From assembly GCF_016907875.1 (NCBI RefSeq), contig NZ_JAFBCU010000001.1, positions 2,232,001 through 2,296,000 on the forward strand: a stretch of DNA of 64,000 nucleotides. The letters run 5' to 3'. The first letter of the stretch is position 1. The number at the start of each line of letters is the position of its first letter. The notes below the pieces were generated by a model. It saw only the letters and a program-made list of their open reading frames with translations, had not been told where the DNA came from and made no database searches. Below, piece by piece: positions 1 through 64,000 of this stretch. This DNA is from Arthrobacter roseus (lineage in GTDB: Bacteria; Actinomycetota; Actinomycetes; Actinomycetales; Micrococcaceae). A program made the position numbers and the translations under genes.

Positions 1-1230
1 ATCAACGAGCAGTTCCATGTATCCCGCCAGTTCTGGTCCCATCTCATCTCCAAAGGCCATATTGGGCCAGCACGTAACTTCATCAATCCTTTGCCACACA
101 TGAGTTTTGTCTGGGGCGATTGGCAAGCTGAGTACCTGCAACGCAGGTTTGAGGCGCTTCGCTCTCAGCCCCTGTTCAAGACCATTGAGCACTCGGAAGA
201 CCATGCGACCCTGGCCGACTGGACACCGTTGGTCATGAAGGACCGCGACCCATCCCAGCGCGTGGCCGGCTCACGAGTCGTCGGAGGAACCGACGTCGAT
301 TTTGGCGCACTGTCGCGGGAGCTCACCTCCTATCTCGGTACATCAGGCGTAGATCTGAACTTCGGTCATGACGTTGATGATCTGGAGCGCTCCTCCTCGG
401 GCGGGTGGAACGTAAAAGTCAAGAATCGGGCCAGCGGTGAAAAGCGCACTGTCCATGCCAAGTTCGTCTTTGTCGGCGCTGGTGGTGGAGCGCTGCATCT
501 GCTCCAGCGTTCGGGAATTCCCGAGGGCCGCGGCTTCGGCGGCTTCCCTGTCTCCGGCCAGTTTCTTCGGTGCACCAACCCGGACGTGGTTGACCAGCAC
601 AACGCCAAGGTCTATGGGCTGGCCGGCGTCGGTGCGCCGCCCATGTCAGTGCCTCACCTGGACACCCGTTTCGTCAATGGCGAGCGTTCTCTGCTGTTCG
701 GTCCCTATGGCGGGTTCTCCACGAAGTTCCTCCGGAACGGATCCTTCCTCGACCTGCCGACGTCGGTTCGGCCATCGAACCTCGTTCCCATGCTGGCGGT
801 AGCCAAGGATAATCTTGGCCTGGTCAAATATCTGGTGACGGAAGTCCTGAAGACCCGCAACGCAAAGAACGATGCGCTTCGGGCGTTCTTCCCGTCAGCC
901 AACGCCGATCGCTGGGATCTGATCACTGCCGGTCAGCGTGTCCAGGTCATCAAGAAGGATGCCAAGAAGGGCGGAATTCTTCAGTTCGGCACGGAAGTCA
1001 TCACCTCCGCTGATGGTTCCATAGGCGCACTGCTCGGTGCCTCTCCCGGAGCTTCAACGGCAGCACCAATCATGGTGGACCTCCTGAAGCGGTGTTTCCC
1101 GAAGCACATGGATGCTTGGGAGCCCAAGCTCCGGGAAATGATCCCTGGCTACGACGTCAAGCTCAATGAAAATGAGTCGCTGGCGGACGAGATTATTGCT
1201 CACACGGGTAAAGTGCTCAACCTTTCGTAG
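1..1230 (+). CDS. mqo: Malate:quinone oxidoreductase (5' end outside window)
   Basis: FAD-dependent, membrane-associated enzyme that oxidises malate to oxaloacetate and passes electrons to the quinone pool. The reading frame is open from base 1, so the N-terminal FAD-binding part lies outside the window; 409 codons are visible. Recognisable Mqo blocks include the HVSRQFW segment, [71 protein letters not shown], and near the end [13 protein letters not shown], which is part of the C-terminal FAD-contacting region. It ends normally with TAG about 56 bases before an RND transporter gene on the same strand. The family assignment is very secure from overall similarity to E. coli Mqo; only the missing N-terminus limits the call. 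Confidence 0.96.
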
Positions 1231-1286
1231 TTTTCCTGCGGGCCACACCAGTGTCCGGAGTCAGTCTTTTCCTGTGAGGCGGTCCG

Positions 1287-4200
1287 ATGTTCAGACTGGC
1301 AAAGCTTTCGCTGGCCAACAGGGCACTTATTGCCTTGATCACCGTGTTTGCTGCTGTCTTTGGTGTGATCACCATGGGTTCGCTCAAACAGGAGCTCATC
1401 CCGTCTCTTGAGTTCCCGCAGATCACGGTCATTTCGGCTATGCCGGGGGCATCGCCTGAGGTGGTTGACAAGCAAGTCAGTGAGCCGCTCGAAAGTGCCC
1501 TCAACGCCGTCGAGGGACTCGAATCCTCGTCCAGTACGTCGCGGACAGGAATTTCCACTGTCAGCCTGACTTTTGCCTACGGTACTGATTTGGACCGCGC
1601 ACGCGGCCAGGTGGATCGCGCCATTTCGACTGCTGAGCAGGCACTACCGGAAGATGTAGCCCCCAATGCTCTGGCTGGCAGCATCAGTGACCTTCCGATT
1701 GTCTTCATGGCGGTGTCCTCGGATCAGTCGCTGAGTGAGCTCAAAAGTGACCTCGAGCGGCTGACGATCCCCCGTCTTCAGAAGATCGACGGCGTCCGCA
1801 GCGCAGAGGTCACCGGTGGCACAACCCGTCATATCGCGGTGCTCCCAGATCAGGCTAAATTGACGGCTGCGGGCTTGACGACCCCGGACGTCCTTGATGC
1901 CCTGGAGAAGAATGGGTCCCTGATTCCGGTCGGCGTCCTGGACACTGGCGAGAAGGCGTTGACAATCCAGATCGGCAGCCCGATTGAGTCCCTCGATGAT
2001 GTGCGTGCCCTTCCGCTGCCCGGTGAGAATGGACCGGTGCCGCTGGGCGAGCTGGCATCAGTCTCTCTTGAAAATGATGACCCAGCCTCCATCACCCGGA
2101 CAAACGGCGAGGAGACCCTCGCGCTTTCGGTCACCAAAACCCCGGACGGCGACACCGTCACGATTTCGCATGAAGTGACGGACTTGCTGAACCAGCTCGA
2201 AGAAGAGTTGGGCAGCGGGGCCAACATCACTGTGGTCTTCGATCAGGCTCCCTTCATCGAGAAGTCCATCGAAGACCTGACCACGGAGGGTCTCTTGGGA
2301 CTCGGGTTCGCCGTGTTGGTGATTTTGGTCTTCTTGATGTCAGTGCGCTCCACGATCGTGACTGCGATCTCCATTCCCCTGTCATTGCTCATAACGTTCA
2401 TAGGCCTCTACACCGTTGGGTTCTCACTGAACATTCTCACGCTGGGCGCTCTGACGATTGCTATCGGCCGAGTGGTGGATGACTCCATTGTGGTGATCGA
2501 GAACATCAAGCGGCATTTGTCCTATGGAGAAGAAAAGGGCGCCGCTATTCTGACTGCTGTCAGAGAAGTCTCTGGCGCCATCACAGCCTCCACCCTGACT
2601 ACTGTGGCCGTGTTCGCCCCCATTGCTTTCGTTGGGGACCTGGCCGGAGAACTTTTCCGCCCGTTCGCCCTCACAGTGACCATCGCGCTGCTGGCTTCAC
2701 TCGCGGTTGCGTTGACCATCGTGCCCGTTCTTGCGTATTGGTTCCTACGCAGTAAGGGGCATGCCCATGCGGCTCCCTTATCGCGCGATGAGGCCGAGGA
2801 GCGGGAACAGCGTTCGCTGCTGCAGCGTGGGTATCTGCCCATTCTCCGCCGCACGCAGAAGCATCCGGTCTGGACACTGGTGGCTGGTGCTCTGGTGCTG
2901 ATCGCTACAGTCGCGATGACCCCGCTCATGCAGACCAACCTGTTGGGCAATACCGGCCAGAACAGCATGAGTATCACTCAGACACTGGAGCCTGGTTCCA
3001 GCCTTGAGTACACCCTCGACGAGGCAAAAGCGACGGAGAAACTTCTCGGCTCAATAGAGGGCATCGAGGACGTGCAGCTGACTATCGGCAACTCCACGGA
3101 CCTCATTGGCTCCTCGCTGGCGGCAGGTGCTTCAACGGCGTCGTTCACCGTCATCACCAATGCCGACTCTGATCAAGAGGCGCTGCAGAACAGAGTCCGG
3201 GAAAAGATTAAGGACAGCGGCGCCGCCGGAGACGTGCTCGTTTCAGCCAGTGGCGGCGGTTTTGGCATGAGCAGCACCATCGATGTCAACGTCAGCGCTC
3301 CCTCTTCGGACATTCTGCGCAAGGCTTCGGATCAGATGCTGAACCAGATGGAAGGTCTCCCTGGTGCCAGTGAAGTCTCGAGCAACCTTGCTGAGGGTCA
3401 ACCGCTGGTCCAAATCCGGGTGGACCGCAAGAAGGCCGTTGCGGCCGGGCTCAATGAAGAGCAGATCTCGTCCTTGACTGCTAGTACTCTCAGCCCCATT
3501 CCCGCAGGTACGCTGCGACTCGAGGTCACCGACTACCCCGTGCTCGTGGGCAAGGGCGTGGAGCCGGACAGCCTGGAGCAGTTGAAGGCATTGACCCTAC
3601 CGACCCCGGCCGGACCGGTGCCGCTGACGGACGTTGCTGAAGTGGAGCAGGTCTCTGTTCCGTTGTCGATCACCAGTGCCAACGGAGAGCGCACGGCTAG
3701 AATTTCGATCACCCCGGCAGAAGATGATCTAGGCAGTCTCAGTTCCGCGGTTGCGGAGCGGGTCGAGACGTTGGATCTTCCGCCTGGAGCAACAGCTGAG
3801 GTTGGCGGTGCAGCGGAGCAGCAGGCTGATTCGTTCGGGCAGCTTTACCTAGCGTTACTGGCCGCCGTCGCCATTGTCTACGTCATCATGGTCGCAACAT
3901 TCAAGTCCCTGCTGCAACCGTTGATTCTGTTGGTTTCTGTTCCATTTGCGGCGACTGGGGCTATCGCGCTGTTGGTCATCACGCAGGTTCCGCTGGGACT
4001 GCCATCGCTGATTGGCATGCTGATGCTGGTGGGCATTGTGGTGACGAATGCAATTGTTCTGATCGACTTGATCAACCAGTACAGACAGCCTCACGATGGC
4101 GTGGGGGCCATGACCGTCGCGGAAGCCGTGGAACGAGGTGCACGTCAAAGATTGCGTCCCATCCTCATGACGGCGCTGGCCACCGTTTTCGCCCTGGTCC

Positions 4201-4364
4201 CGATGGCTCTGGGCTTGACCGGTGAGGGCGGCTTTATTTCCCAGCCACTGGCCATTGTGGTCATTGGCGGCTTGGTCTCCTCGACTGCTCTTACCCTGGT
4301 TCTGGTTCCCGTGTTGTACCGGTTACTGGAGGGTCGTCGTGAGCGCAGGCAGAACGCTGCCTGA
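1287..4364 (+). CDS. RND-family exporter (AcrB/SwrC-like, HAE1 type)
   Basis: A 1025-residue proton-driven exporter of the AcrB/AcrF fold. It begins with a TM segment (MFRLAKLSLANRALIALITV), followed by a porter domain, TM2-6 around residues 335-490, a second porter half and TM8-12 near 855-1010. The TM4 acidic pair expected for proton relay is present in GRVVDDSIVVIEN. The sequence resembles Bacillus SwrC (YerP) more than Gram-negative pumps, and no membrane-fusion or outer-membrane partner lies nearby, as expected for a monoderm. GAGG at 1276-1279 is 7 bases upstream of the ATG. The substrate cannot be told from sequence; lipids, surfactant peptides or drugs are the family options. It follows mqo closely but there is no evident functional link. 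Confidence 0.93.
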   Translation: MFRLAKLSLANRALIALITVFAAVFGVITMGSLKQELIPSLEFPQITVISAMPGASPEVVDKQVSEPLESALNAVEGLESSSSTSRTGISTVSLTFAYGTDLDRARGQVDRAISTAEQALPEDVAPNALAGSISDLPIVFMAVSSDQSLSELKSDLERLTIPRLQKIDGVRSAEVTGGTTRHIAVLPDQAKLTAAGLTTPDVLDALEKNGSLIPVGVLDTGEKALTIQIGSPIESLDDVRALPLPGENGPVPLGELASVSLENDDPASITRTNGEETLALSVTKTPDGDTVTISHEVTDLLNQLEEELGSGANITVVFDQAPFIEKSIEDLTTEGLLGLGFAVLVILVFLMSVRSTIVTAISIPLSLLITFIGLYTVGFSLNILTLGALTIAIGRVVDDSIVVIENIKRHLSYGEEKGAAILTAVREVSGAITASTLTTVAVFAPIAFVGDLAGELFRPFALTVTIALLASLAVALTIVPVLAYWFLRSKGHAHAAPLSRDEAEEREQRSLLQRGYLPILRRTQKHPVWTLVAGALVLIATVAMTPLMQTNLLGNTGQNSMSITQTLEPGSSLEYTLDEAKATEKLLGSIEGIEDVQLTIGNSTDLIGSSLAAGASTASFTVITNADSDQEALQNRVREKIKDSGAAGDVLVSASGGGFGMSSTIDVNVSAPSSDILRKASDQMLNQMEGLPGASEVSSNLAEGQPLVQIRVDRKKAVAAGLNEEQISSLTASTLSPIPAGTLRLEVTDYPVLVGKGVEPDSLEQLKALTLPTPAGPVPLTDVAEVEQVSVPLSITSANGERTARISITPAEDDLGSLSSAVAERVETLDLPPGATAEVGGAAEQQADSFGQLYLALLAAVAIVYVIMVATFKSLLQPLILLVSVPFAATGAIALLVITQVPLGLPSLIGMLMLVGIVVTNAIVLIDLINQYRQPHDGVGAMTVAEAVERGARQRLRPILMTALATVFALVPMALGLTGEGGFISQPLAIVVIGGLVSSTALTLVLVPVLYRLLEGRRERRQNAA

Positions 4365-4421
4365 GTCGATGCCCGGTTCAGGGAACAATCCCGGCGATCC
4401 TACTGTTTCTCCAGAGGTATA

Positions 4422-4441
4422 GATGCAAATGCATGTAAATC
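4422..4441. promoter_or_regulatory. Possible MarR operator (weak)
   Basis: An AT-rich, imperfectly dyadic stretch centred on ATGCAT (TGCAAATGCA followed by TGTAAA) lies just before the ribosome binding site of a flavin oxidoreductase that is co-transcribed with a MarR regulator. MarR proteins often bind short dyads of this kind over their own promoters. The arms match only partly, so this is a weak candidate. Confidence 0.25.
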
Positions 4442-4454
4442 AGGAGGCATGGCC

Positions 4455-5561
4455 ATGCAGATAGGTATTTTCAGCGTAGGAGATGTCACAACAGATCCCA
4501 CGACGAACCAGACACCGACAGAACATGAGCGCATCAAGGCAATGGTCACCATTGCACGGCACGCCGAAGCGGTTGGTCTCGATGTCTTTGCAACCGGCGA
4601 ACATCACAATCCCCCGTTCGTTCCCAGCTCCCCGACCACCATGCTCGGGTACATAGCGGCGCAGACAGAGCGGATCATTCTGTCCACATCGACGACGCTG
4701 ATCACCACCAACGACCCCGTGAAGATCGCCGAAGACTTCGCGATGCTCCAGCACCTCTCGGATGGACGCACCGACATCATTCTTGGACGGGGCAATACCG
4801 CTCCCGTCTACCCATGGTTCGGCCGCAAAATGCAGGACAGCGTTGACCTGACGATTGAAAACTACAACCTGCTCCGACGCCTCTGGGATGAGGACACCGT
4901 GGACTGGCAGGGACAATTCAGAACACCGTTGCAGAACTTTACCTCCACTCCCCGCCCCCTGGACGGGATTGCACCGTTTGTCTGGCACGGCTCCATCCGG
5001 ACGCCGCAGGTTGCAGAAATCGCTGCCTACTACGGCGATGGATTCTTCGCCAACAACATTTTTTGGCCAAAAGAGCATTACCAACAGCTCATTGAGCTAT
5101 ACCGCAGCCGCTACGCCCACTACGGACACGGAACTGCCGAACAGGCCATCGTTGGTCTGGGAGGGCAATTCTTCATGCGACGCAACTCTCAGGACGCCGT
5201 CCGCGAGTTCCGTCCGTACTTCGACAACGCGCCGGTGTACGGACACGGTCCGTCCATGGAAGAATTCACTTCGCAGACGCCGTTGACCGTTGGCAGCCCT
5301 CAGGAAATCATTGAAAAGACGCTGACCTTCCGCGAGTACTTCGGCGACTACCAGCGGCAACTCTTCCTGGTGGACCATGCGGGCTTGCCGCTGAAGACCG
5401 TCCTTGAGCAATTGGACCTATTCGGCGAAGAAGTCCTCCCCGTCCTGCGCAAGGAGTTCGCCAACAGAACGCCTGCTCATGTGCCGGCAAGCCCCACCCA
5501 TGACAACCGCAAGGCCGCGCGGGCAGCGGCAGAAAGCAGCAACGATGCCAGCACACACTGA
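4455..5561 (+). CDS. LLM-class flavin-dependent oxidoreductase
   Basis: Bacterial luciferase-like monooxygenase family, an F420- or FMN-dependent TIM-barrel enzyme of about 368 residues. Family hallmarks are MQIGIFSVGD at the start, HAEAVGLDVFATGEHH, LGYIAAQTERIILST, DFAMLQHLSDGRTDIILGRG and the C-terminal VGSPQEIIEKTL. Two in-frame ATGs occur at 4449 and 4455. The near-perfect AGGAGG at 4442-4447 is one base from the first and seven from the second, so 4455 is the better start. The 3' end overlaps the MarR gene by 17 bases and an SDR gene follows, forming an LLM/MarR/SDR operon that suggests inducible metabolism or detoxification of a small organic compound. The substrate is unknown. The last 35 residues are Ala/Ser-rich and probably disordered. 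Confidence 0.88.
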   Translation: MQIGIFSVGDVTTDPTTNQTPTEHERIKAMVTIARHAEAVGLDVFATGEHHNPPFVPSSPTTMLGYIAAQTERIILSTSTTLITTNDPVKIAEDFAMLQHLSDGRTDIILGRGNTAPVYPWFGRKMQDSVDLTIENYNLLRRLWDEDTVDWQGQFRTPLQNFTSTPRPLDGIAPFVWHGSIRTPQVAEIAAYYGDGFFANNIFWPKEHYQQLIELYRSRYAHYGHGTAEQAIVGLGGQFFMRRNSQDAVREFRPYFDNAPVYGHGPSMEEFTSQTPLTVGSPQEIIEKTLTFREYFGDYQRQLFLVDHAGLPLKTVLEQLDLFGEEVLPVLRKEFANRTPAHVPASPTHDNRKAARAAAESSNDASTH

Positions 5562-6003
5562 ACACGATGCCCACTTGAGCACCGACACGTGGGAGTCGCT
5601 GTTCCGGACTCAGGTGTCCGTCATGCGTCAACTACAAAGTGACCCAGACTTCAAGCAACTCACCATGCGCGAGTACGACGTGATGTTCAACCTGACCCGA
5701 TGCCCTACCGGCTGGACGCGGCTGAAAGACCTGAACGAGCACCTACTCCTGAGTCAACCCAGTCTCAGCCGGATGCTGGACCGGCTCGAAGCTCGTGGGC
5801 TTGTTATGCGTCGGGCGGCGGCCTCTGACCATCGCGGCGTTGAGCTCTCCCTGACGGATGCGGGCCGGGCGCTTCAGCGCTCCATGGGCCGAGTGCACGT
5901 CAAGCGGATCCGAAGCCTACTCGAACCCGCGCTGACATCGGAAGAGCTCCGGGAGCTGCAGCGACTCACGGACAAGTTGCGACGCAGCGTCGATGGAGCC
6001 TGA
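5545..6003 (+). CDS. MarR-family transcriptional regulator
   Basis: A 152-residue winged-helix regulator. The start ATG at 5545 lies within the end of the upstream oxidoreductase gene (17-base overlap) and reads MPAHTEHDAHLSTDTWESLF. The wHTH runs from about residue 40 to 110: TMREYDVMFNLTRCPTGW, recognition helix LLLSQPSLSRMLDRLEARGLVMR, then the wing SDHRGVELSLTDAGRALQ, all typical of MarR. It sits between the two enzyme genes it most likely controls. Ligand and target are not visible from sequence; the weak dyad at 4422-4441 is the only nearby operator candidate. A longer in-frame extension upstream merely reads antisense-like sequence inside the oxidoreductase gene and is not used. Confidence 0.88.
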   Translation: MPAHTEHDAHLSTDTWESLFRTQVSVMRQLQSDPDFKQLTMREYDVMFNLTRCPTGWTRLKDLNEHLLLSQPSLSRMLDRLEARGLVMRRAAASDHRGVELSLTDAGRALQRSMGRVHVKRIRSLLEPALTSEELRELQRLTDKLRRSVDGA

Positions 6004-6007
6004 GCAT

Positions 6008-6946
6008 ATGCGTCCCAGCCAGACGAATAGACCCCACCTTGATCTTCCCCCGATCACATGGACTCCGATCCCCAGTATTTCCGGCCGTCGTGTCATCGTC
6101 ACCGGTGCAAATAGTGGAATCGGTCTCCAGACCTCCTTGGCGTTGGCTGGTTCTGGTGCAGTGGTCACGATGGCCTGCAGGAACCCGGATAAGGCAGAGA
6201 CCGCACTGCGCATGGTTCAGGAACGAACCGGAAACCAGACCTGCAACACGGTCGCGTTGGACCTCTCCAGCCTGGAGAGTATCCGTAACTTCGCCGGGCG
6301 TGTGAAACAACCGGTGGACGTCTTGATCAACAACGCTGGAGTGATGGCGCCGCCACTTAGCCGAACACACGACGGCTTCGAGATGCAGTTTGGGGTGAAC
6401 CATCTGGGCCACTTCGCGCTGACCGGGCTTTTGATGGACCAGCTCCGTGCCGGTTCGGTGCCGCGAGTGGTCACCCTGTCCAGCATTGCGCACCGCCGCG
6501 GGAAGATCCGCTTCGAGGACCTCAACTCTGAGAAAGGCTATCGTCGGTGGCGGGCGTATTCCCAGAGCAAGCTGGCAAACCTGTATTTCGCTACAGAGCT
6601 TGAGCGCTGGCTGCGCACAAAGGGTACGGACGTCATCTCGATCGCGGCTCACCCGGGAGTCTCGGGAACGAACCTCACCAAACGTGGCGGTCACCGAGGA
6701 GCCTTGGACCTGCTCGGAGGAGTATTCGCGGCCATGGGTCAGCCCGCCGCAGCAGCGTGCTTGCCCACGCTCTACGCCGCTACAGGCGCAGATGTTCAGG
6801 GAGGCGACTACTACGGCCCCAGCGGACCCGGCGAACTTCGCGGCACAGCAACTCTGGTTGCACCCTCACCGGCTGTGCTGGATGAAGAAATTGCTCACCG
6901 GTTGTGGAAGCGGAGCGAAGAGCTGACCGGCGTCAACTACTGCTGA
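6008..6946 (+). CDS. Short-chain dehydrogenase/reductase (retinol dehydrogenase-like)
   Basis: NAD(P)-dependent classical SDR of 312 residues. Visible motifs are the cofactor-binding GANSGIG near residue 32, NNAGV, the structural HLGHFALTGLL, the catalytic serine region VTLSSIAHRRG and the active-site YSQSK pair. The sequence resembles the retinol dehydrogenase / WW-domain oxidoreductase branch, which in actinobacteria includes many enzymes of unknown substrate. ATGs occur at 5993 and 6008; GGAG at 5995-5998 is nine bases from the second, which is preferred. It starts immediately after the MarR stop and is the last gene of the LLM/MarR/SDR operon. Its 3' end overlaps the convergent cysteine desulfurase gene by ten bases. 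Confidence 0.87.
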   Translation: MRPSQTNRPHLDLPPITWTPIPSISGRRVIVTGANSGIGLQTSLALAGSGAVVTMACRNPDKAETALRMVQERTGNQTCNTVALDLSSLESIRNFAGRVKQPVDVLINNAGVMAPPLSRTHDGFEMQFGVNHLGHFALTGLLMDQLRAGSVPRVVTLSSIAHRRGKIRFEDLNSEKGYRRWRAYSQSKLANLYFATELERWLRTKGTDVISIAAHPGVSGTNLTKRGGHRGALDLLGGVFAAMGQPAAAACLPTLYAATGADVQGGDYYGPSGPGELRGTATLVAPSPAVLDEEIAHRLWKRSEELTGVNYC

Positions 6947-8088
6947 GGCAACCCCAACCGTTTGACGGCGGCCACTGCCTGTCCCACGGCCCGTGCGGCC
7001 CGCGACATCTCCTTTTCCCGCATCCCAGAGTCGAACGTCAGTCTGACCGCAGTCTGGGCAACGTCACGGCTGAACCCCATGGCCGTGAGTACTGTGGATG
7101 GCTCATCAGAGCCAGCCGCGCAGGCGGATCCACTGGAGCAGACGACGCCGGCTCGGTCCAGCTCGAGCAGGACCGATTCCCCGCTGGTACCGGGGAAACA
7201 GAACGATGCGTGCGCGGGCAGGCGCAACGAACGATGCCCCGTGAGGATCGCCTCGGGTACATCACGCTGCACGGTTTCGATGAGATGGTCGCGAAGTACC
7301 ACCGCGGTCTCCACTGCGGATGCACGGTCAGCCTCCGCCAGTTTCAGAACAGTGCCGACGGCAACGGCACCCGCCACATTCTCCGTTCCTGAACGTTTCC
7401 CCCGCTGCTGTCCGCCGCCGTGGATCTGCGGTTGCAACCGACGTCGGCCCTTGACATACAGCAAACCGCAGCCTTTCGGGGCCCCGAGTTTGTGCCCGGA
7501 AATCGAGAGCGAATCGATTCCGAGGGCAGCGACATCAAGTGGCAGCCAGCCAGCAGCCTGGACAGCGTCCGTGTGAAACGGCACATCGTACTCGGCACAG
7601 ATCCGCGCGAGCTCGGCGACTGGTTGGATGGTGCCTACCTCATTATTGGCGTACATGATGCTGCACAGTGTTGTCTGTGGGGTCAGCGCTGCCTCAAGGT
7701 CCGCAGGAGCCACCAGTCCATCCTCATCAACGGGCAGGACCGAGATGTGGAACCCGTGGTGCTCCCGCAGGTAATCGATGCTCTCCAGCACCGACGGATG
7801 CTCAACAGCCGACGTCACCAAGTGCTTTCCGGCGGGTCGGGCCAGCGCCATTCCCTTAATGGCCAGATTGTTTGCCTCGGTACCGCCGGAGGTGAACACC
7901 AGCTCTCCCGGACGGCACCCCAGGACCTGGGCCGCCGTCGTCCGCGCGTACTCAGCTGCACGTGCTGCGGATTCCCCCAGCGAATGTGAACTCGCGGGAT
8001 TGCCGAAGTCGCCCGTCATCAGCGGCCAAATGGCCTCAAGGACTGCCTTGCGGGGCGGGGATGTTGCCGCGGCATCGAGATAGATCAT
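6937..8088 (-). CDS. NifS/IscS-type cysteine desulfurase (NAD operon)
   Basis: PLP-dependent class V aminotransferase fold, 383 residues, that removes sulfur from cysteine as a persulfide. The PLP lysine is K200 in SGHKLGAPKG, the cofactor-contacting HTDAVQ is at 172-177, and the catalytic cysteine is C323 in SSGSACAAG. It overlaps nadC by four bases (ATGA) and closes the nadABC operon. This context, as for Bacillus NifS, points to building the [4Fe-4S] cluster of NadA rather than general cluster supply. It is on the minus strand and its 3' end overlaps that of the convergent SDR gene by ten bases. Function is secure; the dedication to NadA is inferred from the neighbourhood. Confidence 0.93.
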   Translation of the reverse strand: MIYLDAAATSPPRKAVLEAIWPLMTGDFGNPASSHSLGESAARAAEYARTTAAQVLGCRPGELVFTSGGTEANNLAIKGMALARPAGKHLVTSAVEHPSVLESIDYLREHHGFHISVLPVDEDGLVAPADLEAALTPQTTLCSIMYANNEVGTIQPVAELARICAEYDVPFHTDAVQAAGWLPLDVAALGIDSLSISGHKLGAPKGCGLLYVKGRRRLQPQIHGGGQQRGKRSGTENVAGAVAVGTVLKLAEADRASAVETAVVLRDHLIETVQRDVPEAILTGHRSLRLPAHASFCFPGTSGESVLLELDRAGVVCSSGSACAAGSDEPSTVLTAMGFSRDVAQTAVRLTFDSGMREKEMSRAARAVGQAVAAVKRLGLPQQ

Positions 8089-8966
8089 GGGATGGCCGGG
8101 GTGCGGATTTCGATATCGAGGCCAAGGTCCAGCGCTGGAGCACTATGCGTCAGCGCGCCCGAGGAGATGACGTCGACGCCGGTTCGCGCAATCGCGCCAA
8201 CGGTCTCCAGGCGGACGTTGCCACTGGCTTCGACGATCGCGCGGCCATCGATGAGGTCCACGCCCTTGACCAGGTCATCGAGGGAGAAGTTATCCAACAT
8301 GATCGTGTCTACGCCTGCTGCCAGGACAGGTTCCACCTGATCGAGCCGGTCCACCTCTACCTCAAAGTGGACGGTGTGTGGCAGGCGCCCTCTGGCCGCT
8401 ATAAGCTCCTGCGTCAGATCCCCTCCACCGGCGGTCAGGATCGCCAAGTGGTTGTCCTTGGCCATCACGGCATCGGAAAGACTGAACCTGTGATTGTGAC
8501 CGCCACCGCAGCGCACAGCGAAACGTTCCAGGACGCGCAAACCGGGGGTCGTCTTGCGCGTATCAACAATCCTGGCTGCGGTGCCTTCTATAGCAGCGAC
8601 GAACTCAGCGGTGAGCGTGGCGATACCGCTGAGCCGCTGGGCCAGATTGAGCGCAATGCGCTCGGCCCGCAGGATGGCGCGTGCGTCTCCGCTGATCACC
8701 GCCAGCTCGGCGCCCGAGGCGAACCTGTCGCCGTCGTTCACCAGAAACTCCACCTGTACCTCTGGGTGAACCAACGCCAGGGAGGTGCGGATCACGGCTT
8801 CACCACAGAAGATGCCCGCCTCCCGCGCCCTCAATCTGGCCGTAGCCTGTGCGCCGATCGGGATGAGCGTCTCGGAGGTGATGTCACCCCATGGTGAGTC
8901 CTCCGCGAGCGCCGATTCGACGATGCGCCGGACGGTCACGGAGTCGGGTTGCTGGAGGTGGTTCAT
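8085..8966 (-). CDS. nadC: Nicotinate-nucleotide pyrophosphorylase (quinolinate PRTase)
   Basis: Converts quinolinate and PRPP to nicotinate mononucleotide with loss of CO2, the third step of de novo NAD synthesis. The 293-residue length is normal. Key blocks seen are RALVVHPEVQ-type N-terminal domain sequence, ALNLAQRLSGIATLT, DTRKTTPGLRVLERFAVRCGG, the HNHRFSLSDAVMAKDNH active-site block and VEVDRLDQVEPVLAAG followed by DTIMLDNFSL. It overlaps nadB by four bases upstream and the cysteine desulfurase by four downstream, so translation of the operon is coupled. Confidence 0.96.
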   Translation of the reverse strand: MNHLQQPDSVTVRRIVESALAEDSPWGDITSETLIPIGAQATARLRAREAGIFCGEAVIRTSLALVHPEVQVEFLVNDGDRFASGAELAVISGDARAILRAERIALNLAQRLSGIATLTAEFVAAIEGTAARIVDTRKTTPGLRVLERFAVRCGGGHNHRFSLSDAVMAKDNHLAILTAGGGDLTQELIAARGRLPHTVHFEVEVDRLDQVEPVLAAGVDTIMLDNFSLDDLVKGVDLIDGRAIVEASGNVRLETVGAIARTGVDVISSGALTHSAPALDLGLDIEIRTPAIP

Positions 8967-10579
8967 GCAGAGGTCCTCGCGTAGAGTCGGCTGGTTTCGG
9001 TTTCGGTGGTGTCCGTAGTCGGTGCTAGGGGGAAGTCGGTTCGGTAGTGGGCTCCGAGGGATTCTCTACGGTTTGCGGCCGCGGCAACCAGGAGGCGGGC
9101 AGTTATCAGCAGGTTTTCGTCCTCGTAGTCGGTGACGTGTCTGGTGCCGTGGTGGAGGCTGGACCAGGTGGCAAGCTGTTTGGATGCTGTTCTGAGGCCG
9201 GCGCTGTCCCGGATCACGCCTGCCTTCTCCCACATCAGACGCTGTAGTTCTGCACGGGTGAACGGCTCGGTTGCGGCCGTGGGGAGTTCGCGGAGGCCGA
9301 CGTCGGCTAGCGGCCAGACGCCTGTCATGGGGGCGCCAGCAGCACTGCCAAGACCACCCGAAGTGCCCGCGGCCATGGCCGTGATGGCGCGCTCGGCGAA
9401 GACTAGGCCCTCCAGTAGCGAGTTTGAGGCAAGACGATTCGCGCCGTGAACTCCGGTGCAGGCAGTCTCCCCCACGGCGTAGAGCCCTTCCAGCGAGGTG
9501 CGCCCAAACAGGTCGGTGCGTACGCCGCCCATCCAGTAGTGCGCGGCAGGCACTACTGGAATTGGCTCCGACGTCCAGTCAAAGCCATGATCCGAGGTGA
9601 GCCTGGCCAGCGTGGGGAATCTTTCCGCGAGGTACTCGGGGCGGCCTCGGTCAAGTGCGCGTGCGTCGAGGAAGACGTTGCGTTCTCCGGTCCGTTGGAG
9701 GTGACGCATGATGGATCGTGAGACGACGTCGCGTGGTGCAAGCTCCGCGTCAGGGTGGTAGCCGGTCATGAACCGTTCGCCGGCCGCGTCAAGGAGAACA
9801 GCTCCCTCCCCGCGCAGTGCTTCAGAGATCAGGGGGTTGCCGGGCACATCGAGCGACGTCGGGTGGAACTGGAAGAATTCCAGGTCCGTCAGGGCGGCGC
9901 CCGCCCGCCAGGCGATAGCAACGCCGTCGGCTGTGGCTACGTCCGGATTCGTGTTGTGTTCATACAGTTGGCCGGCCCCGCCCGTCGCGAGCACAACGGC
10001 GTCGGCCGCGAGATGCTGTTCCGATCCCCCCATCAGAACGGTTGCACCAGTAACTTTTCCTTGCCTCACGACGACGTCGATAAGGAACGCATCATCGAGA
10101 ACGGTGATGCGGGGTTCAGCGAGGACGGCGTCAATCAATGCAGAAGCTATGCCTTTTCCGGTGGCGTCGCCACCGCAATGCAGGATCCGCGGCGCTGAAT
10201 GGGCTGCTTCCCTGGTGAGGCAGAGGCGGCCGTCGGCTTCCCGGTCCAGCCGAACACCTTCAGTGAGCAGCGACTGGATACGCGCCGCGGCGTCGCTGCA
10301 GAGTGCATCTACTGCCTCGGTGTTCGCCGTTGATGCCCCGGCCCGAACGGTGTCATCGCTGTGCGCCTGCCAGCTATCCCCCGTGGCGCATTGCCCCTGG
10401 GGAAGGACTGCTGCTATTCCGCCCTGGGCGTGCCAGGTGTTGCTCTGCTGCAACGACGATTTGGTGACCAGCGTGATCGCCGTGCTCGGAAGCATGCGGA
10501 CAGCACACAGGGCAGCGTGGAGACCCGCAATCCCGGTACCGGCGATCAGAAGGTCCTCCGGGTGACCCGCTGGGTTCAT
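8963..10579 (-). CDS. nadB: L-aspartate oxidase
   Basis: FAD enzyme oxidising L-aspartate to iminoaspartate, the first step of de novo NAD synthesis. About 538 residues from the ATG at 10579, which forms an ATGA overlap with the nadA stop. The upstream in-frame extension only reads through nadA and is discarded. Motifs: FAD-binding GTGIAGLHAAL, QQSNTWHAQGGIAAVL, ILHCGGDATGKGI, VVLATGGAGQLYEHNTNP, EFFQFHPTSL with the succinate dehydrogenase-like active site, and FGRTSLEGLYAVGETACTG. The C-terminal helical domain carries RAELQRLMWEKAGVIRD. The product is channelled to NadA encoded just upstream. Confidence 0.96.
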   Translation of the reverse strand: MNPAGHPEDLLIAGTGIAGLHAALCAVRMLPSTAITLVTKSSLQQSNTWHAQGGIAAVLPQGQCATGDSWQAHSDDTVRAGASTANTEAVDALCSDAAARIQSLLTEGVRLDREADGRLCLTREAAHSAPRILHCGGDATGKGIASALIDAVLAEPRITVLDDAFLIDVVVRQGKVTGATVLMGGSEQHLAADAVVLATGGAGQLYEHNTNPDVATADGVAIAWRAGAALTDLEFFQFHPTSLDVPGNPLISEALRGEGAVLLDAAGERFMTGYHPDAELAPRDVVSRSIMRHLQRTGERNVFLDARALDRGRPEYLAERFPTLARLTSDHGFDWTSEPIPVVPAAHYWMGGVRTDLFGRTSLEGLYAVGETACTGVHGANRLASNSLLEGLVFAERAITAMAAGTSGGLGSAAGAPMTGVWPLADVGLRELPTAATEPFTRAELQRLMWEKAGVIRDSAGLRTASKQLATWSSLHHGTRHVTDYEDENLLITARLLVAAAANRRESLGAHYRTDFPLAPTTDTTETETSRLYARTSA

Positions 10580-11871
10580 GGCTTCGCCGCCAACATCCGT
10601 TCCAGTGCCGTTCGTGCAGGACCGGCTACGGCATCCGGGACCTTGATCTGGTTGAGGACTTCTCCACGAACCAGTCCTTCCAGAACCCACGCGAGGTAGC
10701 CAGGGTGGATGCGGTACATAGTGGAGCACGGGCAGATGACTGGATCTAGACAGAAGATGGTGTGTTCGGGATGTTCGGCAGCAAGACGGTTGACCATGTT
10801 GATTTCGGTGCCCACCGCAAAGGTGGTTCCGGGCGCTGCTGCTGCAATAGCTTTGCGGATGTAGTCGGTACTACCGGATTCATCGGCGGCATCCACCACG
10901 GGCATGGGGCACTCGGGGTGCACAATGACACGGACATCCGGGAAGTCCTTGCGCGCCTTCTCGATCTGGGCCACTGTGAAGCGCTTGTGAACGGAGCAGA
11001 AGCCATGCCAGAGAATGACGCGGGAATCCTGCAGGCCCTCTTCTGAGTTGCCACCCAGCGCCTTCCGCGGATTCCACATGGGCATCTGTTCCAGCGGCAC
11101 GCCCATGGCCTTGGCTGTGTTGCGGCCCAGATGCTGATCAGGGAAGAACAGGACGCGCTGTCCGCGCTCGAAGGCCCATTCAAGGACCGTTGAGGCGTTG
11201 GACGAGGTACATACTATTCCGCCGTGTTCGCCGCAGAAACCCTTGAGCGCGGCGGAGGAGTTCATGTATGTCACGGGTATGACCGGCACACGGCCATCCG
11301 CATCGGGCTCAGTGCCAAAGACGTCTTCGAGTTGCTCCCAGCATTCGGTTACAGAATCTATGTCCGCCATGTCCGCCATGGAGCAACCCGCAGCCAGATT
11401 GGGCAGGATGACCGCCTGGTCTTCCTGTGATAGCAGGTCCGCGGTCTCAGCCATGAAGTGCACCCCGCAGAAGACGATTGCCTCGGCCTCGGTGCGCTCG
11501 GTCGCGGCACGGGCGAGCTGGAAGGAGTCCCCCACGAAATCTGCGTAACGGACCACTTCATCACGCTGGTAGAAGTGGCCGAGCATGACCACCCTGTCCC
11601 CGAGCGCTTCCTTCGCCGCCATGATGCGGTGGTGGAGTTCGTCGTCGTGCGCGTCCCGGTACTCCTGAGGGAGGCTCCCCTGTCTGGGGGTGGTCGAGGG
11701 AATGGCATCCGCCACCGACGCCCCCGGACCATAGGACGGCGCACCGTCGTCGAAGTTCCAGGGAGCCGAGGCTAGCTCGGGGCTACAGGTTCCGGCTGAT
11801 GCCCGGCTCTCAAGGTTTTGTTCTGCTTCTTGACGTGTGATCAGCTGCACGGCGGTGTTGACGCTGCTCAT
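10576..11871 (-). CDS. nadA: Quinolinate synthase A
   Basis: [4Fe-4S] enzyme condensing iminoaspartate with dihydroxyacetone phosphate to quinolinate. The 431-residue length, with an N-terminal extension of about 80 residues, is normal for actinobacteria. The first conserved block is ALGDRVVMLGHFYQRDEVV. Candidate cluster cysteines lie in AAGCSMADMAD, in the central VCTSSNAS/HPECPMP region and in the C-terminal DPVICPCSTMYRIHPGYL. The start forms an ATGA overlap with the upstream NrtR-like gene and the stop overlaps nadB. The cysteine desulfurase at the end of the operon probably supplies its cluster. Confidence 0.96.
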   Translation of the reverse strand: MSSVNTAVQLITRQEAEQNLESRASAGTCSPELASAPWNFDDGAPSYGPGASVADAIPSTTPRQGSLPQEYRDAHDDELHHRIMAAKEALGDRVVMLGHFYQRDEVVRYADFVGDSFQLARAATERTEAEAIVFCGVHFMAETADLLSQEDQAVILPNLAAGCSMADMADIDSVTECWEQLEDVFGTEPDADGRVPVIPVTYMNSSAALKGFCGEHGGIVCTSSNASTVLEWAFERGQRVLFFPDQHLGRNTAKAMGVPLEQMPMWNPRKALGGNSEEGLQDSRVILWHGFCSVHKRFTVAQIEKARKDFPDVRVIVHPECPMPVVDAADESGSTDYIRKAIAAAAPGTTFAVGTEINMVNRLAAEHPEHTIFCLDPVICPCSTMYRIHPGYLAWVLEGLVRGEVLNQIKVPDAVAGPARTALERMLAAKP

Positions 11872-12614
11872 GAGTTGCTCCGATGTTCGCTTTCGGTGGT
11901 GGATGGAACGGAATTCGTGTCAGAGGGTGTTTCTGCGGGGTCACTGCCGGTATAGCGGTACAGGCGCGGCGGTCGGTGTCGACCGCCTTGAAGGAACTCG
12001 TCCGTGGGTTCGATATCTACTGTGGCGCGGAGCTGCCGGCGAAAGTTTGCCGGATCCAGCGGCCGGTTCAGGACTGCCTCATACACTTCCCGCACCTGTG
12101 CCAGCGTGAACGTGGGGCCAAGGAAGTTATACGCTATTGAGCCGTACTCCATTTTGTTGCGTAGCCGCCACAATGCATAGCGGACAATCTCGTTGTGATC
12201 GAACGCCAGCTCGTCCAGATCATCTGCTCTAAACCACCGCACGTTCTCGGATTCTTGCGCCAGAGCGGCGATGTCCTGCTGAAGCAGCGCCCAGTAGACG
12301 ATGGAGACCAGCCGCTGCCCCGGTGAGCGGTCAAGACCCCCAAAGGCGTAGAGCTGTTCGAGATACCGTGGAGAGAGACCTGTGGTGTCCGCGAGATTCC
12401 GCGCCGCTGCATCTGAGAGCGACTCGTCGTGGCCCAGGGGCCCGCCCGGCAACGCCCACATCTTCAGGTGCGGCTGGCGTACACGGCGGACCAGCGGGAG
12501 CCACAAAGTGGGCCTTCCTGAACCGGTGCTGGGACGCAGCGCGAAGATCACCGTGGAGATCGCCAGGCCAGGAGTAGCCTGGCGGCGCTCCGAGACGTTG
12601 GCGCTGGTGAACAC
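11868..12614 (-). CDS. nrtR: NrtR-like NAD biosynthesis regulator (Nudix + winged helix)
   Basis: A 248-residue protein with an N-terminal Nudix fold and a C-terminal winged helix, the layout of NrtR, a repressor of NAD genes that binds ADP-ribose. The Nudix box aligns with the G-x5-E-x7-R spacing but the catalytic REUxEE stretch reads RNLADT, so hydrolase activity is probably lost, as in regulatory members. The DNA-binding half is recognisable from IAYNFLGPTFTLAQVREVYEAVL and DPANFRRQL. It uses a GTG start and overlaps nadA by ATGA, making it the first gene of the NAD operon and so probably self-regulated through the palindrome at 12655-12679. The last 40 residues are Ser/Thr-rich and likely disordered. 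Confidence 0.85.
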   Translation of the reverse strand: MFTSANVSERRQATPGLAISTVIFALRPSTGSGRPTLWLPLVRRVRQPHLKMWALPGGPLGHDESLSDAAARNLADTTGLSPRYLEQLYAFGGLDRSPGQRLVSIVYWALLQQDIAALAQESENVRWFRADDLDELAFDHNEIVRYALWRLRNKMEYGSIAYNFLGPTFTLAQVREVYEAVLNRPLDPANFRRQLRATVDIEPTDEFLQGGRHRPPRLYRYTGSDPAETPSDTNSVPSTTESEHRSNS

Positions 12615-12654
12615 GGGAACCCTGTCGAAGGAGGGACGGCGCTTTCACGCCGCT

Positions 12655-12679
12655 AGTAACGGTCAGTATGACCATAACT
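12655..12679. promoter_or_regulatory. Candidate NrtR operator (25-bp imperfect palindrome)
   Basis: The perfect core GGTCA-GTA-TGACC at 12661-12673 is flanked by near-symmetrical AGTAAC and ATAACT, so 9 of 11 positions per arm pair. It lies 41 bases upstream of the GTG of the NrtR-like gene, where an autoregulatory operator for the NAD operon would be expected. Assignment to this regulator is by position only. Confidence 0.45.
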
Positions 12680-12738
12680 CACTTTTGGGACTATTCGTTA
12701 ATCTAAAAACATAGCGGCTTGTTCACCGCACCCCGTCT

Positions 12739-13218
12739 CTACCGAGGGTCCAGACCCGCCGCCGCCTGAGTCAGTGGAAGAGTGCGTCCATCAAAATGGG
12801 TATTGAGAACAATGACAGTAGAGGACCGCACAATGGTGTCGGTGGCAATAATGGAGTCAATGACCCGCTGAAGGTCTGAATTGGACCGCGCTGCCACCCG
12901 CGCCATCAGGTCACTTTCTCCGGACACCGTATGGATTTCTTGAATCTCAGGGATCTTCTCCAGCGCCTCGGCGACGGCGTCGTGCCCCTTGTCTTGGCGG
13001 ATGGCCAGAGCGCAGTAGGCCACCACGTTGTATCCAAGCGCCACCGGATCCACGCGAGGCCCCCACCCGGAAATGACGCCAGACCTCTGCATGCGGTCAA
13101 GGCGCGACTGCACCGTGGCCCGGGCAACTTTCAATAAGCGTGAGGCTTCAAGAACGCTCATCCGGGGGTCATCGGTGAAAAGCGTGATGATGCGTGCATC
13201 GAGCTGGTCGATCTCCAT
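12739..13218 (-). CDS. AsnC/Lrp-family transcriptional regulator
   Basis: A 159-residue feast/famine regulator: N-terminal HTH (LDARIITLFTDDPRMSVLEASRLL, recognition helix VARATVQSRLDRMQRSGVI) followed by the ligand-binding RAM domain (VVAYCALAIRQDKGHDAVAEAL through the gate segment VSGESDLMARVAA). The start at 13218 is set by GAGGAGG five bases upstream; an ATG eight codons earlier lacks a ribosome binding site. It is divergent from an amino acid permease and the shared intergenic region holds two copies of TGTACAGAGTG, so it most likely controls that permease in response to an amino acid. Confidence 0.9.
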   Translation of the reverse strand: MEIDQLDARIITLFTDDPRMSVLEASRLLKVARATVQSRLDRMQRSGVISGWGPRVDPVALGYNVVAYCALAIRQDKGHDAVAEALEKIPEIQEIHTVSGESDLMARVAARSNSDLQRVIDSIIATDTIVRSSTVIVLNTHFDGRTLPLTQAAAGLDPR

Positions 13219-13267
13219 GGTCCTCCTCGAGGGAACAGACACCTAGCCGGTTCCACGTAAGTCAAAG

Positions 13268-13311
13268 TGTACAGAGTGACCTCACATGGACTACTTCTTT
13301 TGTACAGAGTG
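13268..13311. promoter_or_regulatory. Phased direct repeats, candidate AsnC/Lrp operator
   Basis: Two exact copies of TGTACAGAGTG lie at 13268-13278 and 13301-13311, 33 bases apart start to start, close to three helical turns. They sit in the 160-base gap between the divergent AsnC/Lrp gene and the permease. Each begins with the self-complementary TGTACA. Lrp-type octamers commonly bind such phased repeats; identity of the binding protein is inferred from position. Confidence 0.4.
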
Positions 13312-13378
13312 GTTATGACCTCCGTCACGATTTGCACGAAGACCGGAGCAGTGTTTAGGGTCACTGGGGCCGCCCACT

Positions 13379-14836
13379 ATGGATGACCAACACAATCCTT
13401 TGTCGAAAGTGCGGCACATGACCACGAGCTCCCTGAACAATCCGGAAACGACCGGCGTCGTGGAGTCGTCGCCGCAATCCACCAACAGTGGATCCATGAA
13501 GCCCCGACAGCTCATCATGATGGGGCTCGGCAGCGCCATTGGCGCAGGCCTGTTTCTGGGAGCAGGTGTCGGCGTTCAGGCAGCAGGGCCAGCCGTCCTG
13601 ATCGCGTACCTCATCGCTGGAACGCTGATCATCATTGTGATGCAGGCGCTCGGTGAAATGGCTGCTGCCAATCCCAACAGCGGTGCGTTCTCCGTTTACT
13701 GCGCCAAAGCCATGGGCACTACCGCCGGAGCTACCATCGGCTGGCTCTGGTGGGTCCAGCTGGTCATTGTCATCGCTGCGGAAGCCGTCGGGGCCGCCGG
13801 TCTGCTGGCGGGGATCTGGCCGGTGATGCCCGCAGGCATCATGGCGTTGATCTTCATGATTCTCTTCACCGCCGTCAACCTTTTGGGGGTGAAGAACTTC
13901 GGCGAATTTGAGTTCTGGTTCGCCATCCTGAAAGTGGCCGCCATTGTCATTTTCCTGGGCATCGGCGCGGCGCTTATCCTCGGACTGTTGCCGGACGTTC
14001 CCTCTCCGGGATTCTCCAACCTGTTCGGCGGCGACGGCTTTGCCCCCGCAGGAATAGGCGGTATCGCCGCAGGCCTGCTCGTGGTGGTCTTCGCGTTCGG
14101 CGGCACAGAAATCGTCAGTGTGGCGGCTGCAGAAACTGAAGACCCCTCACGCAGCGTCCGCAGTGCCGTCCGCACAGTCGTCTGGCGGATCATGGTGTTC
14201 TACATCGGTTCCGTATTCGTCATTGTCATGGTGGTGCCCTGGACCTCAGATGCGCTCAGTTCACCGTTCGCGGCTGTACTGTCTATCGCATCGATTCCAG
14301 GCGCAGACACAGCGATCACCCTCGTGGCCGTCGTCGCGCTCCTCTCAGCGCTGAACGCCAATCTCTATGGCGCATCCCGGATGATCTTCTCGCTGTCAGA
14401 ACGCACCGAAGCGCCTGTCTTCCTCAGCCGACGCAACCGTCTGAACGTGCCCGTCGCAGCGGTCCTTGCATCAGTGGTCTTTGGGTTCATGGCCACCGGG
14501 CTTGAGCTTCTCTTCCCTGAAATGGTGCTTCCACTTCTGCTCAACATCGTGGGCTCCACCTGCCTGGTGGTCTGGGGGTCGGCACTGATCTCTCAGATCA
14601 TCCTCCGTCGGCGCGCTGACCGCGACGGAACCGAGCTCCCCATGCGAATGGCAGCATTCCCCGCATTGTCCTATCTCGGCGTCGCCCTGCTGGTGGGGAT
14701 CCTAACCATCGGTTTCCTTGCGGAAACCACTCGAATCCAGCTGTTGTCCACGTTTGTCCTCGTGGCGGTCATTGCCGTCTTGAGCAGGGCTAATGCACGA
14801 CGCCGGGCCGGAGTATCCGGTAGGGTCACGCAGTAG
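13379..14836 (+). CDS. Amino acid permease (APC superfamily)
   Basis: A 485-residue integral membrane transporter with about 12 TM segments, of the amino acid transporter (AAT/GABA permease) branch. The N-terminal consensus helix KPRQLIMMGLGSAIGAGLFLGAG carries the GSAIGAGLF substrate-binding bend, followed by LGEMAAANPNSGAFSVY. The AAAETEDPSRSVRSAVRTVVWRI loop and the YGASRMIFSLSERTEAP block are also typical. Two starts are possible, 13379 and an ATG at 13418; neither has a strong ribosome binding site, so the first 13 residues are uncertain. It is divergent from the AsnC/Lrp regulator. Substrate is not determinable; small neutral or aromatic amino acids are common for the family. It ends two bases from the convergent LamG gene. 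Confidence 0.9.
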   Translation: MDDQHNPLSKVRHMTTSSLNNPETTGVVESSPQSTNSGSMKPRQLIMMGLGSAIGAGLFLGAGVGVQAAGPAVLIAYLIAGTLIIIVMQALGEMAAANPNSGAFSVYCAKAMGTTAGATIGWLWWVQLVIVIAAEAVGAAGLLAGIWPVMPAGIMALIFMILFTAVNLLGVKNFGEFEFWFAILKVAAIVIFLGIGAALILGLLPDVPSPGFSNLFGGDGFAPAGIGGIAAGLLVVVFAFGGTEIVSVAAAETEDPSRSVRSAVRTVVWRIMVFYIGSVFVIVMVVPWTSDALSSPFAAVLSIASIPGADTAITLVAVVALLSALNANLYGASRMIFSLSERTEAPVFLSRRNRLNVPVAAVLASVVFGFMATGLELLFPEMVLPLLLNIVGSTCLVVWGSALISQIILRRRADRDGTELPMRMAAFPALSYLGVALLVGILTIGFLAETTRIQLLSTFVLVAVIAVLSRANARRRAGVSGRVTQ

Positions 14837-14838
14837 AC

Positions 14839-15732
14839 TCAGCGGCCGGCGATATAGTGTGCTTGGATCTGCGCCGCGGTCAGCGCCGATAAGTAGACGG
14901 CAGCTTCATCAACGTTGCCGCCGAATGCGTCGCTGGAGGGAAATCCAGGCCAGTCCCTTACCGAATCGCTACCTACGCGCCAGTATCCGGTGCTAAAAGT
15001 ATTATCTGCCTGCGTGACGTTTGGAATGCAGGTCATCCGCACTGCATCAACGTATAAGCACATGCCTGCGCTGGAGAGCGTGCCCGTGGCCATATGCCAT
15101 GTGTTGTCATTGAAGCTGGCGAAACTGTAGATAGTTTTGTAGGAACCGGGATAGACGCCAAAGTACACGCGCCCCTGGTTATCCAGATAGATGTGGCGGT
15201 CTACATAGGAGACGCCGGTGAGTGAACGGCTCAGGCCGAAAATCCTGCCGCCCCTGGTTGTGGTGGTCTTGAACCAGATCTCGATGGTGAACGTATTGGG
15301 CGGGGTGACTGCCCCCGAGGAAATCAGACCGTAGTTCTGATCGTTCTGCGTTTTGGAACCGTAATCATAGAGCTGAATCCACTTCCCCAGACCATCACGC
15401 GAGCATGCGTCGTCGCTGGTGGTGGTGCCCGCAGTGATGCTACCGGATCCGCCCCTGTAGTACTGTCCGTTACGGCCAGTTCCCGAACTGTCGAGACCGA
15501 TATTTTGGGTGTTATCGAACTTGTAATAGAGGTACGGACTCTTTGCCAGGACCGCCGCATTGCACGTGAAGTACGGATTACTGGCCGCAGTGTTTGCGCT
15601 ATTCGTGACCTTGGCGGTGAACCCCGCCGAGCTCGACGGCATCAGCTGGGCAGTCAGGCACAGCACCAGAGCGAGCGCGAGAGTGACCATTCCCAGAGCA
15701 CGGCTTCTTTTCTCGACTCCGATAAGAATCAT
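14839..15732 (-). CDS. Secreted LamG/concanavalin-like protein, SipW-type signal
   Basis: A 297-residue exported protein. Residues 1-37 form a positively charged, hydrophobic signal segment, followed at once by FTAKVTNSANTAAS, nearly identical to the segment after the signal of the TasA-like protein two genes upstream. The rest is a LamG/jelly-roll lectin-like fold: YLYYKFDN near 68, FTIEIWFKTTTTRGGRIFGL, DRHIYLDNQGRVYFGVY, NDNTWHMATGTLSSAGMCLYVD, and the closing FGGNVDEAAVYLSALTAAQIQAHY. Such domains bind sugars or proteins at the surface; no catalytic motif is seen. It overlaps the signal peptidase gene by ATGA and should be co-translated and processed by it. Confidence 0.82.
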   Translation of the reverse strand: MILIGVEKRSRALGMVTLALALVLCLTAQLMPSSSAGFTAKVTNSANTAASNPYFTCNAAVLAKSPYLYYKFDNTQNIGLDSSGTGRNGQYYRGGSGSITAGTTTSDDACSRDGLGKWIQLYDYGSKTQNDQNYGLISSGAVTPPNTFTIEIWFKTTTTRGGRIFGLSRSLTGVSYVDRHIYLDNQGRVYFGVYPGSYKTIYSFASFNDNTWHMATGTLSSAGMCLYVDAVRMTCIPNVTQADNTFSTGYWRVGSDSVRDWPGFPSSDAFGGNVDEAAVYLSALTAAQIQAHYIAGR

Positions 15733-16694
15733 GCCGCAGTCCCTTCGGTAGCTCCGTGGGTGTCGGCATCTTCTTCAGCGACCGGTGGAAGACCAACAAC
15801 GAGACACCACAAGAGGGGAACCACGCAGACCACGGCAAGCACCGCCCAACCAGCAGGGCCCAAATCCAAGGACGACGCCAGATGGTACTCACCGCTCTCC
15901 GTCAATGAGGGTACTAAGACGGTGCCCACTTCCCCGCTGACCAGCTGTGTACTGGTTCCGCCGTTCGCCTCCACAGAGATGGGCAACATGCCAGTGGAAA
16001 CGGCGGTCACCTCTACACCGCCCTCTTGCGCCCTCGTGGTCAGGACGTCCAGTCCAACAAACGGCCGGAGCACCACTGCCGGGATCGACACAACCAAGGA
16101 CAGTCCGAGAATGCGCCACGCTGTCCGTTGACCGGCATCAGAAACCAGCCGCGTCAGAAACCACAGGAGACAGGAACCAACGAGCACCATAGGCAGAGCA
16201 CGGATCAGCCAACCGACCCCCGGAAGCACGCTCTGAGCTTCGCCCACAATATCGTTTTCATGGAGTATCCACGGATCGGCGGCGCCGTTGATGTCGCCTC
16301 GCGTGTGCAGGCCGCCGCCCTCCGCCGCGGCCTCAACCCGGTGCGTGTACACCTGGCTCGGTGCGGGCGGCGGGCGGAACGTGACAATGTCCCCCACCTC
16401 GAGGTCAGCCAGATCCACAGGCGCTGTAACAATGAGAGTCCCCACCGGTGCTGCCTCCCCCATGGATGGAGTACTAATGATGAACCACCTCATCCCGCCG
16501 AGGTAGCCGAGCGCAGCCACCAACACCAAGAGCCCGACGACGAGGGCCAGAAATATGGGGAGGAGCACCTTTGCACTGGGCCGTGAGGGTTTACCGGTGC
16601 GTCGCCGGGCGCTCGTCCCGCGCTCAAGCATGGCAACAGTGTTGGAGCCCGTCATTTCCGGCTCCAACAACATCTGACGCTCGAGGATCCCCAC
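15729..16694 (-). CDS. SipW-type (ER-like) signal peptidase I
   Basis: Membrane peptidase of 321 residues from the GTG at 16694; ATGs at 16673 and 16655 are alternatives, the last preceded by GGAG. After a cytoplasmic tail, a TM segment (about 43-65) leads into the catalytic domain with STPSMGEAAPVG (nucleophile S77), VDLADLEVGDIVTF, and YTHRV, where a histidine (about 118) replaces the bacterial lysine; TRGDINGAADPW carries the expected aspartate. This Ser-His arrangement marks the SipW/ER branch. Two more TM segments follow near 145-165 and 185-205, a roughly 75-residue external region, and a final TM near 290-310. It is flanked by two proteins sharing an FTA-x2-TN-x2-NTAAS segment, its probable substrates. 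Confidence 0.87.
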   Translation of the reverse strand: MGILERQMLLEPEMTGSNTVAMLERGTSARRRTGKPSRPSAKVLLPIFLALVVGLLVLVAALGYLGGMRWFIISTPSMGEAAPVGTLIVTAPVDLADLEVGDIVTFRPPPAPSQVYTHRVEAAAEGGGLHTRGDINGAADPWILHENDIVGEAQSVLPGVGWLIRALPMVLVGSCLLWFLTRLVSDAGQRTAWRILGLSLVVSIPAVVLRPFVGLDVLTTRAQEGGVEVTAVSTGMLPISVEANGGTSTQLVSGEVGTVLVPSLTESGEYHLASSLDLGPAGWAVLAVVCVVPLLWCLVVGLPPVAEEDADTHGATEGTAA

Positions 16695-16729
16695 AATTGC
16701 TCTCTAGTGGTTATGGAATTCAGGACTTC

Positions 16730-17374
16730 CTACGTGCTGAAGGTCCAGACCAACGGCATCGATGCTTGAAGCCCCTGGTACGTGTCACCCGCGGCCGCAT
16801 CCAGGGTGACATCGAAAGTGAACGGAACACTGACTCCGGCTGCGGGGGCAGGAGGCATGGTGATTGCGGGCGTGGACGCGGCAAGTCCAGCCAGCGTCCC
16901 GGTGAACACCGTGGCCGCTCCTGACTTGATGACAATATTCATCTTTGCGCACAGATCAGTAGCAGTCCCGCTATAGGTGCCTACCTTCGCTTGAGTGCAG
17001 GCCGCCGGGGTCAGCGTGAACGTGCTCGCTGGTGCGGTTCCTACGTTCTGAATGTTGATCTGTGTGGTGACCTTCGTTCCGGGCAGCATGGCGTTACTCC
17101 CACCGAACTTATTGATGGTGGAGCAAGTGGCCGCGTTATTCGTGACAGTGGTCCCGATCCCGGTGCTCAGACACTCTTTGACTCCATCCGAGCTGGTCTC
17201 CTTCATGATGAGGGATCCGGACGCGGCGGTGTTGGTGTTATTGGTAATCTGTGCTGTGAAGGCAGACAGTGTTCCCGTCATGGACAGGGACAGCAAAAGA
17301 GTGCCGAGAACGCCGGCAGCCAGAACTGCGGGAGTAAAACGGCGGCGTTTTAGGCGCGAGTGTGAAGCCGACAT
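16730..17374 (-). CDS. TasA/camelysin-like secreted protein
   Basis: A 214-residue exported protein with a basic N-terminus, hydrophobic segment at about 14-38, and FTAQITNNTNTAAS directly after, the segment typical of SipW-dependent precursors. The mature part is Thr/Ala-rich, predicted beta, with four cysteines (in KECLST, ATCSTI, AACTQA and DLCAKM) that could pair outside the cell. It ends with VPFTFDVTLDAAAGDTYQGL, a pattern seen in TasA-like subunits. GAAGGG lies nine bases upstream of the ATG. First gene of the TasA-like / SipW / LamG locus; probably a surface fibre or coat subunit. Family assignment rests on signal, length and context more than on strong sequence identity. Confidence 0.78.
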   Translation of the reverse strand: MSASHSRLKRRRFTPAVLAAGVLGTLLLSLSMTGTLSAFTAQITNNTNTAASGSLIMKETSSDGVKECLSTGIGTTVTNNAATCSTINKFGGSNAMLPGTKVTTQINIQNVGTAPASTFTLTPAACTQAKVGTYSGTATDLCAKMNIVIKSGAATVFTGTLAGLAASTPAITMPPAPAAGVSVPFTFDVTLDAAAGDTYQGLQASMPLVWTFST

Positions 17375-17696
17375 GGTGAAAGACCCTTCAAAAAAGTGAA
17401 AAACGGTGGACGCATGTTCCGCTGCTGTCAGCGGTACCGTTTAGAGATGTTCCCCAACTCTGCTGAAAGAGTAACAGGAGAGTAGCCGGATTGGTCGAAG
17501 AGTTTCATAACAATTGTCCTGTTGGCCAACTAAATGTGCTAAACGTCCATATTTATAACAGTTTGTACAAGCCTGACCGGTTTCGGGTGACTAGATTGTG
17601 CAGCCTGTTGATATATCGTTAGTACTATTGCGTACCCCGCGAACTACGAGATACTGTCCTGGGAAGTATAAATACAACGCCTACAGAAAGCTGGAC
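17375..17696. other. Divergent intergenic region with nested leader hairpin
   Basis: This 322-base gap separates the TasA-like gene from the E1 alpha gene. At 17401-17442, in the probable leader of the TasA-like gene and 12 bases before its ribosome binding site, AAACGGT and ACCGTTT form perfect 7-base outer arms around an inner perfect hairpin, CCGCTG-CTGT-CAGCGG. This could control translation or be an operator. The rest is AT-rich and should carry promoters in both directions, but no convincing -35/-10 pair was identified. No gene is seen. Confidence 0.45.
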
Positions 17697-18734
17697 ATGG
17701 TTTTCAACGCGCCAACTCAGCACCCATCGCTGACGGAGGATGAGCTGAGGGAGCTTTACCGCCTTCTCGTCACCGTTCGCCATCTGGACACGTCCGCCAT
17801 CGCCTGGCAGCGCCAGGGGCTGATCCCCGGTTACGCACCCGAGTTCGGACAAGAAGCGGCCCAGGTAGGCAGCGGTTACGCCGTCGACCCCACCCTTGAC
17901 TTCGTTTTCCCCACCTACCGGGAAATGGGCGTCGCGCGAGCCATGGGCGTCGACATGGTTGAATACATGTCCACTCATAAAGCCACCTGGCACGGTGGGC
18001 TCTACAATCCAGCTGAAACTCACCTGGCACCAATCCAGGCAGTAGTGGCGGGTTCAGTACTGCACGCTGTTGGCTGGGCACACGGACAAACACTCTCGGG
18101 GCTGCCACTGGAACAGCGCGGGGTTGCCCTCACGTACTTTGGCGACGGAGCGAGCTCACAGGGCGATGTCCACGAGGCCATGAATTTTGCCGCCGTCATG
18201 AAGGCCCCCGTGGTCTTTTTCTCCCAGAACAACGGCTGGGCCATTTCCGTACCCACCGAGTCCCAGGTGGCCGGTGGCTCCGTAGCAGCCCGCGCTGCAG
18301 GCTATGGGATGGAGTCGGTCCGGATCGACGGCAACGACGTCGAAGCCGTTGTCCGTGCCACCCGGCAGGCCATTGACCATGCACGTGCAGGCCACGGACC
18401 GGTGGTTATCGAAGCCATGACGTACCGTCGCGGCCCGCACTCCACCTCGGATGATCCTGGCCGCTACCGAACCCTCGAAGATGAGCGGTCCGATGGCGGC
18501 GAAGACCCAGTGACCAGGCTCCGTACGCGCCTGCTCGACGCCGGCATCATCGACGAAGCGTTCATCGCCGAATCCCTCGAAGCTGCCAAGGCGGAAGAGG
18601 AGAGCATCCGAAACGGCGTGGTGGCACTGGAGCCCCGCCCGGGAAACGAAATGTTCGACTTCGTTTTCCAAGAACCCACTCAAGCACTCAAGGCACAGGC
18701 CGCAGCCTGGCGGGAGGAATCAGAACATGTCTGA
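17697..18734 (+). CDS. 2-oxoacid dehydrogenase E1 component, alpha subunit (branched-chain type)
   Basis: Thiamine diphosphate-dependent decarboxylase subunit. From the ATG at 17697 (MVFNAPTQHPSL) it has 345 residues; an in-frame extension to 17598 has no family similarity. It shows PGYAPEFGQEAAQVGSGYAV, the TPP/Mg motif GDGASSQGD...QNNGW, and YRRGPHSTSDDPGRYR, the phosphorylation-loop sequence most typical of branched-chain 2-oxoacid (BkdA) and related E1s rather than classical pyruvate E1. The stop overlaps the E1 beta start by eight bases. It leads a four-gene operon (E1 alpha, E1 beta, lipoyl protein, alpha/beta hydrolase). Substrate is uncertain between branched-chain oxoacids, pyruvate and acetoin. 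Confidence 0.88.
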   Translation: MVFNAPTQHPSLTEDELRELYRLLVTVRHLDTSAIAWQRQGLIPGYAPEFGQEAAQVGSGYAVDPTLDFVFPTYREMGVARAMGVDMVEYMSTHKATWHGGLYNPAETHLAPIQAVVAGSVLHAVGWAHGQTLSGLPLEQRGVALTYFGDGASSQGDVHEAMNFAAVMKAPVVFFSQNNGWAISVPTESQVAGGSVAARAAGYGMESVRIDGNDVEAVVRATRQAIDHARAGHGPVVIEAMTYRRGPHSTSDDPGRYRTLEDERSDGGEDPVTRLRTRLLDAGIIDEAFIAESLEAAKAEEESIRNGVVALEPRPGNEMFDFVFQEPTQALKAQAAAWREESEHV

Positions 18735-19818
18735 GCACACGACGGCCAGCGACCTCGACGCAGCCCAGGACAACACCGTGGAAACCGATACCCAACAGCA
18801 ATCTCGCGAGAACGTTTTCCCTTCGGAAACCGCCAAGACCACCACCATGTCCATGCAGGCTGCGCTCAACCTTGCGCTCTCAGAAACACTGGAAGATAAC
18901 CCCAAAACGGTGATCTTCGGTGAAGATGTCGGCAAACTGGGCGGCGTCTTTCGGATCACTGATGGCCTGCAGACGAAGTTCGGCGCAGACCGGGTATTTG
19001 ATACTCCCCTGGCGGAGTCCGGCATTCTCGGGATGTCCGTGGGCCTGGCCATGGCGGGCTTTCACCCCATCCCCGAAGTTCAGTTTGACGGCTTCGCCTA
19101 CCCGGCCATCAATCAGATCGTCTGCCAGATCGGCCGCATGAACTACCGCAGCCGCGGAACAATGCCCATGCCGATCACCCTCCGTGTTCCCAGCTTCGGT
19201 GGAATCCGGGCGCCGGAACACCACGGGGAATCCCTGGAAGCACTCTTTGCCCATGTACCGGGGCTGAAAGTTGTGTCGCCGTCGAGTCCGCATGAGGCGT
19301 ATCACCTCCTCAAGCATTCAGCCACGCGTCCGGACCCCGTGATTTTCATGGAGCCGAAGTCCCGTTACTGGCAAAAGGGTGAAGTGGACCTCAAGAATGC
19401 TGGCAGCGTCGAGGGCTCAAAGGTCGTCAGGCCCGGCAAGCACCTCACGCTCGTCGCCTGGGGTGCCATGGTGGCCCGCTGCCTCCAGGTTGCCGAGCTC
19501 GCTGCCGAGGATGGCATTGAGATCGAAGTGCTGGACCTGCGTTGGTTGAAGCCGATTGACGCCGGGGGTCTGGCAGCTTCCGTCGCGAAGACGCGCCGCG
19601 CCGTCGTCGTTCATGAAGCGCCGCGCACCTCGGGTCTGGGCGCCGAGGTAGCAGCCCTGATCAGCGAACAGTGTTTTGGTACCCTCAAGGCACCCGTTGA
19701 ACGAATTACCGGTTTCGATGTTCCCTATCCTTCCGGTGATCTCGAGGACGAGTACATTCCCAATATCGACCGCATCCTGTTCGGGATCCAAAGAGTACTG
19801 GAGTATCGTCGTGGCTGA
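18727..19818 (+). CDS. 2-oxoacid dehydrogenase E1 component, beta subunit
   Basis: A 363-residue transketolase-like beta subunit that pairs with the upstream E1 alpha. Conserved blocks: MSMQAALNLALSETLEDNPKTV, FGEDVGKLGGVFRIT, FDTPLAESGILGMSVGLAMAG, PEVQFDGFAYPAINQI, LRVPSFGGIRAPEHHGESLEA, EVLDLRWLKPIDAGGLAASV and VPYPSGDLEDEYIPN. About 40 residues of polar sequence precede the core; translation may begin instead at an internal ATG near 18847, although GGAGG upstream of 18727 supports the longer form. The end overlaps the lipoyl protein gene by eight bases. Confidence 0.92.
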   Translation: MSEHTTASDLDAAQDNTVETDTQQQSRENVFPSETAKTTTMSMQAALNLALSETLEDNPKTVIFGEDVGKLGGVFRITDGLQTKFGADRVFDTPLAESGILGMSVGLAMAGFHPIPEVQFDGFAYPAINQIVCQIGRMNYRSRGTMPMPITLRVPSFGGIRAPEHHGESLEALFAHVPGLKVVSPSSPHEAYHLLKHSATRPDPVIFMEPKSRYWQKGEVDLKNAGSVEGSKVVRPGKHLTLVAWGAMVARCLQVAELAAEDGIEIEVLDLRWLKPIDAGGLAASVAKTRRAVVVHEAPRTSGLGAEVAALISEQCFGTLKAPVERITGFDVPYPSGDLEDEYIPNIDRILFGIQRVLEYRRG

Positions 19819-20143
19819 AATTTCCTTTCCGCTTCCGGATCTTGGCGAAGGCCTGATCGAAGCAACCATCCTCGAATGGATCGTCGCTGTCGGAGACCAG
19901 GTAGAGCGCAACCAGCCGCTGGTCGAGGTAGAAACAACCAAATCCGCCGTCGAATTGCCCTCGCCGCAATCCGGCAAGGTACTGCGCATCCATGGTGAAG
20001 CCGGAGAAAAGATCAACGTTGGCGAACCGCTGATCGTTTTCGAGGTCCCCGATGACACCGCCGGTATCGTCGGAACGGTGCCCGAGGAAAAGGCCCCCAA
20101 GCGTCGGGTGCGCCTCAGCGCGGCACTGGACGACGAGGACTAG
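19811..20143 (+). CDS. Stand-alone lipoyl-domain protein (E2 lipoyl carrier)
   Basis: From a GTG at 19811 overlapping the E1 beta end, the product has 110 residues: MAEISFPLPDLGEGLIEATI, then VEVETTKSAVELPSPQSGKV with the lysine to be lipoylated, and a tail ending in DDED. This is one biotinyl/lipoyl domain. The peripheral-subunit-binding domain and the acyltransferase core (with its HxxxDG motif) of normal E2 proteins are absent, and the stop codon is followed five bases later by a hydrolase gene. The arrangement resembles Pseudomonas AcoC, where a lipoyl domain is fused to an alpha/beta hydrolase domain, but here split into two genes. It presumably carries the acyl group made by E1. Confidence 0.88.
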   Translation: MAEISFPLPDLGEGLIEATILEWIVAVGDQVERNQPLVEVETTKSAVELPSPQSGKVLRIHGEAGEKINVGEPLIVFEVPDDTAGIVGTVPEEKAPKRRVRLSAALDDED

Positions 20144-20148
20144 ACCGC

Positions 20149-20940
20149 GTGGCAACGACCATCTCCTCTTTACCCGACGTCGGCCTCTCGACGGAAGTCT
20201 ATGAACCAGAGGAGGACGCCGGGCTACGGCCGCTACTGCTCCTTCACGGTTTTGCGTCTTCCTCGAAGCTGAACTGGGTGGACTCAGGCTGGGTCGGGGC
20301 GCTGACAGCCGCTGGTCGATGTGTCATCACCGTGGATCTGCCAGGTCACGGGGAGTCCCCCGCGCCGGCAGCCACAGCGGATTATGCGCCGTCTGCCATC
20401 CTCGAACGTCTTCAGCAGTTGCTACAGTCCGCGGGCATCACAGCTATGTATTCGGCAGACCGTGCGTCCGGCGTGGACATCATTGGTTATTCACTGGGTT
20501 CACGGCTGGCATGGGAACTGGGCGCCGCGCGCCCAGACCTCGTGAATCGGATGGTCCTCGGTGGGCCTGGTAGCGGCGACCCACTCTCAGTATTTGATCT
20601 ACCAGCGGCGCGCGCCTGGCTGGACAATGAGACTCCCATTGGGGATCCGCTAACGGCCGAGTTGCTGCGGATGGCCCAGCTGGTGCCCTCCAATAATGTC
20701 GATGCGCTAATGCTCCTCATTGGGGAAATCAAACGTCAGCCGTTCGTCCCTGCGAAAAGCATTCCCACCATGCCGCTACTGCTGGTTGCCGGGGACCGCG
20801 ACGATCTGGCCACAACAATGCCCGAGCTCGCAAAGCTCAGCGGCACTGCCGAGACCCTTTGGCTCCCTGCGCGCACGCACGCCAATGCGGTGTCATCACG
20901 GGCCTTCAAAAAAGCGGCGGTAGAGTTCCTGGCTGGTTGA
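20149..20940 (+). CDS. Alpha/beta hydrolase, probable partner of lipoyl carrier
   Basis: A 263-residue alpha/beta-hydrolase-fold protein starting with GTG five bases after the lipoyl gene. The oxyanion-hole strand reads PLLLLHGFASS, with TVDLPGHGESPAP following. The nucleophile elbow is GYSLGSRLAWELG (Ser in G-Y-S-L-G) and the late LLLVAGDRDDLA holds the acid. The family histidine is probably in LPARTHANAVSS. It resembles the C-terminal domain of AcoC-type acetoin dehydrogenase E2 proteins and MhpC-like hydrolases. Position at the end of an operon lacking an ordinary E2 core suggests it transfers or releases the acyl group from the lipoyl protein; this is inference. The stop codon lies inside an inverted repeat. 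Confidence 0.8.
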   Translation: MATTISSLPDVGLSTEVYEPEEDAGLRPLLLLHGFASSSKLNWVDSGWVGALTAAGRCVITVDLPGHGESPAPAATADYAPSAILERLQQLLQSAGITAMYSADRASGVDIIGYSLGSRLAWELGAARPDLVNRMVLGGPGSGDPLSVFDLPAARAWLDNETPIGDPLTAELLRMAQLVPSNNVDALMLLIGEIKRQPFVPAKSIPTMPLLLVAGDRDDLATTMPELAKLSGTAETLWLPARTHANAVSSRAFKKAAVEFLAG

Positions 20941-20967
20941 GCTGCCCTTCGCGGTAGTTCAACCAGC
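20932..20967. terminator. Inverted repeat at operon end
   Basis: GCTGGTTGA at 20932-20940 (which contains the hydrolase stop codon) pairs perfectly with TCAACCAGC at 20959-20967 across 18 bases. It lies between two converging genes and could end transcription, but no T-run follows, so it is only a weak intrinsic terminator. Confidence 0.35.
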
Positions 20968-21005
20968 GCAGGAAACCCTCCCGACCTGTGACTTTGTCGT
21001 GAAAC

Positions 21006-21470
21006 TCAGGACGCCTTGAGCGCGTCCAGAGGCGACGTTGAGTCTTTGAGTTCCAGGTACTCTTCCGCGCCGCGGGCAAGTTTCTTGAGCAGTGAGACAG
21101 TTAAAAAGTATTCGTCCGCAGATAGTCCGGCGCAGAGGTCGTGCCGCATCAGGTCAATGCCTTCCAGCTCCTGCTGATTGATGCTGCGTCCGAGTTCTGT
21201 CAACGCAAGTTTCCCGTCGTGGAAATCGACGAGTCCGCGGACCATCATCTCCCCGACGGCCGTCTCCCACTGAACGACGTCGAGGCGCCAGAATTGGCTG
21301 AGCTTGCCTTCAACCTGGGAGTGCTCAAGCGGACCCTCCTGATCTAGGACCGAGAGCACCAGCGCCTGATCATCCGAAATTCCGAGGCTGTCCTGGTTCT
21401 CTTTGCAGGCCTTCTGGAAGCTGGCCATGACGCGTGAAGCCCAGTAACCGACTCTATCTTTCTCTATCAT
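21006..21470 (-). CDS. MarR-like winged-helix protein
   Basis: A 154-residue protein with helical N-terminus (VGYWASRVMASFQKACKENQ), a central winged helix (ISDDQALVLSVLDQEGPLEHSQVEGKLSQFW... VGEMMVRGLVDFHDGKLALTELGRSINQ) and C-terminal dimerisation helices. This layout resembles MarR-type regulators, but the recognition-helix region is divergent and no specific subfamily was recognised. It converges on the 2-oxoacid dehydrogenase operon and its upstream region is shared with the kinase gene. The 22-base dyad at 21568-21589 lies about 100 bases upstream and could be its own operator. Confidence 0.65.
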   Translation of the reverse strand: MIEKDRVGYWASRVMASFQKACKENQDSLGISDDQALVLSVLDQEGPLEHSQVEGKLSQFWRLDVVQWETAVGEMMVRGLVDFHDGKLALTELGRSINQQELEGIDLMRHDLCAGLSADEYFLTVSLLKKLARGAEEYLELKDSTSPLDALKAS

Positions 21471-21828
21471 TACTCTCCCCGGCTGTGTTGGTTGTGTGGC
21501 CGCTCGGGCCTCCTGCGCGGAAAACCTGTCCGCTACCGTCCCGATGCCGTGGTTCCCGCTACTCGCGGGTAACTGTAATCAATGTTACCGGCTGCTCCGA
21601 CATTTACAGCCGGTGGGGCATGATAAATTACTCAAGATTCGCTGAACTTTCTTGATTTCGGCTTGACGCTCAGTGTTGCCACTCCACCGCAATTGTTACT
21701 TAACGGTCACGATCATCGTTATTCGCGTCCTTCTGGGCTAGAGAACAGACACTCATCACGTAGTCTTCTAGGAGCAGCCAGTAATCAGCAGGCTTTGTTA
21801 TCTGGCACCAGTAGCAGGAGGACCGCAC
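21471..21828. other. Divergent intergenic region with two dyads
   Basis: A 358-base region between the MarR-like gene and the kinase gene. GGTAAC at 21568-21573 and GTTACC at 21584-21589 flank a 10-base spacer, an operator-like dyad. It overlaps a second perfect inverted repeat, CCGGCTG (21588-21594) and CAGCCGG (21607-21613). AGGAGG at 21816-21821 serves the kinase GTG. No convincing promoter hexamers, ORF or tRNA were found. Confidence 0.4.
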
Positions 21829-22785
21829 GTGGGGATGCTTTTGGGCACTCGCTACAGAACCGCCGAACTCGTCGGCACAGGCGGCGCGTCGTCCGTCTAC
21901 CGGGCCCTGGATGAAAACCTCGGACGCGATGTAGCTATAAAACTCTTTCGCCCCGCCACAAGCGACGACGATGGCTACCGTCGCCAACACACGGAGATGT
22001 CCATTCTCTCCGCCCTCAACCATCCGTGCTTGGTTACACTGCACGACGCCGGCCTGGAAGAAAGTTCCGACGGCGAGATCTCCAATTATCTGGTCATGGA
22101 ACTTGTCGAGGGCAAAGACCTCCGTCGCTCTCTGCAGGAACGATCGCTGACGTCGGCGCAGGTGGCCCAGCTGGGCGCTGACCTCGCGGACGCGCTGGCG
22201 TACATTCATGAGAACGGCGTTATTCACCGGGACGTCAAGCCAGCTAACATCCTGCTTTCGCACAGTACAGACCAAGACACCAAGATCTATCCAAAGCTCA
22301 CCGACTTTGGCATTGCCCGCATGGTGGACGCCGCCACGGCCACGGCTCACGGCGCCGCGATCGGTACCGCCAATTATTTGAGCCCGGAGCAGGCACAGGG
22401 TACAGGTGTCGAACCTCGAACCGATGTCTACTCCCTTGGACTGGTACTACTTGAGTGCCTGACCGGTGAAAAAGCCTTTCCTGGACCGGTCGTTGAATCC
22501 GCTGTCGCCAGGCTGCTGCGGGATCCCGAGGTCCCCGAGACCCTGGGTTCTCTCTGGCGGGACATTCTGACCCGCATGACTGCCCGAACCCCCGAGGCCC
22601 GTCCCCTTGCGCACGAAGTGGCCGTCGTCTTGCGCAACATGACGGGCAGCTACGTGCAATCCCTGCCTATCCCCCAGACCGATTCCGAGGATGCGATCAA
22701 CGGTGGTCTGATCACCGGCGGAATCACCACCGGAAACGTGCGTATTCCCGCCCCGCCGTCGCACGCACCAACGATCGGCAGCTGA
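21829..22785 (+). CDS. Soluble Ser/Thr protein kinase (Hanks type)
   Basis: A 318-residue eukaryotic-like kinase. Glycine loop GTGGASSVY at 17-25, ATP lysine K38 in VAIKLF, catalytic loop HRDVKPAN at 133-140 (D135, N140), DFGIARM from 159, activation segment ending GTANYLSPEQAQG, and DVYSLGLVLLECLTG. AGGAGG seven bases before a GTG at 21829 fixes the start. Unlike PknA/PknB there is no TM segment or PASTA region: the kinase domain ends near 265 and is followed by about 50 residues of Pro/Gly/Thr-rich tail. It therefore acts in the cytosol. No cognate phosphatase or FHA protein is adjacent, so targets are unknown. Confidence 0.93.
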   Translation: MGMLLGTRYRTAELVGTGGASSVYRALDENLGRDVAIKLFRPATSDDDGYRRQHTEMSILSALNHPCLVTLHDAGLEESSDGEISNYLVMELVEGKDLRRSLQERSLTSAQVAQLGADLADALAYIHENGVIHRDVKPANILLSHSTDQDTKIYPKLTDFGIARMVDAATATAHGAAIGTANYLSPEQAQGTGVEPRTDVYSLGLVLLECLTGEKAFPGPVVESAVARLLRDPEVPETLGSLWRDILTRMTARTPEARPLAHEVAVVLRNMTGSYVQSLPIPQTDSEDAINGGLITGGITTGNVRIPAPPSHAPTIGS

Positions 22786-22820
22786 GACGCGCAGGCTGCG
22801 CTAGACAATGTCACTACCCC

Positions 22821-22863
22821 TTGACGGGAACGCTGACACGGATCACACTGGATCGTATACGAT
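22821..22863 (+). promoter_or_regulatory. Promoter and GntR operator of the homoprotocatechuate operon
   Basis: TTGACG at 22821-22826 and CACACT at 22844-22849, 17 bases apart, form a plausible -35/-10 pair. Immediately downstream the perfect 12-base palindrome ATCGTATACGAT at 22852-22863 matches the GTATAC-centred sites bound by many FadR-subfamily GntR regulators. The operon encodes such a regulator as its second gene, so negative autoregulation is likely. GAGGAG at 22881-22886 is the ribosome binding site of the first gene. Confidence 0.55.
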
Positions 22864-22891
22864 TTTGTACTCGATAAGGTGAGGAGCCCCC

Positions 22892-24349
22892 GTGGGCGAG
22901 GCAGTGACAGAGATAACGCAGGATCAATTGGGACAGGCCGGCAAGGTGATAGCCGTCCACCTCAACTATCCGAGCAGGGCGGCCCAGCGCGGCCGTACTC
23001 CTTCGCTCCCCTCCTACTTCCTCAAGGCGGGCACTTCCCTTAGCCTCAGTGGGAGGACCGTGGAAAGACCACACGGCTGCGAACTGCTGGGGTATGAGGG
23101 CGAAGTGGCGATCATCATGGGCAAGAGCGCGCGCCGAGTGAGCCCAGATGAAGCTTGGCAGCATGTCGAGTTCGTCACCGCTAGCAACGACCTCGGCGTC
23201 TACGACCTCCGCTACGCGGACAAAGGATCGAATCTGCGCTCCAAAGGCGGCGACGGCTACACCCCCGTTGGGCCGGGCCTTATGCCAGCAGCCGACGTCG
23301 ACCCCCGGGGTCTGCGCGTACGCACCTGGGTTAACGGAGAACTCAAGCAGGACGACACAACGGAGACTCTTCTGTTTCCATTTGGACAACTCATCGCTGA
23401 CCTTTCGCAGTTACTGACTCTTGAGCCCGGAGACATTATCCTCACTGGAACTCCGGCTGGGGCGTCCGTGGCAGTTCCCGGCGACGTCATCGAAGTAGAG
23501 GTCGATTCCCCCTCCAACGGTCTGACCAGCGGACGGCTCACCACAACCGCCACCGAGGGAACAACTCCGCTGGCGGCCTATGGCGCCCAGCCCCGGCGGG
23601 ACGAAACACAGCGGGCCGAGGCATGGGGGACCCCTACACCGAAGGCCGATCCCGTCCTGACACCCGAGATAAAAGCCAAGCTGATGTCCGTGGGCAACGC
23701 AACGCTGAGCTCGCAGCTGCGTAAACGCGGTCTGAACAACGTCAGCATGGACGGACTCATGTCCACACGCCCTGAGGCTCGAGTGGTGGGCACCGCACGA
23801 ACTCTGCGCTACGTCCCCAACCGTGAGGATCTTTTCAAGACCCACGGTGGAGGGTTCAACGCCCAGAAACAGGTCATCGATTCACTCACTAGCGGCGAGA
23901 TCTTGGTCATGGAAGCTCGCGGCGACAAAACCTGTGGCACCGTTGGGGACATCCTGGCTCTCCGGGCTCAGGTCAACGGGGCCGCGGCGATCATTACTGA
24001 CGGTGGCATCCGCGACGTGAGAGCCGTGTCTGAACTCGACATGCCCACCTACTTCGCCAACGCACATCCTGCCGTACTCGGCCGCAAGCACATCCCGTGG
24101 GACATCGACGCGACCATCGGTTGTGGAGGCACAACCGTCCAGCCCGGCGACATCATCGTCGCCGATGCCGACGGTGTGCTGGTCATCCCACCCGCCCTTG
24201 TTGCCGAACTCGCAGACGACGCCGTCCAGCAGGAACTCGAGGAAACGTTCATCGCAGAAATGGTGGCCCAGGGACACGGCGTGGACGGTCTTTACCCGAT
24301 GAACGCCGACTGGAAGTCACAGTTCACCCAGTGGGCAACCGCACAGTGA
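22892..24349 (+). CDS. FAH-family isomerase/decarboxylase fused to RraA-like domain
   Basis: A 485-residue fusion. Residues 1 to about 225 form a fumarylacetoacetate hydrolase-family domain (KVIAVHLNYPSRAAQRG, ELLGYEGEVAIIMGK, SKGGDGYTPVGPGL, QLLTLEPGDIILTGTPAGAS), the family of HpaG/HpcE that decarboxylates and isomerises the OPET intermediate in homoprotocatechuate breakdown. Residues about 255-485 form an RraA-like domain (AQVNGAAAIITDGGIRDV, CGGTTVQPGDIIVADADGVLVIPP), a family that includes HMG/CHA pyruvate aldolases as well as RNase E regulators. GTG start with GAGGAG five bases upstream. First gene of the operon; its end overlaps the GntR start (GTGA). The second domain could act as class II aldolase or oxaloacetate decarboxylase; that role is inferred. 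Confidence 0.85.
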   Translation: MGEAVTEITQDQLGQAGKVIAVHLNYPSRAAQRGRTPSLPSYFLKAGTSLSLSGRTVERPHGCELLGYEGEVAIIMGKSARRVSPDEAWQHVEFVTASNDLGVYDLRYADKGSNLRSKGGDGYTPVGPGLMPAADVDPRGLRVRTWVNGELKQDDTTETLLFPFGQLIADLSQLLTLEPGDIILTGTPAGASVAVPGDVIEVEVDSPSNGLTSGRLTTTATEGTTPLAAYGAQPRRDETQRAEAWGTPTPKADPVLTPEIKAKLMSVGNATLSSQLRKRGLNNVSMDGLMSTRPEARVVGTARTLRYVPNREDLFKTHGGGFNAQKQVIDSLTSGEILVMEARGDKTCGTVGDILALRAQVNGAAAIITDGGIRDVRAVSELDMPTYFANAHPAVLGRKHIPWDIDATIGCGGTTVQPGDIIVADADGVLVIPPALVAELADDAVQQELEETFIAEMVAQGHGVDGLYPMNADWKSQFTQWATAQ

Positions 24350-25032
24350 GCGCGGCCGCGCCGGTGGCCAGCAAATCCGAGCTCGCCTACACCAGTATTC
24401 TGGAGCGGATCCTGGACGGTACCTACGGCGCCGGCTATCGGCTAGTGCTCGGAAGGATCGCTGCCGATCTCAGCATCAGCGTGGTTCCCGTCAGGGAGGC
24501 GATCCGACGTCTAGAAGCCGAGAAACTGGTGACGTTCGAACGAAACGTTGGAGCGACCGTCGCTGGCATTGACCCCACAGAGTACCTGCACACCATGCAG
24601 ACACTGAGCATCGTGGAAGGCGCCGCGACCGCTCTTTCCGCGCCGCTATTGACCGCAGCAGAGCTGAATACGGCGGAACTGATCAACGAGGACATGCGCC
24701 GCTGCCTGGAGGATTTCGATCCAGTCCGATTCACCACGCTGAACCGCCAGTTCCACACCATCTTGTACTCGCAATGCCCCAACCCGCACATTCTGGACCT
24801 TGTACATCGCGGCTGGGGAAGGCTGCATGCGCTGCGGTCCTCGACCTTCGCCTATGTTCCAGGACGCGCCAAAGAATCAGTCGCTGAGCACGCCCACCTA
24901 CTGGTGCTCATTCGGCAGAGTGCTGACTCCAGCATTGTGGAACACGCTGCCCGAGAACACCGAGAAGCAACTCTTACCGCCTACCTGAACCACACCCTGA
25001 CCAGCTCACCCCCCGAGAAAGGACAACCATGA
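24346..25032 (+). CDS. GntR-family regulator (FadR/FCD subfamily)
   Basis: A 228-residue regulator starting with GTG at 24346, overlapping the preceding stop by four bases. The N-terminal winged helix is seen in ERILDGTYGAGYRLVLGRIAADLSISVVPVREAIRRLEAEKLVTFE with the typical PVREAIRRLEAEKLV recognition segment; the C-terminal all-helical FCD ligand domain includes FTTLNRQFHTILYSQCPNPHILDLV and a late HAHLLVLIRQSADSSIVEHAAREH with metal-binding histidines common in this fold. It sits within the catabolic operon, and the palindrome at 22852-22863 is its most likely site. An aromatic intermediate is the expected effector. A longer frame from 24097 overlaps the RraA domain and is rejected. Confidence 0.88.
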   Translation: MSAAAPVASKSELAYTSILERILDGTYGAGYRLVLGRIAADLSISVVPVREAIRRLEAEKLVTFERNVGATVAGIDPTEYLHTMQTLSIVEGAATALSAPLLTAAELNTAELINEDMRRCLEDFDPVRFTTLNRQFHTILYSQCPNPHILDLVHRGWGRLHALRSSTFAYVPGRAKESVAEHAHLLVLIRQSADSSIVEHAAREHREATLTAYLNHTLTSSPPEKGQP

Positions 25033-25976
25033 AGTTTCGTTCCGACCCCCGTTCCCTGAGCGGTGCCCTTGCCGCTCTCTTCACGCCATTCACTGCAGAA
25101 GGTGACGTGGACAACGTGAGCCTGCGCAACATGATCAACTGGCAGATTGCCAACGGTTCCACAGGAATCACGCTGGGCGGCTCAACCGGTGAACCCAGTT
25201 CACTCAGCGTCGCCGAGCGTATCGATTCCATCAAGGTAGCTGCCGTCGAGATCAACGACCGAGTCCCCTTCATGCCCGGTACCGGCACGGCGAAAATGTC
25301 CGAAACACTCGAGCTAACTCAGGCAGCCATCGACGCTGGCGCAGACGCCTCGATGATTATCACGCCCTACTACTCACGGCCCACCCAGGAAGCTCTGTAC
25401 CGCTGGTACGCCGAAGTGGCCCAGACGTTCCCGGACATGCCGTTCGTCATCTACAACGTTCCGTCCAGGACCGCCGTCGACATGGCACCAGAGACAGTTG
25501 CCAGGTTGTTCCGCGACTTTGAGAACATTGTCGGAATCAAGGAGACCACGAAAGACTTTGAGCATTTCTCCCGCGTCATGCACGCCTGCGGACGTGACCT
25601 GCTGGTGTGGTCCGGCATCGAGCTCCTCTGCCTGCCGCTGATGGCACTTGGCGGCGTCGGCTTCATCTCCGCGCTGGCGAACCTCGCTCCCCGCGCCATC
25701 TCAGACATGTACCACGCATGGGAAGAAGGCGACCTTGAGAAGGCCCGCGATATTCACTACGGCCTGCACCCTCTTGCAGACCTCCTGTTTGTTGAGACCA
25801 ACCCAGCACCGTCGAAGTGGGTCATGGCACGCCGCGGACTGATTTCCTCAGACCACGTACGCTCACCCCTGATCACGCCGACGGACGCAGGTATCACCAA
25901 GATTGAAGAGCTGCTGGCACAGGGCGAAGACTTCCTCACCCCCATTACCGGATTCGAGATCGGAGCACAGTCATGA
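25029..25976 (+). CDS. DapA-family class I aldolase (homoprotocatechuate operon)
   Basis: A 315-residue TIM-barrel lyase of the DHDPS/N-acetylneuraminate lyase family. GGSTGEPSSL at 50-59, the tyrosine pair in ITPYYSRPT near 114, YNVPSRT at 142-148, and the Schiff-base lysine K171 in GIKETT are all present. In this operon a role in lysine synthesis is unlikely; cleavage of the terminal 4-hydroxy-2-oxoheptanedioate to pyruvate and succinic semialdehyde (the HpaI step) is the natural fit, though it is inferred from position. It overlaps gntR (ATGA) and hpaE (ATGA). Confidence 0.85.
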   Translation: MKFRSDPRSLSGALAALFTPFTAEGDVDNVSLRNMINWQIANGSTGITLGGSTGEPSSLSVAERIDSIKVAAVEINDRVPFMPGTGTAKMSETLELTQAAIDAGADASMIITPYYSRPTQEALYRWYAEVAQTFPDMPFVIYNVPSRTAVDMAPETVARLFRDFENIVGIKETTKDFEHFSRVMHACGRDLLVWSGIELLCLPLMALGGVGFISALANLAPRAISDMYHAWEEGDLEKARDIHYGLHPLADLLFVETNPAPSKWVMARRGLISSDHVRSPLITPTDAGITKIEELLAQGEDFLTPITGFEIGAQS

Positions 25977-27481
25977 GCACTCCCCAGAACCTCCCCACCC
26001 ACCTGCAGCACTACATCGGCGGCGAATTCGTGGAGTCCGTCGGCGGCGAGACGTTCGACGTCCTGGAACCTACCAACAACCGGAACTACTGCACCGCGGC
26101 CGCAGGCCAGTCAGCCGACATCGACGCAGCCGTCGCTGCTGCAACGGAGGCTTTTCGCACCGGACCGTGGCCGCGGATGAAGCCCCGCGAACGCGCCACA
26201 GTACTGAACCGGGTTGCCGACGCCGTGGTCGCGCAGAAAGACCGACTCGCTGAGATGGAAACCTTCGACACAGGCCTTCCCATCACACAGGCAAAAGGCC
26301 AAGCCGAACGCGCAGCGGAAAACTTCCGCTTCTTCGCGGACCTCATCGTTGCCCAAAGCGACGACACTTACAAGGTCCCAGGCTCGCAACTGAACTACGT
26401 CAACCGCAAGCCGATCGGCGTCGCCGGTCTCATCACCCCGTGGAACACGCCGTTCATGCTGGAGTCTTGGAAGCTCGCACCGGCGTTGGCCTCAGGTTGT
26501 ACCGTCGTGCTGAAACCTGCGGAGTTCACACCGCTGTCCGCCAGTCTCTGGGCACAGATCTTCGAAGATGCGGGTCTACCCAAGGGTGTCTTCAACCTGG
26601 TCAACGGCATAGGCGAACAAGCCGGCGACGCGCTGGTCAAGCACCCGGGCGTCCCGCTGATCTCCTTCACCGGTGAATCAAGCACCGGCCAGACCATCTT
26701 CCGCAACTGCGCCGAAGGCCTCAAGGGCATGTCGATGGAGCTCGGCGGCAAGTCTCCGGCCATCATCTTTGAGGACGCGGATCTGGACGCAGCCATCGAC
26801 TCCACGCTATTCGGAGTCTTCTCACTCAACGGCGAGCGCTGCACCGCTGGATCCAGAATTCTGGTCCAGCGCGGTATCTATGAAGAATTCTGCACCCGTT
26901 ACGCCGCCCGTGCGAAGACGATCGTGGTGGGAGATCCTCAGGACCCGGAGACCCAGGTGGGTGCGCTGGTGCACCCCGAGCACTTCGACAAGGTGGCCTC
27001 TTATGTGGAGATCGGCAAGCAGGAAGGACGGCTGTTGGCCGGTGGCGGACGCCCCGAGGAACTTCCGGAGGGCAACTATATTGCGCCCACGGTCTTCGCC
27101 GATGTCGCTCCGGACGCCAGGATCTTCCAGGAAGAGATCTTCGGTCCCGTTGTTGCCATCACCCCCTTTGACACCTGGGATGAAGCCCTTGAGCTTGCCA
27201 ACAACACCCGGTACGGACTGGCCGCCTACCTCTGGACGAACAATCTGGCCGGTGCACATAATTTCGCGCAGAACATCGACGCCGGAATGGTCTGGCTCAA
27301 TAGTCATAACGTCCGCGACCTCCGCACTCCGTTCGGCGGGGTCAAGGCCTCGGGGCTTGGCCATGAAGGCGGCTATCGGTCCATCGATTTCTACACGGAC
27401 CAGCAGGCAGTACACATCAGCCTGGGCCCGGTACACACTCCCAAATTCGGTTCCGATGACGCCGCCCTGGTTGACGGCTAG
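25973..27481 (+). CDS. hpaE: 5-carboxymethyl-2-hydroxymuconate semialdehyde dehydrogenase
   Basis: NAD-dependent aldehyde dehydrogenase, 502 residues. Motifs: ITPWNTPFMLESWKLAPALASG, the catalytic glutamate in MELGGKSPAIIFEDADLDAA, the nucleophile cysteine in NGERCTAGSRILVQ, and EEIFGPVVAITPF. The closing KASGLGHEGGYRSIDFYTDQQAVHISLG resembles HpaE-type enzymes. It oxidises the ring-cleavage product of homoprotocatechuate. Upstream overlap ATGA with the aldolase gene; hpaD follows 28 bases on, which strongly supports this substrate over other ALDH options. Confidence 0.9.
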   Translation: MSTPQNLPTHLQHYIGGEFVESVGGETFDVLEPTNNRNYCTAAAGQSADIDAAVAAATEAFRTGPWPRMKPRERATVLNRVADAVVAQKDRLAEMETFDTGLPITQAKGQAERAAENFRFFADLIVAQSDDTYKVPGSQLNYVNRKPIGVAGLITPWNTPFMLESWKLAPALASGCTVVLKPAEFTPLSASLWAQIFEDAGLPKGVFNLVNGIGEQAGDALVKHPGVPLISFTGESSTGQTIFRNCAEGLKGMSMELGGKSPAIIFEDADLDAAIDSTLFGVFSLNGERCTAGSRILVQRGIYEEFCTRYAARAKTIVVGDPQDPETQVGALVHPEHFDKVASYVEIGKQEGRLLAGGGRPEELPEGNYIAPTVFADVAPDARIFQEEIFGPVVAITPFDTWDEALELANNTRYGLAAYLWTNNLAGAHNFAQNIDAGMVWLNSHNVRDLRTPFGGVKASGLGHEGGYRSIDFYTDQQAVHISLGPVHTPKFGSDDAALVDG

Positions 27482-27509
27482 CCTTCCCTGAGCAAAGGAC
27501 ATACCTGAG

Positions 27510-28580
27510 ATGAATACTTCATTGCCCACTCCCCCGGATGTTCTGCGGTGCGCCTACGCGGAGCTGATCGTCACAGACCTCGTGAAATCTCGCGAGTTCT
27601 ACGTGGATGTTCTGGGATTGGTCGTCACCCATGAGGACGACGACGCCATCTACCTCCGCGCCTTCGAGGAGTACCTGCACCACTCGCTGATATTGCGTAA
27701 GGGGCCCGAGGCCGCCATGTCGGTCATGGCCTATCGTGTTCGTTCTGAGGCCGAGCTGGACGTTGCCGAGGAGTACTACCGTGCTCTCGGCGTGCGGGTA
27801 GAGCGCATGGCCGCCGGTCACACCCGCGGTATCGGCCAAGCGGTCCGGATCGAGGATCCGCTGGGCTTCCCCGTCGAGTTCTTCTACGAAGCTGAGCATG
27901 TGGAGCGGTTCACCCGGCGCTACGATGTTCATGGCGCAGGCGCAATCTCCCGGCTAGATCACTTCAACGTGGTCACCCCTGATGTCGGCGCGGCGCGCGA
28001 ATATTACGAAGGGCTGGCGTTCAAGGTCTCCGAGGATATCCGCGGCGGCGACGACGATAACAACACTGTCTACGCCGCGTGGATGTACCGTAAGCCAACG
28101 GTCCATGACGTAGCGCTCACCGGCGGAGACGGACCCCGCATGCATCATATTGCGTTCGCTACCCATGAACGGACGCAGATTCTGCACCTGTGCGATCATC
28201 TGGGGGCGCTACGGCAGTCCGACAAGATTGAGCGCGGTCCCGGACGCCACGGGGTATCCAACGCGTTCTACCTCTATCTGCTGGATCCGGATGGCCACAG
28301 GATCGAAATCTACACGCACGACTACTACACGGGGGATCCGGATAATCCAACCCTGACGTGGGACGTGCATGACAATCAGCGACGCGACTGGTGGGGCAGC
28401 CCCGTGGTGCCAAGCTGGTACTCCGAGGCATCTAACGTGCTGGACCTCGACGGCAACGTGCGCGAACTGGTCCACCGTGAGGAGTCTCGCGAAGCTGACG
28501 TGACCATAGGCGCTGACGGATTCTCTTACACCCGCGAACCCGGTGAAGAAAAGGGTTTCAAGGTGGGCTCGCAGGTTTAA
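27510..28580 (+). CDS. hpaD: Homoprotocatechuate 2,3-dioxygenase
   Basis: Extradiol dioxygenase of the vicinal-oxygen-chelate fold, 356 residues, cleaving 3,4-dihydroxyphenylacetate to the semialdehyde used by HpaE. The sequence is recognisably like the Mn(II) enzyme MndD of Arthrobacter globiformis and the Fe(II) HPCD of Brevibacterium fuscum. Probable metal ligands are H151 (SRLDHFNVV), H213 (RMHHIAF) and E266 (HRIEIYTHDYY), with a second-sphere histidine at about 199 (TVHDVAL). Whether it uses Mn or Fe cannot be told from sequence. It ends the operon and is followed by a strong terminator. The HPA hydroxylase, CHM isomerase (HpaF) and hydratase (HpaH) are not in the window. Confidence 0.94.
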   Translation: MNTSLPTPPDVLRCAYAELIVTDLVKSREFYVDVLGLVVTHEDDDAIYLRAFEEYLHHSLILRKGPEAAMSVMAYRVRSEAELDVAEEYYRALGVRVERMAAGHTRGIGQAVRIEDPLGFPVEFFYEAEHVERFTRRYDVHGAGAISRLDHFNVVTPDVGAAREYYEGLAFKVSEDIRGGDDDNNTVYAAWMYRKPTVHDVALTGGDGPRMHHIAFATHERTQILHLCDHLGALRQSDKIERGPGRHGVSNAFYLYLLDPDGHRIEIYTHDYYTGDPDNPTLTWDVHDNQRRDWWGSPVVPSWYSEASNVLDLDGNVRELVHREESREADVTIGADGFSYTREPGEEKGFKVGSQV

Positions 28581-29044
28581 CAGGGCTAACAGTGCACGAA
28601 CACGAAAAAGCCGAAACACCGGAGGCTGGGGAAGCTCGGGTGTTTCGGCTTTTCGTTTGCCGTGGGCCGTAGCCCAGGCTGTGTGGTGAGCTTGTCTCGG
28701 TAAGCTCTACAAAAAGAACAATACGGGTGTTATGGATGCCACGCTATGGGTACTTCTACCCATCCACGCATTTGCTTTGTAAGCATAACGAGTGCTATGC
28801 ACCATGCTGATTCGGCGTGAGATTAGTGTTAAAAGAGATAGCCGGAACATCAGAGGCTGGGGAAACTCTGGCGTTCCGGCTATCTATCGTCCCTGACAAA
28901 GTCTGGGATGGTGGTTGGGGCTTGTCGGTAGCCCCTTCCTCACTGACAACTATAAATAACTAGGCTCCAGTCCGCGATGGGGAGAACTACCCATGTGGCT
29001 AGTTTGCACCCACCCCGGATCAGGAGTATGTCTCACAATCGGAC
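28581..29044. repeat. Two tandem diverged copies of a three-hairpin element
   Basis: The 464-base gap between convergent hpaD and the MHS transporter holds two units offset by about 231 bases. Unit A: hairpin 28605-28653, GAGCTT/AAGCTC (28688-28693 with 28702-28707), and ATGGGTA-CTTC-TACCCAT (28746-28763). Unit B: AGATAGCCGGAAC/GTTCCGGCTATCT (28836-28848 with 28873-28885), GGGGCT/AGCCCC (28917-28922 with 28930-28935), and ATGGG/CCCAT (28977-28981 with 28990-28994, enclosed by AACTAG/CTAGTT at 28958 and 28999). Order and spacing agree within a few bases. Stems differ by compensating changes while loops such as GAGGCTGGGGAA and CTTGTC...GGTA are kept, which suggests selection on RNA structure. 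Read leftward, each unit ends in a terminator-like hairpin followed by Ts. No ORF is present. Confidence 0.6.
28605..28653. terminator. Strong intrinsic terminator after hpaD
   Basis: AAAAGCCGAAACACC at 28606-28620 pairs perfectly with GGTGTTTCGGCTTTT at 28639-28653 across an 18-base loop containing GAGGCTGGGGAA. The A-run before and T-run after make it work in both directions, ending the hpaD operon on one side and anything transcribed leftward on the other. Confidence 0.85.
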
Positions 29045-30418
29045 TTAGTCAGCAGCTTTTTCAGCGGTTGCTTTCCTGTTCCTGGCTTCAAGTGAGCCGA
29101 TCCGCAGATCCGCCCCCCTGGTTTCCTTGGCGAGAATGACTCCCACTGAAGAGATCACACACAGGACCATGATGTAGATCCCTACCGAGCCAGACCAACC
29201 CGTGGTGATGAGCAGCCACTGGGCAATCGTAGCTGCGAAGGCTCCACCGAAGATGGCACCGAGCGCATACCCAATGGAGATGCCGGAGTAGCGGATGTTT
29301 GCCGGGAACATTTCGGCATACATCGCAGACATGGGGCCGTAGGAGAAGCCAAGCCCAATCGTCAGGACAAAGAGGCCCACACCATAAAGGACAATGTTTC
29401 CGGTGTCGACCAGCATGAACATCGGAATCATCCACACGAACATGATGGCGTACCCGAACAGGAAGGTCTTGACACGACCAATGTGATCGGAAATCCAACC
29501 TCCCAGCAGTGTGAAGATCAGCCACCCGAAGGACGCCAGAGTTGTGGCAAGCAATACCTCCGGCAACGGAAGCTCTAGCGTCTTGGTTGCGTAGGAGATG
29601 AAGAAGGCGATCACCAGATAGCCCGCGGCGTTGTTACCGATGAAAATCATGCAGGAATAGAGCACCTCGCGCCAGTGATGGCGGAATAGGCTTCGCAGCG
29701 GGGTGTTACTTTCGGCCTTGCGTTCAGAGAGCTCTTTGAACACCGGGCTCTCCTCAACCGTGCGGCGGATCAGGTACCCCACCAGAATCAGCACAATGGA
29801 GAGCAGGAACGGCAGGCGCCAGCCCCATTCTTTGAAGTCCTCCTCGGACATCCCTACCCGCAGGAAGAACAGCAACCCGGTGGCCAGTATCATTCCTATC
29901 GGCACACCGATCTGCGGAAAGGCGCCAAAGAGCCCACGCTTCTTCAGTGGTGCATGCTCAACGGCCATCAGGGCGGCGCCACCCCACTCGCCACCGGCGG
30001 AGAAGCCCTGAATAACCCGCAGGAGAACAAGCAGGATAGGAGCCCAGATGCCGATGCTGGCGTACGTTGGCAGTAAGCCGATCAGGGCGGTCGCGGCCCC
30101 CATGGTGACGAGGGTAAAGACCAGCATGGGCTTGCGTCCGATCCGGTCCCCCAAACGGCCAGCAACAATGGCCCCGAGTGGACGGAAGAAGAAGCTGATG
30201 CCGATCAGGGCGAAAGACAGAATCTGTGCCAGGCCCGGACTTTCCTCGTTGAGTGGCGTGAGGAATAGCGGCGCGAGCAGTGTAGCCGTGAGCTGCGCAA
30301 ATATGAAGAAGTCATACCACTCGATGGTGGTGCCAACCAAGGTACCTGCGAGTACTTTGCGCTCCTCCTTCCGCTGGCGTGCTGCCGGCAGTGGAACCGC
30401 GTGCGACGGTGCAGTCAT
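29045..30418 (-). CDS. MFS metabolite:proton symporter (MHS family)
   Basis: A 457-residue, 12-TM transporter of the ShiA/KgtP/ProP-like metabolite:H+ symporter family. It begins with the family signature GTLVGTTIEWYDFFIFAQL, then FFRPLGAIVAGRLGDRIGRKPML (loop 2-3), VIQGFSAGGEWGGAALMAVEHAP and the DHIGRVKTF loop 8-9 motif. It converges on hpaD and diverges from an IclR regulator. Uptake of an aromatic acid or dicarboxylate for the adjoining catabolic operon is plausible but not shown by sequence. On the minus strand; its 3' side faces the tandem hairpin elements. Confidence 0.88.
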   Translation of the reverse strand: MTAPSHAVPLPAARQRKEERKVLAGTLVGTTIEWYDFFIFAQLTATLLAPLFLTPLNEESPGLAQILSFALIGISFFFRPLGAIVAGRLGDRIGRKPMLVFTLVTMGAATALIGLLPTYASIGIWAPILLVLLRVIQGFSAGGEWGGAALMAVEHAPLKKRGLFGAFPQIGVPIGMILATGLLFFLRVGMSEEDFKEWGWRLPFLLSIVLILVGYLIRRTVEESPVFKELSERKAESNTPLRSLFRHHWREVLYSCMIFIGNNAAGYLVIAFFISYATKTLELPLPEVLLATTLASFGWLIFTLLGGWISDHIGRVKTFLFGYAIMFVWMIPMFMLVDTGNIVLYGVGLFVLTIGLGFSYGPMSAMYAEMFPANIRYSGISIGYALGAIFGGAFAATIAQWLLITTGWSGSVGIYIMVLCVISSVGVILAKETRGADLRIGSLEARNRKATAEKAAD

Positions 30419-30578
30419 TCGAACTCCAGAATTGTGTGAACGGTTACTGACCGACAGTTCGGTCAGTATTTAATAACGTGATTGAGATCATACCGCCGAA
30501 AGCCCCCGAATATGCTCCCGACGGCGTAGTAAGTGCATTTTCTCCGCAATAATTCGCGCGATGCACCTTTCGCGTGAG

Positions 30579-30595
30579 TGTTCGATATTTGAACA
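30579..30595. promoter_or_regulatory. Candidate IclR operator in divergent region
   Basis: In the 239-base gap between the divergent MHS transporter and the IclR gene, TGTTC and GAACA flank seven bases (GATATTT). An overlapping pair, CGATAT at 30583 and ATATCG about 35 bases on, adds symmetry. IclR proteins usually bind such dyads between their own gene and a divergent target. No other feature was seen in the gap. Confidence 0.35.
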
Positions 30596-30657
30596 CCAAG
30601 TTCTCATATCGAGTACTGTGATGATCAGGACCACAGTCCCCGCGACCAGGAGAGCAG

Positions 30658-31377
30658 ATGAATCCCTCAGCCACAGTCCAAGAAAAACCCCTGCACAGCC
30701 AGACTCTGTCAAGGGGAATCCGAGCCCTTGAAATTCTCACCGAAGCGGACGCTCCCATGACAATCGCAGGGCTGTCGGAAGCCCTCGGAGTTCACCGGTC
30801 CATTGCGTACCGCATACTCCGCACGTTGGAGGACCATTCGCTCGTGGTGAGGGACGACGCCGGCCGGGTCCAGGCCGGCGTCGGCTTGGCAGCTCTGGCA
30901 CGGGGTGTGTCCCGTGACCTTCAAAGTGCTGCGCTGCCTGAACTCACCCGCTTGGCAGAGTCTGTGGGAACGACGGCGTTCATTGCAGTATGGGATCAAC
31001 ACGGCTGCGTAACGCTCCTGACAGTGGAGCCAAGGCACCCCGCTGCCACACTGGTGCAACGCCCCGGAACACGGCATCCCTTCAGCTCCGGAGCTCCTGG
31101 AATTGCCATTCAGTCAGGCCTGTCTGATGAAGAGTGGCAGCGTCTCGCACCAGGAGAGCCGTACCGCCAAGAAGCTATCGAGGCACGTGAACGCGGCTAC
31201 GCCCTCAGTCATGACGAGGTAATTCCCGGTGTTTCCTCGATCGCAGCCCCGATTCGTATTCCCGGGCAGTTGCCGGCGTCCATCGCCGTTGTCTACCTGA
31301 ACCAACGCGACGACGTCAACGAACTGGGAGCAGCCCTGTCCAAGGCTGCATCGGCGATCGAGACGCAGCTGCGATAG
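30658..31377 (+). CDS. IclR-family transcriptional regulator
   Basis: A 239-residue regulator with an N-terminal winged helix (LSRGIRALEILTEADAPMTIAGLSEALGVHRSIAYRILRTLEDHSLV) and a C-terminal GAF-like effector domain (TAFIAVWDQHGCVTLLTVEP, TRHPFSSGAPGIAIQSG, RERGYALSHDEVIPGVSSIAAPI). It is divergent from the MHS transporter and probably controls it in response to an aromatic or organic acid. GAGCAG just upstream of the ATG is a modest ribosome binding site. Its stop is one base from that of the convergent MFS gene. Confidence 0.9.
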   Translation: MNPSATVQEKPLHSQTLSRGIRALEILTEADAPMTIAGLSEALGVHRSIAYRILRTLEDHSLVVRDDAGRVQAGVGLAALARGVSRDLQSAALPELTRLAESVGTTAFIAVWDQHGCVTLLTVEPRHPAATLVQRPGTRHPFSSGAPGIAIQSGLSDEEWQRLAPGEPYRQEAIEARERGYALSHDEVIPGVSSIAAPIRIPGQLPASIAVVYLNQRDDVNELGAALSKAASAIETQLR

Positions 31378-31378
31378 C

Positions 31379-32611
31379 TCAGGCTTTACGCCGACGCAGG
31401 ACCACAAACATGATGCTGCTCAGCACCAGCAGTGCGAGTGCCGCACCAACGGACACCGTGAAGCCCGCGGTATAACCCGACTTCTCAGAGATGCTTCCGG
31501 ATAGAGAAGCCCCCAGTGCCGTACCTGCAACGATGCCGCTTGCCAGCATGGTCATAACGGTGCCCATGAGTTTTCTTGGCGCGACCACTGAACCAATACT
31601 GAAAATGGTCACCATCGTGGGGCCTACCGGGATACCCAGAATAAAGAGAACAACTAGCATCGGGACAAGATCGTTCGCCAACAGCAGCATCGCGGACAAA
31701 GCAGCCATGGTTGCAGATGCCGCGATCCACCGGAGCTGATAGGAAATGCTCCGACGCCAGAACGCTACCGAGAGGGCAGCGGCAGCCGAGCTCAGACCCA
31801 TGACTGCATAGAGCAAACCGGCCGTGGTCGCCGCACCGAAAGTGCCACCGAAGGCAAAAAGGGTCGTTTGCGTGGCGCCAAAGAACGTACCCATAGACAC
31901 CATGCCCAGGACCGGTATCGCCACCAGGAGCCAGTTGGTCCTCGGAGCAGACGCATCGCGCTTCCGTGCGGATGCACCTAGTTTTCGCAGGGGCACAACG
32001 TTGTTGACCGTGGGATGGATTGCAAATGCCGGGACCATGGTGAGCGTGATGACAGCAGCGAGCACCAACGGTAACCACGGCGTGATCAAGCTCGCCAAGA
32101 GTCCTACCACTGCCGGTCCAAGCACAAAAGTCAGTTCATCCGCGGTGCTCTCATACGACAATGCAGTGTCCAGGTCTCGTGCTGAGTCTTCAGTGCTGCC
32201 AGATGCCATAGCCATCCAACGGACTCTTGCCAGCGGACCCACCTGCGGGCACGTTCCACCCATCAGGAACGCTGCGGACAGGAAAATCAAAGCCCCCGAA
32301 CCGCTGTAATCAGAGACCAGATAACTGCTGACCACGAGCCAGGCAATGAACAGCGTATTGATAAACGCGGAAAGCAGTAGAACGGGGCGTTGCCCGAAGT
32401 GATCGGCCAGGTAACCGAGAATGGGGGCCCCCAGGGCCGAGCCGATTCCGACGGCCCCGGCGGCAAAACCACCGACAGCATAGGAGCCACTGACCGCGAT
32501 CAACAGGGTGCCGGCACCAATGGTGAGCATGGCCAGCGGAACGCGCGCCACGAATCCAATGGGAAGGAAAGATTTACCGGCAAGCTCCGGCAGGCGGGAA
32601 AACAGGTTCAT
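31379..32611 (-). CDS. MFS transporter, substrate unknown
   Basis: A 410-residue, about 12-TM major facilitator protein. The loop 2-3 motif reads GYLADHFGQRPVLLL. The central cytoplasmic loop carries a basic run, RKLGASARKRDASAPR. It resembles small-molecule efflux members but has no feature that fixes the substrate. It follows the decayed arsO-like gene by 78 bases on the same strand, so readthrough from the arsenic operon is possible, yet nothing ties it to arsenic. Confidence 0.8.
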   Translation of the reverse strand: MNLFSRLPELAGKSFLPIGFVARVPLAMLTIGAGTLLIAVSGSYAVGGFAAGAVGIGSALGAPILGYLADHFGQRPVLLLSAFINTLFIAWLVVSSYLVSDYSGSGALIFLSAAFLMGGTCPQVGPLARVRWMAMASGSTEDSARDLDTALSYESTADELTFVLGPAVVGLLASLITPWLPLVLAAVITLTMVPAFAIHPTVNNVVPLRKLGASARKRDASAPRTNWLLVAIPVLGMVSMGTFFGATQTTLFAFGGTFGAATTAGLLYAVMGLSSAAAALSVAFWRRSISYQLRWIAASATMAALSAMLLLANDLVPMLVVLFILGIPVGPTMVTIFSIGSVVAPRKLMGTVMTMLASGIVAGTALGASLSGSISEKSGYTAGFTVSVGAALALLVLSSIMFVVLRRRKA

Positions 32612-32689
32612 GATCTCTCAGGTACGGCTGATCGCGCATCGTCCCCCCTCCCGATGCGCACTACCCGGTGACCTGTCAATCCTACCGCC

Positions 32690-33774
32690 TTACGCGCTCC
32701 CGCAGCTCTTCTGCGCGGAGACCAACTCAGCGTGACCATGCAGGGTCCCGGTGGCGAAACCAATGTTTCCTGGATTCGACGTTCCGCAGCAGGAATCGGC
32801 CAGGTCGGTGGAGCACACACCAGATTCAGGTAGTTGCAGTTCCACCAGATCCGCTGCCGCGCGGTCCCCTGCCAGGTAAGCTGCGATCGAGCGGACCTGC
32901 TCGTACCCGGTGGCCAGGAGAAAGGTCGGTGCCCTACCGCAGCTTTTCATGCCCACCACGTAGAAGTTAGGTTCCGGATGCGCCAAGACACGCTCACCGT
33001 GCGCGGTGACCGTGCCGCAACTATGGAATTCGGAGTCGATGAGCGGGCCGAGCGCTCGTGGGGCTTCCACTATCTGATCCAGATCCAATCGAAGCTCGGT
33101 TAGGGGTTTCAGATCGGGGCGGAAACCGGTGGCGGGAACCACTAGGTCTAGCCTGAGCAGACGCCCGTCGGCGAGGTGGACCGTCAGTTGCTCCCCGACA
33201 ACCACGGACGAGACGGAAACATTCTCGAGGAGTGTGATGTCTTCGTTCTCGACAAAGCGGTCCTGATCGGCACCCATGGGGTCGGGCAGCGGTGACGTGA
33301 TGAATCCTGCGACTTTGGCTTCGATTTCGCCGATAGCCTCGATGCCCGAACGCCCCACCGGATTGGGGGTATTCCAAGTGCCGGATGCGTCAATAACGGC
33401 ACGGCCCAGAACGTCCTCGGTTCCCGTCGCAGTTTCGATACGGACCAGGAAGAGAGAGTCCTCACGGCCCTGCGATCGAGTCCTGCCTACGCCCTTACCT
33501 TGAGGTTGAACACGGGTAACCTTCGTAACACGGTGCCCGTAATTCACGATGGGCGCGAGTGCGGGGTGAGCCGCTAGAGGCTCCAAATACTCGCTGACCA
33601 TGTCCGCCCCAGTGGGGAGAAGAGTTTGATATGGCCCCACTGTTGGATGGTAGCGCCAGCAGCAGGCCCTGCTTCAAGCACGCGAACTCCCTGTTGGCCT
33701 TCGATGAGGTGCGCGGCGGCGGCCAGTCCGATGGGGCCGTCACCGATGACAATCACAGGGTATGTCTGGTTCAT
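32690..33774 (-). pseudogene. Decayed arsO-like FAD-dependent oxidoreductase
   Basis: An ATG at 33774 with AGGAGA upstream starts a flavoprotein (MNQTYPVIVIGDGPIGLAAAAHL... ATIQQWGHIKLFSP), but after FSP the frame changes near 33610-33620 and runs to a stop at 33574. The rest continues in another frame as LPTGADMVSEYLEPLAAHP and on to the Cys-rich end (SGVCST, DSCCG). About 25 residues normally between FSP and LPTGA are missing, so this is a deletion with frameshift, not a single-base error. A second loss, apparently in frame near 33245-33258 between DQDRF and VENEDI, removes the second dinucleotide-binding GxGxxx segment expected there. Flavoproteins of this type accompany arsR/acr3/arsC operons in actinobacteria. 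Most likely non-functional. Confidence 0.72.
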
Positions 33775-33805
33775 GTTCTTCTCCTGTTGGTGAAGTGAGG
33801 TGCTT

Positions 33806-34222
33806 CTATTGGGTGGCCGGTAGTAGCTCGGAGATAAGAATTTCAACACGGGCGCGAATTTCGTCCCGAATTGGGCGCACCGCTTCAATGCCTTGACCCG
33901 CGGGGTCATCGAGCTTCCAGTCCTCGTAGCGCTTGCCGGGAAAAATGGGGCAGGTATCCCCGCATCCCATGGTGATGACCACGTCCGATTCCTTGACGGC
34001 CGCCGTGGTCAAGATCTTGGGAACCTCAGTGGACATATCCAGGCCTGCTTCGTTCATGGCGGCGACGACGGCGGAGTTCACAGTGTCGGCGGGGGCCGTG
34101 CCAGCGGAGCGGACCTCTATTTGCCCTGCCGAGAGGTTCATCAGGAAGGCTGCGGCCATCTGTGAACGTCCGGCATTGTGGACGCACACGAAGAGGACGG
34201 AAGGCTTGGTGTTGGTGTTCAT
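33806..34222 (-). CDS. arsC: Arsenate reductase, LMW phosphatase type
   Basis: A 138-residue enzyme reducing arsenate to arsenite. The P-loop C-x5-R is C13-VHNAG-R19-S, and the two additional cysteines of the redox relay, C87 and C91, are in ITMGCGDTCPIFP; WKLDDPAG holds the general acid aspartate. This is the low-molecular-weight tyrosine phosphatase fold, coupled in actinobacteria to thioredoxin or mycothiol. The ATG at 34222 overlaps the acr3 stop by four bases. A longer in-frame extension upstream is antisense-like sequence through acr3 and is rejected. Confidence 0.94.
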   Translation of the reverse strand: MNTNTKPSVLFVCVHNAGRSQMAAAFLMNLSAGQIEVRSAGTAPADTVNSAVVAAMNEAGLDMSTEVPKILTTAAVKESDVVITMGCGDTCPIFPGKRYEDWKLDDPAGQGIEAVRPIRDEIRARVEILISELLPATQ

Positions 34223-35310
34223 GCGGTGACCTTCTGCGGGGTGGTAGTGGTGAAGAACTTCCGGGACCAGAGCGCGACGTAGACCAGAGCCACGAGGACG
34301 GGGACCTCGATGAGAGGGCCGACGACGCCGGCCAGGGCTTGCCCGCTGGTAACACCGAAGGTGGCGATGGTCACCGCGATGGCCAGTTCGAAATTGTTGC
34401 CCGCAGCCGTGAAGGCGAGGGTGGTGGTGCGCTCGTATCCCATGCGCAGGCCACGGCCGATGAGCATGCTCGCACCGAAGACCACCGCGAAGTAAATCAG
34501 CAGAGGCAAGGCGATGCGTGCGACATCCAGGGGTTTGGCGATGATGGTGTCTCCCTTCAGGGCAAAAAGAATCACGATGGTGAACAGCAGGCCGTAGAGT
34601 GCCCAGGGGCCAAGTTTCGGCAAAAACTTGTTCTCGTACCAGTGCCGTCCTTTGGCTTTTTCGCCGAGGGTTCGGGTGAGGAAGCCGGCGACCAGCGGGA
34701 TTCCTAAAAAGACCAAGACGGAGGCCGTGATGGCCCCGATGGAGAATTCGGCGCTGGTCGTGGGTAGTCCGAGCCACCCGGGCAGCACCTGCAGGTAAAA
34801 CCAGCCCAGAACACCGAAAGCGAAGACCTGGAAGACAGAATTGATGGCAACCAGGACGGCTGCTGCTTCTCGGTCGCCGCAGGCCAGGTCGTTCCAGATC
34901 AAGACCATAGCGATGCAGCGGGCGAGCCCAACGATGATCAACCCCGTTCGATACTCTGGCAGGTCGGCCAGAAACAGCCAGGCGAGGACGAACATGAACG
35001 CCGGAGCCAACAGCCAGTTGATCACCAGGGACGTGATCATCAGCTTCTTATCACTGATGACCCGATGGGTTTCGTTGTAGCGAACCTTCGCTAGTACCGG
35101 ATACATCATCACCAGCAGACCCAGCGCTATGGGCAACGACACTCCAGCGACTTGGATGGAATCCAGCACATTGCCCAGTCCCGGGATGAGCCGCCCCAGC
35201 CCAAGTCCGAATGCCATAGCCGCCAAGATCCATACGGCAAGGTAGCGGTCAAGGGTGGACAGCTTGGCAGTTAAGTGCCCCGTTTCAGCGGACGTCGCGG
35301 TGGTTGTCAC
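34219..35310 (-). CDS. acr3: Arsenite efflux permease Acr3
   Basis: Ten-TM arsenite exporter of the Acr3/BASS fold, 363 residues from the GTG at 35310. Signature segments are LGLLVMMYPVLAKVRY, NWLLAPAFMFVLAW, GLIIVGLARCIAMVLIWNDLACGD with the essential cysteine in ARCIAMV, and TTTLAFTAAGNNFELAIAV. An ATG nine codons earlier (35337) lacks a ribosome binding site and would fall inside the ArsR-box palindrome, whereas GGAGAG precedes the GTG by eight bases, so 35310 is preferred. Cotranscribed with arsC, divergent from arsR. Confidence 0.94.
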   Translation of the reverse strand: MTTTATSAETGHLTAKLSTLDRYLAVWILAAMAFGLGLGRLIPGLGNVLDSIQVAGVSLPIALGLLVMMYPVLAKVRYNETHRVISDKKLMITSLVINWLLAPAFMFVLAWLFLADLPEYRTGLIIVGLARCIAMVLIWNDLACGDREAAAVLVAINSVFQVFAFGVLGWFYLQVLPGWLGLPTTSAEFSIGAITASVLVFLGIPLVAGFLTRTLGEKAKGRHWYENKFLPKLGPWALYGLLFTIVILFALKGDTIIAKPLDVARIALPLLIYFAVVFGASMLIGRGLRMGYERTTTLAFTAAGNNFELAIAVTIATFGVTSGQALAGVVGPLIEVPVLVALVYVALWSRKFFTTTTPQKVTA

Positions 35311-35331
35311 AGTAAATTCTCTCCAGTCGTT

Positions 35332-35355
35332 AGACATCGACTAATCTCGATGTCT
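35332..35355. promoter_or_regulatory. ArsR operator
   Basis: A perfect inverted repeat, AGACATCGA at 35332-35340 and TCGATGTCT at 35347-35355 with a 6-base spacer (CTAATC), lies between divergent acr3 and arsR. Further TCGACGA motifs follow at 35374-35398, nearer arsR, and may form a second half-site cluster. Position and symmetry fit an ArsR-controlled divergent promoter. Confidence 0.65.
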
Positions 35356-35426
35356 TGAGTATGATGACGTATATCGACGATTGTCAATCTCTCGACGACG
35401 AGTAAAACGAAAGCGAGGTAAGGTAC

Positions 35427-35816
35427 ATGCTTCCACCAGTGGTCGCTGCAGCAACAAGCACAAGGGCTCCCGTGGATACCTCAAGCGCACCGGCAGCTTC
35501 GTGCTGCGTTTCCTCCCACGGACACGAATCCTTGCTTGGCGCGGAGGCTGAGGTCCTCGCCCTTCGATTCAAGGCGCTGGCCGATCCCAACCGCTTGCGC
35601 ATCCTCTCGATCATCTCCTCCAGTCCGGAAGCGGAGACGTGCGTCTGCGACCTGTCCGAACCGCTTGATCTGGGGCAGCCCACGGTGTCGCATCACCTGA
35701 AAATTCTGGTGGAGGCGGGCCTGCTCAACCGCGAAAAGCGCGGAGTCTGGGCATACTACTCACTGGTCCCGGGGGCACTGGCTGCCCTAGCTGCCACTTT
35801 GACTCCGAGGACCTGA
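35427..35816 (+). CDS. arsR: ArsR-family arsenite-responsive repressor
   Basis: A 129-residue winged-helix metalloregulator. LALRFKALADPNRLRILSII begins the fold. The As(III)-binding motif of the classical type is seen as ETCVCDLSEPLDLGQPTVSHHLKILVEAGLL, and an additional Cys pair (ASCCVSS, about 24-28) precedes the domain, an N-terminal extension seen in some actinobacterial ArsR. The wing is REKRGVWAYYSLV. It is divergent from acr3-arsC and should repress both directions until arsenite binds. Confidence 0.93.
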   Translation: MLPPVVAAATSTRAPVDTSSAPAASCCVSSHGHESLLGAEAEVLALRFKALADPNRLRILSIISSSPEAETCVCDLSEPLDLGQPTVSHHLKILVEAGLLNREKRGVWAYYSLVPGALAALAATLTPRT

Positions 35817-35849
35817 CCGTGCGCTCCATCAACAGAACAATCCACACCC

Positions 35850-38800
35850 TCAGACGCTGAGCTCCCGAAACCGGATGCTCGATCCCGTCCGTTCTTTGAC
35901 GACCTCCAGCTGGGCCGTGATTCGCTGCTTCATCTCGGCGACGTGGCTGACCAGCCCGACGATGCGCCCACCGTCACGCAGACCTTCCAGAGCGTCCATG
36001 ACCTGCTCCAGAGATTGTTCATCCAAGCTTCCAAAGCCTTCATCGACGAACAGCGTCTCCATTTCCACACCGCCGCTTTCCTGCTGGACGACGTCTGCCA
36101 GGCCCAGGGCTAGAGCCAACGAGGCCATGAATGACTCGCCTCCTGAGAGCGTGGAGGTATCACGGCTCGCTCCGGTCCACTCATCCGTGACATGCAACGA
36201 CAGGCCGGATTTTCGGTTGCCCGATCTGGCATCACTGTGCACCAGTGCGTATCTGCCATCTGTCATGGCTGCCAGACGCTCGGTGGCTGCGATGGCAACC
36301 TGTTCCAGCCGTGCAGCGAGAACATAGGTCCCCAACGTCATCCGGTACGTGTTGTCTCCGCCTCCACGTGCTGTTTCTGCCAACTCTCCCAGCAGCTCCC
36401 ACTGCTGGCGAAGAGGCTCTGCATCACGTTCCAGCTCCTCGTACTTCATCACATGCCCGGTGGCCTGCGTCACCGACTCTGCGAGGATCCCTGCCTGCAC
36501 CCGCGACTGGGTGTAGTGCTCCTCTGTACTCTGGGCCACTTCACGCAACTCCACGAGACCAGCCTGGTCCAGGATTGGGACCGCCTTCTCTTCGTCAGCA
36601 CGAGCAGCCTGGACTACGATCGAGTCCCCGAGCGCATCTACCTCAATGTGCTCGCGCAGACGGGCCGCGTCCTGTTCTTCGAATGACCGAACGGTAGGTG
36701 GGTCTAGACGTGCCATCCGCGCATCACTCACCGATGCGAATCCTGCATGGGCAAGTTCGGACATCAGATGTGCCTCGGCATCCGTTGCTGCCTCCCGGCC
36801 GGCCCGAGCACGCCCTGCAGCCTCCCGGGCCTCGTCGAGCTGATCACGGTACTGGGCAACTGCACGTTTTCTTTCCGCAAGAGTGTTGTGTCCTGCCCTG
36901 AGGTCAAGCAAACGGCCTTCGAGGGTGGTGATGTCTTTCTCCAGGTGTCCCAGTCGCTGCCTGGACTCCGCCAGAGAGTCCTTCAAAGTGCTACTCAGTT
37001 CTTCATCTTCCCGGATTTGCTGATCGATCCCAGATACGCGGAGCTGAACGTCCGCTAGGTCAATGGCCGCAGTTCGTGCGGTCTGAACCGCGTTCTGTGC
37101 GGAGGCGACGGCACCTGCGACGGTTTCAGAGGATTGGTCTCCCCCACGCGCAACCAGAGCCGATATTTCCTCCCTGACCAGCGACAATTTGGCAGCGACA
37201 GACTCCAGTTCGGATTCCGCAGTGTCCTGGTCTTGTCTGGCACGATCTTCATCCTCCTTTGACACCAGAGAGCCATCGCCGACGACCGCCGGGGCGGGGT
37301 GGATCTGACTTCCACATACTGGACAAGGGCGATCATCGAGCAAACGGCTCGCTAGCTCCGCAGAGGCCTGTTCCAGCCGTGTTCGCATGAGAGCTAGACA
37401 GAACGCCTTCTTATCCAGCGCTGTCTCCTTGGCCTGCACATGACGACCGCGGATATCTTCGGCCAGAGCGATGCGCGCAACGTTCTCCGCAACGGCTTTC
37501 TCTTGCAAAAAGGCGCTTTCCAGGGCCTGTTCGGCTACCTTCAGGCTGTTGGCCGCAGGGACCAGTTCAGCCGATTTTTCTTCCAGGTCCTTCTTCGTTT
37601 GACGCCTTTGGTCGAGCCCTGTCAGCAGTTCCGCATGCCGGCGTCCATCCTTCTGCACAGATTCCTGCAGCGACCGCCGCTCCTGGATGAATCCGTGGAG
37701 CCGGTGCTCATCGGGAAGGCCCGCTTCGATGGCACCGAGTGTACGGCCAGCAGCCCGAGACTCCGCGGTGAGTACATCCTCGAGAACTCGCTGACCATGG
37801 TGTGGCCCGGCGATCCATAACGAATTCTGGTTCAGGCTCTGGCGTCGAGCGGCTGTGTCCTGCTCGCGGGCCGTCGCAACCTTCAGCGCCTCCTCGACCC
37901 GGTGGAAAGAAGATGCAAGGGCCTCTGCTTTTCGGTGCAGTTGGAGGGCCGTAGAAATATCTGCTGCCTGGTCCTGCGCAGAGTTCCACGCGTGACGCCG
38001 CCGACGGTACTCGTTCAGAGCCTCGCGCCGCTCACATCGGGACTGCGCCTCCGATGAGGCGCTCCGCGCGGACTCCATCTGAACTCGATGTTCTTGCGCG
38101 CTCGCTAACATTGCGGCAGCAACCGACTTCAACTGCTCCAACATGGCGGACACCGTTAGCGATGTTGTTTCTCCAGTTGATGCATCCTCCGGGCCGGTTA
38201 TTGCAGAACCCTCTATCTCGTGGTTCCCGGCCCAGGACCCGGCATGAGCACTCCACGCTTCCACAGCTCTCTGGCGGGTACGTTCGAGCTCGGATTGACG
38301 ATCCTCCCAGACCGACCGTGCACGGGCAGCTTCTGCTCCGAGCTGTAGCTCTATTTTTTCAAACCGGTCCGTGTTGAATAATTGTTGCAAAAGATCACGC
38401 CGGGACCGCGCGTCAGATCGCAAAAAAGCTGCAAAATCTCCTTGTGGCAACATGACTACTCTTGTGAACTGCTCGCGGTTCATGCCGAGAATCGCTGTGA
38501 TCTCGGCAGCCGCCTCGTCGTTTCGAGCAGATTTTTCCACCCAGGCGCCATCAACCCATTCGCTGAGTAGCGTATGCGCCTGTTCAGTGGTGGTGCCACC
38601 TCCGCGCCTCGATGGCCGCGACCACTGCGGGTTGCGCACCACGTTGAAGCGACGTCCCCGAGCCGAGAACTCGCAGACCACTTCCGGCGCAGTCTCTGCA
38701 TCGGCATGGTCGCTCCTCAGGCGTCGACCCTCCTGGCGTGCACCCGGAACAGATCCATAGAGCGCATAGCAAATAGCGTCCAGGATGCTCGTCTTGCCAG

Positions 38801-38915
38801 CGCCGGTAGGGCCATTGAGCAAGAACAAACCATGTGCACCGAGAGCATCAAAATCGACGACTTCTCTGCCCGCAAAAGGACCGAAGGCCTGAATCTCCAG
38901 CGAATGAATCCTCAT
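35850..38915 (-). CDS. sbcC: Exonuclease subunit SbcC (Rad50-like ATPase)
   Basis: A 1021-residue SMC-like ATPase that partners SbcD in cutting hairpins and blocked DNA ends. Walker A GPTGAGKTSILDAICYALYG near residue 36, two long coiled coils separated by the zinc hook CPVCGSQIHP near 520-530, the ABC signature LSGGESFMASLALALG and Walker B METLFVDEGFGSLD near the C-terminus. It overlaps the sbcD gene by ATGA, the normal arrangement. Length and all motifs are complete. Confidence 0.95.
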   Translation of the reverse strand: MRIHSLEIQAFGPFAGREVVDFDALGAHGLFLLNGPTGAGKTSILDAICYALYGSVPGARQEGRRLRSDHADAETAPEVVCEFSARGRRFNVVRNPQWSRPSRRGGGTTTEQAHTLLSEWVDGAWVEKSARNDEAAAEITAILGMNREQFTRVVMLPQGDFAAFLRSDARSRRDLLQQLFNTDRFEKIELQLGAEAARARSVWEDRQSELERTRQRAVEAWSAHAGSWAGNHEIEGSAITGPEDASTGETTSLTVSAMLEQLKSVAAAMLASAQEHRVQMESARSASSEAQSRCERREALNEYRRRRHAWNSAQDQAADISTALQLHRKAEALASSFHRVEEALKVATAREQDTAARRQSLNQNSLWIAGPHHGQRVLEDVLTAESRAAGRTLGAIEAGLPDEHRLHGFIQERRSLQESVQKDGRRHAELLTGLDQRRQTKKDLEEKSAELVPAANSLKVAEQALESAFLQEKAVAENVARIALAEDIRGRHVQAKETALDKKAFCLALMRTRLEQASAELASRLLDDRPCPVCGSQIHPAPAVVGDGSLVSKEDEDRARQDQDTAESELESVAAKLSLVREEISALVARGGDQSSETVAGAVASAQNAVQTARTAAIDLADVQLRVSGIDQQIREDEELSSTLKDSLAESRQRLGHLEKDITTLEGRLLDLRAGHNTLAERKRAVAQYRDQLDEAREAAGRARAGREAATDAEAHLMSELAHAGFASVSDARMARLDPPTVRSFEEQDAARLREHIEVDALGDSIVVQAARADEEKAVPILDQAGLVELREVAQSTEEHYTQSRVQAGILAESVTQATGHVMKYEELERDAEPLRQQWELLGELAETARGGGDNTYRMTLGTYVLAARLEQVAIAATERLAAMTDGRYALVHSDARSGNRKSGLSLHVTDEWTGASRDTSTLSGGESFMASLALALGLADVVQQESGGVEMETLFVDEGFGSLDEQSLEQVMDALEGLRDGGRIVGLVSHVAEMKQRITAQLEVVKERTGSSIRFRELSV

Positions 38916-40078
38916 GCTCCAACCTCCGAGGAACGGACGGTCTCCAGAACACGCGTCAACGTCTCAGCCTCCTCTGTTGACGCCTCCCGGCTCCGGACAT
39001 GCTCTAGGAATCCGCAGCAGACATCGAGGTCATTCTCCGCCTCCGCCAGCTTCTGGCTGTAGGTAGCCTGCTGGGCAGGAGCACCGCCCTCCGGGGCGAA
39101 CGCCAGGACAAGTGTGTCAGGGAACCTGGTCCGCACAGTCTCCATAGCCTTGGCGGGACGCTGCCGGTCTGTCAGCGTCACCTGGCAGTACGCTTCCTGT
39201 TCTGGGACGTAGTCCGGGTTGGAGAGAATGTCCTCCAACGTTCCCTTCAAAACGGCCAGCGGCTTCAATGCCGACCACGAGACAGGCTCCACCGACGTCA
39301 CACCAGAGTGATCCACGTCGACCACATAGCCGCCCTTGATCTGCCGCGCCTCAGAAAATGAATAGGGCAGCGGCGATCCCGAGTATCGAACCGAATCGCT
39401 GAGCCGTTGTTGCCCGTGCAAGTGGCCCAGCGCCGAATAGCTGAAGTCATCAAACAGGTCCAGCGGCACGGCCCCAACACCGCCTACGCTCAGATCCCGC
39501 TCGCTCTCCGAGGTGATGCCCCCGCTGGCGAACGTATGCGCCATGACGATGGAGTGGATGACCGTATCTGGACATTGCTGCCGGCGCGCGGCAAGGTCTT
39601 CACGCACCCGGGAAAGGGCACTCCCAGTCACCGCGGCGTGGTGCGGTTCAGCAACAAGTTCCTGCGCGCACAGCCGCGGCTCCAGATAGGGGACGCCGTA
39701 AACCGCAACCTCGAACGCAGCTCCTCGAAAGATAACGGGCCGGGCAAGCTCGCTCACGGTGGTTCGCAGGTGAACGCCGCCACGTTCCATGATGCCTGAG
39801 CCGAATCCCAACCGGACCGCTGAATCGTGATTCCCGCTACTGATAACCACCGACGCCCCGACCGCCCGAAGGCGCACCAATGCTTCATTGAGCAGCCGCA
39901 CGACGTCGACACCGGGCAGGGCTCGGTCATAGACATCCCCGGAGACGAGGACAACGTCCACCGCAGAGTTCCTAACAGTTTCTACCAGTTGGTCGATGAA
40001 TGACCGCTGGGCTTCCAGCATGCCGACACCGTGAAATGAACGGCCCAGATGCCAGTCCGAGGTATGAAGAAAGCGCAT
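38912..40078 (-). CDS. sbcD: Exonuclease subunit SbcD (Mre11-like nuclease)
   Basis: A 388-residue Mn-dependent nuclease of the calcineurin-like phosphoesterase family. The metal-binding motifs are all present: FLHTSDWHLGRSFHG, VSGDVYDRALP, SSGNHDSAVR, IVMAHTFASGG and ALGHLHGQQRL. It is the first gene of the sbcDC pair and translationally coupled to sbcC. On its 5' side a short gap separates it from the aquaporin gene. Confidence 0.95.
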   Translation of the reverse strand: MRFLHTSDWHLGRSFHGVGMLEAQRSFIDQLVETVRNSAVDVVLVSGDVYDRALPGVDVVRLLNEALVRLRAVGASVVISSGNHDSAVRLGFGSGIMERGGVHLRTTVSELARPVIFRGAAFEVAVYGVPYLEPRLCAQELVAEPHHAAVTGSALSRVREDLAARRQQCPDTVIHSIVMAHTFASGGITSESERDLSVGGVGAVPLDLFDDFSYSALGHLHGQQRLSDSVRYSGSPLPYSFSEARQIKGGYVVDVDHSGVTSVEPVSWSALKPLAVLKGTLEDILSNPDYVPEQEAYCQVTLTDRQRPAKAMETVRTRFPDTLVLAFAPEGGAPAQQATYSQKLAEAENDLDVCCGFLEHVRSREASTEEAETLTRVLETVRSSEVGA

Positions 40079-40140
40079 GTGAAGAAACTACCGCGTCAGA
40101 CTGACGTTTTACTTAGCACCTGCGACACTGCTTCTTACCG

Positions 40141-41088
40141 CTACTGTTTTCCGGAGTCGGCTCTGGTGTTGTCCTGATCAAAAAAGGAGCGGGCATCCTG
40201 ATCAGAAGTCGTACCCGAAGCCGCTGGGACGTCGTCGGCTTCCGCCTCCGCTTCCGCCTCCGCCTCCGCCTCCGCTTCCGAGGATGGCTCATCCGTCGTC
40301 ACCGTACCTGCGGCCATGGGCATCTTGAAGACGTCTATGCTGCGATAGATCAGACCCGCGATGGCCGCACCCAACACGGGCGCAGCCCAGAACATCCACA
40401 GCTGGCCCAGCGCCCAGTCCTCAGAGAACAGGGCGGCCGCAGTGGAACGTGCAGGGTTGAGCGATCCGTTGCTCAAGGGGATCAGGAACGTCAGCAGAGC
40501 GATATAGGCAAACCCGATGGCGAACGGTGCCAACGCTCGGCTCCTCCCGGGCGTAGTTGAGGCCAGGAAAACGGCGACAAACACGGCCGTCGCCAGGACT
40601 TCAGCAAGAAGAACCGATGCCAGGGGGAACAAGTTTGGTGAATGTTCCCCGAAGCCATTCGCGGCAACTGAGAAGAGCGCAGACGTCTCAGGGATCTGAG
40701 GATGGCCCACCAGCATTGCCCACAACATGACGGACGCCACTACCGCGCCAACGAGCTGGGCAACGACCAACGGCAGCACCTGTACCCAACGCGTACGTCC
40801 TGCGATGGCACTGCCGAGCGTTACGGCCGGGTTGAAATGGGCGCCCAAGTAACCGAAGGCAAGATAGGCAACGATGAGGGCGAAACCAAAGGCCATCGCC
40901 GGACCAAAACCTGCCTGGGCGTTGAACATGGCCACACCCAAGCCGGCCAGCACCAGCAGGAATGAACCCGCTGCTTCCGCGGCCAGCCGGTGAAGCAGCG
41001 GCCTCGCCCGTGAGTCATGAGGCTCGACGGCACGTTCCCTGGCTACTTCTGATTCGGCGGTGGAGGTTGGGTCAGTTTCAACTGGCAT
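40141..41088 (-). CDS. Aquaporin (MIP family) with Glu-Ala repeat tail
   Basis: A 315-residue channel from the ATG at 41088, which has AAAGGA upstream; a longer frame to 41136 lacks one. Six TM segments with both canonical NPA boxes, AHFNPAVTLGSAI and NGSLNPARSTAAA, the latter carrying the selectivity arginine of water-selective channels. After the last TM (about residue 245) a 75-residue acidic cytoplasmic tail contains seven consecutive Glu-Ala pairs encoded by a hexanucleotide repeat. The channel part is AqpZ-like; the tail is unusual and of unknown role. Confidence 0.9.
   Translation of the reverse strand: MPVETDPTSTAESEVARERAVEPHDSRARPLLHRLAAEAAGSFLLVLAGLGVAMFNAQAGFGPAMAFGFALIVAYLAFGYLGAHFNPAVTLGSAIAGRTRWVQVLPLVVAQLVGAVVASVMLWAMLVGHPQIPETSALFSVAANGFGEHSPNLFPLASVLLAEVLATAVFVAVFLASTTPGRSRALAPFAIGFAYIALLTFLIPLSNGSLNPARSTAAALFSEDWALGQLWMFWAAPVLGAAIAGLIYRSIDVFKMPMAAGTVTTDEPSSEAEAEAEAEAEAEADDVPAASGTTSDQDARSFFDQDNTRADSGKQ
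40238..40279. repeat. Hexanucleotide repeat in aquaporin gene
   Basis: Seven tandem six-base units (GCCTCC or GCTTCC on the plus strand) encode the (Glu-Ala)7 stretch of the aquaporin tail. Since units are six bases, gain or loss by slippage would change tail length without breaking the frame. Confidence 0.85.
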
Positions 41089-41214
41089 GGTTGGCAGGTG
41101 TCCTTTTCTCGGTTCTACGGCGGCAAACTCACCCATCGTGCCATGCGACTCTGCGCGTCCGCTGGGAGGGTCCGCACAGCAACGTAGTACAGATCAAGAG
41201 AATAAACTTATTTC

Positions 41215-42276
41215 ATGCACACCCATGAGATGTCCTTGGCCGACCGAGTACGCGGCTGTCTGACCGGCGGCGCCCTGGGTGATGCCCTGGGCCACCTGGT
41301 GGAAGATGCCCGCTGGAACCATATCCGTCAAGATGACCGGGAGCAGCGGCTGAACAGTCCGGAAAACGTATCAGGACAGTTGCTGGTCACAAACGTCACT
41401 CAGATGACTTTGTACACCGTGGACGGGCTGCTGGAGGCACTCGAATGGGCCAACGATGGGGTTCAATCCGACGAAACTGCAGGTCTGTGGCTAGCCTATC
41501 TCCGCTGGCTCGCAACGCAGTCCGAACAGCCGCCGTCGTCCGCGCCATCCCAACCAGCCCGGTGGATTGACTTTCACGACGTACTGCACCATCGGCGCTC
41601 ACCGGACAACGTGTGCATCTCCGGACTCATGAGCGGAGACATGGGGACTATAGCCCGCCCGGTCAACGTCGAATCCACAGGCAACGGGTCGCTTATGCGC
41701 TCTGCCCCTATCGGGCTGATTCCTCACATGCCCCAAAAAGCACTGTCCCGTCTGGCCATCAACGCCTCCGCCCTCACCCACGGACACCCCGGCGCACACC
41801 ACAGCGCAGCAGTCTTTGCACTGGTGATCAATGACGTGGTTCATGGCGGACATGACATCCCGGCCGCACTGGAACGTGCAGTGGAACGCGCAGCGGAGGG
41901 CCCTGTCCCGGAGCTGGAGCAGCGGCTGAGAGCCGCCGTCGAACTGCCCGCCGATTCAGGATCCCCGGATCCCACGTCACTGACAGGAGCACTCGGCGGA
42001 GGATGGGTGGCAGAGGAAGCACTGGCCATTTCGTTCCACGCCGCGCTGGCGGCGGAACGCCTCGGTGGAAGCCCTACAGACAAATTCCGAATGGCGCTGC
42101 GCATTGCTGTCAACCACGACGGCGACAGCGGCTCCACCGCCTCCATGGCGGGAAGCATTATGGGCGCCGCCTACGGAACGGCAGCGCTGCCAGATGACGG
42201 GGCACCGTTACTGGATGTCGCCGCAGTCCTGAGCGAGGCCGCCGAGCGCTTCATCAAACTGACAGGCCTGAGGTAA
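41215..42276 (+). CDS. ADP-ribosylglycohydrolase family protein
   Basis: A 353-residue DraG/ARH-fold protein. The N-terminal block DRVRGCLTGGALGDALGHLVE matches the family start; the first metal site appears as NVTQMTLYTVDGLLEAL, and the second as NHDGDSGSTASMAGSIMGAAYG, where the expected D-x-D-S/T acidic pair is present. Family members remove ADP-ribose from arginine or other groups, or hydrolyse small ADP-ribosyl compounds. No ADP-ribosyltransferase is adjacent, so the substrate is open. It is divergent from the aquaporin gene and converges on the exonuclease-BRCT gene with a three-base gap. Confidence 0.87.
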   Translation: MHTHEMSLADRVRGCLTGGALGDALGHLVEDARWNHIRQDDREQRLNSPENVSGQLLVTNVTQMTLYTVDGLLEALEWANDGVQSDETAGLWLAYLRWLATQSEQPPSSAPSQPARWIDFHDVLHHRRSPDNVCISGLMSGDMGTIARPVNVESTGNGSLMRSAPIGLIPHMPQKALSRLAINASALTHGHPGAHHSAAVFALVINDVVHGGHDIPAALERAVERAAEGPVPELEQRLRAAVELPADSGSPDPTSLTGALGGGWVAEEALAISFHAALAAERLGGSPTDKFRMALRIAVNHDGDSGSTASMAGSIMGAAYGTAALPDDGAPLLDVAAVLSEAAERFIKLTGLR

Positions 42277-42279
42277 GCG

Positions 42280-43272
42280 TCAGCTCCTTCGCGACCCGTC
42301 GAGCAGGTTCAAAAACGCGGACTCGGTCAGCACGTCAATCCGCTGACCTCGCTCCTGAAGATCAAGAACGCGTCTGGCCTTACCCGTCAGGCGGCCGTTG
42401 CGAAGGTCTTCGGCAGAAAAGCCATCGCCCACTACGAGGACAGTTGTTGCCCGGGTAACGTTGCTGGCAGCTTGGGCGCCGACGTCGGCTGCCCGCTGTT
42501 TGGCCACCGGACGGCTGATTCCGAGGTTCCCCGTGAAAACAATCGTCTGACCATACAGAGGATGCTGACGCGGCGCTCTCACGTTGGCGCGCGGGTTCTC
42601 GCCCTCTTCCGGCCAGCCTGTCCAGAAATCAACCGCACCGCCAGTAGCCAGCTTTTCCCGTGCCGTCCGCGTTGCTTTGGAGAGCAAGGACTCCCCCGGC
42701 CGATAGGCCTCCATGGTCGAGGCCTGCAACTGCTGCGAGGCAAACAGCTCGGCCAGACTCGAGGACTGGTTACGGGCTGCGATATCAATCAGAATGCCCG
42801 CGCAAGCCCTGGCGTCCTCCACGGCGTCGTGATGGTTGATCAGCGGAACGCCTGCCGCCGCAGCCACAAAAGGAAGAGAGTACGAATCCAGTGTGTAATT
42901 ACGGCGCGAAAGCGTCACCGTGCAGGTGTAATCGTAGGCAGGACCGGCAAGTTCGGAAACCTCCAGCGCAGAACGAATAACTCCCATATCAAAGGCCGCG
43001 TTGTGAGCCACCACCAGATCTGCACCGATGAAAGCGCCGATTTCCGGAAAAACTTCACCGAAACGGGGAGCTGCAGCAACAGCGTCAGGACGAATTCCGT
43101 GAATCCTGACATTCCGCGGATCGAAATGATCAAACCCCTCCGGCGGTCGCATGAGCCAGGACGTTTCCTCAACGATCTGACCGTCTCTGACCTTGCTCAA
43201 GCCGATAGAGCATGGCGAACCCCGGAAACCGTTGGCGGTTTCAAAGTCTATGGCTGTGAATTCTATGGACAT
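42280..43272 (-). CDS. DnaQ-like 3'-5' exonuclease with C-terminal BRCT domain
   Basis: A 330-residue protein with two domains. Residues 1-170 are a DEDDh exonuclease: TAIDFETANG (D9, E11), VVAHNAAFDMGVI with the third acid, and INHHDAVEDARACAGIL with the His-Asp pair. After a linker (LAELFASQQLQASTMEAY..), residues about 240-325 form a BRCT domain (LYGQTIVFTGNLGISRPVAKQRAADVGAQ, TTVLVVGDG). This combination is known in actinobacteria as a pol III epsilon-like exonuclease; a role in repair is likely but unproven. Confidence 0.9.
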   Translation of the reverse strand: MSIEFTAIDFETANGFRGSPCSIGLSKVRDGQIVEETSWLMRPPEGFDHFDPRNVRIHGIRPDAVAAAPRFGEVFPEIGAFIGADLVVAHNAAFDMGVIRSALEVSELAGPAYDYTCTVTLSRRNYTLDSYSLPFVAAAAGVPLINHHDAVEDARACAGILIDIAARNQSSSLAELFASQQLQASTMEAYRPGESLLSKATRTAREKLATGGAVDFWTGWPEEGENPRANVRAPRQHPLYGQTIVFTGNLGISRPVAKQRAADVGAQAASNVTRATTVLVVGDGFSAEDLRNGRLTGKARRVLDLQERGQRIDVLTESAFLNLLDGSRRS

Positions 43273-43284
43273 CTGCTCAGGCCG

Positions 43285-43968
43285 TCACTGTGGTCCCGGC
43301 CGGTTCTTACGGATTTTTGACACCACGTAAGCCACAAGAGCCAGAACGACGACGACGATCACGATCTTCTGGAAAATTCCGGCATACCCCTCGACAAGAT
43401 GCCAGTTCTCCCCCAGATAGAAACCGGCAAGAACAAAAATCACGTTCCAGATCAGGCTTCCCGCTGTTGTCAGAGCCAGAAACTTCCAGATATGCATCCG
43501 TTCGATACCTGCCGGAATTGAAATCAGACTCCGGAAAATGGGAATCATCCGGCCAAAAAAAACGGCCTTGTACCCGTGTCTGATAAACCACGCCTCGACT
43601 TTCTCGACGTCGGCTACGTCCACGAGCGGAACAGCCCTGACAACTTTCCACATGCGATCGCGTCCAAGCCAGGCACCGATCCCGTAGAGCGCCCACGCAC
43701 CGAAGACGGACCCCATTGTTGTCCAGAAAATTGCCTCGAACAGGGTGAAGTCGCCGCGACTGGCGGTGAAACCAGCCAGCGGGAGGATGATCTCGCTGGG
43801 CAGCGGCGGAAAGAGGTTCTCCAACCCCACCAGCAAACCAGCTCCCGGCGCGCCGATGGTCTCCATGACATCCACAGCCCAACCTGCAACACCGCCAAGC
43901 GAGGGATCCTGCGAGGCCGTGTTCACCTGCCGTGGAACGGACTGGAGTACGGACATGGTCATGATCAT
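43285..43968 (-). CDS. DedA-family membrane protein
   Basis: A 227-residue polytopic membrane protein of the DedA/VTT family, members of which act in lipid carrier (undecaprenyl phosphate) and phospholipid flipping. Typical segments are LLVGLENLFPPLPSEIILPLAGFTASRG with the conserved acidic/amphipathic re-entrant loop, and FFGRMIPIFRSLISIPAGIERMHIWKFL with the paired arginines, followed by AGSLIWNVIFVLAGFYLGENW. The downstream exonuclease gene begins 12 bases after its stop. Confidence 0.88.
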   Translation of the reverse strand: MIMTMSVLQSVPRQVNTASQDPSLGGVAGWAVDVMETIGAPGAGLLVGLENLFPPLPSEIILPLAGFTASRGDFTLFEAIFWTTMGSVFGAWALYGIGAWLGRDRMWKVVRAVPLVDVADVEKVEAWFIRHGYKAVFFGRMIPIFRSLISIPAGIERMHIWKFLALTTAGSLIWNVIFVLAGFYLGENWHLVEGYAGIFQKIVIVVVVLALVAYVVSKIRKNRPGPQ

Positions 43969-44012
43969 AAAAGCTGCCTTATCGACGATGGGAAACGTGT
44001 GAAAACGCCGGT

Positions 44013-44636
44013 TCAGCGCAAAGCATTGACAATATGGGGTAGCAACGCGCGAAAGGCCTGCCCCCGATGGCTGATCTCGTTCTTCTCGGTGGCGCTTAGT
44101 TCAGCGCAACTACGAGTTGTGCCAGTGGGCATAAGGATGGGATCGTAGCCGAAGCCGCCGTCCCCTCTGGGCGCGCGGAGGAGGCTGCCGCGCAGTTCCC
44201 CGCGCGTCACATTCTCGGAACCGACGGACACCACGCTCGCAGCACAAACAAAAGCCGCGCCCCTGTGCACCTCGTCGATGTCGGCGAGCTGATCCAGCAC
44301 CAACCTCAGATTCGCTTCGTCATCGCCATGGCGCCCGGACCAACGGGCGGAGAAGATCCCGGGGGCACCGCCAAGAACATCAACGGTGAGCCCAGAGTCA
44401 TCAGCAACAGCAACCAGGCCGGTGGCCGCTGCAACTGAGCGCGCTTTCAGTAGCGAGTTCTCCTCGAACGTCACACCTGTTTCGGGAACGTCCGGCGCCC
44501 CTGCCGCCGCTGCATCGATCACCTGAGTGTCGACGTCGAGCCCGGGTACCTGGCCCCGCAGGAGCTCCCTGAACTCCCTGAGTTTTCCAGCGTTTCGGGT
44601 GGCTAGAACAAGCCGCGGTTCCGCAGTCTCTGGCAC
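44013..44636 (-). CDS. rdgB: XTP/dITP diphosphatase
   Basis: A 207-residue Ham1/RdgB-family pyrophosphatase that removes non-canonical purine nucleotides (ITP, dITP, XTP). Family blocks: LVLATRNAGKLREFRELL, VTFEENSLLKARSVAAATGLVAVADDSGLTVDVLGGAPGIFSARW, and RGDGGFGYDPILMP...AELSATEKNEISHRGQAF. It follows RNase PH by three bases on the minus strand, the usual actinobacterial order. Confidence 0.95.
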   Translation of the reverse strand: MPETAEPRLVLATRNAGKLREFRELLRGQVPGLDVDTQVIDAAAAGAPDVPETGVTFEENSLLKARSVAAATGLVAVADDSGLTVDVLGGAPGIFSARWSGRHGDDEANLRLVLDQLADIDEVHRGAAFVCAASVVSVGSENVTRGELRGSLLRAPRGDGGFGYDPILMPTGTTRSCAELSATEKNEISHRGQAFRALLPHIVNALR

Positions 44637-44639
44637 CGG

Positions 44640-45449
44640 CTACTCTCCCAGCGTTCTACGCTGGATCTGGGCCAACTGGGCAGTTCCCAGCAGAGCAAGG
44701 TCCAGCAGCTCATTCAATTCATCCCGGTCGAAGGGTGCTCCCTCCGCCGTTCCCTGAACTTCCACGAACTTACCGCTTCCGGTGACGACCACGTTCATAT
44801 CCGTTTCGGCCCGCACATCCTCAACGTACGGCAGGTCCAGCATGGGAACGCCGTCAATAATGCCAACGCTGACCGCCGCGACAGTGTCCGTCAGCGGCTC
44901 GGCCTTGCGGGAAATGAGCTTGTTCTCCCGCGCCCAGTGCAGGGCATCGGCGAGCGCCACATAGGCGCCGGTGATCGCAGCGGTACGTGTTCCGCCGTCG
45001 GCCTGTAGCACGTCGCAGTCCAGGACAATGGTGTTCTCCCCCAGAGCCTTGGTATCGATGACGGCTCGCAGGGAACGCCCGATGAGGCGGGAGATTTCAT
45101 GGGTCCGCCCACCGATTTTCCCTTTGACGGATTCGCGAGCGGAGCGCGTGTTCGTGGCTCGTGGGAGCATGGCGTACTCGGCCGTGACCCACCCGGTACC
45201 CTCACCTTTGAGCCAGCGCGGAACCCCCGCGGTAACTGAGGCCGTGCACAGCACCCGGGTGTTGCCAAACTCGATCAAGGCGGATCCTTCTGCCTGATTG
45301 GACCATCCACGCGTGATGCTGATATTACGCAGCTGGTCTGGGCCACGGCCGTCTGCCCGGAGACTGTTCCGGGCGGTGGAATCAGCGCCGGGGGCCGGTG
45401 GCTGGTTCTTGGTGGAAGCGGACGATGAGTCTGAACCGTGTGCAGTCAT
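44640..45449 (-). CDS. rph: Ribonuclease PH
   Basis: Phosphorolytic 3'-5' exoribonuclease trimming tRNA 3' ends. The 269-residue product has a polar extension of about 26 residues before the core ([19 protein letters not shown]). Conserved blocks include [46 protein letters not shown] (phosphate-binding arginine), [41 protein letters not shown] and [17 protein letters not shown]. It is the upstream partner of rdgB in a conserved pair. Confidence 0.95.
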
Positions 45450-45490
45450 GGGTCAAGTCTACTGGGATGGCGACGGTAGCTGACCGACCG

Positions 45491-46288
45491 TTACACCTCA
45501 TAGGAGACGCCGGCGACGGCGACGGCCAGATCGCCGGTGTAGCTTTCCCTTGCCTCGGCAACGGTAACCACGGCGTCGTTCCATACTGGAATGTGCGTCA
45601 GCAACAGTCTCTTGGCGTTGGCGACAGTTGCTACTGCACCGGCGCGCTTACCGGTCAGGTGAACTCCGGTGACGGCGTCGTCGCGCCCTTCATGGAAAGC
45701 AGCTTCACACACAAAAACGTCGACGTCCCGAGCCGCATCCTCAAGACCTGGACAGGCATCAGTATCGCCAGAATATGCCAGCACACTGGTGGAAACGTTT
45801 CCCGCTGGGTCAGTTTCGCGGGCTTCCACCCGCAGTGCATACGCCTCATCAACTGGATGCAACGCCGGGAAGGGTGTGATGGTGAAGGGCCCAAACTCAA
45901 CGGGCTTTTCCAGCTCCCAGACGTGGAAATCGAAGTCCTCTGTCATGCCCGGGTCTGGATCGAGGCCGTATGCGGTGGCCATTCTGTGAGCGGTAGCTGC
46001 CGGTCCCCACACTGGTACGCGCGGACGGCCCCAACCGTTCGGGTCCCAATGGATCGCCACGTGAAGGCCGCAAAGGTCCATGCAGTGATCGGGATGAAGG
46101 TGGCTGAGAAACACCGCGTCGATGTCCCGCAGGTCCATATAACGCTGGACGGCGCCCAGTGCACCATTGCCCAGATCCAGAAGAATTTTCCAGTCACGTT
46201 CGCCGTCGTTGGCGGTCAGGAGATAGCACGACGCCGGCGACTGGGGACCGGGGAATGAACCGCTGCACCCTACGATGGTCAGTTTCAC
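45491..46288 (-). CDS. Rv1339-type metallo-beta-lactamase-fold hydrolase
   Basis: A 265-residue MBL-fold protein starting [24 protein letters not shown]. The metal motif is [18 protein letters not shown], with later ligands in [10 protein letters not shown] and [11 protein letters not shown]...LLLTHIPVW. Placement between murI and rph matches mycobacterial Rv1339, reported as an atypical cyclic nucleotide phosphodiesterase, so cAMP hydrolysis is a reasonable hypothesis; RNase Z-like nuclease activity is the alternative. It overlaps murI by ATGA. Confidence 0.87.
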
Positions 46289-47262
46289 CGGAGTGTGTCC
46301 TGTTCCACCAGATGCGCAAGGCTCTCCCCTGCCTCAGCACCTGGATCTGCTGTGGTCCTATGCATTAGCTTCATGCTTCCTGCCGGGTACTGTGTGGAAA
46401 CCTTGGCAACCTGTTCCACCCGCAATACTTCTGGGCCCAGGAAGCGGCGGGCCAGAACCTCGAAGGAGGCTGCGTCGCCGGTCGCCAAAAAGTGATGGCC
46501 CGGACTTGTGTGGTTCTGCCGCATGAGCGAATTTCGGGCGAGCGACCGGTAAACGTCCTTGGCCGTCTCCTCAGCGCTTGAGACGAGGGTGACTTCCTCT
46601 CCCATGACGTAGGAGATGACCCCTGTCATCAGCGGATAGTGCGTGCAACCCAGAATCAGGGTGTCGATGCCAGCAGTCTTCAGTGGTTCCAAATACTCCT
46701 CTGCCGTCGCGAGAAGTTCCGGTCCTGCTGTAATTCCAGCTTCGACGAAATCGACAAACCGTGGACAGGCCGCGGTGGTGATGTGTAGTTGGGGTGCCGC
46801 TGCGAACGTGTCTTCGTAGGCCCTCGAACCGACAGTCGCGTTGGTTCCAATAACACCGATCCGACCAGACCGTGTGGCCGTGACAGCACTGCGGACCGCC
46901 GGTTGGATGACCTCGACAACGGGAATGCCGTAGCGGACGGTGTATCGCTCACGGGCATCCCTGAGCACGGCTGAGGACGCAGAGTTGCAGGCAATGACCA
47001 GTAGCTTCACGCCGGCGTCGACCAGCTCATCCATGACGCCCAGGGCATTCGCCCGCACCTGGGCTATCGGCAAAGGACCATATGGAGCATTGACGGTATC
47101 TCCGACATACAGGATCGATTCACCGGGTAACTGATCAATCACAGCCCGAGCAACTGTGAGTCCCCCGACTCCTGAATCGAAGATGCCGATTGGCGCCTCT
47201 GTGCTGGCAGCACCTTTGCCCTCGTGGTGGCTGGTCTGGAACTGGTTCTCATTGGTGGACAT
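46285..47262 (-). CDS. murI: Glutamate racemase
   Basis: Cofactor-independent racemase making D-glutamate for peptidoglycan, 325 residues with an N-terminal extension of about 23. Both catalytic cysteines are in place: [14 protein letters not shown] and [11 protein letters not shown]. Other motifs are [16 protein letters not shown] and [17 protein letters not shown] precedes the ATG closely. Translationally coupled to the downstream MBL hydrolase gene. Confidence 0.95.
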
Positions 47263-47345
47263 GATCCTCCGAGGATATGCGTCCGCGTCCGGACTTGGGA
47301 ATTTCAGGCAGCGTTCCGTTCGTCACACTACGGTGTCACTGCCCT

Positions 47346-47912
47346 TCAGCTGACGTCGTCGAGCCCCTCCAACATGGCCTGCATGAGGGTTTCCTGCAGC
47401 CATGTCACGAAGTTATAGACGAGCGCCAGATAAGTGTCTACGTCGTCGGCCTTGGACCAGTCATCAATCCCGTGGAGGCGTTCGGCGTCTTCATCCGATT
47501 CGATCCCCAACCGGTCCGCCAACACGAGCCGGACGTCATTGAGCGCCTTCGCCACCACGTGCGCCTGCTCATCCGAGAAAGCCGCTTCTCGTTTTTCAAT
47601 CAGGAGCGCAGCTCCCCGTAGGGCGCCGATTTTGCTCTCTCGTAGCGACCGTTCGGTCAAGCGCCTGAATTCAAGAGCTTCATCGTCGTCGTTGCCCACG
47701 GCATGAGGAAGGAGTCTCAACAGCGCCGAATCCTCAGGAACCCGGGCCTGCCCATCTACCCCGACCATTGCCGCCAGTGGATCTTCGTTGGCTGGCTCGT
47801 CTGGTTCCAGCATCGCTATGACATCTTCGAACAGCCTCCGCAGCAGCTGCCGCTCTCCGGGTTCCAGATATCCGGAGATTCCCCGCCGGTTTCGCTTGAA
47901 CGCTTTGGCCAT
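47346..47912 (-). CDS. DUF2017 family protein
   Basis: A 188-residue actinobacterial protein. It starts MAKAFKRNRRGISGYLEPGERQLLRRLFEDVIAML and ends VYNFVTWLQETLMQAMLEGL, features of DUF2017. Largely alpha-helical, no signal or TM segments. Its gene almost always sits beside clpS, as here (36 bases downstream), which hints at a link with Clp proteolysis, but no activity is known. Confidence 0.88.
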   Translation of the reverse strand: MAKAFKRNRRGISGYLEPGERQLLRRLFEDVIAMLEPDEPANEDPLAAMVGVDGQARVPEDSALLRLLPHAVGNDDDEALEFRRLTERSLRESKIGALRGAALLIEKREAAFSDEQAHVVAKALNDVRLVLADRLGIESDEDAERLHGIDDWSKADDVDTYLALVYNFVTWLQETLMQAMLEGLDDVS

Positions 47913-47948
47913 TCTACTTCCTCGTTTCCGCTGAATTCATGAGAGGCA

Positions 47949-48254
47949 CTACGGCTGATCTGCGCGCTGGTACGTTGCCCACAACCCGTGGGAATGCATG
48001 GCCAGCGTGTCCTTCTCCACCTTCTCCCGGCTGCCAGTCGCAACAACAGACCGACCCGCTTCGTGGACCTCCAGCATCAACGTATTGGCCTTCGACTCCG
48101 AATAGCCAAAGTAGCTCCTGAACACATAACTGACGTAGCTCATGAGGTTTACCGGATCATTCCAGACGATAACCACCCAGGGCACGTCACTGAACGTCAG
48201 CTCTTCGCTGCGGGTTTCAACCTCGGACTCCCTCACAGGGGTACTCACGGACAT
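47949..48254 (-). CDS. clpS: ClpS adaptor for ATP-dependent Clp protease
   Basis: A 101-residue N-degron adaptor delivering proteins with destabilising N-termini to ClpC/ClpA. The core VPWVVIVWNDPVNLMSYVSYVFRSYFGYSESKANTLMLEVHEAGRSVVATGSREKVE contains the VWNDPVN binding-site segment and the MLEVHEAG helix. The 25-residue N-terminal arm is polar and flexible, as usual. First gene of the minus-strand clpS/DUF2017 pair, divergent from pncB. Confidence 0.95.
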   Translation of the reverse strand: MSVSTPVRESEVETRSEELTFSDVPWVVIVWNDPVNLMSYVSYVFRSYFGYSESKANTLMLEVHEAGRSVVATGSREKVEKDTLAMHSHGLWATYQRADQP

Positions 48255-48305
48255 GCTTGCCAGTGTAATAGCCCGGGACTGAACCCGCCGAACCTCGCCT
48301 CGAGG

Positions 48306-48334
48306 CTGTAGGAAAAACTCTCTCGGGGCTACAG
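48306..48334. promoter_or_regulatory. Inverted repeat just upstream of pncB
   Basis: CTGTAG at 48306-48311 and CTACAG at 48329-48334 flank 17 bases and end eight bases before the pncB GTG. It may be an operator for NAD-responsive control. No Shine-Dalgarno sequence is visible before the GTG, so the message might be leaderless or start in this repeat. Confidence 0.3.
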
Positions 48335-48342
48335 TTCTGGGT

Positions 48343-49695
48343 GTGAGTATTTCAAGTGCCTGGACCCCGCCGAATTCCGCCCTCTACACGGATCACTATG
48401 AGCTCACCATGCTCCAAGCCTCGCTCCACTCGGGGACTGCGCACCGACGTTCCGTTTTCGAGGCGTTCGCCAGACGGCTCCCAGAGGGACGACGATACGG
48501 TGTTGTCGGCGGTACAGGGCGTCTGCTCGAGGCCCTAGAGACTTTCAGCTTCGACGATGCCCAGCTGGCACACCTATCCAATACAGGCGTGGTCAATGAC
48601 GAGACGCTGAAATGGCTCTCTGATTACCGTTTCAGCGGTAGCATCCAAGGCTACGCGGAAGGTGAGGCATACTTTCCGAACTCGCCAATCCTGACGGTGG
48701 AGTCAACATTCGCCGAGGCCTGCATCCTGGAGACACTTGTCCTGTCCATCCTCAACCATGACAGTGCTATCGCATCAGCGGCCTCACGGATGACCGGTGT
48801 TGCCGGCGACCGTCCCTGCTTCGAAATGGGATCACGGCGAACCCATGAAGAATCCGCCGTCGCCGCCGCCCGGGCTGCTATCATCGCTGGCTTTGCCGGC
48901 TCATCCAACCTTGAGGCCGGCCGCCGATACGGCATACGTACCATCGGGACGGCGGCGCATTCCTTCACGCTCCTCCACGATTCGGAACGGGAAGCCTTCG
49001 CCGCCCAGCTCGCTTCGCTGGGTAACGAAACGTCGTTGCTCGTGGACACCTACGACGTCGAGCAGGGTGTCCGGACCGCCGTGGAACTCGCCGGATCTGC
49101 CCTCGGGGCAGTCCGGCTGGACTCCGGTGATCTGGTGGCCCAGGCGCAGTGGGTCCGGGGGCTCCTCGACGATCTGGGTAACCACAACACCCGGATCATG
49201 GTCACTTCGGATCTGGACGAATTCGCCATAGCGGCGCTGGGTTCTGCCCCCGTAGATTCCTACGGCGTGGGGACATCGCTCGTCACCGGTTCTGGACACC
49301 CCACAGCTGGCATGGTCTACAAGCTTGTCGCGCGGGAGAACGACGACGGCACTTTCGTCTCCGTCGCCAAGGCCTCCAAGGGCAAAGTCAGCGTAGGCGG
49401 ACGCAAAGACGCCATGCGCCGTCGAAACTCCACTGGCCGCGCCACTGCGGAAGTGATCAGCATCGACACAGACCATATGAACGACGGCGATGACCGGCAG
49501 CTTCTGCATGAGTTCGTCATCAGGGGTGAGCTGCTGCCCGGTTGGACGGGTCCGGCGGGCGTCAACCGAGCAACCGAACGTCATCGGGATTCCACCGCTG
49601 AACTCCCTGACAGCATTCACCGCCTTCAGCGTGGAGAGCCGGTCATTCCCACCGAATACGAGTTCGCACAACACCACAAAGAGGAGCACCAATGA
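48343..49695 (+). CDS. pncB: Nicotinate phosphoribosyltransferase
   Basis: Converts nicotinate and PRPP to nicotinate mononucleotide, the entry step of NAD salvage. 450 residues from a GTG start. Family blocks: ALYTDHYELTMLQASLHSG, FEAFARRLPEGRRYGVVGGTGRLLEAL, RPCFEMGSRRTHEESAVAAARAA, GTAAHSFTLLHDSEREAF, GAVRLDSGDLVAQAQWVR and SYGVGTSLVTGSGHPTAGMVYKLV. It overlaps pncA by ATGA, pairing the two salvage enzymes, and is divergent from clpS as in mycobacteria. Confidence 0.95.
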   Translation: MSISSAWTPPNSALYTDHYELTMLQASLHSGTAHRRSVFEAFARRLPEGRRYGVVGGTGRLLEALETFSFDDAQLAHLSNTGVVNDETLKWLSDYRFSGSIQGYAEGEAYFPNSPILTVESTFAEACILETLVLSILNHDSAIASAASRMTGVAGDRPCFEMGSRRTHEESAVAAARAAIIAGFAGSSNLEAGRRYGIRTIGTAAHSFTLLHDSEREAFAAQLASLGNETSLLVDTYDVEQGVRTAVELAGSALGAVRLDSGDLVAQAQWVRGLLDDLGNHNTRIMVTSDLDEFAIAALGSAPVDSYGVGTSLVTGSGHPTAGMVYKLVARENDDGTFVSVAKASKGKVSVGGRKDAMRRRNSTGRATAEVISIDTDHMNDGDDRQLLHEFVIRGELLPGWTGPAGVNRATERHRDSTAELPDSIHRLQRGEPVIPTEYEFAQHHKEEHQ

Positions 49696-50300
49696 GTACT
49701 GCACTGCTGATTGTCGACGTCCAGAATGACTTCTGCGAAGGAGGGTCGCTGGCTGTGCCTGGCGGAGCGGCCCTCGCGCAACTCATTAGCGATCACATCG
49801 AGAACAACCAAGACCGCTACGACGTCATTGCTGCCACACAGGACTGGCACATCGAACCGGGCAGCCACTTCTCAGATACACCGGATTTTGTAGATTCTTG
49901 GCCGCGGCACTGCGTAGCTGGAAGCAGCGGAGCTGAACTTCATCCGGAACTGGATACAGAGCATATTGACGCCTGGTTTCGAAAGGGCGCCTATGAGGCG
50001 GCCTATTCGGGGTTCGAGGGCCTGCTGGCCCCAGAGGATGAAGTTCCAACGGGCGAACGCCAGATAGGCGAACCAGAACGCGAAACCATCAGTCTTGACG
50101 ACTGGCTGCGCAGTAACGATGTTGACACTGTGGAAGTCGTCGGTCTAGCTCTGGACTATTGCGTCCGTGCCACTGCTCTGGATGCCCAACGCGCCGGGTA
50201 CAACACCGTGGTGTTGAGGGACCTCACCCGCGGTATGGCCGAGGCCAGCATCACCAAGACTCTGGAAGAGCTGGAGGATGACGGCGTCGACGTTCAGTGA
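49692..50300 (+). CDS. pncA: Nicotinamidase
   Basis: Hydrolyses nicotinamide to nicotinate; also the activator of pyrazinamide in mycobacteria. 202 residues with the full isochorismatase-fold catalytic triad: D9 (LIVDVQNDF), K98 (FRKGAY) and C157 (LDYCVRATA). Metal ligands D51, H53 and H59 are in TQDWHIEPGSHF. It is coupled to pncB, so nicotinamide goes to nicotinate and then nicotinate mononucleotide from one message. It ends eight bases from the convergent helicase gene. Confidence 0.95.
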   Translation: MSTALLIVDVQNDFCEGGSLAVPGGAALAQLISDHIENNQDRYDVIAATQDWHIEPGSHFSDTPDFVDSWPRHCVAGSSGAELHPELDTEHIDAWFRKGAYEAAYSGFEGLLAPEDEVPTGERQIGEPERETISLDDWLRSNDVDTVEVVGLALDYCVRATALDAQRAGYNTVVLRDLTRGMAEASITKTLEELEDDGVDVQ

Positions 50301-50307
50301 CGCAGGA

Positions 50308-52095
50308 CTATTTGCGTCCGATGAACCAGTCCTGAAGTTTACCCAGACGCCGTGTGAGTTGGTCCTCATCCGCCTGAGCCACGGCTGGGCCACCGCAGAT
50401 TCGGCGTAACTCCGAGTGCACCACACCATGAGGCGTTCCGGTGCGGGCGGACCACGCAGAAACATTTTTTGCTAGTTTTGCCCGCAGCTCCGTCAGGCGG
50501 CGGTGATCGGCAACGGACGGATTGACTGGTGGAACCTCAGCAGGGCGCTTGCCTCCCCGCCGAGCCAGCTGTTCGCGCTGACGCTCCCTGAGCAATACAG
50601 CAACCTGATCGGCGTCCAGCAGCCCAGGGATTCCCAGATAATCCTGCTCGTCCTCGCTGCCTGCGGCTCCGCCAGCTCCGAACTCACCGCCGTCGAATAG
50701 TACGCGGTCAAACGATGCCTGTGATTCGAGCGCCTCAAACTTCTGTTTCGTGAGGGAATCAGAAGCCTTCTCCTCCCGGTTCGCTGCCTCCATCAACGAG
50801 TCCTCGAGAGCGAACCCTTCCTCGGCAAGGTGATTCTCCGGCCGGTCCAGTGCGTGGTCGCGTTCCAACTCCAATTGGTTGGCCAATTCCATCAGGTTCG
50901 GCACTGACGGCAGGAACACAGAAGCCGTCTCTCCCCGCTTGCGGGCACGAACAAACCGGCCCACCGCCTGAGCAAAAAACAGTGGAGTTGCGGTCGACGT
51001 GGCATAGACGCCAACAGATAACCGGGGAACGTCCACGCCCTCGGACACCATTCTGACAGCGACCATCCAGCGTTGCTCCCCAGCGGAGAAGTCTTCAATC
51101 TTCTGTGAGGCGCCAGCGTCGTCGGAAAGAATCACGGTGGGTGACTGCCCTGTTATTCGCTGCAGCTCTCCCGCGTAGGCTCGGGCATCCTCATGGTCTG
51201 TGGCAATAACCATCGCTCCTGCATCGGGAACTGTACGGCGCACTTCTGTCAGCCGTTTATCCGCGGCCGCCAGCACAGAGGGGATCCATTCACCCGTAGG
51301 GTTCAGGGCTGTCCGCCACGCCTGCGCTGTGATGTCCTTGGTGACGGCGGCTTCGCCCAGAGATGCCGCCATTTCTTCACCGCTACTTGTGCGCCACCTC
51401 ATGTGGCCGGAATATGCCATGAACATGACCGGTCTGACCACATTGTCTTTCAGCGCGTCCCCGTAACCGTAAATGAAGTCTGCCTTGGACCGACGGATCC
51501 CGTCCTTGTCCTGCGCATACTCCACGAACGGGATGGCGGCCGTGTCCGAACGAAAAGGAGTTCCGGTCAGGGCCAGACGACGGGCGGCCGGCTCAAACGC
51601 TTCCCTGATGCCGTCGCCCCACGACAGGGCGTCGCCTCCGTGATGGATCTCGTCCAAGATCACCAGAGTGCGTGCGGCTTCGGTCTTGGCTCGGTGCAGC
51701 ATCGGTTTGGACGCTACCTGCGCATAAGTTACGGCTACACCGATGAAGCCGCTGCCGTGACGACCGTCGGCATTCTTGAAATTCGGGTCGATGGCCAGGC
51801 CCACCTTGGCTGCGGCATCAGCCCACTGCCGTTTCAGGTGGTCGGTAGGGGCGACCACCGTGATTCTGTTGACGACGCCGCGCTCGACCAGCTCCGTGGC
51901 AACCCTCAGAGCAAAGGTCGTTTTACCGGCGCCGGGCGTTGCGACCGCGAGAAAGTCTTGCGGCGTGGTCCCAAAATATTTGCCCAGCGCTTCTTCTTGC
52001 CACTGACGCAGCTTCGGAGCTGTCCCCCACGCAGCGCGCTCCGGGTATGCCGGTGGAAGTGTTGGCCCCGTGCCGAACAAGGTGTCATTGTTCAT
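50308..52095 (-). CDS. DEAD/DEAH-box helicase (superfamily 2)
   Basis: A 595-residue SF2 ATPase. Motif I is LAVATPGAGKTTFALRVA, motif II DEIHHGGD, motif III ALTGTPFRSD, and the C-terminal RecA half ends with motif VI QAVGRFVRARKRG. The XPB/type III restriction-like organisation suggests DNA translocation or unwinding, with a C-terminal region (about 400-595) rich in charged helices. The gene lies next to DUF3039 and pncA, a common actinobacterial setting. Exact role, repair or RNA metabolism, is not known. Confidence 0.88.
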   Translation of the reverse strand: MNNDTLFGTGPTLPPAYPERAAWGTAPKLRQWQEEALGKYFGTTPQDFLAVATPGAGKTTFALRVATELVERGVVNRITVVAPTDHLKRQWADAAAKVGLAIDPNFKNADGRHGSGFIGVAVTYAQVASKPMLHRAKTEAARTLVILDEIHHGGDALSWGDGIREAFEPAARRLALTGTPFRSDTAAIPFVEYAQDKDGIRRSKADFIYGYGDALKDNVVRPVMFMAYSGHMRWRTSSGEEMAASLGEAAVTKDITAQAWRTALNPTGEWIPSVLAAADKRLTEVRRTVPDAGAMVIATDHEDARAYAGELQRITGQSPTVILSDDAGASQKIEDFSAGEQRWMVAVRMVSEGVDVPRLSVGVYATSTATPLFFAQAVGRFVRARKRGETASVFLPSVPNLMELANQLELERDHALDRPENHLAEEGFALEDSLMEAANREEKASDSLTKQKFEALESQASFDRVLFDGGEFGAGGAAGSEDEQDYLGIPGLLDADQVAVLLRERQREQLARRGGKRPAEVPPVNPSVADHRRLTELRAKLAKNVSAWSARTGTPHGVVHSELRRICGGPAVAQADEDQLTRRLGKLQDWFIGRK

Positions 52096-52185
52096 GCCTT
52101 AGCAGACCCTCCCTGTGCCCGGCTCATCTGGGCACGCCAAAATACTGTGAATCCCCCGGCTGCCCGACGGTTCACAACACGGCAT

Positions 52186-52494
52186 TTACTGATTGGAGTC
52201 CTTGTCGTCGCCCCCAGGGCGCAGGCCTTCGAAGATGGCCTTGCAATCGGGGCAGACCGGAAACTTCTGTGGATCCCTCCCCGGGGTCCACACCTTTCCA
52301 CACAGCGCAATCACTGGGTCACCGGAGAACGCCGACTCCATGATCTTCTCTTTGCGCACATAATGCGCAAAGCGTTCGCTGTCTCCAGGTTCCACCTCCT
52401 GACGCAACTCTTCCCTCTCCAGGGTGGCTGTGGAAGTGCCGGGGTTGTCCGACCTGAAGGGGTCAGTTTCTGTGGGGTCCGCAGGCGTACTCAT
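52186..52494 (-). CDS. DUF3039 family protein
   Basis: A 102-residue acidic small protein. Conserved core: FAHYVRKEKIMESAFSGDPVIALCGKVWTPGRDPQKFPVCPDCKAIFEGL, with cysteines in ALCG and CPDC that could bind one zinc ion. The N-terminal third is disordered. It lies 90 bases upstream of the helicase on the same strand, an arrangement kept in many actinobacteria. Function unknown. Confidence 0.88.
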   Translation of the reverse strand: MSTPADPTETDPFRSDNPGTSTATLEREELRQEVEPGDSERFAHYVRKEKIMESAFSGDPVIALCGKVWTPGRDPQKFPVCPDCKAIFEGLRPGGDDKDSNQ

Positions 52495-52526
52495 AAGGAT
52501 ATTCTACCTACCCAATGTGCCTGGTC

Positions 52527-54098
52527 TCACCGGTTCTTCGAGACAGCGGACAACAGTTCCGGTGTCCGGTTGTCAAACCAGCGTCCACCCAACCGGATTC
52601 CTGCAATCAGGAACACAGAGCCCAAAATCACACCCACCGCCAACGTAAGCCAAGCAAAAATTCCCTGTCCGGTGGTGAACGCCAGAATGGCCAGAACCAG
52701 CTCCGGGGAGATAAGGACACCCAGGACCAGCCAGCCGCCCATCTGCACCACGAACATTTGCATTCCGGACCCCGGAGGAGTTTTAAACGGACTATCCCCG
52801 GGCACGGGAACGTTGTAGGTGAAGCGCGCCGATATGACGGAAGACAGACCGAGCCCCGACAACAGTGTTCCAAGGGTCAGCCCTGCCAGCGCAGGCAACT
52901 GAGCCCACCCATTGTTGACCCAGGCCGTGCCCACAACGAACAACACGCAGATCGGGAGAGCGACGAGGCCACAGGCTACGGCACGGCCGATCCGGTCTGC
53001 CACTCCGCTGACACCGGTGGATACATGTTGAGAAAAAGCTGTGTTGTCATAGGAAATGTCCGCCGAAATGGACCAGGCCAGAAGAAACGCGGTCACGGGG
53101 CCAAGAATGTTCAACAGGGCCAGGCTGCCGCTCTGGCTAGCCGAAAACCAGAGAATCACCGGAAGAAGGGGAATAACAATCAAAGATGCCCCATATCGCG
53201 GGTCCCGGAACCAGTACGTCAGGGATCGTGCCGCCACTGCCCCTGCCGGGGTACCGGGAAAGAAACCGAAAAAACCAAGCTTGCCCGCTGCCCGTCGGTT
53301 AACCGATTGGTGTACAGGAGTCACAAGTGCCTTGGCGAGCAGTATCTTCCATAGCCACAGCGCAAGAGCCAGCGTCATGACCGCGATGAGGAATTTGAGC
53401 GCTGCTTGACCGCCATGCCCCAGCGCCACGTCGCCAGGAACTGACCAGACCGCGCCCAGTGGCGTCCATGACATGGTTTCAGCCAGTGCCGGAAGGAGAT
53501 CCTGAACGTTACGGATGCCAGCCATAGACGCGGTAATGATGGGTCCGAGCAGAATCAGCGGGATGAAGGCAACAATCCCGCTCACGTCCTTGAATCTGCG
53601 CGAAGCGGACAGCGATGTGGTCGCGGTGGTGACCAGGCGCGAGAACACAACGCACGTCAACACCGCCACCACCGCACAAACCAGAGCCGTAGCCAACGAT
53701 GCCGGATTGCGCCACCAGACAGCGGAAGTTCCGAGCGAGGCAATGAGCGTTACAACACCGGGAATACCGACCAGTCCGGCTGCTGTCAGCCCTGCTATCA
53801 ACGTATTCATGGGTACCGCGAACGTGACAAAACGAGCCGGATCCAGAGTCATATCCACACCCGATGCGACCAGTGGGATGATCATCCATCCCAGAATGAC
53901 CAGTGATCCCGTCAAGACGAGAATGGTGTGCGCCAGTTCGGGATCTGCAAATCCCAGAGTGATCAGCCCAAAGAGAATCAGCCCAAGAATCCCCAACCCG
54001 TAAACTCCGCCAAGGATCAATCCGATCATCTGCCAGACATTGCGCTTCAGTGAATTTCTGAGGAGCGCAAGTTTCAGCCTTACGAGTTCCGCAACCAT
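52527..54098 (-). CDS. ABC transporter permease (exporter type)
   Basis: A 523-residue protein with about 12 TM segments, starting MVAELVRLKLALLRNSLKRNVWQMIGLILGG. Paired segments and the extended hydrophobic C-terminal half suggest an ABC-2-type exporter permease, similar to proteins annotated as transporter permeases in Micrococcaceae. It overlaps the upstream ATPase gene by 19 bases and is therefore its membrane partner. Substrate unknown. Both genes may be expressed from a region carrying the palindrome at 54907-54928. Confidence 0.82.
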   Translation of the reverse strand: MVAELVRLKLALLRNSLKRNVWQMIGLILGGVYGLGILGLILFGLITLGFADPELAHTILVLTGSLVILGWMIIPLVASGVDMTLDPARFVTFAVPMNTLIAGLTAAGLVGIPGVVTLIASLGTSAVWWRNPASLATALVCAVVAVLTCVVFSRLVTTATTSLSASRRFKDVSGIVAFIPLILLGPIITASMAGIRNVQDLLPALAETMSWTPLGAVWSVPGDVALGHGGQAALKFLIAVMTLALALWLWKILLAKALVTPVHQSVNRRAAGKLGFFGFFPGTPAGAVAARSLTYWFRDPRYGASLIVIPLLPVILWFSASQSGSLALLNILGPVTAFLLAWSISADISYDNTAFSQHVSTGVSGVADRIGRAVACGLVALPICVLFVVGTAWVNNGWAQLPALAGLTLGTLLSGLGLSSVISARFTYNVPVPGDSPFKTPPGSGMQMFVVQMGGWLVLGVLISPELVLAILAFTTGQGIFAWLTLAVGVILGSVFLIAGIRLGGRWFDNRTPELLSAVSKNR

Positions 54099-54874
54099 TC
54101 GAGCCCTTCCGAAGCGCTGCGCCCACCAACAAGCTCGACGAAGCGGTCTTCCAGACTCGAAGTGCCGCGCACCTCGCCCACGGTCCCGGCAGCGAGCACG
54201 GCGCCGCTCGAGATAACCGCCACATGATCACACATACGCTGGACCAGGTCCATCACGTGGCTGGAAACGATGACCGTTCCGCCCGAGCGGACGTAGCCGT
54301 TCAGAATGTCACGGATATTTGCCGCCGAGATCGGGTCCACGGATTCAAACGGTTCATCAAGCACCAGCAGCCTGGGGGCATGAATCAACGCTGCGGCAAG
54401 AGCAATTTTCTTTGTCATCCCCGCTGAATAATCCACAACAAGGGTGCCGGCGTCTTCCAAGAGATCAAGGGCGCGCAAAAGGTCGGCTACTCGCTCCTTG
54501 ACAGTTTCCCTGTCCATACCACGGAGCAGACCGGAGTACGTCACAAGTTGCTCCCCGCTCAGGCGGTCGAACAGACGCACCCCGTCGGGCAAGATCCCCA
54601 TCAGCTTCTTGGCTTTCAGCGGATGTACCCAGACATCCACTCCGTGAACGCAAGCCTGGCCTGAATCTGGGCGCAGTAGGCCGGTAGCCATGGACAGCGT
54701 GGTGGTTTTACCTGCCCCGTTGGGACCAACGAGCCCATAGAAGGACCCCGACGGCACATCAAGGCTGATGTTGTTCACGGCCTGCTTATCCCCAAACCGT
54801 TTGACCAGTCCACGCAACGACAGCGCAGGCGTGCCATGTGGCGCGGGTGGATGTATATACGTAAAATCGCTCAT
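54080..54874 (-). CDS. ABC transporter ATP-binding protein
   Basis: A 264-residue ATPase of the ABC-2 exporter type. Walker A GPNGAGKTTTLSMATG, Q-loop region MGILPDGVRLFDRLSG, signature YSAGMTKKIALAAAL (S-A-G-M, a variant of LSGGQ), Walker B RLLVLDEPFESVDP and the H-loop VIVSSHVMDLVQ. The C-terminal part resembles the Ytr/CcmA-like family. It sits upstream of and overlaps the permease gene. The variant signature is common for this subgroup. Confidence 0.92.
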   Translation of the reverse strand: MSDFTYIHPPAPHGTPALSLRGLVKRFGDKQAVNNISLDVPSGSFYGLVGPNGAGKTTTLSMATGLLRPDSGQACVHGVDVWVHPLKAKKLMGILPDGVRLFDRLSGEQLVTYSGLLRGMDRETVKERVADLLRALDLLEDAGTLVVDYSAGMTKKIALAAALIHAPRLLVLDEPFESVDPISAANIRDILNGYVRSGGTVIVSSHVMDLVQRMCDHVAVISSGAVLAAGTVGEVRGTSSLEDRFVELVGGRSASEGLEWLRNS

Positions 54875-54906
54875 GATCCAACGTTAACAAGACACCTCGC
54901 TCCACG

Positions 54907-54928
54907 CTGTCATCCGAGCGGATGACAG
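54907..54928. promoter_or_regulatory. Perfect 22-bp palindrome upstream of ABC operon
   Basis: CTGTCATCCG and CGGATGACAG are perfect 10-base arms around two bases (AG), 33 bases upstream of the ATPase start codon. A further GGATGAC lies at 54943-54949. It could be an operator for a regulator outside the window or, if transcribed, a leader hairpin. The whole 96-base gap to the next gene contains no ORF. Confidence 0.5.
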
Positions 54929-54970
54929 TTCGGTCACCCGCAGGATGACGGCTACGTCACTGCAAGCGCG

Positions 54971-55912
54971 TCAGAACAATACGCGAGTCAATCGGCCACG
55001 TGCCGCCGTAACACGTTCCTCGGCAGCACCAACGATATCGAAGAGCTCCACAAGCCTGGCGCGCGCAGTCTCCCGTTCCTCACCCGTGCTGCGAGCAATG
55101 AATGTCAGAAGTCGATTAAACGCGTCCTCCACATGTCCGCCAGAGATGTCGAGGTCGGCTACATCGAGTTGAGCCTGGAGGCCCTGTGGATCGTCAGCCG
55201 CCGCGGTCCTGATGTCCTCTGCGCCCCTGCCCTGCAGCCGGAGCAGTAACTCAACCTGGGTAAGGCCTGTTCTAGCTTCAGCATCAGCGGGGTTCTCTGC
55301 CAAGGCCTTGCGGTAGGCTTCGGCTGCTGCAGAGTAGTCTCCCGCCTCGATCGCGTCGAAAGCTGCCTGGTGGAGGGGTGGAAGCGGTTCTGGGGAGTCC
55401 TCTACCGCGTCCGTTCCGGTGCCTTCGCCTGCGGTTCCCGTCACGCCGTTCTCGCCGGCAACTTTAAGCAGCTCGTCAAGGAACTGACGGATCTGCTGCT
55501 CTGGAACAGCGCCCTGGAACAGCGGAACGGGCTGGCCCTTGAGTACTGCGACAACTGTGGGAACCCCTTGAGCCTGAAACGCCTGCGCGATCTGCGGATT
55601 CGCCTCCACATCCACGCGGGCCAGCACAAGTCTTCCTTGATAGGACTGCACAACCTTATTCAAGACGGGTGCCAATTGGACCGAGTCAGGGCTGAAATCC
55701 GCATGAAGTTCAACGACCACCGGGACCTCGGCGGAGAGCTGAACAAGTTGAGGGAATCCCTGCTCATCGACATCCATGACGAATCCGGCGTCCTGATTCG
55801 GATCGGAAGCCGAGGCAGACTGCGCCGGCTTCTTCAGCGACGCTAGGTCAACAGCACCGCGCAGATGCATCGTGGATGGTTCGGGGATGGGCTGTGATTG
55901 CTGTGGAGTCAT
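54971..55912 (-). CDS. CnoX/YbbN-like thioredoxin-fold TPR co-chaperone
   Basis: A 313-residue cytosolic protein. A thioredoxin domain (about 55-155) is recognisable from VPVVVELHADFSPDSVQLAPVLNKV, RLVLARVDVEANPQIAQAFQAQGVPTVVAVL, but the CxxC redox pair is replaced by S-P-D-S, so it is not an oxidoreductase. A C-terminal TPR-like region follows (AFDAIEAGDYSAAAEAYRKALAENPADAEARTGL), as in E. coli CnoX and mycobacterial Rv1324. CnoX-type proteins hold substrates for chaperones and guard them from oxidation. Position upstream of the ATP synthase/nucS region matches the mycobacterial order. Confidence 0.85.
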   Translation of the reverse strand: MTPQQSQPIPEPSTMHLRGAVDLASLKKPAQSASASDPNQDAGFVMDVDEQGFPQLVQLSAEVPVVVELHADFSPDSVQLAPVLNKVVQSYQGRLVLARVDVEANPQIAQAFQAQGVPTVVAVLKGQPVPLFQGAVPEQQIRQFLDELLKVAGENGVTGTAGEGTGTDAVEDSPEPLPPLHQAAFDAIEAGDYSAAAEAYRKALAENPADAEARTGLTQVELLLRLQGRGAEDIRTAAADDPQGLQAQLDVADLDISGGHVEDAFNRLLTFIARSTGEERETARARLVELFDIVGAAEERVTAARGRLTRVLF

Positions 55913-55942
55913 TACTTCACCTTATGACGTACTGGGTATGTG

Positions 55943-57637
55943 CTATTTGAGCTTGGCCGACAATAACGCCTGCGCCGCGCCAATGACCTGAATCGCCGAG
56001 CCACTGTCCTTGGGCGGTATATACATCATGACCGCTTGACCGTACTGGACATCAATCCTCTTTTCCGTTTCTTTCTTTCCCAGCAGCTGTTCGACGACGC
56101 CCTTGGGCTTCAACGTATCTCCAGGACCTTTCGGAGAGCTTGCGTAGGTGTTGTTCAGATATCCAAAAACGATGGCGCCGCCGTCGCCCGTGCGCAGCGC
56201 GTGAGTCCGTTCCGGCACAACCGTGTGGGTGAACTTGATGTCAGCAAATTTACTCTCAGCACTCTTGACCGTCGCAGTCTGTGATTCGATGACGTCGTCG
56301 ACGAAGGTATTCTCGGCGATTCCGTCGTCCGTCTTCAGCTTGGACGCCGTGAGCGTATCGGCAAGGGTCTCCAGTGCCGCCACCGGCGATGCCTTGAGAC
56401 CTTCACCGGATTCCTTGGCTTGAGGTGCCACACCTGTTCCGCCAGCCGGCACCTTTGGGAAGGTGGTTCCGGGGAGCATTTGCATGGCCGAGACGAGCTG
56501 GTAATTGCTGCGAGCTTCAGCCTGGGTCAGCACCAGCGCCTGTGGCACCTCATTGGCCTCGCCTTGAGTCACAGCGACTACGGTCCGGGGCCAATCTTGT
56601 TCGGTGGTGATCATCTGCGTCAACAACGGTTCCGCCGCAACAGCGACCGGTGGCTCCTCATCGGGAGCCTTTGCTCTGACCTGGTAGTTTGCGCTCCGGA
56701 GCTGTTGCGCAGCGCCATCTACACGGGCCTCGAGCATTTCGGGATCGCGGGCGGCATCGGCCTGCTCTACTGCTGTTGCCACAGATTCGAGGATCCGCAC
56801 CAACTGGCTTTCCAGTAGCGCCGGGGTGGTCTCGATCTTCGCCGGCGCACCCTCCTCGGAACCTGCAGTGGAAGCGGTCGCTGCCGGGGTACCGGTCGCA
56901 ACAAGACCCAGCAGGACTGCCGCGGTAAGCGATGTGCGCAGGGCCGGCACGACCATGGCATTCTGCCCGCCACTTCGATACGCAGTGGCACCGGAGCGGC
57001 CAGCGCGCCGAGCTGACCGGGGAGCCGAGGCGGTCGCGCGTCGGCCTCCGCCTCGTTTGGATGTGAACGCAAGCGCAATGCCCAGAACCGACAAAAGCGC
57101 CCCGACAACTATAAGAGGAACAGCGAATGGGGTGGTTTCGTCGTTTGGCCAGGAAATCGACACGCTCGTTGGCGCAGGGGCCTTGCCGTCTGCGGCAATC
57201 AGCAATGACCACTCACCCGGTGCCGGATCCACCCACGATAAGACTGTCTCTCCCGATGCAGTGTCCTCGCTCACCCAGAGGTCCGAACCACGCGGGTCGG
57301 GCACTGATTTCTCGCCCTCGGAATAGGAGGATTCTATCTTGTCCTCGGTGACACCAGTCAGCCGCACGTGAGCCGCTTTGCCAACCCACGCCTCGACGTC
57401 GTCGGCGCGGCCAATGGCCACCACAAAGTCACCCTCGCCTTGGACGGTCACGTCGATCTTTTCCAGGTCATCGGGACGGATATCCGCGTCAACGACCACC
57501 ACCGGTGCTTTCTGTACATCCGTTGCCGTGGAGGCTGCCATCGTCTGAGCTGGAGCCCAGAACGTCGTCTGGGCAACACCCCAGGCCGCGAGAAGTAACC
57601 CAGCAAGTACCAGTGGTACCGCAATTTTCAAACGCAC
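55943..57637 (-). CDS. Unknown secreted/membrane protein
   Basis: A 564-residue protein I do not recognise. Residues 1-24 are a signal or TM segment; 25-170 form an exported beta-rich region (FVVAIGRADDVEAWVGKAAHVRLTG..., ending EWSLLIAAD); 171-191 is a TM segment; 194-225 is a strongly basic cytoplasmic loop (nine Arg in about 30 residues); 235-255 is another hydrophobic segment with an Ala-rich end; and 256-564 lies outside. The outer part has repeated patterns of secreted scaffolds but no catalytic motif. It resembles conserved hypothetical proteins of the family reported in Arthrobacter. It lies 30 bases upstream of the CnoX-like gene on the same strand. Surface sensing or wall-related roles are only guesses. 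Confidence 0.75.
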   Translation of the reverse strand: MRLKIAVPLVLAGLLLAAWGVAQTTFWAPAQTMAASTATDVQKAPVVVVDADIRPDDLEKIDVTVQGEGDFVVAIGRADDVEAWVGKAAHVRLTGVTEDKIESSYSEGEKSVPDPRGSDLWVSEDTASGETVLSWVDPAPGEWSLLIAADGKAPAPTSVSISWPNDETTPFAVPLIVVGALLSVLGIALAFTSKRGGGRRATASAPRSARRAGRSGATAYRSGGQNAMVVPALRTSLTAAVLLGLVATGTPAATASTAGSEEGAPAKIETTPALLESQLVRILESVATAVEQADAARDPEMLEARVDGAAQQLRSANYQVRAKAPDEEPPVAVAAEPLLTQMITTEQDWPRTVVAVTQGEANEVPQALVLTQAEARSNYQLVSAMQMLPGTTFPKVPAGGTGVAPQAKESGEGLKASPVAALETLADTLTASKLKTDDGIAENTFVDDVIESQTATVKSAESKFADIKFTHTVVPERTHALRTGDGGAIVFGYLNNTYASSPKGPGDTLKPKGVVEQLLGKKETEKRIDVQYGQAVMMYIPPKDSGSAIQVIGAAQALLSAKLK

Positions 57638-57905
57638 AAAACTACCTAACTTCAGTCACGTCTACGCGTATCGGTGAACCCGGGCGCTCAGCCAAGGCAC
57701 GAACGGACCCGATGCTTGATAACCCTATGGTAACGAAGACCACGCCCAACGTGTTCCCCCGCCGCCACTTTGCAATCCACTCAGCTGGCGTGCAGGTCCG
57801 CGGATAGTGCACTTCGGCGATCCGCCCACACCAAGAAGCACGCTGCTGATAATGTGACGGACATTGGAGCCAATTCGACGACACCGAAAGGCGGAACAGG
57901 CGGGC
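57638..57905. other. Divergent intergenic region
   Basis: A 268-base gap between two divergent membrane-protein genes. No ORF with coding character, tRNA, hairpin terminator or clear operator was noticed; promoters for both directions must lie here but no convincing hexamer pair was found. Confidence 0.5.
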
Positions 57906-59003
57906 GTGACCATCAACAACAACGGGATGGATCCAGGTAGGATCCCATCCTCACCGGAGATGAAAAACCCGGTCCGTCACCCAATCCACTTCGGTTTCAT
58001 GGCCAGCGTAGGCGTAGGACTGGCACTGCTGCTGTTTTTCATCTTGACGAACGTGGGACAACTGCTGGTCTGGATCAGCGCTGCGCTGTTCATCGCCCTC
58101 GGGCTGGACCCGGTAGTTCGGTGGCTCGAAAAAAAGGGCGTTCCGCGACCCGGTGGTATCGCCGCATCGCTGCTCATACTGGTCGGTATCATCACGGCAT
58201 TTTTTGCGACGTTGATTCCTACGATCGTCAACCAGACCACCCAACTGATAGAAAACGGTCCCGGGTATGTCCAGGACTTCTTGAACTCGGAGTTCTTCCG
58301 GAGCGTTGATGAACAGTTTCAGGTCCGGGACCGAGTCGCAGAAGAAGCCAACAAAGTATTCGCTGACTCCGGGGTGATCGGCGGAATATTCGGTGGAGTT
58401 CTGGGCGTGGGGAGCGTCATCGTCAACAGCCTGTTCGGCACACTGATCGTTCTGGTGTTGACGCTATATTTTCTAGCATCGCTTCCTGCCATGAAAAAAT
58501 GGGCGTACAAGTTGGCGCCGCGAAGCAAACGGCGGCGGGTCGAGATACTATCCGAAACCATCACAAGCAGCGTGGGCAACTACGTCATCGGCCAGGCATG
58601 CGTTGCCCTCCTCAACGCCACGGCAGCCTTCATCTTCATGAGCATTGCCCATGTGCCATTTTCGATACTGCTGACATTCGTCGTCGCGTTGCTGGCCTTC
58701 ATCCCACTCATTGGGGCCGTCATCGCGGCGATAGTCGTGACTCTCGTGGCCCTGACCGCCGGATGGCAAACCACCTTGTTGTTCGTCATCCCCTATCTGG
58801 CATACCTGCAATTTGAGGCATATTTCGTATCCCCACGGATCATGCACAAAGCGGTATCCGTGCCGGGAGCCGTTGCGGTCATTGCAGTTATTGCAGGGGG
58901 CAGTCTGCTGGGTGTGCTCGGTGCCCTGATAGCTATTCCAGCAGCCGCGGCAGTGATGCTGCTACTGGAAGAAATCTTCATCGCCAGGCAAAACAGGCTC
59001 TAG
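57906..59003 (+). CDS. AI-2E family transporter
   Basis: Membrane protein of 365 residues from a GTG at 57906; a TTG at 57864 is a poorer start. Eight or so TM segments: an N-terminal block (VGVGLALLLFFILTNVGQLLVWISAALFIALGLDPVVRWLEKKG), a soluble loop 120-175, and C-terminal helices with LAFIPLIGAVIAAIVVTLVAL and PRIMHKAVSVPGAVAVIAVIAGGSLLGVLGALIAIPAAAA. These are AI-2E/PerM family features, seen also in YtvI/YdiK-type proteins; the family includes Na+/H+ antiporters and possible AI-2 exporters. Its ATG-less 5' end is uncertain by a few residues. The 3' end overlaps the convergent hydrolase gene by four bases. Confidence 0.88.
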   Translation: MTINNNGMDPGRIPSSPEMKNPVRHPIHFGFMASVGVGLALLLFFILTNVGQLLVWISAALFIALGLDPVVRWLEKKGVPRPGGIAASLLILVGIITAFFATLIPTIVNQTTQLIENGPGYVQDFLNSEFFRSVDEQFQVRDRVAEEANKVFADSGVIGGIFGGVLGVGSVIVNSLFGTLIVLVLTLYFLASLPAMKKWAYKLAPRSKRRRVEILSETITSSVGNYVIGQACVALLNATAAFIFMSIAHVPFSILLTFVVALLAFIPLIGAVIAAIVVTLVALTAGWQTTLLFVIPYLAYLQFEAYFVSPRIMHKAVSVPGAVAVIAVIAGGSLLGVLGALIAIPAAAAVMLLLEEIFIARQNRL

Positions 59004-59809
59004 ACCTTCGGGGCAGGTGCCTCCGCCAATTGACCATTCCAAGACTCCGGAAGCGGAGTGGAGGCACCACCGTTGTCCAGCACGGCGTCCGTGATCTCAT
59101 TCAGCGCACGCCGAGCATATTTTTCGCCCACCCACAGGTGCTTTGCCGAATCGACTCCTATAACGCGAGCCTGCGGTACTGCGGAGAAGCGTTGGACTGC
59201 CTCCTCCGGCTGCAGATAGTCATCGAATTCCGGGACAAGGACCGTCAGCGGCTTACCGGAGGCAGCCCACGCTACCAGATCCTTCTCCCCCGCCCGATGC
59301 AACGGCGGCGATAGCAGAACCGCACCCTGAGCAGCGGACGCCGCCGGTTCAACCGCACCATATTTCAGACAGAGTTCAGTTCCGAAGGACCATCCGACAA
59401 GCCAGATGTTGTCCAGTCCGCGCTCAACGCACCACGCGAGAGCAGCCTCGAGATCATGCTGCTCAGTGACACCGTCCCCGAACTTTCCCTCGCTGCAGCC
59501 ACGGGGTGAGCACGTACCGCGGGTGTTGAATCGCAGCACTGCGATGTTCGCCAGAGCCGGCAACCGATACGAAGCCTTGCGGAAGACATGTGAGTCCATG
59601 AATCCACCGTGGGTCGGCAACGGGTGGAGCGTGAGAAGTACGGCATCCGGGGAACCGGTCAACGGTTCAGCGTACTCACCCACAAGCGTCAGCCCATCCG
59701 CGGTGCGCAATTCCACGTTCTCGCGGTTGGCCGGTAGCACGGAGGAGGCGCGGATGGGCTGGGAGCCGTCTGTTGCGGAAAACTCCAGGTCGTGGGGTGA
59801 AGTCGTCAT
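59000..59809 (-). CDS. Alpha/beta hydrolase
   Basis: A 269-residue hydrolase-fold protein from the ATG at 59809 ([15 protein letters not shown]). The core reads [52 protein letters not shown], the nucleophile elbow [15 protein letters not shown] (Ser in G-W-S-F-G), [17 protein letters not shown] with the acid, and [13 protein letters not shown] with the catalytic histidine. Similar to small dienelactone-hydrolase-like/serine aminopeptidase proteins. No substrate can be named. A 130-residue in-frame extension upstream reads antisense over the next gene and is rejected. Confidence 0.85.
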
Positions 59810-59825
59810 AGAAAACAGTCTAAGG

Positions 59826-60140
59826 TCAGCGGAAACTGCGCGTGGACCAACACCTGTCATGCCAGTGCCTGCGATCTTCCAAGGCGGTCTGCGCACCCAG
59901 CAAGGAATCTTCTTGCCACACCACCACGTGCGCCGTACCGGGACGGATAATCGTATGACATCCGGGACAGCGGTACTCTTTCGCAGCGTTTCCGGGAGTG
60001 ATTCGACGCACAGCCCAGACGCCGTCGCGCGCGGACTCGCGCTGTGGAAGCCCAGCCCGAGTCCATTCCAGACTAGGTTCCCCGTGCTCCCGAGGCAGAG
60101 GTGTCCCACGTCTGCGTCTGGGTCTATTCGAACGCGGCAT
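59826..60140 (-). CDS. Small zinc-ribbon-like conserved protein
   Basis: A 104-residue, Arg-rich protein. A CPGCH-type pair ([14 protein letters not shown]) and HDRCW near the C-terminus offer two Cys-His clusters that could bind zinc. It starts [20 protein letters not shown], disordered and basic. Orthologues sit next to nucS in many actinobacteria under the label ATP/GTP-binding protein, although no nucleotide-binding motif is visible here. It is divergent from nucS with a 45-base gap. Function unknown. Confidence 0.72.
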
Positions 60141-60185
60141 GGTCCCAATTCTGCCCTACTCCGCCATCGCGGTAGAGTAGCAGCC

Positions 60186-60881
60186 GTGCGAATCGTCATT
60201 GCCCGCTGTTCCGTCGACTACATCGGACGGTTGAAGGCTCATCTGCCTCTTGCCACCAGGCTTCTCATCGTCAAGGCTGACGGCTCGGTCCTGGTGCACT
60301 CGGACGGCGGATCGTATAAGCCGCTCAATTGGATGAGTCCTCCGGCCCGCCTATCCGCAGCTCCACCGGATGATACTGATGCAAAAGCGGGCATTATCGA
60401 TGTCTGGACAGTGCAGAGCGCAAAGAGCGACGATCGTCTGGTGATCCGCATTCATGAACATATCCACGAGACATCCCATGACCTTGGTGTTGACCCCGGC
60501 CTCGTGAAAGATGGCGTGGAAGCAGACCTCCAGCGGTTGCTAGCCGAACAGATCCACACTCTGGGCGACGGTTACACTCTGGTCCGGAGGGAGTACATGA
60601 CTGCTATCGGCCCCGTGGACATACTGGCCCGGGACGCGGACGGTTCCACCGTCGCCATCGAACTCAAACGCCGCGGCGATATTGACGGTGTTGAACAGCT
60701 CACGCGTTATCTTGAACTGCTTAACCGCAACCCACTCCTGGCACCGGTCAGGGGCGTCTTCGCCGCGCAACAGATCAAGCCCCAGGCCCGTGTGCTCGCC
60801 GCAGACCGCGGCATCGACTGCCTGACCCTTGACTATGACGCCATGCGCGGCGTGGACAATTCAGAATCCCGACTTTTCTGA
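60186..60881 (+). CDS. nucS: Endonuclease NucS/EndoMS (mismatch repair)
   Basis: A 231-residue mismatch-specific endonuclease that replaces MutS/MutL in actinobacteria. From the GTG at 60186: [42 protein letters not shown] (DNA-binding N-terminal domain), then the RecB-like catalytic domain with GPVDILARD and AIELKRRG (Asp, Glu and Lys of the PD-(D/E)xK centre) and [12 protein letters not shown] (motif III Gln). The C-terminal NSESRLF end resembles the clamp-binding tail known for NucS. An upstream in-frame extension of some 780 bases is antisense sequence and is rejected. Confidence 0.95.
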
Positions 60882-60935
60882 CCCCGCTGCCACCCAGATG
60901 ATGCGACCTCTAGCATCCCCGCCTAGACTCGGTCC

Positions 60936-62183
60936 ATGACCACTGAGCGAGCGGACCACGAATACCTCGTCGGGCGGATCGTCTCCGGCGCAGAGATCAT
61001 CAACGACGGCCTAGTGGCGTTTGTGGAGGACCGCATTCACTATGCCGGGACTCGCGAGGGATTTCTCCATGAAGTTGGCACGAATCCGGTGGCAAGCGGT
61101 TGGAGGCAATCCGATCAGAGCGCCACGGACTCTCTACTGCTTCCGGGCATGGTGGATCTTCATTGTCACGGGGCAGCTGGTTTTGATTTTAGTGACGGCA
61201 ATGAGGTGGGCAATCGCACGGCCGCGGGCCACCAACACGAATGCGGAACCACCACTCTTCTCGCCAGCACCATGGCACTGCCTCACGGACGTTTACTTAG
61301 GGCGTTCGAAGCCCTGAATACGCTCGTCGACGAGGAACTGGTTTCAGGAATTCACTCCGAGGGGCCGTATCTGTCGCCACAACGGTGCGGTGCCCAGAAC
61401 CCGGACTTCGTCCGAGAGCCCAACGAACGTGAACTTATAGAACTTCTGCACGCAGCGGCAGGAAACCTATTGACCATGACTTGTGCACCTGAGCTTAATA
61501 ATTCGGCCATGCTCGTCGACATCTTGACAACCCATGGTGTTACGCCGTCGTTGGGTCACACCAACGCCGATGCCAGCACTACCGAGGCTTCCCTGCAGCT
61601 GATCAGCGAGGAAATGGCATCCGCAGGATTCGATGGGCACTTCGGAAAACCAACAGTCACGCACCTATTCAATGCCATGCCTCCCATGCATCACCGCGAC
61701 CCCGGCCCAATCCCAGTTTTCTTGCGCACTGCGGCGGAGGGAAACGCCGTCGTTGAACTCATCGCTGACGGCGTCCACGTGGATCCGGAGGTCATCCGAA
61801 CCGTTTTCGCCTTACTGGGACCGAACGCGATTGCACTGGTGAGCGACTCCACGGCGGTAACCGGTTTGCCCGACGGCGAGTACCTGCTCGGCGGGGCCCC
61901 CGTCACGATCCGTGGTTCCACCATCGAGCTTAAGCGGTCGCATACTTTGGCTGGTGGGGCAGGCTTTCTACTGGACGTCGTTCGGGCTGCCGTTGCTGCC
62001 GGCGTCGAGCTGGCAGACGCAGTCTCGAGTGCGACGGCGACGCCCGCCGAAGTCATGGGGCTGGCTGATGAGGTTGGTGCACTGCGTAACGGCCTGCGGG
62101 CAGATTGCCTCGTCGTGAATTCCGATCTGGACCTTGTAGCTGTTGTTCGCCGAGGAGAATGGCTGAGAACGAAACGCTGCTGA
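60936..62183 (+). CDS. nagA: N-acetylglucosamine-6-phosphate deacetylase
   Basis: Amidohydrolase of 415 residues releasing acetate from GlcNAc-6-phosphate. Metal and substrate motifs: VDLHCHGAAGFDF, GIHSEGPYLSPQRCGAQNP, PSLGHTNADAST, VTHLFNAMPPMHHRDPG, VELIADGVHVDPEVI and the catalytic aspartate in ALVSDSTAVTGLPDGEYLLGG. It stands alone here without nagB or a PTS, so it may serve cell-wall recycling as much as catabolism. It converges on the DUF2550 gene. Confidence 0.94.
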   Translation: MTTERADHEYLVGRIVSGAEIINDGLVAFVEDRIHYAGTREGFLHEVGTNPVASGWRQSDQSATDSLLLPGMVDLHCHGAAGFDFSDGNEVGNRTAAGHQHECGTTTLLASTMALPHGRLLRAFEALNTLVDEELVSGIHSEGPYLSPQRCGAQNPDFVREPNERELIELLHAAAGNLLTMTCAPELNNSAMLVDILTTHGVTPSLGHTNADASTTEASLQLISEEMASAGFDGHFGKPTVTHLFNAMPPMHHRDPGPIPVFLRTAAEGNAVVELIADGVHVDPEVIRTVFALLGPNAIALVSDSTAVTGLPDGEYLLGGAPVTIRGSTIELKRSHTLAGGAGFLLDVVRAAVAAGVELADAVSSATATPAEVMGLADEVGALRNGLRADCLVVNSDLDLVAVVRRGEWLRTKRC

Positions 62184-62230
62184 ACAACTGCCGTCCGAAC
62201 GCCGTTAAAATGTTCTCCACGTGTCCTCGG

Positions 62231-62662
62231 TCAGCGCCAGGTGCCAATCCCGATTACTGGACCTGCCTCGAGCCACGAAGATAGGCCTGTATAGGCTTCG
62301 TACTTCATCACGAGCAGCAGTTCCTTCCCCTCATAGTGAAGGCAAACTACCACCGCACCAGGTTGAATTCTCGGCTTCTCTGCCTCTGTGGGCTGCCGCC
62401 ACCCCTGCAGCTCCAGTGAACTACGCAGAAACTTGTACTTCGGTCGGGGACTCAGAGACATCAAGCGCAGCCACTGGAGATGATTGTCCCCATAACGACA
62501 AACCCCCATCTGCCAACCGTCAGGCGGAAGGTAAATGGAGGCGTCGAAAGTACCCAGAGCGCGTCGCAGTTGAATGCGACGCACTCCAAAGGCTATGAGA
62601 ACCAGAACAAGCAGAACAAAGACTACTGCCAGAACGAGGAACGTATAGCCGATTTCATTCAA
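62231..62662 (-). CDS. DUF2550 membrane protein
   Basis: A 143-residue protein with one N-terminal TM segment (FLVLAVVFVLLVLVLIAFGV, residues 9-28), followed by a basic cytoplasmic or peripheral domain: LGTFDASIYLPPDGWQMGVCRYGDNHLQWLRLMSLSPRPKYKFLRSSLEL. This is the DUF2550 family, found beside atpC in actinobacteria such as Rv1312. It follows atpC by seven bases and is likely in the atp operon. Function unknown. Confidence 0.9.
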   Translation of the reverse strand: MNEIGYTFLVLAVVFVLLVLVLIAFGVRRIQLRRALGTFDASIYLPPDGWQMGVCRYGDNHLQWLRLMSLSPRPKYKFLRSSLELQGWRQPTEAEKPRIQPGAVVVCLHYEGKELLLVMKYEAYTGLSSWLEAGPVIGIGTWR

Positions 62663-62669
62663 TGTTTGA

Positions 62670-62966
62670 TCAGCGAGTTCCTGCGCTCGATGCGGCAGGT
62701 GCGCCTTCGGTTACCTTCGCGTTGTCGGCGACAATAACTACACGATCGCCATCAACAGAGAAGAAACCCCCATCGACGGAAACCGTCATTCGTGCACCTT
62801 CAACAGGCACAATCCCCAGATCTCCCGCAGCCAAGACTGCCAGAATCGGCGAATGCCCAGGCATAACGCCTATTTCACCATCGCTGGTCCGAGCGCGAAC
62901 CAGCGTGGCTGGACCAGACCAGACAAAATGGTCAGCGGCAACAATTTCAACATCAAGTTCAGCCAT
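62670..62966 (-). CDS. atpC: ATP synthase epsilon subunit
   Basis: A 98-residue protein of the F1 central stalk. It covers the N-terminal beta-sandwich (MAELDVEIVAADHFVWSGPATLVRARTSDGEIGVMPGHSPILAVLAAGD...FFSVDGDRVVIVADNAK). The long C-terminal helical hairpin that inhibits the enzyme in many bacteria is missing, giving a short form typical of several actinobacteria. It begins three bases after the atpD stop. Confidence 0.95.
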   Translation of the reverse strand: MAELDVEIVAADHFVWSGPATLVRARTSDGEIGVMPGHSPILAVLAAGDLGIVPVEGARMTVSVDGGFFSVDGDRVVIVADNAKVTEGAPAASSAGTR

Positions 62967-62969
62967 GAG

Positions 62970-64000
<1,031 letters not shown>

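What the first reader, a model, noticed from the sequence alone, without database searches (positions are those of the whole stretch)
28605..28994. Two tandem diverged copies of a three-hairpin element between hpaD and an MHS transporter
Seen: the same order of hairpins recurs with a 231-base offset and nearly constant spacing (about 82 and 59 bases between hairpins). Stems of the second hairpin differ by compensating changes (GAGCTT/AAGCTC versus GGGGCT/AGCCCC) while loop segments CTTGTC...GGTA and GAGGCTGGGGAA are kept, and the third hairpins share ATGGG/CCCAT. Read leftward each unit ends in a GC-rich hairpin followed by Ts. Inference: duplicated small RNA genes, or a structured 3' UTR of the transporter, rather than two chance terminators.
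Basis: partly seen in the sequence, partly recalled or inferred. Interest (0 to 1): 0.6.

Follow-up and report, generated by a model that had tools for sequence, protein, structure and literature searches.

The report
Twin small-RNA genes, secretion-type promoter
Between two metabolic genes of a bacterium related to Arthrobacter lie two old, side-by-side copies of what looks like a small regulatory RNA gene, each behind the same kind of promoter that its relatives place in front of genes of the type VII protein-secretion machine.

Summary
In detail: two diverged tandem units, 231 nt apart, lie between hpaD and an MHS-type transporter, and the one other genome of the genus keeps both. The reading needs redrawing. 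On the minus strand each unit looks like a complete small-RNA gene: an 18-bp palindrome, 22 nt, a -10 box, then an RNA of about 110 nt with three hairpins, the last terminator-like with a C-rich loop.

A covariance model finds 20 strong copies in 18 of 395 family genomes (three genera; 12 of the 18 trained it). All 20 have the palindrome and a -10-like box 22-23 nt on. At that strength only this genus has two copies. The palindrome, with the same spacing, also stands before WXG100-type and other type VII secretion (T7SS) genes, so the RNA probably belongs to that regulon.

Inferred, not shown: transcription, the binding factor (one candidate rejected), action by loop pairing with mRNA. T7SS start sites were not enriched as targets (p 0.15-0.46). 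No Rfam family matches; the 6C RNA is an analogue that fails the membership tests.

The parts
   Evidence: 18 of 18 identical in G001; same or nearly same 18-mer before other sRNA copies and T7SS-type genes
28949..28954 (-). predicted -10 box of unit 2 (TATAGT), 22 nt after the palindrome
   Evidence: TA...T at 22 or 23 nt in 20 of 20 strong copies (my reading); 6 of 6 identical in G001
28830..28942 (-). predicted sRNA of unit 2, about 110 nt; ends inferred from -10 box and terminator
   Evidence: 108 of 113 identical in G001; covariance-model hit 94.4 bits (a training sequence)
28917..28935 (-). 5' hairpin of unit 2 RNA (GGGGCU/AGCCCC)
   Evidence: fold; 19 of 19 identical in G001
   Evidence: fold; its one internal mismatch is a standard pair in G001
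28836..28885 (-). terminator-type hairpin of unit 2 with C-rich loop (UUUCCCCAGCC)
   Evidence: family helix has changes on both sides in 10 of 15 pairs
28746..28763 (-). promoter palindrome of unit 1 (minus strand ATGGGTAGAAGTACCCAT)
   Evidence: kept in G001 with a changed centre, 16 of 18 identical
28718..28723 (-). predicted -10 box of unit 1 (TATTGT), 22 nt after the palindrome
   Evidence: my reading
28603..28711 (-). predicted sRNA of unit 1, about 109 nt; ends inferred
   Evidence: 95 of 109 identical in G001; covariance-model hit 88.9 bits (a training sequence)
28688..28707 (-). 5' hairpin of unit 1 RNA (GAGCUU/AAGCUC)
   Evidence: 19 of 20 identical in G001
   Evidence: 11 of 21 identical in G001, yet both versions fold, with paired changes
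28606..28653 (.). terminator-type hairpin of unit 1 with C-rich loop (minus strand CUUCCCCAGCC); T runs on both strands, so it may also end hpaD

Best explanation
These are two tandem paralogous small-RNA genes transcribed leftward (minus strand). SHOWN by comparison: a three-hairpin RNA family, its structure kept by compensating changes, in three genera of the family; each strong copy sits behind a fixed promoter module (18-bp palindrome, 22-23 nt, -10-like box); the same module stands before WXG100-type and other type VII secretion genes. INFERRED: transcription itself; a start about 7 nt after the -10 box, which puts the palindrome's centre near -43; a dimeric activator that binds the palindrome and turns the RNA on together with the secretion regulon; action of the RNA (about 110 nt) in trans through the C-rich loop of its terminator hairpin, by pairing with G-rich mRNA sites such as ribosome-binding sites. 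Targets are not identified. The duplication is seen only in this genus and is older than the split of its two held genomes.
For: Repeat and fold. Conservation above third codon positions. Model R2 in 395 family genomes: 20 hits of 69.7 bits or more in 18 genomes, next hit that is not the opposite strand of a strong copy 38 bits; all 20 have the palindrome with TA...T 22 or 23 nt on, against no palindrome in the 12 weaker loci returned. Twelve of the 18 genomes trained the model; six did not (G176 and G189 are nearly identical to one that did; G206, G269, G312, G361 are new), and in G206, G269 and G361 the palindrome differs from the 18-mer that I had searched for. Covariation: 15 of 23 pairs with changes on both sides, score 0.449 against 0.206 in shuffles and at most 0.177 when slid. 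-10 spacing: 48 of 100 exact sites at 22 nt and 12 at 23, mirror side at most 4 at any offset; 24 of 40 further chosen sites at 22/23, pairs of control offsets 0-1. T7SS link. An MHS-transporter relative upstream on the same strand in 16 of the 17 other loci.
Against: No expression data. The factor is unknown: the one candidate tested occurs in 16 of 149 genomes at E 1e-20 and not in the other sRNA-bearing genera. C-rich-loop pairing with T7SS start sites is not enriched over background in four genomes (MWU p 0.15-0.46); high ranks in a small first set did not hold. A seed search gave 14 and 15 hits in G000 and G001 (controls 4 and 2) but no shared gene start. Not every palindrome precedes a T7SS gene: in G000 one lies beside a tRNA gene and one before a DUF4190 gene without the 22-nt box; in Gordonia one scanned case precedes a GerE protein gene. 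6 of 9 palindrome-linked proteins scanned from sRNA-bearing genomes have no Pfam match. The 5' helix pairs in only 75% of cells on my alignment. The simple promoter/terminator scan did not list these elements. Unit 2 has a short T run only.
Confidence: 0.72

Rival explanations
1. The hairpins are only (bidirectional) terminators between the convergent genes hpaD and the transporter gene, duplicated by chance.
For: Position between convergent genes; unit 1 has T runs on both strands.
Against: The 5' hairpin and the palindrome outside the terminator are about as conserved as the terminator; homologues lie beside other neighbours; the loop, not only the stem, is conserved.
Confidence: 0.1
2. Structured 3' UTR of the MHS transporter, processed into RNAs.
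For: An MHS-transporter relative lies upstream on the same strand in 16 of 17 other loci; only 50 nt separate its stop codon from the unit 2 palindrome here.
Against: A palindrome and -10-like box of its own in all 20 strong copies; in the eight g8 loci the transporter ends about 260-1,100 nt before the palindrome (my subtraction).
Confidence: 0.12
3. The palindrome is bound by a repressor or a general regulator, and the RNA is an ordinary sRNA that is unrelated in function to secretion.
For: The palindrome adjoins the place of a -35 box; some sites precede genes that are not of the T7SS.
Against: The fixed 22-23 nt distance to the -10 box resembles activator geometry (general knowledge); many of the recognisable protein targets are T7SS genes.
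Confidence: 0.25
4. A mobile or REP-like repeat.
For: Two copies in tandem with hairpins.
Against: No other copy in the genome; the same neighbour gene across three genera.
Confidence: 0.02

Closest known systems
6C RNA (Rfam RF01066; mycobacterial B11)
   Same: Actinobacterial sRNA with C-rich hairpin loops; B11 is reported to repress ESX-4 (type VII secretion) genes by pairing with ribosome-binding sites (PMC10470900, passages read).
   Different: No RF01066 match in the window, in six sRNA loci at E up to 10 or in this genome at E up to 1 (which found the family over its cut-off in 2 of 19 relatives); one C-rich loop, not two; C4 in this genus, C5-C6 in relatives; three hairpins; promoter module shared with T7SS genes.
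LuxR/NarL-type (GerE) DNA boxes such as those of DevR and PimM (recalled, from no call)
   Same: GGG...CCC palindrome near -43; in one Gordonia locus scanned, the palindrome precedes a gene for a GerE protein. A NarL-type regulator, DegU, is reported to activate a T7SS in Bacillus subtilis (PMC3701619, search listing only; its class is recalled).
   Different: Factor not identified; the best match in this genome to the Gordonia GerE protein was rejected by its distribution.
Type VII (ESX/WXG100) secretion regulons of Actinobacteria
   Same: Palindrome before WXG100-type genes, an EccC-linked WXG100 gene and the first gene of the T7SS cluster.
   Different: Here the predicted regulon includes a small RNA gene.

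Membership tests
6C RNA (RF01066) | covariance-model score at or above the gathering score of 47 bits | tested here: not met
   no match at gathering in the window; no RF01066 row at E up to 10 in six sRNA loci; 0 matches in G000 at E up to 1, while 2 of 19 relatives pass the cut-off
6C RNA (RF01066) | two hairpins, each with a C-rich loop (recalled; B11's two C-rich loops) | tested here: not met
   only the terminator hairpin has a C-rich loop in the 18 units folded
6C RNA (RF01066) | loop pairs with G-rich ribosome-binding sites | tested here: inconclusive
   no enrichment at T7SS start sites, no conserved seed target; no genome-wide search done
Trans-acting bacterial sRNA gene | own promoter and intrinsic terminator | tested here: inconclusive
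   met by comparison; not listed by the simple consensus scan; no experiment
Trans-acting bacterial sRNA gene | structure conserved by covariation | tested here: met
   mainly the terminator helix; the middle hairpin was not aligned well enough to count
Trans-acting bacterial sRNA gene | discrete transcript | not testable with these tools
   no RNA data
T7SS regulon member | same palindrome and -10 spacing as T7SS genes | tested here: met
T7SS regulon member | co-expression with T7SS genes | not testable with these tools
   no expression data

The most novel reading that the evidence does not exclude
A dedicated small RNA of the type VII secretion regulon: an unrecorded sRNA family in Micrococcaceae, switched on by the same activator as the WXG100 substrates and acting through a C-rich loop as the post-transcriptional arm of that regulon, an independent counterpart of the B11/ESX-4 link in mycobacteria, duplicated in this genus.
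Probability: 0.45. Interest if true: 0.75.

Novelty: new variant of a known kind. Interest (0 to 1): 0.6.

Why it matters
Regulation of type VII secretion outside mycobacteria and Firmicutes is little described, as far as I know. A sequence signature that ties WXG100 genes, the T7SS cluster and a small RNA into one predicted regulon gives direct tests (palindrome mutants, factor pull-down, RNA-seq), and a second C-rich-loop RNA linked to T7SS in Actinobacteria would suggest a recurrent kind of control.

Tried and rejected
Target prediction: the seed search CTGGGGAA N2-12 ATG gave 14 hits in G000 and 15 in G001 against 4 and 2 controls; the only match between the two sets lies inside a coding sequence (MutY-like by my reading). 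Loop duplex energies on 125 reading frames ranked some T7SS genes high. With 86-105 background start sites and 8-11 T7SS sites in each of four genomes nothing was significant (p 0.15-0.46); of 40 shuffled loops 4 (G075), 6 (G312), 17 (G206), 21 and 36 (G000, two loops) did as well. My gene caller is crude, so this negative is soft.

Transcription factor: the best match in this genome to the Gordonia GerE protein, a NarL-type response regulator (E 5e-4), is found at E 1e-20 in 16 of 149 genomes and not in the other two sRNA-bearing genera: rejected.

Known RNA families: none at gathering in the window; weak rows such as ar35 at E 0.19, below its gathering score, taken as chance.

Mobile or REP element: no other copies.

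Rows dropped: 22 of 149 genomes had E up to 1; outside the genus I accepted only the five loci with a palindrome at the right place. In one search, 60 of 395 genomes had E up to 0.05; I counted only the 20 hits of 69.7 bits or more; 12 weaker loci were checked, the remaining weak rows were not. That search used stricter filters that lose weak matches and drew its genomes from a larger group. In one search I chose 40 of the listed non-sRNA sites.

Papers: eight searches. Their listings, judged by title and start of abstract, showed no report of this RNA or palindrome; the literal half-site was in 12 papers, 10 listed, none on bacteria by title. This is no proof of absence. For PMC10470900 I saw passages found by terms; all other papers were seen as search listings only.

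Full report
The repeat. Units at 28604-28650 and 28835-28881 are 81% identical with offset 231. Searched against the whole genome, unit 1 finds unit 2 at E = 1.5e-5; the other rows are its own reverse complement and stretches of 14-23 nt at E 0.028 or worse. Folding energies are far below shuffles on the minus strand (z -7.8 and -6.3) and also on the plus strand (z -5.2 and -7.4), as expected for near-perfect hairpins, so the strand is decided by other evidence. The simple scan for promoters and terminators did not list these elements.

Same-genus comparison. The only other held genome of the genus, G001, keeps both units between the same genes. Identity to G001: unit 1 RNA 95 of 109, unit 2 RNA 108 of 113, unit 2 palindrome 18 of 18, unit 2 -10 box 6 of 6, unit 1 palindrome 16 of 18; DNA between the units 29 of 65; third codon positions of hpaD 204 of 356. 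The middle hairpin of unit 1 is only 11 of 21 identical, yet both versions fold (GGGC/GCCC against GGAC/GUCC).

What the 'third hairpin' is. In this genome the palindrome (pattern ATGGGTAGNNCTNCCCAT, up to 2 mismatches: 9 forward and 8 reverse rows, reversed control 2 and 2) occurs at the two units and also before three genes: an 89-aa WXG100 gene that follows an EccC/EssC-like ATPase gene (the ATPase scores below the NCBIfam cut-offs), a 343-aa gene with a C2-type protease domain and, by eye, a WXG-like start, and a 317-aa gene with a WXG100 match below the cut-off. In these three and in both units a -10-like hexamer begins exactly 22 nt after the palindrome. Other sites do not fit: one before a DUF4190 gene lacks the 22-nt box, one lies beside a tRNA gene, and several two-mismatch sites look like chance. 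Among 100 exact sites of the 18-mer from many genomes (some fetched twice) TA...T starts at 22 nt in 48 and at 23 nt in 12; on the mirror side no offset exceeds 4. The 18-mer with up to 1 mismatch is in 40 of 149 family genomes; the reversed control is 0 throughout.

The RNA family. Model R1 (4 units) found, among 149 genomes, five loci outside the genus with the palindrome in place. From 14 units I built alignment A4 and model R2. RNAalifold on A4 predicts 17 pairs of the terminator hairpin, 11 with changes on both sides. With the 5' hairpin added, 88.5% of cells pair, 15 of 23 pairs have changes on both sides, covariation 0.449 (shuffles 0.206, 0 of 500 as high; slides up to 0.177); the count of further pair types does not exceed shuffles (257 of 500). 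The 5' helix alone is weaker (75% of cells), because unit 2 and some others need a one-base shift that this alignment does not give. In 395 family genomes R2 gives 20 hits from 97.6 to 69.7 bits in 18 genomes of three genera; below that come the opposite strands of strong copies (41.9 bits and less) and, at 38 bits and less, others. All 18 strong loci (20 copies) carry the palindrome; the 12 weaker loci returned carry none. That TA...T lies 22 or 23 nt on in 20 of 20 is my reading of the rows. Twelve of the 18 genomes trained the model; of the six others two are nearly identical to a training sequence. At this strength only the window's genus has two copies. 18 units folded (both G001 units were lost by my filter) show a 5' hairpin and a terminator hairpin with a C4-C6 loop; the middle hairpin stands alone in all but two (G352, G361).

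Genomic place. In 16 of 17 other loci an MHS-transporter relative (61-92% identical over the aligned part) lies upstream on the same strand; G112 is the exception. Its end lies about 260-1,100 nt before the palindrome in the eight g8 loci and much nearer in the window's genus and several g45 loci (my subtraction). The other neighbour changes with the genus: hpaD here, a permease-like gene in g8, a TetR-like gene in most g45 loci (permease and TetR are my readings of sequence, not database results). In the window HpaD and HpaE pass their NCBIfam cut-offs; the transporter's best model is TIGR00883 metabolite/H+ symporter, 394.7 bits, below its cut-off of 443.45, while Pfam's MFS models pass.

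Regulon in sRNA-bearing genomes. Palindromes with up to 3 mismatches were listed in 15 sRNA-bearing genomes. I chose 40 of the listed non-sRNA sites and fetched flanks. 24 of 40 have TA...T at 22/23 nt on at least one side; pairs of control offsets give 0-1. By eye many downstream reading frames are the large first gene of the T7SS cluster (one tested is 44% identical over 229 aa to the G000 protein, E 5e-58) or WXG100-type proteins. Of nine such proteins scanned, two match PF06013 just below its cut-off (E 2.2e-5 and 4.9e-6), one matches DUF4190 below its cut-off, and six have no Pfam match. Of nine hand-picked proteins from other palindrome loci, seven match PF06013 at E up to 0.01 (three over its cut-off, one more over that of WXG100_2) and two match DUF6507. 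Those picks were made partly because the proteins looked like WXG proteins, so this is not a rate.

Mechanism. With a start about 7 nt after the -10 box the palindrome is centred near -43, where activators of the class II kind sit (general knowledge). The binding factor is unknown; a GerE protein gene behind the palindrome in Gordonia suggests a LuxR/NarL-type factor, but the best match in this genome does not follow the palindrome's distribution. The C-rich loop of the terminator hairpin is the best conserved unpaired part. By analogy with the 6C RNA B11, which represses ESX-4 genes by loop pairing at ribosome-binding sites (PMC10470900, passages), I propose pairing with G-rich mRNA sites. 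Tests of T7SS genes as targets were negative.

Known or new. No Rfam 15 family reaches its gathering score in the window; 6C membership fails. I found no report in the searches named. I judge it a new sRNA family of a known general kind.

Noticed in passing
L121 (palindrome 758-775) and other Gordonia/Williamsia loci (L112, L122, L128, L132, L153, L181, L186, L191): The same palindrome with a -10-like box at 22 nt (nine of nine) precedes a gene that in the one case scanned (L121) encodes a small GerE (LuxR-type) protein; possibly the factor's own gene. Other Gordonia loci (L113, L156, L167, L190) have a second GGGGAGTTCTCCCC palindrome just downstream.
   Followed up: partly
L136, L145, L185 (Microbacterium): The palindrome precedes a gene that looks like a FliA/WhiG-type sigma factor (read by eye, not scanned).
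   Followed up: no
L124, L158, L184, L195, L198 (Agrococcus): The palindrome is followed by about 180 nt of similar multi-hairpin, apparently non-coding sequence ending in a GC-rich hairpin: perhaps another sRNA of the same regulon.
   Followed up: partly
L119 (Arthrobacter sp. SDTb3-6), about 6140-6334: Palindrome and -10-like box followed by a terminator-like hairpin with an ACACCCCCCC loop, not found by model R2: perhaps a distant relative.
   Followed up: no
G000:C1:956179-956196 (L047): A two-mismatch palindrome lies directly beside what reads like a tRNA gene (not run through the tRNA finder); no explanation.
   Followed up: no
G000:C1 about 1293655-1315513 (L216, L217): T7SS-like cluster with an Ig/FN3 giant protein, MoxR-like ATPase, PP2C phosphatase, Ser/Thr kinase, FHA protein, EccC/EssC-like ATPase and WXG100; I saw no palindrome in the 260 nt before its first gene here, unlike in the relatives.
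   Followed up: partly
L349 (G001:C1:1147214): Palindrome between divergent genes (a WXG-like protein and a lipoprotein-like protein) with -10-like boxes 22 and 21 nt away on the two sides.
   Followed up: no
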